From positions 1 through 22,341 of the IMG/VR virus record IMGVR_UViG_3300023257_000136: a stretch of DNA of 22,341 nt. The stretch is one strand, 5' to 3'. Source of the stretch: a virus. Each line of letters begins with the position of its first letter. Positions within the stretch are counted from its first letter, which is position 1. The notes beneath the pieces were generated by a model. The model had not been told where the DNA came from. It worked only from the letters and a program-made list of their open reading frames with translations, and searched no databases. Positions 1-22,341 of the stretch are shown in pieces. Both the position numbers and the translations under genes were made by a program.

Positions 1-2
1 TA

Positions 3-1184
3 AAGCAGCTTCCTGCCAATTCAGTAGATAGCATAGTAACAGACCCTCCTTATGGCATATCATTTATGGCTAAGAAATGGGATTATGATGTACCCTCTGT
101 AGAGTTGTGGAAAGAAGCATTGAGAGTCTTAAAGCCTGGTGGACATATCCTATGTGCCTGTGGAACAAGAACTCAACATAGAATGTGTGTGAATATAGAA
201 GATGCAGGGTTTGAAATAAGAGATATTGTAGCTTGGATTTATGGTTCAGGTTTCCCAAAATCGCATAATATAGGAAAAAGTGTTGATAAATTACAGGGAA
301 ATGAGAGGGATAATATAAAAGATAGAACTGGTGCTATGAATAATTCAGAAAATTCAGAAGCACAATCTTTTACTAAGGGTAATGTAGGATTTAAAACACA
401 TTTTACTGAAACAAAAGGCTCTTCTCCTTATGAAGGCTGGGGAACAGCTCTTAAACCTGCTATGGAACTATGGACATTAGCACGCAAGCCTCTATCAGAG
501 AAAACAATAGCACAGAATGTCTTAAAGCACGGGACAGGTGGAATAAATATTGATGAGTGTAGGGTTGGCACTACTGGTGCTAGAAATAATGGGAATTCTA
601 ATGGAACAGTTGGTAGTAATTCAATAGGAACTTATGGAAAAGCAATCAAAAAAGACTACAATATGGGCAGATTCCCTGCCAACCTAATCCACGATGGAAG
701 TGATGAGGTAGTAGGGTTGTTTCCTGATACAAAGAGTGGTGGTGGTAAGAAAGGTAATGTTAAAAATGGAACTGGAATGTTTGGAAGTGGTAAAGCATTT
801 GAAACAGAATATGTTAAACCTGATAGTGGCTCTGCATCACGCTTCTTCTATTGTGCCAAAGCATCAAAGAGTGAGAGGAATAAGGGGTTAGAGGGATTTG
901 AGGAGAAAGTAAGAGTAAGACAAGGATTGGCAGGAGAAAAGAAAGACACAGTAAGCACTAATTCACACCCAACAGTTAAACCTATAAAGTTAATGCAATA
1001 CCTATGCCGTTTAATAACACCTAAAGACGGAATAGTTTTAGACCCATTTATGGGAAGTGGCACAACGGGGATAGCTTGTAAATTAGAGGGATTTGATTTC
1101 ATAGGCATAGAAAGAGATAGTGAGTATATGAAGATAGCGGAAGCGAGAATAAAGGCATATAAAAAAGAGGAAACATTATTTTAA
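3..1184 (+). CDS. DNA methyltransferase, beta class (N6-adenine or N4-cytosine), 5' partial
   Basis: Transfers a methyl group from S-adenosylmethionine to an exocyclic amino group in DNA; in a phage this usually protects against host restriction. The frame is open to the window edge. Reading from base 3 gives 21 residues before the first in-window ATG (66), including the catalytic motif IV, DPPYG, at bases 42-56, so the true start lies upstream and probably only a short N-terminus is missing. The SAM-binding motif I (DPFMGSGTTG) lies near the C-terminus, preceded by HPTVKP. The order motif IV, then target recognition region, then motif I defines the beta group. The middle part (GINIDECRV, GRFPANLIHDG) is typical of phage and prophage DNA methylases. 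Adenine versus cytosine specificity cannot be read from the sequence. Ends with TAA 11 bases before the next start. Confidence 0.93.
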   Translation, partial: KQLPANSVDSIVTDPPYGISFMAKKWDYDVPSVELWKEALRVLKPGGHILCACGTRTQHRMCVNIEDAGFEIRDIVAWIYGSGFPKSHNIGKSVDKLQGNERDNIKDRTGAMNNSENSEAQSFTKGNVGFKTHFTETKGSSPYEGWGTALKPAMELWTLARKPLSEKTIAQNVLKHGTGGINIDECRVGTTGARNNGNSNGTVGSNSIGTYGKAIKKDYNMGRFPANLIHDGSDEVVGLFPDTKSGGGKKGNVKNGTGMFGSGKAFETEYVKPDSGSASRFFYCAKASKSERNKGLEGFEEKVRVRQGLAGEKKDTVSTNSHPTVKPIKLMQYLCRLITPKDGIVLDPFMGSGTTGIACKLEGFDFIGIERDSEYMKIAEARIKAYKKEETLF

Positions 1185-1195
1185 AGGAATGAAAT

Positions 1196-1435
1196 ATGAA
1201 TAAGGAAAGAAATTATTTAAAAGAATATTGTAAAGAAAGCTTAAAGATTCCATATAGTAAGTTAACAAAAAAACATAAAAAAGCTATAGAAAAGACAGTT
1301 GAATATTTATATTTTTGTATAGCTAGAAGGTTTAGAGAAGTGTTAGACACTCAACTTTTTCATTATTTTTGTAAAGCATTCAAAATAAAGAAGTTAGATA
1401 AAAAAAAGAAAAAGAAAAATTATAAATCATTATAA
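1196..1435 (+). CDS. Small lysine-rich hypothetical protein
   Basis: A 79-residue protein I do not recognise. It is very basic, with a lysine run near the C-terminus (DKKKKKKN), and probably mostly helical; a middle segment (EYLYFCIARRFREVL) is amphipathic. It follows the methyltransferase after 11 bases, with AAAGGA just upstream as a ribosome-binding site, so it is probably in the same transcript. The basic tail could bind nucleic acid, but nothing in the sequence proves it. Confidence 0.6.
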   Translation: MNKERNYLKEYCKESLKIPYSKLTKKHKKAIEKTVEYLYFCIARRFREVLDTQLFHYFCKAFKIKKLDKKKKKKNYKSL

Positions 1436-1450
1436 CAGAAAGGGAATAAA

Positions 1451-1804
1451 ATGGAAGTAATACTAGCAGTAGAAGATATAAAAGATAATCAGAATGAAAT
1501 AATAACTAAAGAATGTTTAGTGAAATGTTTAGAAGATTTTAAAGAATTAAATGTATTACTTAAATATGATTATAGTAAATTAATAGGTAAAGTAACAAAA
1601 TTAAAGTTAAAGGATAATAAACTAATAGGGGAAATAAAATTAGATGAAGATATCAACTATAGCGATAAGATATTTTGAATTGGATTTGTATCTAATAAAT
1701 CTAAATTAGAGGGTGATGTTTTAATACACAATGAAATTGAGCTAATGTCAGTAGGTATGATTAATAAAGGTGCAGATGTATATAAGGAAGAATACTTAAA
1801 ATGA
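1451..1804 (+). pseudogene. Phage protein interrupted by an in-frame TGA (1676-1678)
   Basis: From ATG 1451 (AAAGGGA upstream) the frame encodes 75 residues and meets TGA at 1676-1678. The same frame then stays open for 41 more codons (starting IGFVSNKSKLEG) and ends at a second TGA, 1802-1804. That second stop overlaps the next ATG as ATGA, the coupling used elsewhere in this window. This suggests the ancestral gene ran 1451-1804 (117 codons) and that 1676 is a nonsense change or a readthrough site. The segment LIGKVTKLKLKDNKLIGEIKL followed by IELMSVGMINKGADVY faintly resembles phage prohead-protease-like or capsid-associated small proteins, but I cannot assign a family. General recoding of TGA is unlikely because TGA ends several other genes here and tryptophan is always TGG. 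If the stop is real, the product is a 75-residue fragment. Confidence 0.6.
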
Positions 1805-1914
1805 AAAATAGAGTATGTAAAACATGCAATAAGAATTTAAAGAAATCAAAGTGTTATAAGCAAGGTAAACATAAGAATAACTGTATGAATTATTCGGTGA
1901 ATAAGAAGGAGTAA
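1801..1914 (+). CDS. Cysteine-rich mini-protein, putative zinc-binding
   Basis: A 37-residue frame starting at ATG 1801, overlapping the preceding TGA as ATGA and ending in TAA 1912-1914, five bases before the next start. It has four cysteines (C6, C9, C18, C28) with a CKTC knuckle, and is highly basic. The spacing could chelate one zinc ion, as in the tiny zinc-ribbon proteins common in phage genomes. Support is the start/stop coupling on both sides and the CxxC motif. No function can be given. Confidence 0.55.
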   Translation: MKNRVCKTCNKNLKKSKCYKQGKHKNNCMNYSVNKKE

Positions 1915-1919
1915 TCAAA

Positions 1920-2144
1920 ATGGAAATTATAGCAACAATAATATTCATATTATTATATAGCATATTAGCTTTACTATATTTTTTAATTCCAATATTTCTT
2001 TATCATTGTATGTGTTGGTGCGTTATTAAGTTTATAGCTCTTATAGCTCTATCAATTTTTAATGTTGATTTAGGACCCCACTTTTGGAGCATTTACATAA
2101 TAGCTATAATTACAAGATTTATTTTCATTAATTATAAAAAATAA
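1920..2144 (+). CDS. Small membrane protein
   Basis: A 74-residue, strongly hydrophobic protein. Residues about 3-30 (IIATIIFILLYSILALLYF) form a long membrane segment. A second hydrophobic region (about 35-48) and a third near the C-terminus (about 57-70) follow, with a short basic tail NYKK. There is no signal-peptidase site or lipobox. The start is supported by AAGGAG at about 1906-1911, inside the end of the preceding mini-gene. The stop codon lies inside a copy of the repeated AATAATATATAATATA motif (2140-2155). Not recognised; a holin-like role is conceivable but there is no lysis context. Confidence 0.6.
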   Translation: MEIIATIIFILLYSILALLYFLIPIFLYHCMCWCVIKFIALIALSIFNVDLGPHFWSIYIIAIITRFIFINYKK

Positions 2145-2155
2145 TATATAATATA
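2140..2155 (+). promoter_or_regulatory. Repeated AATAATATATAATATA motif, copy 1
   Basis: Exact copy of the 16-base motif. It contains TATAAT at 2147-2152, overlaps the stop of the preceding gene, and ends 17 bases before ATG 2173. A candidate -10 type promoter element; the best upstream -35 candidate (TTTTCA, 2122-2127) is weak and the spacer is 19 bases. Confidence 0.55.
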
Positions 2156-2172
2156 GATAAGAGGATAAACAA

Positions 2173-2583
2173 ATGAAACTATCAGACCAATTAGTCAGTT
2201 TAGAATTATCTAAGCAACTTAAAGAATGTGGCTATAAGCAAGAGGGGTTGTGGCTGTGGGTTGAAAATAGTAAAGATGGAACAATTCGATTATGGTTTCA
2301 AGAAGCCGCAGAAATAGAATTTAATTCGTATAAAAACGCTTCATTCTCAAAATGGAAAAAACAAAATACCACTATGTTTGATACTTGTAGAGTTTACTCC
2401 GCCCCAACAGCTACAGAGCTATTGGATAGGTTGCCAGAATATATAAGAGTTAAAAAGTATGGCTCAAGTTTTGTAGTTAAGTGGGATAGAAAAGATTCCA
2501 ATGTCCCAGCAATTGGAGAGGATAAATGTGCCAATGCTCTCGCCGAAATGTATATCTATTTACAGAAAGAAGGCTTAATATGA
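2173..2583 (+). CDS. Hypothetical phage protein
   Basis: A 136-residue soluble protein. It has the look of a widespread but uncharacterised phage family: LELSKQLKECGYKQEGLWLW near the N-terminus, then APTATELLDRLPEYI, and a C-terminal ANALAEMYIYLQKEGLI helix. It is rich in tryptophan, and its codon use is somewhat less AT-biased than its neighbours. It starts 17 bases after motif copy 1 with AGAGGA as ribosome-binding site, and its TGA overlaps the next ATG (ATGA at 2580-2583). No enzymatic motif is visible. Confidence 0.75.
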   Translation: MKLSDQLVSLELSKQLKECGYKQEGLWLWVENSKDGTIRLWFQEAAEIEFNSYKNASFSKWKKQNTTMFDTCRVYSAPTATELLDRLPEYIRVKKYGSSFVVKWDRKDSNVPAIGEDKCANALAEMYIYLQKEGLI

Positions 2584-2771
2584 CACAAGCAATTAAAGTA
2601 AACAATAGAAAAGCACGAAGAAGTATGGTAGGTAAATTTAAAAGATTCAAAAGACATGCTAAGAATACTATAGGAGCATTTAAAGAACATAACTTAGATA
2701 TCATGAGGAAGTATAACCTAGAAAAGAATGCAGAGAATACGGCAAGGCATACTAAAAATGAAAAACAATAA
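2580..2771 (+). CDS. Small basic hypothetical protein
   Basis: A 63-residue protein rich in Arg/Lys (KARRSMVGKFKRFKRHAK), translationally coupled to the upstream gene by an ATGA overlap. I chose ATG 2580 over the earlier in-frame ATG 2526, which would lie 58 bases inside the upstream gene without a ribosome-binding site. Its basic character suggests nucleic-acid binding, but no family is recognised. Confidence 0.55.
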   Translation: MTQAIKVNNRKARRSMVGKFKRFKRHAKNTIGAFKEHNLDIMRKYNLEKNAENTARHTKNEKQ

Positions 2772-3030
2772 AAAGCTTTTTGAAATTTGTATGAATATTT
2801 ATAGAGAATTGTATAAAAAAGCAATACCAAGTGCTAATATAGATGAATTGATAGAAAAAGGAATAACTAAAAAACATAATTGGTTTATGAATTATTATAT
2901 AGATGAAACAAGAATGACAAAAATAATAAATAAACACATCAAAAAATATAAATTAACTAAACTAGAAAATAACTTAATCTACTTTGAAGTTTGGTTGGGA
3001 TGTTCTCCAACAGCAAATAAGGATAAATAA
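2758..3030 (+). CDS. Hypothetical phage protein
   Basis: A 90-residue protein from ATG 2758 (MKNNKKLFEICMN); an in-frame ATG 30 bases upstream has no better signal. It overlaps the end of the preceding gene by 14 bases. Its pattern (HNWFMNYYIDETRMTKIINKHIKKYKLTK, then a helix and a C-terminal WLGCSP) resembles a common uncharacterised phage protein that ends in LGxSP. Predicted helical and soluble. Function unknown. Confidence 0.6.
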   Translation: MKNNKKLFEICMNIYRELYKKAIPSANIDELIEKGITKKHNWFMNYYIDETRMTKIINKHIKKYKLTKLENNLIYFEVWLGCSPTANKDK

Positions 3031-3031
3031 A

Positions 3032-3241
3032 ATGAAAAATAAAGAGTTAAATAGTAATCCACATTATGTAATAGGAATGATATCAGGAATAATAAAATCA
3101 AATGCTATGGGCTTTATTGATGATAAGAAGACTTTAAAAGAAATTAAGAAAGTATTAGAAGAATTTCATCTTGTATTTGATAAAGAAGCTGATAAGATAT
3201 TAAATGGAAAGAATGAATTGTTAACTGAGGAGGAAGAATAA
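3032..3241 (+). CDS. Small hypothetical protein
   Basis: A 69-residue protein starting at ATG 3032 (MKNKELNSNPHYVIG), one base after the preceding stop, with AAGG at about 3019 as ribosome-binding site. The in-frame ATG at 2984 would lie inside the previous gene. It is helical and acidic at the C-terminus (LLTEEEE). Its last codons double as the AGGAGG ribosome-binding site for the next gene. Not recognised. Confidence 0.6.
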   Translation: MKNKELNSNPHYVIGMISGIIKSNAMGFIDDKKTLKEIKKVLEEFHLVFDKEADKILNGKNELLTEEEE

Positions 3242-3242
3242 C

Positions 3243-3638
3243 ATGAGTAGATTACAAAGAATTATGGGGTGGAATCAAATTAAAGAGAATAAGGCAACAA
3301 TTGAGGGCTTAAGAAAGAGAGTAGTGGAATTAGAAAACCCTTCAGAAGTAATTGGAGAGATTTGTTGTGTTGAAAATGAAACTAAGAAATTATGGGTTTC
3401 CATTACTGAAGAAGACATTGCAGATAAAGTTAATGGATATTATAAATTGAAGCTTGCAGGACACTATTATAATGTTATTGGATTAAAGGGTGAGGTAAAC
3501 TGGGGATATCATACTTGTTATCGTTCTATATTTTGGATAAAGAAATCTTGTATTTTATTTCATGATAAAGATATGTATGTAGAAGACCGTAAGAAAATAG
3601 AAAAGCAAGCGGTTAAGAAATTAAATCAAGAAAAATAA
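3243..3638 (+). CDS. Hypothetical protein with N-terminal helix
   Basis: A 131-residue protein one base downstream of the previous stop, with a strong AGGAGG. Residues about 10-30 (QIKENKATIEGLRKRVVELENP) look like a short coiled coil. The rest is mixed, rich in aromatic residues and cysteine (GYYKLKLAGHYYNVIGLKGEVNWGYHTCYRS), and ends in a lysine-rich helix. No catalytic motif or known domain is visible. Confidence 0.65.
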   Translation: MSRLQRIMGWNQIKENKATIEGLRKRVVELENPSEVIGEICCVENETKKLWVSITEEDIADKVNGYYKLKLAGHYYNVIGLKGEVNWGYHTCYRSIFWIKKSCILFHDKDMYVEDRKKIEKQAVKKLNQEK

Positions 3639-3658
3639 AAACAGAAAGGAGAAGCAAA

Positions 3659-3955
3659 ATGGATAACTTAACGATTAATGGAGGCTTAGCACTCCAGAAA
3701 GCATTAAGAGGCAGATTAAATGAATTACTTAGTTTAAGAGATAGCGTAGCAGTATCTGAGTCTACAAGTTACTTTGCAGAACCTAAACACGAAACAATAA
3801 AGGATGTAAAGTATGAAGTGAAGTTTGTTGACAGAAAGATAACACAGTTGCAAAATACCCTATTTAAATTAGACAATGCGATTAAAACAGCTAATGCAAA
3901 AACAACATTAGATATAACAATAGATGTTGATGATTGTCTTGCTCCTTTGGAATAA
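3659..3955 (+). CDS. Hypothetical helical protein, possibly DIP1984-like
   Basis: A 98-residue protein with AAAGGAG upstream. It begins with a helix (LALQKALRGRLNELLSLRDSVAV) and continues with a charged helix (KYEVKFVDRKITQLQNTLFKLDNAIKTANAKT). This two-helix layout with an NxxI-type tail resembles the DIP1984 family of small helical proteins, but only loosely and from memory. Followed by a 200-base stretch without a gene. Confidence 0.6.
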   Translation: MDNLTINGGLALQKALRGRLNELLSLRDSVAVSESTSYFAEPKHETIKDVKYEVKFVDRKITQLQNTLFKLDNAIKTANAKTTLDITIDVDDCLAPLE

Positions 3956-3998
3956 GATAATTATTGACAGTTGGAAGATTAAATAAAAACTATGCTTG

Positions 3999-4083
3999 GT
4001 CTCACAGACCTAATTGGATAGTCTGTTATGAGATTTAAAACTCAAAAGATAATTGTTATTGATTGTAAATAATCTCATTAGAC
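3999..4083 (+). promoter_or_regulatory. Leader with two mutually exclusive hairpins upstream of the 4156 gene
   Basis: In the gene-free stretch 3956-4155, TCTCACAGAC (4000-4009) pairs with GTCTG-TTA-TGAGA (4021-4033): 10 base pairs with a 3-base bulge and an 11-base loop. The same right arm can instead pair with ATCTCATTAGAC (4072-4083): 6 plus 4 base pairs. The two partners are near-copies of each other. A perfect TTGACA lies upstream (3964-3969), but no -10 is properly spaced. The next gene starts at 4156. This could be a cis-regulatory RNA switch; there is no U-run, so it is not an intrinsic terminator. Confidence 0.35.
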
Positions 4084-4155
4084 ACCCAGTTGTAATTGAT
4101 TATGGTTAGTTGTTATATAATTATTTAGTCTTCCTCTATTGTTATTAGGAGAAAA

Positions 4156-4398
4156 ATGAACCACATAGACATAGCAGGCATGATATTACTGTTATTAGGT
4201 ACGTATATGTTGGGTAAACACAATAATAATGGTTGGTTGGCATCAATAGGCGGAGCAATTTGTTTTGCGATTGCTTCTTGGCAAACTGAATTATTAGGAA
4301 TATTTATATTTGAACTAATATATATAGCTATTGCAGTAGTTAATTATATTAGAGGATTAAGCTATTCACCATATGACCAAGTTGGATGGAACGATTAA
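4156..4398 (+). CDS. Small membrane protein, PnuC-like half-size
   Basis: An 80-residue protein with three predicted membrane segments (about 4-19, 27-41 and 46-66). The loop KHNNNGW followed by GGAICFAIASWQTELLGIFIFELIYIAIAVVNYIRG resembles part of the nicotinamide-riboside transporter PnuC and of short phage relatives, in which a GW-x-G pattern precedes helices ending in N-x-x-G. It is far shorter than true PnuC (roughly 220-250 residues), so transport would need oligomers, or the likeness may be only structural. AGGAG precedes the start by six bases. It is preceded by a foldable leader and followed by motif copy 2. Confidence 0.6.
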   Translation: MNHIDIAGMILLLLGTYMLGKHNNNGWLASIGGAICFAIASWQTELLGIFIFELIYIAIAVVNYIRGLSYSPYDQVGWND

Positions 4399-4416
4399 TC
4401 TTTAACTTTCTAGAAT

Positions 4417-4432
4417 AATAATATATAATATA
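4417..4432 (+). promoter_or_regulatory. Repeated AATAATATATAATATA motif, copy 2
   Basis: Exact 16-base copy with TATAAT at 4424-4429, 19 bases after the stop of the membrane-protein gene. Unlike the other copies, the first ATG downstream (4471) opens only a 5-codon frame; the first credible gene starts at 4512. The best -35 candidate (TTTAAC, 4401-4406, 17-base spacer) is poor. Confidence 0.5.
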
Positions 4433-4511
4433 AGTATAGGAACAAAAGACATTAACTAAAGGTTAATTAAATGAGGGATGGTGATTGAAATGAAATATCG
4501 GAGGTATTAAT

Positions 4512-4679
4512 ATGTCAAAGAAATATTGTATCGCTTGTGGAAGTATAATTAAGGAAAAGGATTTAGACCAAACACCTTATGGACCGAAACATATTAGTTG
4601 TTCATTAATTGGTCATGATAACGCTCTAGGTTTAGAGATAAGAAGAAAAGTAATAACAAAACCACTACAGAAAGGATAA
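4512..4679 (+). CDS. Small zinc-knuckle protein
   Basis: A 55-residue frame with a strong ribosome-binding site (GGAGG, 4500-4504). The N-terminus CIACG (C6, C9) followed by C30 and H35 could bind zinc. The YCIACGSIIKEKD opening resembles the start of bacterial zinc ribbons. It ends AAAGGATAA, and that AAAGGA serves as ribosome-binding site for the next frame, supporting a real operon. Function unknown. Confidence 0.65.
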   Translation: MSKKYCIACGSIIKEKDLDQTPYGPKHISCSLIGHDNALGLEIRRKVITKPLQKG

Positions 4680-4681
4680 AA

Positions 4682-4828
4682 ATGGCTGGACGTTATAGAG
4701 TAGATGAAGATGGTTATAATGGTAACTGGGAAGTATTTAACAGTAAAACAGATAATTCTGTTAAAGTTTGTCAGACCAGAAAACAAGCCCGGGATTTAGC
4801 AGCAAAGAAGAACATGAAGTTGAAGTAA
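4682..4828 (+). CDS. Small hypothetical protein
   Basis: A 48-residue protein (MAGRYRVDEDGYNGNWEVF, then RKQARDLAAKKN) starting two bases after the previous stop, with AAAGGA upstream. The layout, a short beta hairpin with NWEVF followed by a basic helix, resembles small phage or plasmid proteins annotated only as hypothetical. It is too short for further assignment. Confidence 0.55.
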   Translation: MAGRYRVDEDGYNGNWEVFNSKTDNSVKVCQTRKQARDLAAKKNMKLK

Positions 4829-4850
4829 AAATTATGCATGCAGGTAAGAG

Positions 4851-4894
4851 GAGGGTGGCATTGCTGCCCTCTGAAACCTTAACCAATTAAGGAG
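4851..4894 (+). promoter_or_regulatory. Two hairpins over the ribosome-binding site of the 4905 gene
   Basis: Bases 4851-4871 form a 9-pair hairpin (GAGGG arm with CCCTC arm, three-base loop, two wobble pairs). Six bases later CCTTAA (4877-4882) pairs with TTAAGG (4887-4892) around the loop CCAA. The second hairpin buries most of the AAGGAG (4889-4894) that precedes ATG 4905. It may control translation of the coiled-coil protein; the upstream hairpin is the most GC-rich spot in the neighbourhood. Confidence 0.4.
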
Positions 4895-4904
4895 AAAGAA
4901 AATC

Positions 4905-5402
4905 ATGTTTGGTTTTTTAAGAAAAAAAGAAGTTGATGTTGATAAAGCAGCAGAACCCACCGTATCTAAATCACAACTATTAAAAACTGTTAATGATTCA
5001 GTAAGCACTATAGTAGATAGAACAATAAGTACCTTAGATGCTGATATTAGAAATGGATTTGCATTGAAGGCAGATATAAGAGCAAAAGAGAGTAAGATTA
5101 AAGCTTTAAAGGATGAGATATCTGAATTGGAACTTCAGAAGACAATGGATGAGCGAGAAATTAAACAGCTTATCAAGATTAAAGAAGAGAATGCAAAGCT
5201 AGAAGCAGATAAGAAAATTTTAGTATTAGAATCAGACTACATTAAAAAAGAAGCAACATTAAGAGAAGAATATGCTAAGAAAGAAGTAGCTAACATTACT
5301 AACTTAGGTAAAGAAATGAAAGAAATCCATGCAGAAATCTTAAAGAGATTACCTAATGTGAATGCAAGAATACGTATTGGTGGGGATGACAAGAAAGAAT
5401 AA
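4905..5402 (+). CDS. Coiled-coil protein
   Basis: A 165-residue protein dominated by heptad-like helices from about residue 55 to 150 (IRAKESKIKALKDEISELELQK through AKLEADKKILVLESDYIKKEATLREEY). The N-terminus MFGFLRKKE is amphipathic and basic and could touch a membrane. No enzymatic motif. It is coupled to the next gene by a one-base overlap (TAATG). It resembles scaffold-like or structural helpers only in composition, so the function is unknown. Confidence 0.65.
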   Translation: MFGFLRKKEVDVDKAAEPTVSKSQLLKTVNDSVSTIVDRTISTLDADIRNGFALKADIRAKESKIKALKDEISELELQKTMDEREIKQLIKIKEENAKLEADKKILVLESDYIKKEATLREEYAKKEVANITNLGKEMKEIHAEILKRLPNVNARIRIGGDDKKE

Positions 5403-6034
5403 TGACTAGTCGCTCAATAAAAGAAACTGCAGAATTCATTGAAGCAAAATTAAAAGAATTCTGTAGTGAGATGGGATTAAAGCTTTCCATTACAGAAGAT
5501 TGTTATACTGATAGGCTTATTCTTCATTTTAAAAGTAGAAATTTTTCAATTGTTCAAATGTTAGATAAGGAAGATATTGAATATCAAGACTCACAGTTTA
5601 TTAATTATTTATTAGATAATACAATTAGAGCCGTGAGAGAAAAATACAAAGAAGCTTTATTAAAAAGAGAAAAAGAAATGCATGAAAAAGATATGAAAGT
5701 TAAATTAGACCACGATGGGTTAGCTATGGTAGATTATAGGCAATGTGCTGCTAATGTTTTATCTTTAGAAGAAGGTTGGAATACAAGTACTAGCAATACT
5801 GATAGTTCAGCAAATGTTAACTTATATAATGGTACCCCTGAAGTAGAACCAGATGAAATTGCTGAGTATGCAGGTGCTCCTCTTAAATATACAATAAAGT
5901 ATGACCCAACATTAAATTCAGGAATGATTGAAGAAGCAATGAATAAATTAACAAAACCCTTAAAAGAATTATCAACAATAGATAAATTAAGAAAAGAAAT
6001 AGACACTTCATTACTACATGCATTGGAGATATAA
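5402..6034 (+). CDS. Hypothetical protein, paired with the coiled-coil gene
   Basis: A 210-residue protein starting inside the previous stop (TAATG). It has a mixed N-terminal domain (about 1-80), a charged helix (EKYKEALLKREKEMHEKDMKVKL, about 80-100), a low-complexity Ser/Thr/Asn stretch (NTSTSNTDSSANVN, about 127-140) and a helical C-terminus. The region PLKYTIKYDPTLNSGMIEEAMNKL is not known to me. The tight coupling suggests it acts together with the 4905 product. Confidence 0.65.
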   Translation: MTSRSIKETAEFIEAKLKEFCSEMGLKLSITEDCYTDRLILHFKSRNFSIVQMLDKEDIEYQDSQFINYLLDNTIRAVREKYKEALLKREKEMHEKDMKVKLDHDGLAMVDYRQCAANVLSLEEGWNTSTSNTDSSANVNLYNGTPEVEPDEIAEYAGAPLKYTIKYDPTLNSGMIEEAMNKLTKPLKELSTIDKLRKEIDTSLLHALEI

Positions 6035-6481
6035 ATGTTTAAAATTTATTTAGCAGGATATATATCAGGAAGCAAGATAAAAGAATGTAGTGATTGGAGA
6101 AATGAAATAACCGCTTGTTATAAATTTAATAAAGAAATTAAGTTTATAAATCCTTTAGCAGGGCATAATATTGAAACTATAAGTAGTAGTGGGCTTACTT
6201 CGGATATACCAAATAAAGGAATTATATATAAAGATTATAGTTCAGTAATTAATTCAGATTTAATATTAGTTAATTTAGATACATTTGGAGAAGATAGACC
6301 TTTAATTGGAACTATAAGCGAGTTAGCTTGGGCATGGGATAGAAATATTCCAGTCTTAGCATTTGGTGGAAAAGAGTATTATAATAAGCATCCATTTTTA
6401 CAGGAGTTTATCACAATACATACTAATACAATTAAAGGTATATTAGATGAAGAATATATTGATTATTTTGTGAATAAATAA
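6035..6481 (+). CDS. Nucleoside 2-deoxyribosyltransferase-like protein
   Basis: A 148-residue protein matching the nucleoside 2-deoxyribosyltransferase family (Rossmann-like, PF05014), which moves deoxyribose between bases or hydrolyses deoxynucleoside phosphates in nucleotide salvage. Visible signatures are KIYLAGYISG at the N-terminus, W21-R22, NPLAG (39-43), D67, SDLILVN (74-80) and GTISELAWAW (92-101), where E96 is the likely catalytic glutamate; then IPVLAFG. The length is typical. It starts directly after the preceding stop (TAAATG) with GGAG upstream. It would act in the cytoplasm on the nucleotide pool, in line with NrdD downstream. The exact substrate cannot be told. Confidence 0.82.
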   Translation: MFKIYLAGYISGSKIKECSDWRNEITACYKFNKEIKFINPLAGHNIETISSSGLTSDIPNKGIIYKDYSSVINSDLILVNLDTFGEDRPLIGTISELAWAWDRNIPVLAFGGKEYYNKHPFLQEFITIHTNTIKGILDEEYIDYFVNK

Positions 6482-6492
6482 TATATAATATA
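6477..6492 (+). promoter_or_regulatory. Repeated AATAATATATAATATA motif, copy 3
   Basis: Exact copy overlapping the stop of the deoxyribosyltransferase-like gene and ending 16 bases before ATG 6509. TATAAT lies at 6484-6489; a TTGATT (6459-6464) upstream has a long 19-base spacer. Confidence 0.55.
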
Positions 6493-6508
6493 ACTAAGAG
6501 GGATAAAA

Positions 6509-7117
6509 ATGGCAGAAACTAAATTAAGTAATCAGCAAAAAGATTTAGAATTATTTCATGAACATAATTGTTTAATCAACGATAGATTAATCTATTTTGG
6601 GAGTACTGATTATGAAGAAGATGATACCGGTGAATCAGGAGTAGATTTTAAATCAGCTGCTAAAGTAATTAAAAATTTAGTTTATTTAGATTTAAAGAAA
6701 AAAAGTAATATAAAATTATATTTTAATAGCCCTGGAGGGGATTGGCATCATGGTATGGCTATATATGATTGTATACTTGGGCTAAGAAGTGAAGTAAAAT
6801 TTGTAGGATTTGGTTATGTAAGAAGTATGGGAAGTATAATAATGCAAGCATGTAATCAAAGATTATTAACTCCAAATTGTAGAGTAATGATTCATGATGG
6901 CACTTCTGGACATTATGGTACACCTAAGACTACGGAAGCTTGGGCAGAAGAATCAAAAGCTTCTAGAAAAAGAATGTACGAAATATATTATTCAAATATG
7001 CTATGTAAAAATTCAAAGATAACATTAAAGAAAATAGAAGATATGTGTAATTATGATTGTATAATGTCAGCAGAAAAAGCAGTAGAGATTGGATTAGCAG
7101 ATAAAGTATTGAAATGA
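6509..7117 (+). CDS. ClpP-like serine protease (S14 family)
   Basis: A 202-residue protein with the ClpP/crotonase fold signature. SPGG is at 74-77 (oxyanion region), the nucleophile is S106 in YVRSMGS, the histidine is H129 in RVMIHDG, and the acid is most likely D183 in YDCIMSAEKAVEIGLADKVL, which matches the ClpP MSAxEAxxxGLID ending. The triad therefore looks intact. In phages, ClpP-like proteases often act as prohead proteases that trim scaffold and capsid protein. Here the gene lies about 3.3 kb before the terminase rather than between portal and capsid genes, so a role in host or phage protein turnover is also possible. It follows motif copy 3; ribosome-binding site AGAGGGA. Confidence 0.88.
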   Translation: MAETKLSNQQKDLELFHEHNCLINDRLIYFGSTDYEEDDTGESGVDFKSAAKVIKNLVYLDLKKKSNIKLYFNSPGGDWHHGMAIYDCILGLRSEVKFVGFGYVRSMGSIIMQACNQRLLTPNCRVMIHDGTSGHYGTPKTTEAWAEESKASRKRMYEIYYSNMLCKNSKITLKKIEDMCNYDCIMSAEKAVEIGLADKVLK

Positions 7118-7500
7118 AAAATTTAAAAAGAACAATTGAAGAATATTATTTTAAGAATGACCAAATGCTTTCAGTTGTTAATTGCTATAAAAAATTACAT
7201 AACTATGCTTCTATATATCTAAGCAATAAAGATGAAGGAATAGGAAGGTATTTATTTTCAATACAGAATTTACAAACTAGCTTTGGGGTTGATTTAATAC
7301 CCTATCATTTTAAAGAAACTAGAGAGATACCTATAAATGATGTAGTAGAATATTCTAACCAACCTTTATATATGAATCAATTATTTACTTTAAAGAAATT
7401 TAAAAAATTAACTCATAAAGATATATTAAATTGTACTGAATATTTTGTAACAGAAGTATTAGATTGTTTTCTTATATTTAATATTAAATTTATCAGATAA
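7114..7500 (+). CDS. Hypothetical protein
   Basis: A 128-residue protein coupled to the protease gene by an ATGA overlap. It is mainly helical (MKNLKRTIEEYYFKNDQMLSVVNCYKKLHNYASIYL) and has no recognised motif. The coupling suggests it is made together with the ClpP-like protease, perhaps as a partner or substrate, but this is inference only. Its stop codon lies one base before the left copy of the 12-base repeat that bounds the HNH cassette. Confidence 0.6.
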   Translation: MKNLKRTIEEYYFKNDQMLSVVNCYKKLHNYASIYLSNKDEGIGRYLFSIQNLQTSFGVDLIPYHFKETREIPINDVVEYSNQPLYMNQLFTLKKFKKLTHKDILNCTEYFVTEVLDCFLIFNIKFIR

Positions 7501-7510
7501 TAATATATAA
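7499..7510 (+). repeat. Left 12-bp direct repeat of the HNH cassette (partial motif)
   Basis: AATAATATATAA, identical to 8393-8404. It is the first 12 bases of the 16-base repeated motif. The two copies bound a segment of 894 bases holding the leader and HNH gene. It may also serve as the promoter -10 region for the cassette. Confidence 0.6.
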
Positions 7511-7540
7511 ATGAATATGAAAAATAAATTAAATTATTTA

Positions 7541-7663
7541 ACCATCATATTTTCTTTATTATTGATGGCAGGCAACACGGCTTTTTTATGCACACATAGC
7601 CCTTTAGTACGTGAGGAAAAACTTAACCGTTTTGCCTACCATCCACGGAACAAGGGCTTTTTT
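7541..7663 (+). ncRNA. Structured leader RNA of the HNH gene
   Basis: Hairpin 1: CCATCA (7542-7547) with TGATGG (7563-7568), then GGCTTTTTTAT (7579-7589). Hairpin 2, nested: AGCCCTT (7598-7604) with AAGGGCT (7652-7658); CGTG (7610-7613) with CACG (7644-7647); AGG (7614-7616) with CCT (7635-7637); AAAAC (7618-7622) with GTTTT (7629-7633) around the loop TTAACC. It is followed by six T (7658-7663) and a second copy of GGCTTTTTTAT (7655-7665). The unpaired bulge ACCATC (7638-7643) copies the left arm of hairpin 1 and could compete for GATGG. It looks like a terminator or switch, not a known riboswitch class. Confidence 0.45.
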
Positions 7664-7678
7664 ATTGAGGATAACGAA

Positions 7679-8404
7679 ATGTCTAGTTATAAAGACGGAA
7701 GAACTTTAAAACAATACTATTGTAAAAATTGTGGTGTGGAAGTAAGTTATTTTACAGGTATAGCTGGAATGAGCAGGTGTATGAAATGTTCTAGTGGAAA
7801 AAATCACTATAGATATAAAGAAAAAATTACCTTAATTTGTCAACAATGTAATAAAGAGTATGAAGTAGCTCCTTATCTTAGTAAAAGAAAATTTTGTTCT
7901 AAAAAGTGTTATGCTAACTGGCGCTCCAATGAAGAAAGCTATAAAATATATTACTGTAAAGAACCTAATTGCAACAACCAAATTCATTATGCAACTTGGA
8001 AAGTCGGTTCGGGGAGGTGTAGAAAATGTTCTGTTAAAAAGACAAATATAGGTAAATATGTTAGGTCTAAAAAAACAAGAAGTTTAATAAGTTTAGCTTA
8101 TGGTGGAACAGGCATTCCATACGAAAATTCTATTTACCCGGAAGAATTTAATAATAGACTTAAAAATAAAATTAAAAAAAGAGATAATTATACTTGTCAA
8201 AAATGCGGGTTAACTACAAAAGGACAGTACATAAAGTACAACAGTGCTTTAGAAGTTCACCACATAGATTACGATAAAGAAAATAATAAAGAAGACAATT
8301 TAATTACATTATGTAAACAATGCAATATAAGAGCCAATAAAAATAGAAAATACTGGAAAGACTATTTTAAAAAAGTTTTAATAATTATAAAAAATAATAT
8401 ATAA
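7679..8404 (+). CDS. Zinc-ribbon HNH homing-type endonuclease
   Basis: I chose ATG 7679 (241 residues) over 7511 because GAGG lies 8 bases upstream. The extra 56 residues would give an odd signal-peptide-like stretch (LNYLTIIFSLLLMAG), have no ribosome-binding site, and overlap the foldable leader. The protein has several CxxC zinc-knuckle pairs (YYCKNCG, SRCMKCS, ICQQC, FCSKKC, GRCRKCS) for DNA contact. The C-terminal HNH nuclease reads RDNYTCQKCG, then LEVHHIDYDKENN, then LITLCKQCNIRANKNRKYW, with HH as catalytic and metal-binding residues and the CxxC pairs as structural zinc ligands. It cuts DNA, probably to spread its own gene. It stands alone between phage genes, and the stop lies in motif copy 4. 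Confidence 0.88.
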   Translation: MSSYKDGRTLKQYYCKNCGVEVSYFTGIAGMSRCMKCSSGKNHYRYKEKITLICQQCNKEYEVAPYLSKRKFCSKKCYANWRSNEESYKIYYCKEPNCNNQIHYATWKVGSGRCRKCSVKKTNIGKYVRSKKTRSLISLAYGGTGIPYENSIYPEEFNNRLKNKIKKRDNYTCQKCGLTTKGQYIKYNSALEVHHIDYDKENNKEDNLITLCKQCNIRANKNRKYWKDYFKKVLIIIKNNI

Positions 8405-8408
8405 TATA
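8393..8408 (+). promoter_or_regulatory. Repeated AATAATATATAATATA motif, copy 4
   Basis: Exact copy overlapping the HNH stop codon. Its first 12 bases are the right direct repeat of the HNH cassette. TATAAT at 8400-8405. It ends 18 bases before ATG 8427; AAAGGAG lies in between. Confidence 0.55.
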
Positions 8409-8426
8409 GTAAAGGAGAAATAATAT

Positions 8427-8582
8427 ATGCTAACAGTCAGAAGGGTGCGCAAAGAAGAAAGGATTAGGGATAGGTTTAGAAATAGATTGGTTTTAACTAT
8501 TGGCGATTTAACTTTTCGTATAACACGAAAAGAAGCTTTAAGTTTAAAAAATCAACTAAATCGTTTTAATCTACAACAATAA
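8427..8582 (+). CDS. Small basic hypothetical protein
   Basis: A 51-residue, arginine-rich protein (MLTVRRVRKEERIRDRFRNR) followed by LVLTIGDLTFRITRKEALSLKNQLNRF, a beta hairpin plus helix. Clear AAAGGAG at 8411-8417, placed 18 bases after motif copy 4. The next gene uses an AAAGGAG overlapping this stop. The layout resembles tiny phage DNA-binding or hypothetical proteins; no assignment. Confidence 0.6.
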   Translation: MLTVRRVRKEERIRDRFRNRLVLTIGDLTFRITRKEALSLKNQLNRFNLQQ

Positions 8583-8594
8583 AGGAGAAATAAG

Positions 8595-9095
8595 ATGGAT
8601 AATAAAGAATTAATATGGGTAGAAAAAGAGTTTGCTGAAAAATTTAAGATATTAGAAAAAGATGCAAGTAAAAATGAACAAAGAATTGAAGCACTCGATG
8701 AATATATGAAAACCGTTAGCGATAAATCAAAGAGTGAATTCAAATCCAATCTTGAGAGCCTTGATGAAGATGTGGCTATATATACTGGTTTAATGCTGCG
8801 AGTTAAGCAAGCTTTTGAAAAAGCAAAAGACGAACAGCTGTCCGCATCCTATGCCTTGTGGGAAAAATTTGATGCCGAATTGCCAAAGGTAGATGAGAAA
8901 ATTGATACACTAATTAAAACTATCCAACCATTAGAAGAAAAAATAAACAATCTAAATGATATGTTAAGCAAAATTCAAACATATAACATAGAAAAACTTG
9001 TTACCGCCATTAAGGGGGCTTCTGACTTATATGGTCAAGATAAAAAGATGTTTGAGTTTTTAATCAAAAACTTTAAAGAAAAAAAGGAGAAATAA
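8595..9095 (+). CDS. Coiled-coil protein
   Basis: A 166-residue protein, almost entirely helical, with long heptad-like stretches at about 10-60 (EKEFAEKFKILEKDASKNEQRIEALDEY) and 100-130 (VDEKIDTLIKTIQPLEEKINNLNDML). AAAGGAG upstream. Base composition at 8820-8900 is less AT-biased than the flanks, which may reflect a mosaic origin. No family recognised; structural or scaffold-like roles are possible. Confidence 0.65.
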   Translation: MDNKELIWVEKEFAEKFKILEKDASKNEQRIEALDEYMKTVSDKSKSEFKSNLESLDEDVAIYTGLMLRVKQAFEKAKDEQLSASYALWEKFDAELPKVDEKIDTLIKTIQPLEEKINNLNDMLSKIQTYNIEKLVTAIKGASDLYGQDKKMFEFLIKNFKEKKEK

Positions 9096-9096
9096 A

Positions 9097-9405
9097 ATGA
9101 AATCAGATTTTAAAGCTTTTAAAAAGGATATGCAAATATTAAAAAATAGGATTACAGAAACAGATAAAACAACAGATAAATTATTTGATATGTTTGGTGG
9201 GTTTGAAGGAGAGTTAAACGATTTACTTTGGGAGCTTGTTGCTAATTTAATTACTTTTACTCAAGAAAAATATGATGCTAAAGATTGGATAGATTGGTAC
9301 ATATATGAAAATGATTTTGGTAAAAATAAATATGAAGCTGGAACCAAAAAAACAACTAAAAAAATAACAAATATTAAAGATTTATGGGAACTAATAAAGA
9401 GTTAA
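9097..9405 (+). CDS. Hypothetical phage protein
   Basis: A 102-residue protein one base after the previous stop, with AAAGGAGA at the end of the upstream gene. The N-terminal helix resembles the coiled-coil neighbour. The C-terminal part EKYDAKDWIDWYIYENDFGKNKYEAG, followed by an ending in IKDLWELI, matches the look of a common uncharacterised phage protein with a DWIxWYxYENDFG signature. No activity can be inferred. Confidence 0.65.
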   Translation: MKSDFKAFKKDMQILKNRITETDKTTDKLFDMFGGFEGELNDLLWELVANLITFTQEKYDAKDWIDWYIYENDFGKNKYEAGTKKTTKKITNIKDLWELIKS

Positions 9406-9417
9406 GGGAGTAGAAAA

Positions 9418-9576
9418 ATGGCAGGAAAGAAAAAAGCAGGAAGACCACATAGAAAAATAAAATATGCAAAGCAATTTATTAGAACAGCAAAGAATAAGAA
9501 GAAAGCCAGAAAACGACATCTTGAAAAAAATCCGAATGATTTACAATCTAAAAAAAGATATGAAGAAATAGAATAA
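9418..9576 (+). CDS. Small very basic phage protein
   Basis: A 52-residue frame starting MAGKKKAGRPHRKIKYAKQF, with AAGGGAG upstream and a stop 15 bases before the next start. About a third of the residues are Lys or Arg, and an AGRP motif like an AT-hook core lies near the N-terminus. This suggests DNA or RNA binding, perhaps a nucleoid-like or head-associated small protein; the function is unknown. Confidence 0.6.
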   Translation: MAGKKKAGRPHRKIKYAKQFIRTAKNKKKARKRHLEKNPNDLQSKKRYEEIE

Positions 9577-9591
9577 AGGGAGAATAGTAAA

Positions 9592-9834
9592 ATGAGTGAT
9601 TTAAAATTAGTATTTACAATCAAGCAAGTAAATGAGAATGAAGAAATAATTGGGCAAGTAAATTTTGATAAGGATATTATTACGAAAATTAATTTAACTA
9701 ATGATAGTGTAGTTAAATACTTATCTAAAAAAATAGAAGAAATAATTTTAGATATGGATGCTAAAAAAATAGTAGAATATAAGTGGAAAGAAGCTGTATT
9801 AAAAGCTAATAAGATTGATGAAGGGAAGAAGTAA
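9592..9834 (+). CDS. Hypothetical protein
   Basis: An 80-residue protein with GGGAGAA upstream. It begins with a beta-rich segment (LKLVFTIKQVNENEEIIGQVNFDKD) and ends in a helix (VVKYLSKKIEEIILDMDAKKIVEYKWKEAVLKANK). No motif recognised. It is coupled to the next gene by a one-base TAATG overlap. Confidence 0.6.
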   Translation: MSDLKLVFTIKQVNENEEIIGQVNFDKDIITKINLTNDSVVKYLSKKIEEIILDMDAKKIVEYKWKEAVLKANKIDEGKK

Positions 9835-10115
9835 TGATTAATGTAAGTGTTGTGAAAAATGCTGAAGAGTATGGTGTTAGAAATAAAGCTATAGTTATTT
9901 CTTTTGATATTACAGCTACTAAAGAGAATCTCGAAGCCTTAAATTCTTTGTCGGATTTAAAATTTAAAGCTAAGGAGTCTGGAACAATATCTCTACATTT
10001 GCCTAGCTATGGCGCAAAATCGTATAAAGACACTACTATAACTGCTTTAAAACTTGCTAATGATAGCGGAAAGAATTTAAAATTTGATGTCGAAAGAATC
10101 TTCTGTAAAGAATAA
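9834..10115 (+). CDS. Hypothetical protein
   Basis: A 93-residue protein starting inside the preceding stop. It appears to be an alpha/beta fold with strands AIVISFDITA and GTISLHLPSYG. No family recognised. The pair 9592/9834 looks like a coupled two-gene unit. Confidence 0.55.
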   Translation: MINVSVVKNAEEYGVRNKAIVISFDITATKENLEALNSLSDLKFKAKESGTISLHLPSYGAKSYKDTTITALKLANDSGKNLKFDVERIFCKE

Positions 10116-10413
10116 AGAAATAGTACTACGCAGACTACACTGTGGTTGTCTAGTTCAATGCAATAAAGAAGGTGGAGCAACTTGGATTCAAAGTCCATTA
10201 TGCAAAACTGAATATAATGATTGTGAAATAGATAACTATTATAAAGAACATAGACCTTGTTTGGTTTGTGATAAATGCTTAAACTGTTTTCCTCATACCA
10301 ACCATAATCATATCAAATATCTTCCACTTAAAGTACTTTTGACTGTTTATTCTTGCGTCGTTACCGGTATTCTTAAGACTATTATATTCATACGAAATAG
10401 AATAAATAAATAG
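10087..10413 (+). CDS. Cysteine-rich protein with C-terminal membrane segment
   Basis: A 108-residue protein from ATG 10087; it overlaps the previous gene by 29 bases, so a downstream non-ATG start is possible. It carries nine cysteines before residue 70 (C19, C21, C25, C39, C46, C58, C61, C64, C67), including CLVCDKCLNCFPHTNHNH, which suggests one or two zinc sites. It then has a hydrophobic segment (about 79-98, LPLKVLLTVYSCVVTGILKTII) and a basic tail. That fits a membrane-anchored zinc-binding protein facing the cytoplasm. Function unknown. Confidence 0.5.
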   Translation: MSKESSVKNKEIVLRRLHCGCLVQCNKEGGATWIQSPLCKTEYNDCEIDNYYKEHRPCLVCDKCLNCFPHTNHNHIKYLPLKVLLTVYSCVVTGILKTIIFIRNRINK

Positions 10414-10440
10414 TTAAAAAATATTTTCTTTATATATATA

Positions 10441-13074
10441 ATGAAAAATATAAAATCGCTTATTTTTGATGAGTGTTTAAGAACTATTAGTAATGAAGCA
10501 ATGTCAGTTGATGATATTTGGGAAGAGAAACCAGTAACTCCAGAGGTATTTTTTAAGGAGTGGTTGCCTCCTTACTTATCAGAACCTCAATTGGATGTAT
10601 TTAATGTATTATTTAAAGAGGGCAAATGGAGTTATGAATACTTAGAATACCTTTTATTTTGGGGGGAAGGGTGTGTAGCTGGCAGTACTCTTTTAAGGGA
10701 TGAGGAAACCGGGAGAGAGTATACTATAAAAGAATTAGCTGATAATAAGAAAAGAATTACAGTTAAATCTATTAAAGTAGTTATTAATAATAAAGAATAT
10801 ATTTGTAATAAAGATGGAAGAAAAAGAAAAGTAGGAAAGAAATACAAAATAGTCAATCAAAAAACGAATATTCCATTTAAAAAAGGGAATACAAAATTAT
10901 ATAAAGTTAAAACCAAATCAGGTAAAGAAGTAATAGTAAGTGCAGAACATAAGTTTTATACAAAAGATGGTTGGAAAACATTGGGTTCTTTGAAAATAGG
11001 TAATAAGATAGCCATTAATTCTACTACGGTATTAGATAAAAAGATTGAAAAAGAGAGAAGACAGAAAATTTCTAACACTATGATAAAATTTGATGAGATA
11101 GAATCTATTGAGTGTATTGGGGAAGAAGATTTTTATGATTTAGAGATTCCAGAAACTCATAATTATATAGCACAAGATATAGTACATCATAATAGCGGTA
11201 AAGATTTTATTTGTGTGAGGATTATTTTATACACAGCTTATTTTCTGATGTGTTTAAGGTCTCCTCAAAAGTATTTTGAATTTGCAGAAACCGAACCAAT
11301 AGATTTAGTAAATGTTTCATTATCAGGACATCATGCTAAAGATGTTTTCTTTGTTAGATTAACTCAAGCAATTAAGAGTGTAATGAATCCTAATACCGGC
11401 AACAATTGGTTTAAAGAAAAGGGAATGGATTTAAGGGACGGCAAAGATATTCAAACTACAAAAGTAACTTTTAAAAAAAATATAGTTGCTCACAGTTTAA
11501 ATAGTTTGAGATATACTGGTGAAGGAATGAATATTCTTTTAGCAGTATTTGATGAAGTGGGAGAGTTTAAGCCTAATAAAGCAAAAGAGCTCTATGAAAA
11601 CTTATGGTTTACAGCTGAATCAAGATGGGGCACTAAAGACATTGCCCCATTTAGAATCATACTAATCTCTTATTTAAGAGATGAAAATGATTTTATGAAT
11701 TATAGGTGGGAATCGACTAAAGAAGATAAAAAAGTTTTTAGAAGTAAAAAATGTACTTGGGAAGTTAGACCTGGGAAAACAAGAGAAGATTATAAAGGTG
11801 CTTTTGAAAAGAATCCAGAAGAAGCATTAAGAAGACTTGCAAATGAATTATCTGGAACAATGGGAAATTCATTTATTACTCATAGAGCAAAGATAAGAGA
11901 ACATGTTAATAAGAATAGTATGTCACCATTTATTGATAACCCATTTAGAACTCACGACTTAAATGAATTACAATTAGCCGCTTGGTTTAAGCCTTATTCA
12001 GTTAAAGAATTAGATGACCTAATAAATAGAACAGATTTAAATGAAGAACAAAAGAAATTAAGAAATAAATTAAAGATTCAACACGGAGATGCAAAGTATA
12101 ATATACATATAGATTTAGCTAAGGGGAAAGACGGAGGAGATTGTGCAGGATTTGCTATGTGTCATTCTTATAGGTTAAATCCTTACATAGATGAGTCTCA
12201 AATTAATGTTTATTTAGATTTAGTAATGCAGTTAAAGGGTAAAGACGGAAAAGAAATTGACTTTGAAAGAATTCGTCAATTCATTTATAAGTTACAAGAT
12301 AGAGGATTCACAATTGCTAAGGTAACACTTGATGGATATCAGTGTTTATCAGGAGATACTAAAATACAATTAGTAAACGGTTCAACAGTTCCTATAAAAG
12401 ATTTAGTAGGTAAAGAACCCTGGATTTATAGTTATACTGGGAAAGAAATAATTCCAATACAGGGAAGTAATATAAGAAAAACAGGTAAAAAAGTTCCTTT
12501 ATATGAAATAACTTTAGATAATAATAAAAAAATTAAGGCAACAAAAGAACATCCTTTTATGTTACGAAGTGGGGAGTATAGAGAGTTAAAGAATTTAAAA
12601 ATTGGGGATTCTTTAATGCCATTGTATTTAAAACATAAAGTTATTTCAGTTAAATTTATTGGTTATGAAGATGTGTACGATATGGAAGTTCCAAAGTATC
12701 ATAATTTTGCTTTAGAGGCTGGAGTATTTGTACATAATTCAGTAGACATGATTCAATTATTAAATAAGAGGGAAATAGTATCAGAGCAATTGTCAGTAGA
12801 TAAAAATGATGCTGGATATCAAACGCTAAAAGAATTAATCTATATGCGTAGACTAGATTATTATGAATATAAAGTATTATTAAGGGAATTAGAAGAATTA
12901 AAAAGAATAGAAAATGGGAAGATAGACCACCCAGACATATCAAGAAAAAGAGCCTTAGAAGAAAATGATGAAAGAGGTTCAAAGGATACAGCAGATGCAG
13001 TAGCAGGTTGTTGTATGTCTGCACTTGAGGAAACAGATAACGATTCAGGAGACTGGGTTGGGGTGGAACTTTAG
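10441..13074 (+). CDS. terL: Terminase large subunit with two inteins
   Basis: The DNA-packaging motor: an ATPase that pumps DNA into the prohead and a nuclease that cuts concatemers. The frame encodes 877 residues; removing two inteins (78-251 and 635-766) leaves 571, a normal TerL size. Walker A is rebuilt across intein 1 (WGEG then SGKD). Walker B is ILLAVFDE with D371 and E372. The RNase H-like nuclease shows D558 (HIDLAKGKDGGD), D631 (TLDGYQ, directly before intein 2) and D849/D852 (KDTADAVAG). ATG 10441 has no visible Shine-Dalgarno sequence, only an AT run, which is unusual here. No small terminase is recognisable; one of the small upstream genes may fill that role. The portal gene follows. 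Confidence 0.95.
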   Translation: MKNIKSLIFDECLRTISNEAMSVDDIWEEKPVTPEVFFKEWLPPYLSEPQLDVFNVLFKEGKWSYEYLEYLLFWGEGCVAGSTLLRDEETGREYTIKELADNKKRITVKSIKVVINNKEYICNKDGRKRKVGKKYKIVNQKTNIPFKKGNTKLYKVKTKSGKEVIVSAEHKFYTKDGWKTLGSLKIGNKIAINSTTVLDKKIEKERRQKISNTMIKFDEIESIECIGEEDFYDLEIPETHNYIAQDIVHHNSGKDFICVRIILYTAYFLMCLRSPQKYFEFAETEPIDLVNVSLSGHHAKDVFFVRLTQAIKSVMNPNTGNNWFKEKGMDLRDGKDIQTTKVTFKKNIVAHSLNSLRYTGEGMNILLAVFDEVGEFKPNKAKELYENLWFTAESRWGTKDIAPFRIILISYLRDENDFMNYRWESTKEDKKVFRSKKCTWEVRPGKTREDYKGAFEKNPEEALRRLANELSGTMGNSFITHRAKIREHVNKNSMSPFIDNPFRTHDLNELQLAAWFKPYSVKELDDLINRTDLNEEQKKLRNKLKIQHGDAKYNIHIDLAKGKDGGDCAGFAMCHSYRLNPYIDESQINVYLDLVMQLKGKDGKEIDFERIRQFIYKLQDRGFTIAKVTLDGYQCLSGDTKIQLVNGSTVPIKDLVGKEPWIYSYTGKEIIPIQGSNIRKTGKKVPLYEITLDNNKKIKATKEHPFMLRSGEYRELKNLKIGDSLMPLYLKHKVISVKFIGYEDVYDMEVPKYHNFALEAGVFVHNSVDMIQLLNKREIVSEQLSVDKNDAGYQTLKELIYMRRLDYYEYKVLLRELEELKRIENGKIDHPDISRKRALEENDERGSKDTADAVAGCCMSALEETDNDSGDWVGVEL
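10672..11193 (+). other. Mini-intein in TerL Walker A motif
   Basis: Residues 78-251 of the precursor (174 aa). It begins with C78 (CVAGSTLL, block A) and ends HHN before S252, the canonical Asn and nucleophile pair. Block B is VSAEHKFYT, block F is EDFYDLEIPETHNYIAQD. No LAGLIDADG, HNH or other nuclease motif is visible, so it is a splicing-only element. It splits the P-loop between GEG and SGKD, so the unspliced protein cannot bind ATP normally. Confidence 0.93.
12343..12738 (+). other. Mini-intein in TerL nuclease domain
   Basis: Residues 635-766 (132 aa), close to the minimal intein size. It starts CLSGDTKIQL (block A), with block B ATKEHPFML, block F EDVYDMEVPKYHNFALEAG, and end FVHN before S767. 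It sits three residues after D631, a catalytic metal ligand of the nuclease, in the conserved DGYQ/SVD junction. No nuclease domain is present. Confidence 0.95.
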
Positions 13075-13084
13075 GAGGTTATAA

Positions 13085-14662
13085 ATGGCTTGGTTTAATT
13101 TTGAAAGAAAAAAAGAAGTTGAAGCATTACCTGTGAGCTTAAGTAAAGAGGTAAAAACAAAAAGCTCTAAAGGAGAAATAAATGAAACTACTTCTTATGG
13201 GATAGGCTATGGAAATGATTATGCAAATAGGATACTACAATATCAAGGATTAACTATCAGTGAAATGTGGAAATGTTATACAAGTAATCCTTGGGTACGT
13301 TCTTGTGTTGATAAGATACTTAAAGAAGTTGTTAAATATAAAATAAATGTTAAGCCTAAAGACCCAGAAAATGTATCTAAAGAAACTGCTCAACATGTAG
13401 ATAGTGTAAAAGCTCTATTAGCAAACCCAAACGATAAAGTGGAATCATTTGATAACATTAGAAGAAAATACTTAAAAGATATCTTAATATATGATTCCGG
13501 TGCATTAGAGATTGTTAATTCAAATGCAAGTAATGTAAAGCAATTAAGACAAAATGTAGCTAAGGCTGTAAAGCAATTAACTAAATTAACAATTACAGGT
13601 AAGGGAATAACAGATACTAAATTATCTACTTTTTATAATAATAAAATAGCTGGATTAAATAAAAACCTAATTGAATTAAAAGATAAGTTAAAAGCTGAAA
13701 TTGAAAAATCTAGTACAAGTGAACCAGTAGAACTATATGATGTATCAGGAACAAACATAAAATTAAATGTAGACATACATGGAGATTTTAAAGACCCAAA
13801 TGCAGCATATTATTTCATTGATAACAACAGTAAAAAAGTAGCTGAGTTTGCAGTAAATGAATTGATTTATTTTATAGCTAATCCAACTGCAGGAAGTATT
13901 TACGGAGTATCACCAATTGAAACCTTATATAATATTATACAAGCTGATAATCAAGCCGCAGCTTTAAATAGAAGAAGATTAGATTCAGATGGTATTATTT
14001 CGGGTGTGTTAAGCTTCCCTGGTATGGGAACCAATAAATTAAGAGCAAATCAGACATTTTGGAAACAAAGAGCTAAGAAAAAAGGAGCATCATTGGTTGT
14101 TACTTCTTCTAAAGATGTTCAATTTATACGAGTTGCTGAGAGCCATCAGGAAATGCAATTTATGGAATACCAAAAATGGACGCTTACTCAAATTATGGCT
14201 GTGTATGGATTGCAACCAATTGTATTAGGAGTTATAGATGGAACAACTGGAAAATTAAATAGTTCAGAACAAAGACAACAGTTTAAATCAGATGCCATTT
14301 TACCTCTATTAAGTTTAGAGGCTCATCATTTAACAGATGTATTAATCAGTCAAGCCTTTGGATTTGATGATGTAGAAATATATCATGAAGAACCGGACCA
14401 AGAACTAACTAAAGTTGAAAATACAGACGTAGCAGATAAAATGGGCAAGTTGGGAGTAATCACTATTAATGAGGCTAGAGAAATGATAGGATTAGATTCA
14501 ATAGACGAAGGAGATATATTAATTCTAACTTCTAATTTAAAAGGTGTTGTAGACGATATAAGTAAATCTCAAAGACAAGATAAATTACAAGAAATAAAAG
14601 ATAGAATAAACGAATTAATAGAACCGAAACCTAGTGTTGAGATAAATACGGAAATAGAATAA
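13085..14662 (+). CDS. Portal protein (HK97/PF04860-like)
   Basis: The dodecameric ring at the unique capsid vertex through which DNA enters and leaves. The protein has 525 residues. Family signatures are PWVRSCVDKI (69-78), YDSGALEIV (136-144), FIANPTAGSIYGVSPIETLYN (263-283), then SSEQRQQFKSDAILPLLSLEAHH, and near the end KMGKLGVITINEAREMIGLDSIDEGD. Residues about 150-210 form a helical insertion rich in Lys/Glu within the usual fold. It begins 10 bases after TerL with AGGAGG, and its stop is immediately followed by the ATG of the MuF gene (TAAATG). The gene order TerL, portal, MuF confirms the call. Confidence 0.93.
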   Translation: MAWFNFERKKEVEALPVSLSKEVKTKSSKGEINETTSYGIGYGNDYANRILQYQGLTISEMWKCYTSNPWVRSCVDKILKEVVKYKINVKPKDPENVSKETAQHVDSVKALLANPNDKVESFDNIRRKYLKDILIYDSGALEIVNSNASNVKQLRQNVAKAVKQLTKLTITGKGITDTKLSTFYNNKIAGLNKNLIELKDKLKAEIEKSSTSEPVELYDVSGTNIKLNVDIHGDFKDPNAAYYFIDNNSKKVAEFAVNELIYFIANPTAGSIYGVSPIETLYNIIQADNQAAALNRRRLDSDGIISGVLSFPGMGTNKLRANQTFWKQRAKKKGASLVVTSSKDVQFIRVAESHQEMQFMEYQKWTLTQIMAVYGLQPIVLGVIDGTTGKLNSSEQRQQFKSDAILPLLSLEAHHLTDVLISQAFGFDDVEIYHEEPDQELTKVENTDVADKMGKLGVITINEAREMIGLDSIDEGDILILTSNLKGVVDDISKSQRQDKLQEIKDRINELIEPKPSVEINTEIE

Positions 14663-16435
14663 ATGCTATCATTTAAGAATTTTGTAAACTTATTTAAAGT
14701 TGAGAATTTAGTTGATAAGCACATTGATGAATTAGAATTCTCTAATAAAGACTTTTTCTCCAAAGTAGTTACCATAAGAAAAGAAATGGCTAGTAACCTT
14801 ATTAACGATAATGAAGTCGTTAATGAAGGAATCCAATTCGTTAATGAACTTGTAAGAAGTACGGTTGAGATTGCAGTTGATTTACTTTTAAACTTACAAG
14901 ACATAATATTACAAAAAAGATTTGTTGCTAAAGCAGTTGGGGCAGCAGACTTTGAAAAATTTGCTGGTGCTTTAGATAGAGAATTAGAAATAGCTGCAAT
15001 CCATAATAACAATAGAATGTGGACTACATTTGGAACTAGTTATGGGCAAGGGGTTGAAAGAGGTTTAGGAGATGTTGGAATATCTTCAGAGGGAATTGAT
15101 TGGCAGAAATATAGAGAAACAGCAGCATATAAAGAAACAGCATATCAAAGTATGCGACATATATCAAGTGGATTAAGTACTAGAATTAAAGAAGTAGTTG
15201 CTGCAGGAGTTGCTGAGGGCAATGGTGTTTATGATATAGCTAGAAGATTAAGGGAAATAAAATTAGGACCAAAAATTGTAGATGTAGCTCCAAAATTAAT
15301 AGAAGGAAAAGTTGTTAGAAGAGGTTACTCATATATAATACCTGAAAAAAGATATGCTAATATGATAGCTAGAACAGAATCTTCAAGAGCAGTTAATCAA
15401 GGAAGATTAGATGCATATAATAGAACAGGGATAAAAAATGTAGAATGGTTAACAGCAGGAGATGAGCGAGTTTGTTCGAATTGTATGGATTTGGATGGTC
15501 GAGTATTTCCTGTTAATAATATGCCAATGATTCCTTTACATATGGCTTGTAGATGTACAGTTGTAGTTTCTGGAAAAATAACAAGTGGGGGTATCTCAAA
15601 AGCTAATTTACAAAGTGGGATAGCAGATGATTTTTCTAGAAAGTATTTTGCACATGGATGTTCACAGCTTTCTAAAAAAGAATTTGAAGTAGAAGTTAGT
15701 AATTTTGCAACTGGCTATACAGAACTTGATTCTTTAGGAAGAAAGAAAGTTTTAAGAAATATTGTAGGAGAATTTAAAAAGGTAGGTTGCCAATTAAAGA
15801 TGGACCCTACAAAATTGGATGATTTAGGATATGCATTTCATTTAAGTAAGTCAATTACAAAATTAGATGGTAAGACATTACAATTAATTCAAGCAGCTAA
15901 AGGACCAAAACAAACGTTATTATATATTGGAGAAAATAAAGGGGTTAAGGCTAAGTGGGTTAGTAATATTTTTAAAACAGAAGATATATCTAACCAATTT
16001 TTTGCTGGTCTTTCTCCTAAACATAAAAATGTTTTTGGTGCTACATTTTCTTCTAATATGACATTTAAAGATGGAAGACACATTAGAAATTTTTTTAAAC
16101 TTGGTGAACAAAGAAATTTAATTAGGGTAGAAAATTTTAAACATCTTATGGCTACTACTAATGTTGATTTAAATTTACAATTAGAACATGCTCTTGTTCA
16201 TGAGTTTGGGCATACAATTGAGAATAATATATTGGTATTAAAAAAAGATATAGTTAAAAAATTATATAAAGATTCAAAGAAATTTCATTATGGCACTGAT
16301 TTTGTTACACCATATTCTTATGAAACATACAAAGAATTTTTTTGTGAGAGTTTTTCTGCTATGAAAACAAAAAGTAATCTTGTAGCTAAGAGAGTATCTG
16401 AAGCTTTAGAAAAAATATTATCAAGTATGGAATAA
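14663..16435 (+). CDS. MuF minor head protein fused to a lethal-factor-like zinc metallopeptidase domain
   Basis: A 590-residue protein. Residues about 110-300 are a phage head morphogenesis (MuF, PF04233) domain: ARTESSRAVNQGRLDAYNRTG, then C271-x2-C274 (CSNCMDLDG) and PLHMACRC (291-298), the usual cysteine/histidine cluster. About 300-470 is a linker region of unknown type. The C-terminus has HEFGH at 513-517 and EFFCESFSAM at 558-567. In anthrax lethal factor, HEFGH is followed by a Tyr seven residues before the metal-binding Glu of EFFAEAF; here Y551 and E558 match that spacing. MuF proteins are packaged in or near the portal, and in some phages carry toxin domains. So this is likely a virion-delivered or host-directed protease; target unknown. 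No ribosome-binding site is obvious; the start directly abuts the portal stop. Confidence 0.87.
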   Translation: MLSFKNFVNLFKVENLVDKHIDELEFSNKDFFSKVVTIRKEMASNLINDNEVVNEGIQFVNELVRSTVEIAVDLLLNLQDIILQKRFVAKAVGAADFEKFAGALDRELEIAAIHNNNRMWTTFGTSYGQGVERGLGDVGISSEGIDWQKYRETAAYKETAYQSMRHISSGLSTRIKEVVAAGVAEGNGVYDIARRLREIKLGPKIVDVAPKLIEGKVVRRGYSYIIPEKRYANMIARTESSRAVNQGRLDAYNRTGIKNVEWLTAGDERVCSNCMDLDGRVFPVNNMPMIPLHMACRCTVVVSGKITSGGISKANLQSGIADDFSRKYFAHGCSQLSKKEFEVEVSNFATGYTELDSLGRKKVLRNIVGEFKKVGCQLKMDPTKLDDLGYAFHLSKSITKLDGKTLQLIQAAKGPKQTLLYIGENKGVKAKWVSNIFKTEDISNQFFAGLSPKHKNVFGATFSSNMTFKDGRHIRNFFKLGEQRNLIRVENFKHLMATTNVDLNLQLEHALVHEFGHTIENNILVLKKDIVKKLYKDSKKFHYGTDFVTPYSYETYKEFFCESFSAMKTKSNLVAKRVSEALEKILSSME

Positions 16436-16450
16436 ATAATATATAATATA
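16435..16450 (+). promoter_or_regulatory. Repeated AATAATATATAATATA motif, copy 5
   Basis: Exact copy starting at the last base of the MuF stop codon, with TATAAT at 16442-16447. It ends 18 bases before ATG 16469, with AAGGAG between. TTATCA (16418-16423) is a weak -35 candidate with an 18-base spacer. Confidence 0.55.
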
Positions 16451-16468
16451 TATAAGGAGAAGAGTGTA

Positions 16469-16753
16469 ATGAAGGCTAAAATTGTATATTTAAGACAAGA
16501 GCTAATAATTGAGGCAAAGAATAATAAACTAATTAATGCTACTGGACCTCAAATATTAAAAGAAAAAATAGTACCTTTATTTAAAAAGGCTATTTATATA
16601 CATACTAATACTGATAATTCTACTGATATAATTGCACCAGATAGAAATATATCGAAAAAAATATCTCCAGGTAAGGAAGACTTTATTATTGCGGTGTTAA
16701 TAGATAGAGTAAAGAATGAATTAGGTGCTAGTTTCGAAATATTAGAAGATTAA
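16469..16753 (+). CDS. Hypothetical protein after the MuF gene
   Basis: A 94-residue protein with AAGGAG upstream, placed 18 bases after motif copy 5, so probably transcribed separately from the MuF gene. Opening helix (MKAKIVYLRQELIIEAKNNKL) and a closing alpha/beta part (EDFIIAVLIDRVKNELGASFEIL). No family is recognised. Its position right after a possible effector raises the thought of an immunity or chaperone partner, but nothing in the sequence supports that directly. Confidence 0.6.
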   Translation: MKAKIVYLRQELIIEAKNNKLINATGPQILKEKIVPLFKKAIYIHTNTDNSTDIIAPDRNISKKISPGKEDFIIAVLIDRVKNELGASFEILED

Positions 16754-16760
16754 TATATAA
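16751..16760 (+). promoter_or_regulatory. Partial repeated motif (TAATATATAA)
   Basis: Ten bases of the motif starting at the stop codon of the 16469 gene and ending 20 bases before ATG 16781. It lacks the ATATA tail, so TATAAT is not complete. Weak candidate. Confidence 0.3.
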
Positions 16761-16780
16761 CAACTAATGAAGGTATTTAA

Positions 16781-16993
16781 ATGAAGGTAGTGGAAAAAAA
16801 TCAACCTTTTCCTTATGCTTTACAATGTATGATTTGTGGAGGAGAGGTTAAGAGGATAATTATAACTCTATATGAAGTTAACGACGTAAGAAGATTGACA
16901 ACTCATCGTTGCCAAAATTGTTTGCGTCTGTTTAACAAGTTGGATGATGTAGATATATTAATTCAAAATCAAACTAAGGAACATGAAGAATGA
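16781..16993 (+). CDS. Small zinc-ribbon protein
   Basis: A 70-residue protein with two CxxC knuckles: C16/C19 (QCMICGG) and C44/C47 (HRCQNC), the spacing of a zinc ribbon. The strand between them (EVKRIIITLYEVNDVRRL) fits the ribbon fold. It has AAGG upstream and an ATGA overlap with the next gene. Possible nucleic-acid or protein-binding adaptor; no family named. Confidence 0.7.
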   Translation: MKVVEKNQPFPYALQCMICGGEVKRIIITLYEVNDVRRLTTHRCQNCLRLFNKLDDVDILIQNQTKEHEE

Positions 16994-17241
16994 AGTATCA
17001 CGGTAGAATGAATATTGGCAGTAATTCTTCAGGTAAAGGGGATAAGAACAGAGCTTTTATGGTTGATAAGAAAAGAAGTAAAGAAGCTATAAGACAGAAG
17101 AATAAAAACTTTGATGAGATTTTTAAGGGAAGAAAAATAGAAAAACAAATTTGTAAAAAGTGTGGTAAATTAAAAGTACCAGTTAGAACTGTATATAAAG
17201 CTAACGGGAATATAGAACATTACTGTTCATCATGTAGATAA
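16990..17241 (+). CDS. Small basic zinc-ribbon protein
   Basis: An 83-residue protein, translationally coupled to the previous gene (ATGA). The N-terminal half is basic and Gly/Ser-rich, with a charged helix. The C-terminal half carries CKKCG and a final CSSC pair about 24 residues apart, a second zinc ribbon in tandem genes. NrdD itself usually ends in a Cys4 zinc site, but these are separate proteins and not a piece of it. Function unknown. Confidence 0.7.
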   Translation: MKYHGRMNIGSNSSGKGDKNRAFMVDKKRSKEAIRQKNKNFDEIFKGRKIEKQICKKCGKLKVPVRTVYKANGNIEHYCSSCR

Positions 17242-17265
17242 TCAATTGAAAGAGAGTATTTATGA

Positions 17266-20200
17266 ATGGCAAAATTTAAAGAGATAATTAAACGTGATGG
17301 TAGGAAGGTAAAATTCAGTTCAAATAAACTAACAAAGTGTTTGAAGCAAGCAGGTGAAGTAACAAATGAATTTTCAGATAAGATAGCAGAAAAATTAACA
17401 ATAAGAATAATTAATTTAGTATCTCAAGTTGTAGAAGATAGATTGCCGACAGTTGAAGATGTACAAGATTGTATGGAAGAAGTATTACTAAGTTCAACCT
17501 ATAAAGAAACAGCAAAAGCATGCATTATATATAGAGAGCAGCATAATCAATTAAGGGAAATAACTTCCGAATTTAATTCGGGGATTATAAAAGACTATTT
17601 AAAAAAGAATGATTGGAAAGTAAATGAGAATAGTAATCAGGGCTTCTCATTACAAGGATTAAATAATTACGTATCATCAGAGGTAACAAAGACATATTGG
17701 CTAAATAAAATTTATCCAAAAGAAATAAGGGATGCACACAACAGCGGAGAATTACATATACATGATTTATCATATTTAAGTGCTTATTGTGTTTCTTCTC
17801 AAGAACATATTATTACTTGTAATGGGAGTAAAGTTGCAAATTCCATTAAGGTTGGAGATAAACTGATTGGTTTTGACGGAACAGGGTTTAAGCCAACTAA
17901 AGTTGTTAAAGTTTTTTCAAGGGAAGTTGAGGATATTTTAGAAATAAAATTTGAATATTTTGGTAAGAATAAGAAACTACGAGTTACTGGAGAGCACCCT
18001 TTTTTAACGACTACAGGATGGAAAGAAGCAAAATTATTAAATGTTGGGGATGAAATATTAACAGCAACCCCTAAAGACCTTTTTTCTTTCCGCTGTGAAT
18101 ATGGTTGTTATAAAGATAGAAAAGAATTATTAAGTATGAAAGAAGCCCGTGTAGGGTTGAATATAAAAAGAAAGGATAAATTTTTTGTAGAAAATTGGAG
18201 GAAGTCTTGTAGAAAAGCACAAAAAAAATTACGACAGGATAAAAAATTATTATGGAAAGACAAGACTTGGGTTGAGTCAATGATGCAAAGCCGCAGAGAT
18301 AGTGGTATGTATCAAGAAACAAGTGAACGCATGATAAAAAATAACTCAATGAAAAATAAAAGAGTTTCTAAAAAAGCTATTAAGACCAGAACAAGTAGGG
18401 GTACAGGATTTTTTGAGACCAATAACCCAATGAAAGACCCAATTAAGAAAAAAGAGATTATGAAGAAGGCAATGTCCAGGCATTTACCATCAAATCCTGA
18501 AAAAAGAGTTATTAAAATAATAAAAGAAAATAGATTGCCTATTTATTATGTAGGAAAAGCGGACTTATTTATCGGAAGATATAATCCGGATTTTGTGGAT
18601 GAATCCGGAAATAAGTTAATTGAAGTTTTTACAACTAAAATGTTTGACAAAAATAGAACCCCTGATATGCTAAAAAAGAAAGAGTATTATGCTGGGAGAG
18701 GGAAAAAATGTTTACTTTTAAACACTGATATTCTTTCGGATAATCAAATTAGTAAAAAGTTAAGGTCTTTTATAAGTAATGGAGCAAAGGTTTTAAAAAT
18801 TAAAAAACTTTTTAGTAAACAACAAGGTAAGCGAAAATATAAATTTAAAGTTGTTAATTTTCATTGTGCGCCCCACAATAATTTTGTTGTTAATGGTTTA
18901 ATTACCCATAATTGTGTTGGGTGGGATTTATATGATTTATTATTAAGCGGATTTAAGGGGGTAGTTACAAAGACAGAGAGTAAGCCAGCAAAGCATTTTG
19001 CAACATGTTTAGGACAATTAAATAATTTCTTTTTTACATTAGCAGGTGAAGCGGCAGGAGCTCAGGCATTTTCAAATTTAGATACATTATTAGCACCATT
19101 TATAAGATATGATAAGTTAAGTTATAAAGAAGTAAAGCAATATTTACAAGAGTTTATTTTTAATTTAAATGTACCAACAAGGGTAGGTTTTCAAGCTCCA
19201 TTTTCTAACATAACATTAGACCTGGAGCCTTCTCCCAATTATGTGGATAAATATATAGTAATAGGGGGAGAATTACAGAAAGAGAAGTATAAAGATTTTC
19301 AAGAAGAAATGAACATGTTTAATAAAGCTTTTTTTGAGGTTTTATTAGAGGGAGATGCAACAGGAAAGGTATTTACTTTCCCGATACCAACATATAGCAT
19401 AACAAAAGATTTTGATTGGGACAATCCAATGTTAGAAGGTTTGTGGGAAATGACTTCCAAATACGGAATTCCATATTTTTGTTTAGAAAAATCTACTTTA
19501 GTATATACTAATAATGGTGTGAAGCCAATAGGAAATATAACTTTAGATGATATGGTCATTGGAAGTGATGGTAAATATAAGAAAATAAAAAATATATTCC
19601 CCGTTATTCATAAAAAAGGTATAAAAGTAAATACAAAATTAGGAAATATTGTTAGTGCGGAAAATCATCAATTCCCAACAAAAGATGGAGTAAAAAAAAT
19701 AAAAGACATTACACTATCAGATAAATTTATTGTAGATAATACATATCTTGAATTTGAAAATGGGTTTAAAATTAATAATTTTACAAAAGAATATTTTGAT
19801 TTATTTGATGAAAAAAATAATAAAATAAAATTAGAAAATTTAAAATCTATGCCTATATTTTGTAAATTAAAACCTAAAATAAAAACAAAAATACAAAAAT
19901 TAAAACCATTTAAATATGTCAGCAATAGATTTCAGACAACATTAAAAAATATAAAGATACCCCTTGATTTAAATGAAGATATTTGTGAGTTAATAGGACA
20001 ATTAATAGGAGATGGTTCTTTTAGAAAAAATGGAGTAAGCTTAACTAATGCGGATAGAGAAATAATTGATTTTTTTGTAACTAAAATGAAATCTATCTTT
20101 GGTGTTACATCAACAATATCAAAGGCAGGAGAATCAAAAATATGTAAAAGTATTGGTATTAATTCTGTAATTTTAGTTGGGTTTTTAAAATATATTGGTG

Positions 20201-22341
20201 TAAAAAGGGCTAATTGTTGGAATAAAGAAATCCCAACAATATTATATAATAGAACAGAAAAAGAAATAGGTGCTTTTTTACGCGGCTTATTTGATACAGA
20301 TGGTTCTTGTTTAAAAAATAAATCGGGGAAAACAATAATAAGTATTACACTAATGAATCTTAAATTAATTTCTCAAGTTTCAGAATTACTATCTATGTTA
20401 AATATTGTGGGTAGATTAGAAAATAATCATATTGTAATAACAGGCAATAGAAATATAGAACTATTTTCTAAAAAAATAGGGTTTAGAATTAAAAGAAAAA
20501 AAAATAATATTAATATTTTAAAAGAATTTAATAAGCCCTCAAGAGGATACAAAATTGTTTCAAAGATAGAAGCTATTAATGGAAAATATGGAGAACATTA
20601 TAAATATAAAAAAGAAAATTATTTTAGAGTTAAAAGATACGAATCTAATTGTTTTTATTTATTTTGTAAAAAATTAGAGAAAACAACCAGTGAGCAAGAA
20701 ATATCTTCTATTTCAAAAATTAATACTGAAATAGAAACTATCGATATTGAGATAGAAAGTTCCGATAATTTATTTTTATTATTTAATAATATTTTTACTC
20801 ATAATAGCAACTTTGTTAATTCAGATATGAAGCCAGAAGATTCTAGGTCAATGTGTTGTTTTAATGGCAAACATGAAATAAACTTTAAAATAAATGATTC
20901 TTTTAAAATTATGCCATTACAAAAGATTATTTCAAGATATAAAGAGATAGAGGTATTACAAAATGGAGAATGGGTAAAAGCAAAAACAATAAAAATAGAT
21001 TATGATAAACCTTTTATAAAAGTAATATTGAGGAATGGGTTAAGTTATAATATGACAGACAATCATATTAATCCAACTCAAAGGGGTAATATTTTTACTA
21101 AAGATTTGGTTATAGGAGATAAATTAAAATATTCTCATTCTCATTTTGAATATGAGGGAGTTGGTTCTTATAATTTAGGTAAATTTATAGGATATTATTT
21201 AGCTGAAGGCTCAAGTATGGGAACTTTTATACAATTTAGTATAGGAGAAACAGAAACAAATATAGCTGATTTTATTAGTAAAATATCTAGTGAATATTTT
21301 GGATGCAACACCTCAATTATGAAAAATACGGGTAAATCATTGACTGTAGCTCCACAGTCAGATGTAATAAAAATGTTTATTGATAAACATATATCAGGCA
21401 AAGCAACAGATAAACATTTAAAAAATTACTATTCTTTTAATCACGATATGTTAAGAGGTATTTGGGATGGTTGGTTTGAAGGGGATGGAGGTAAAAGTGA
21501 AGTATATACATCTTCAAAACAATTAGCTTATCAAATGATAAACATTGCTAGAATTTTAGGAATAAAAATAAATTTAAGAACTACAGAAAACGAAGAAATA
21601 TTTGCTTTTGGAAAAACATATATTAGGAATTTATATACTTTGCATATTTGTAAGGAAAAAGATAATGGAGGAAGAATATATGATAATGGTTTTGTAGAAA
21701 TCATAGATATTAAAAAAGTTTCTAATAGAAACAAAGTTGCTTTTTGTGTTGAAGTAGCTACTGATGCTCCATATTTTGAATTGTCAGATGGATTATATAC
21801 TCACAATTGTAGATTAAGATTAGACACAAAACAATTAGAAAAAAGAGGGGGAGGATTATTTGGAGCTAATCCATTAACAGGAAGCATCGGAGTAGTCACG
21901 ATTAATTTACCTCGAATAGCATATTTAAGTACTAATAAAAAAGAGTTCTTTGACAAATTAGAAAGACTAATGTTTCTTGCAAAAGAAAGTTTAGAGATTA
22001 AAAGAAAAATAGTTGAGAAGTTCACTGAAAATGACCTGTATCCCTATACTAAGTTTTATATTAGAAAGGTAAAGGAAAGATTCGGAGAATATTGGAAGAA
22101 TCATTTCTCAACCATTGGCTTAATAGGAATGAATGAAGTTTGCTTGAACTTTTTAAAAGAAGATATTGGTAGTAAAAATGGAGTTAAATTTACAGAAGAA
22201 ACATTAGTCTTTATGAGAAATAAATTGGTAGAATTTCAAAAAGATACTGGAAATAATTATAATTTAGAAGCAACTCCGGCAGAATCAACAGCATATAAAT
22301 TAGCTAAAGGAGATAAAGAAGAATTTGAAGATATAATAGTA
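17266..22341 (+). CDS. nrdD: Anaerobic ribonucleotide reductase with three inteins, 3' partial
   Basis: Class III reductase: makes deoxynucleotides (classically from NTPs) using a glycyl radical formed by the activase NrdG. Open to the window end: 1692 codons, of which 558 are extein. Residues 1 to about 95 form an ATP-cone (KEIIKRDGRKVKFSSNKLTKCL). The catalytic barrel reads HIHDLSYLSAY then CVGWDLYDLLLSGFKG, LNVPTRVGFQAPFSNITLD, IPYF then SNFVNSDMKPEDSRSMC then CRLRLD, and GGGLFGANPLTGSIGVVTINLPRI. The glycyl-radical C-terminus lies beyond the window. ATG 17266 is chosen because ATG 17262 stops after five codons. Inteins lie at precursor residues 175-549, 739-1180 and 1198-1514. An NrdG gene would be expected downstream. 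Confidence 0.96.
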   Translation, partial: MAKFKEIIKRDGRKVKFSSNKLTKCLKQAGEVTNEFSDKIAEKLTIRIINLVSQVVEDRLPTVEDVQDCMEEVLLSSTYKETAKACIIYREQHNQLREITSEFNSGIIKDYLKKNDWKVNENSNQGFSLQGLNNYVSSEVTKTYWLNKIYPKEIRDAHNSGELHIHDLSYLSAYCVSSQEHIITCNGSKVANSIKVGDKLIGFDGTGFKPTKVVKVFSREVEDILEIKFEYFGKNKKLRVTGEHPFLTTTGWKEAKLLNVGDEILTATPKDLFSFRCEYGCYKDRKELLSMKEARVGLNIKRKDKFFVENWRKSCRKAQKKLRQDKKLLWKDKTWVESMMQSRRDSGMYQETSERMIKNNSMKNKRVSKKAIKTRTSRGTGFFETNNPMKDPIKKKEIMKKAMSRHLPSNPEKRVIKIIKENRLPIYYVGKADLFIGRYNPDFVDESGNKLIEVFTTKMFDKNRTPDMLKKKEYYAGRGKKCLLLNTDILSDNQISKKLRSFISNGAKVLKIKKLFSKQQGKRKYKFKVVNFHCAPHNNFVVNGLITHNCVGWDLYDLLLSGFKGVVTKTESKPAKHFATCLGQLNNFFFTLAGEAAGAQAFSNLDTLLAPFIRYDKLSYKEVKQYLQEFIFNLNVPTRVGFQAPFSNITLDLEPSPNYVDKYIVIGGELQKEKYKDFQEEMNMFNKAFFEVLLEGDATGKVFTFPIPTYSITKDFDWDNPMLEGLWEMTSKYGIPYFCLEKSTLVYTNNGVKPIGNITLDDMVIGSDGKYKKIKNIFPVIHKKGIKVNTKLGNIVSAENHQFPTKDGVKKIKDITLSDKFIVDNTYLEFENGFKINNFTKEYFDLFDEKNNKIKLENLKSMPIFCKLKPKIKTKIQKLKPFKYVSNRFQTTLKNIKIPLDLNEDICELIGQLIGDGSFRKNGVSLTNADREIIDFFVTKMKSIFGVTSTISKAGESKICKSIGINSVILVGFLKYIGVKRANCWNKEIPTILYNRTEKEIGAFLRGLFDTDGSCLKNKSGKTIISITLMNLKLISQVSELLSMLNIVGRLENNHIVITGNRNIELFSKKIGFRIKRKKNNINILKEFNKPSRGYKIVSKIEAINGKYGEHYKYKKENYFRVKRYESNCFYLFCKKLEKTTSEQEISSISKINTEIETIDIEIESSDNLFLLFNNIFTHNSNFVNSDMKPEDSRSMCCFNGKHEINFKINDSFKIMPLQKIISRYKEIEVLQNGEWVKAKTIKIDYDKPFIKVILRNGLSYNMTDNHINPTQRGNIFTKDLVIGDKLKYSHSHFEYEGVGSYNLGKFIGYYLAEGSSMGTFIQFSIGETETNIADFISKISSEYFGCNTSIMKNTGKSLTVAPQSDVIKMFIDKHISGKATDKHLKNYYSFNHDMLRGIWDGWFEGDGGKSEVYTSSKQLAYQMINIARILGIKINLRTTENEEIFAFGKTYIRNLYTLHICKEKDNGGRIYDNGFVEIIDIKKVSNRNKVAFCVEVATDAPYFELSDGLYTHNCRLRLDTKQLEKRGGGLFGANPLTGSIGVVTINLPRIAYLSTNKKEFFDKLERLMFLAKESLEIKRKIVEKFTENDLYPYTKFYIRKVKERFGEYWKNHFSTIGLIGMNEVCLNFLKEDIGSKNGVKFTEETLVFMRNKLVEFQKDTGNNYNLEATPAESTAYKLAKGDKEEFEDIIV
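17788..18912 (+). mobile_element. NrdD intein 1, with Vsr/PD-(D/E)XK-like nuclease
   Basis: Precursor residues 175-549 (375 aa). Splicing ends: C175 (CVSSQEHIITCNG) and ITHN before C550; block B VTGEHPFLT, block F VVNFHCAPHNNFVV. There is no LAGLIDADG. Instead it has two tandem NUMOD3-like stretches (NNSMKNKRVSKKAIKTRT and NNPMKDPIKKKEIMKK, from residue 386), then PEKRVIKIIKENRLP and YNPDFVDESGNKLIEVF, where P441-D442 and E453 fit a PD-(D/E)XK core of the Vsr-like homing nucleases. It sits just before a cysteine that aligns with an active-site cysteine of NrdD. Confidence 0.9.
19480..20805 (+). mobile_element. NrdD intein 2, LAGLIDADG homing endonuclease
   Basis: Precursor residues 739-1180 (442 aa). 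It starts CLEKSTLVYT, block B is VSAENHQFPT, and it ends IFTHN before S1181. The two LAGLIDADG helices are LIGQLIGDG (909-917) and FLRGLFDTDG (1004-1013), each with its catalytic acid. A full-size bifunctional intein; the coding sequence is more AT-rich than the exteins around it. It splits the conserved PYF/SNF junction. Confidence 0.95.
20857..21807 (+). mobile_element. NrdD intein 3, LAGLIDADG homing endonuclease
   Basis: Precursor residues 1198-1514 (317 aa). It begins CFNGKHEINF and ends YTHN before C1515 (CRLRLD). Block B reads MTDNHINPT. The LAGLIDADG helices are LGKFIGYYLAEG (1304-1315) and LRGIWDGWFEGDG (1396-1408). Only 17 extein residues separate it from intein 2. The +1 cysteine C1515 aligns with the MxCR cysteine that carries the thiyl radical in NrdD, so splicing chemistry and catalysis share one residue (inference from alignment). 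Confidence 0.94.

What the first reader, a model, noticed from the sequence alone, without database searches (positions are those of the whole stretch)
15560..16435. Head protein fused to an anthrax-lethal-factor-like metallopeptidase
The MuF domain is followed by about 170 residues of unknown sequence and a zincin with HEFGH (513-517) and EFFCESF (558-564). The Tyr-to-Glu spacing (Y551, E558) equals that of lethal factor (SYGRTNEAEFFAEAF, Tyr728 and Glu735). MuF proteins with C-terminal toxin domains are known as phage polymorphic toxins; here the toxin is of the lethal-factor/Pro-Pro-endopeptidase type. It could be injected with DNA to cut a host protein, act against rival bacteria, or process capsid proteins.
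Basis: partly seen in the sequence, partly recalled or inferred. Interest (0 to 1): 0.75.

Follow-up and report, generated by a model that had tools for sequence, protein, structure and literature searches.

The report
Phage head protein carrying a protease
A phage from an uncultured source has a minor head protein whose end is an optional, swappable zinc-protease-like domain, distantly resembling that of anthrax lethal factor, which the virus may carry into the bacterium with its DNA; the general idea is known, this example is new.

Summary
Window 14663-16435 encodes an intact 590-residue protein: MuF head domain (Pfam E 4.8e-18), a linker, then a C-terminal zincin-like domain with HEFGH at 513-517 and Y551/E558. 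Residues 440-590 match Peptidase_Mx1 (E 1e-5) and ATLF (E 5.3e-5), both below curated cut-offs. A two-sequence profile of the end finds only lethal-factor chains in the PDB (7 of 7 matches, best E 5.8e-4). The one diverged homologue (L014/L017; tail 27% identical) keeps H513, E514, H517, Y551 and E558 but alone matches no zincin family. Structure prediction failed (pLDDT 35), so the fold rests on sequence alone.

The tail is a mosaic module: of six related phages with a complete MuF end, two carry it, in different clades. DNA similarity to three relatives stops at the same base, 15582. MuF proteins with C-terminal metallopeptidases are already described (20% of 191 MuF toxins; PMC5576092). Best reading: a virion-borne protease injected to cut a host protein. 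A toxin-immunity pair with the downstream 94-aa gene is possible, but that gene persists in one tail-less phage. No integrase was found in eight fragmentary records, so the phage may be virulent.

The parts
14663..15583 (+). MuF minor head protein core, residues 1-307
   Evidence: PF04233 E 4.8e-18 at residues 174-300; 88%, 73% and 70% identical cores in L009, L010, L013
15584..15979 (+). linker part of the tail, residues 308-439; partly conserved in L014
   Evidence: Alignment A2; no family at E 0.05 or below confined to this stretch (best phrog_5414 E 0.07)
15980..16432 (+). zincin-like metallopeptidase domain, residues 440-590
   Evidence: Peptidase_Mx1 E 1e-5, ATLF E 5.3e-5, both below curated cut-offs; TIGR04549 E 1.5e-4 with the whole tail, 21.1 bits against a cut-off of 75
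16199..16213 (+). HEFGH (H513, E514, H517)
   Evidence: HELGH in L014
16313..16354 (+). Y551 to F564 with E558, predicted third zinc ligand
   Evidence: Y551 and E558 kept in L014 at the same distance
15582..15583 (.). 5' boundary of the module: DNA similarity to L009, L027 and L013 ends here in all three
   Evidence: blastn; flanking letters compared
16433..16449 (+). AT-rich promoter-like element overlapping the MuF stop codon; recurs in the window
   Evidence: 9 matches with up to 3 mismatches, 3.3 expected, 1 of 100 shuffles reached 9; pattern taken from this site
16469..16753 (+). 94-aa gene next to the tail; possible immunity or other small phage protein
   Evidence: Homologues in L014 and L015; AF2 pLDDT 65.6
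13085..14662 (+). portal protein, upstream neighbour
   Evidence: PF04860 E 3.3e-33
10441..13074 (+). terminase large subunit interrupted by inteins
   Evidence: Intein_splicing E 5.9e-34; phrog_17415 terminase E 8.4e-16

Best explanation
The protein is a minor head (MuF) protein with an optional zinc-protease cargo domain fused to its C-terminus. The MuF core builds it into the head near the portal in a few copies (inferred from the MuF family). The zincin, with H513/H517/E558 binding zinc, E514 activating water and Y551 assisting (inferred from motif and homology), travels in with the DNA and cuts one or a few host proteins early in infection, for example a defence or regulatory protein. Shown: the fusion, a predicted active site conserved in two diverged tails, and presence or absence of the tail as a module between close relatives. 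Inferred: zinc binding, catalysis, packaging, injection and a host target.
For: MuF domain and position directly behind portal and terminase. Zincin profile matches and PDB profile matches. Five of five key residues kept in a tail that is otherwise only 27% identical. Tail present in 2 of 6 lineages with complete MuF ends, in separate clades; L014 (tail) and L015 (none) have 86% identical cores, so related phages do without it, as expected of an accessory effector. No match to integrase, resolvase, Peptidase_S24 or rve families in 8 of 8 records examined (three of the eight are the same virus, and the contig of L014 was not among them). Injected MuF cargo and polyvalent metallopeptidases acting on host proteins are proposed in PMC5576092 (passages) and PMC5512222 (section 8).
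Against: No trustworthy structure model (pLDDT 35.2). Family scores are below the curated cut-offs, and L014 alone gives no zincin match. Only two independent tails are known here. All records may be fragments, so lysogeny genes may be out of view. A small gene follows both tails, as in toxin-immunity pairs. No data on packaging, activity or target.
Confidence: 0.5

Rival explanations
1. MuF polymorphic toxin with cognate immunity: the zincin is an antibacterial toxin and the 94-aa gene just downstream (16469-16753) protects the producing cell.
For: The small ORF follows both known tails, with a start-stop overlap in L014, and was not found in three of four tail-less lineages. In PMC5576092 89.4% of 191 MuF toxin genes but 25.5% of 952 short ones are followed by an ORF under 150 aa (passage). 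Bxa and Apk2 have such pairs (PMC11699363, PMC12226406, passages).
Against: L015 has the 94-aa gene but no tail, though immunity genes without a toxin are known (passage in PMC11699363). The model of the 94-aa protein (pLDDT 65.6) has as best viral match an uncharacterised protein of Bacillus phage Shanette, E 2.3e-3, none at 0.001, which would fit a general phage protein. No lysogeny gene seen, so no evidence for a long-lived producer cell.
Confidence: 0.2
2. Processing protease: the zincin cuts the MuF protein itself or other virion proteins, during head maturation or at ejection.
For: Zincin domains of polyvalent phage proteins are thought to self-process in some cases (PMC5512222 section 8); the zincin is joined through a linker that could be cut.
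Against: Relatives with intact portal and MuF genes lack it. A relative has a standard S78 prohead protease beside a capsid gene; the window itself has only a weak S78 match at 1487-1666, below cut-off, and a ClpP-like or head-maturation-protease-like gene at 6509-7117.
Confidence: 0.15
3. Catalytically dead or decaying zincin kept for binding, or a non-protease domain with a chance motif.
For: Below-cut-off scores, no zincin match for L014 alone, no usable model.
Against: Motif plus Y-6x-E arises in 0.1% of shuffles; all five key residues are retained at 27% identity; frame intact in both.
Confidence: 0.1

Closest known systems
MuF polymorphic toxins with C-terminal metallopeptidase domains (Jamet et al. 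2017, PMC5576092)
   Same: MuF core in the head module with a C-terminal extension; short and extended forms; a small ORF follows; 20% of 191 MuF toxins carry a metallopeptidase (section 7)
   Different: Reported from temperate phages and prophages, none with a known toxin domain in virulent phages, although the association of toxin genes with temperate phages was itself not significant (p = 0.055) (passages); this group shows no lysogeny gene in 8 possibly fragmentary records. Which metallopeptidase families were meant could not be read (supplement not available).
Anthrax lethal factor-like metallopeptidase toxin domains (Pfam ATLF; Tox-ALFMetallopeptidase in PMC3482391)
   Same: HExxH with a Tyr and a third-ligand Glu 7 residues apart; the only PDB family matched by the two-tail profiles
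   Different: Score below cut-off; listed in PMC3482391 for PVC and T2SS delivery, not MuF (passage)
Peptidase_Mx1 (PF15890) and TIGR04549 HExxH lipoproteins
   Same: Lowest E-values of the family matches, over a longer stretch (residues 440-572)
   Different: Both below cut-off; by their titles a putative peptidase and a substrate-import lipoprotein, whereas this tail is fused to a head protein and the protein has no strongly hydrophobic stretch
Zincin-like MPTase domains of phage polyvalent proteins (PMC5512222)
   Same: Metallopeptidase in a phage protein thought to be injected (section 8)
   Different: Polyvalent proteins join 2 to 15 domains (abstract, listing); this is a single cargo domain on MuF

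Membership tests
MuF minor head proteins | MuF domain over curated cut-off | tested here: met
   66.4 bits against 29.6
MuF minor head proteins | Gene lies in the head/packaging module | tested here: met
   Directly behind portal and terminase
MuF polymorphic toxins | C-terminal domain varies between related MuF proteins | tested here: met
   Tail present in 2 of 6 lineages with a complete end, sharp boundary; only presence/absence seen, no second tail type
MuF polymorphic toxins | Cognate immunity gene downstream | tested here: inconclusive
   94-aa gene with both tails, also in one of four tail-less lineages
MuF polymorphic toxins | Carried by a temperate phage or prophage | tested here: inconclusive
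   No match to four lysogeny- or transposition-related families in 8 of 8 records, all possibly fragments; no relative of the tail in GTDB genome contigs by two pattern scans
MuF polymorphic toxins | Toxicity to bacteria | not testable with these tools
   Needs an expression assay
Zincin metallopeptidases | HExxH plus distal Glu, conserved in homologues | tested here: met
   Window and L014; only two independent tails
Zincin metallopeptidases | Zincin fold | tested here: inconclusive
   AF2 pLDDT 35.2; not searched further
Lethal factor family (ATLF) | Score over Pfam cut-off | tested here: not met
   23.4 bits at best against 27.4
Lethal factor family (ATLF) | Tyr-to-Glu spacing of 7 around third ligand | tested here: met
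   shared spacing alone does not define membership
Pro-Pro endopeptidases | Sequence match to solved members | tested here: not met
   No chain so named among matches at E 10 or below in three PDB searches with the window tail or its profiles; that solved members exist is recalled, not checked
Peptidase_Mx1 | Score over Pfam cut-off | tested here: not met
   25.5 bits against 25.6 for residues 440-590, a marginal miss

The most novel reading that the evidence does not exclude
A strictly virulent phage group switches a lethal-factor-like protease on and off its head protein and injects it to destroy a bacterial target such as a defence protein: a MuF cargo used as a take-over weapon without any immunity partner, contrary to the reported restriction of MuF toxins to temperate phages.
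Probability: 0.3. Interest if true: 0.7.

Novelty: new member of a known kind. Interest (0 to 1): 0.42.

Why it matters
If right, it links head-protein cargo to protease effectors in a phage that looks virulent, and gives a natural comparison: closely related head proteins with and without the protease (L014 and L015 cores are 86% identical). That would make the question of what MuF toxins are for, competition or infection, directly testable.

Tried and rejected
Structure of the tail: AF2 with two sequences gave pLDDT 35.2; not used for any fold search. More homologues were sought to deepen the alignment: eight scans of viral contigs with tail, MuF or portal queries, two of genome contigs, tblastn of the phage collection with both tails and with the whole protein. 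Only one independent tail homologue (L014/L017) was found; two searches gave one match each, at E 9 and 5, discarded; one search gave 271 records, none covering 80% of the query, and the 30 listed match the MuF part or, for H3 and H4, run on to residue 354. PHROG head families phrog_4728 (residues 169-525 of the window protein) and phrog_115 (172-528 of L014) align beyond the MuF domain, which hints at similar extended head proteins elsewhere; not followed up.

The 94-aa gene as a known protein: no Pfam match for the window or L014 copies and only E 0.095 for L015, best PHROG E 0.091 for L014, no PADLOC match, PDB sequence best E 0.5, no phage tblastn match with the L014 copy. Foldseek against PDB: best E 2.2; against viral models none at E 0.001, two at 2.3e-3 and 3.9e-3. 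I tried to place the Shanette gene in its genome by recalled accession numbers and failed; a related Herelleviridae portal region (BM15) gave no significant match (best E 0.73).

Rows left out of the count of six lineages: L009 (contig ends 28 bases after the boundary); L011, L012, L028, L029 and L034 (MuF runs off the contig); L016 and L018 (no MuF match); L025 and L031 (distant). Copies counted once: L001, L002, L004, L005, L007, L008, L019-L022, L026, L032, L033 with the window; L006 is L009; L017 with L014; L023 and L030 with L024; L027 with L010.

Full report
What is there. Window 14663-16435 (+) is one open frame of 590 codons behind portal (13085-14662) and an intein-bearing terminase (10441-13074). 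Residues 174-300 are a MuF domain (E 4.8e-18). The record is a 22.3-kb virus record, possibly a fragment; two other IMG/VR contigs hold the same virus at 99.96-99.99% DNA identity over 11.3 and 15.1 kb, and the tail is 100% identical in both.

Is the protease domain real? For the whole protein Pfam gives Peptidase_Mx1 E 7.7e-5 and ATLF E 0.0018; for residues 440-590 E 1e-5 and 5.3e-5. Both stay under the curated cut-offs, Mx1 by 0.1 bit. NCBIfam gives TIGR04549 E 1.5e-4, far below its cut-off of 75 bits. In the PDB the single tail matches lethal factor at E 0.11, with two unrelated chains at E 2; the two-tail profile matches it at 0.0024 as its only match; the profile of the last 110 residues matches seven distinct sequences up to E 10, all lethal factor, best 5.8e-4. 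Against this, the homologous tail of L014 on its own matches no zincin in Pfam, NCBIfam or PDB. The HExxH plus Y-6x-E pattern, chosen after the fact, appears in 0.1% of shuffled tails. The L014 tail is 27% identical, yet H513, E514, H517, Y551 and E558 are all kept. I judge a zincin likely (about 0.9), an active protease about 0.8, and a closer kinship to lethal factor than to Mx1 about even.

The tail is a module. Scans with tail, MuF and portal gave a small group of related phages. Counting each virus once and only those with a complete MuF end, two of six carry the tail: the window and L014; L010, L013, L015 and L024 do not. On a tree of eight MuF cores, window and L014 fall in two separate clades: the L014/L015/L024 clade has support 100/100, the window pairs with L009 at 98/97, the L014-L015 pair has 85/88; one inner fork is open; L014 and L015 cores are 86% identical. 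DNA similarity of the window with L009, L027 (same contig as L010) and L013 stops at base 15582 in all three, and resumes in L013 at 16984. Between lie the tail, the 94-aa gene, and most of a 70-aa gene (16781-16993) that by eye has a counterpart in L013, so the truly extra part is the tail plus the 94-aa gene. On this tree presence and absence need at least two changes; gain or loss is not shown.

The neighbour. The 94-aa gene (16469-16753) has homologues in L014, where its start overlaps the MuF stop, and in L015, which has no tail; a profile search found it in 3 of 13 loci searched, the third being a copy of the window's virus. That is 2 of 2 tail-bearing and 1 of 4 tail-less lineages. It may be an immunity gene, with L015 an orphan, or an unrelated small phage protein. 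Its model is of middling confidence (pLDDT 65.6); its best viral fold match is a Bacillus phage protein of unknown function (E 2.3e-3), and nothing in the PDB is better than E 2.2. I cannot decide, and lean to the second.

Lifestyle. Searches for phage integrase, resolvase, Peptidase_S24 and rve families gave 0 of 8 records each, with controls ringing in 14, 10, 10 and 6 of 14 genomes. Three of the eight records are the same virus and the L014 contig was not among them. A 42-kb relative has family A DNA polymerase, a primase-helicase, a sliding clamp, RecA, an SbcC-like ATPase, a capsid protein and an S78 prohead protease, among the nine of its proteins that were scanned for Pfam families. This fits a virulent phage, but the records may be fragments. 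Jamet et al. write that MuF toxins were found exclusively in temperate phages and prophages and that virulent phages had none with a known toxin domain, while the association of toxin genes with temperate phages was not significant in their phage set (p = 0.055) (PMC5576092, passages; section 7 read in full).

How it most likely works. The MuF core places the protein in the head, the linker holds the zincin, and the zincin enters the cell with the DNA to cut a host protein. The same authors suggest that moderately toxic MuF cargo such as peptidases could guide the lysis-lysogeny decision or resist cellular defences (passage). Polyvalent phage metallopeptidases are discussed as self-processing or as effectors (PMC5512222 section 8). 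Packaging, injection, activity and target are inferred, not shown.

What is known. A MuF protein with a C-terminal metallopeptidase is a described kind (20% of 191). Lethal-factor-like toxin domains are listed in PMC3482391 for PVC and T2SS delivery and not MuF (table passage; section 17 read). Full-text searches: MuF with phage and lethal factor found two papers, both cited here and read only in passages and single sections; phage with Pro-Pro endopeptidase, anthrax lethal factor and homolog found one, on Leptospira, not read; ATLF with phage found four, none about phage head proteins by title, not read; Peptidase_Mx1 with phage none; MuF with metallopeptidase and phage 13, most seen as listing only; a five-term search on injected virion metalloproteases found seven, seen as listing only. 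This does not exclude that the unread supplement of PMC5576092 already includes this type.

Noticed in passing
L015:3518-5755; L023:1108-3177; L024:4965-7034: MuF genes of relatives carry an intein at or next to the conserved HVACRCT motif, about ten codons before the point where the tail joins in the window (family match for L015; L023 and L024 by eye); neither of these two lineages has the tail.
   Followed up: partly
window 17266-22341: Anaerobic ribonucleotide reductase gene with apparently three inteins: the uninterrupted L027 gene matches only the pieces 17272-17792, 18911-19482, 20805-20858 and 21807-22341.
   Followed up: partly
window 10441-13074: Terminase with apparently two inteins; by eye, the terminases of L024 and L018 also hold intein-like stretches.
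   Followed up: no
window 2138, 4415, 6475, 8391, 16433: An AT-rich element (AATAATATATAATAT core) recurs on the + strand at or just after ORF ends with 0-2 mismatches; 9 matches with up to 3 mismatches against 3.3 expected; perhaps a phage promoter.
   Followed up: partly
window 6509-7117: ClpP-like or head-maturation-protease-like gene upstream of the terminase and portal (phrog_94, E 1.4e-25).
   Followed up: no
window 13085-14662: Portal protein is distantly related to portals of Herelleviridae such as Bacillus phage BM15 (23.7% identity).
   Followed up: partly
L035:10112-16529: The 42-kb relative has a run of genes whose starts look like sugar-nucleotide, methyltransferase and glycosyl-type enzymes; read by eye only, no family search.
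   Followed up: no
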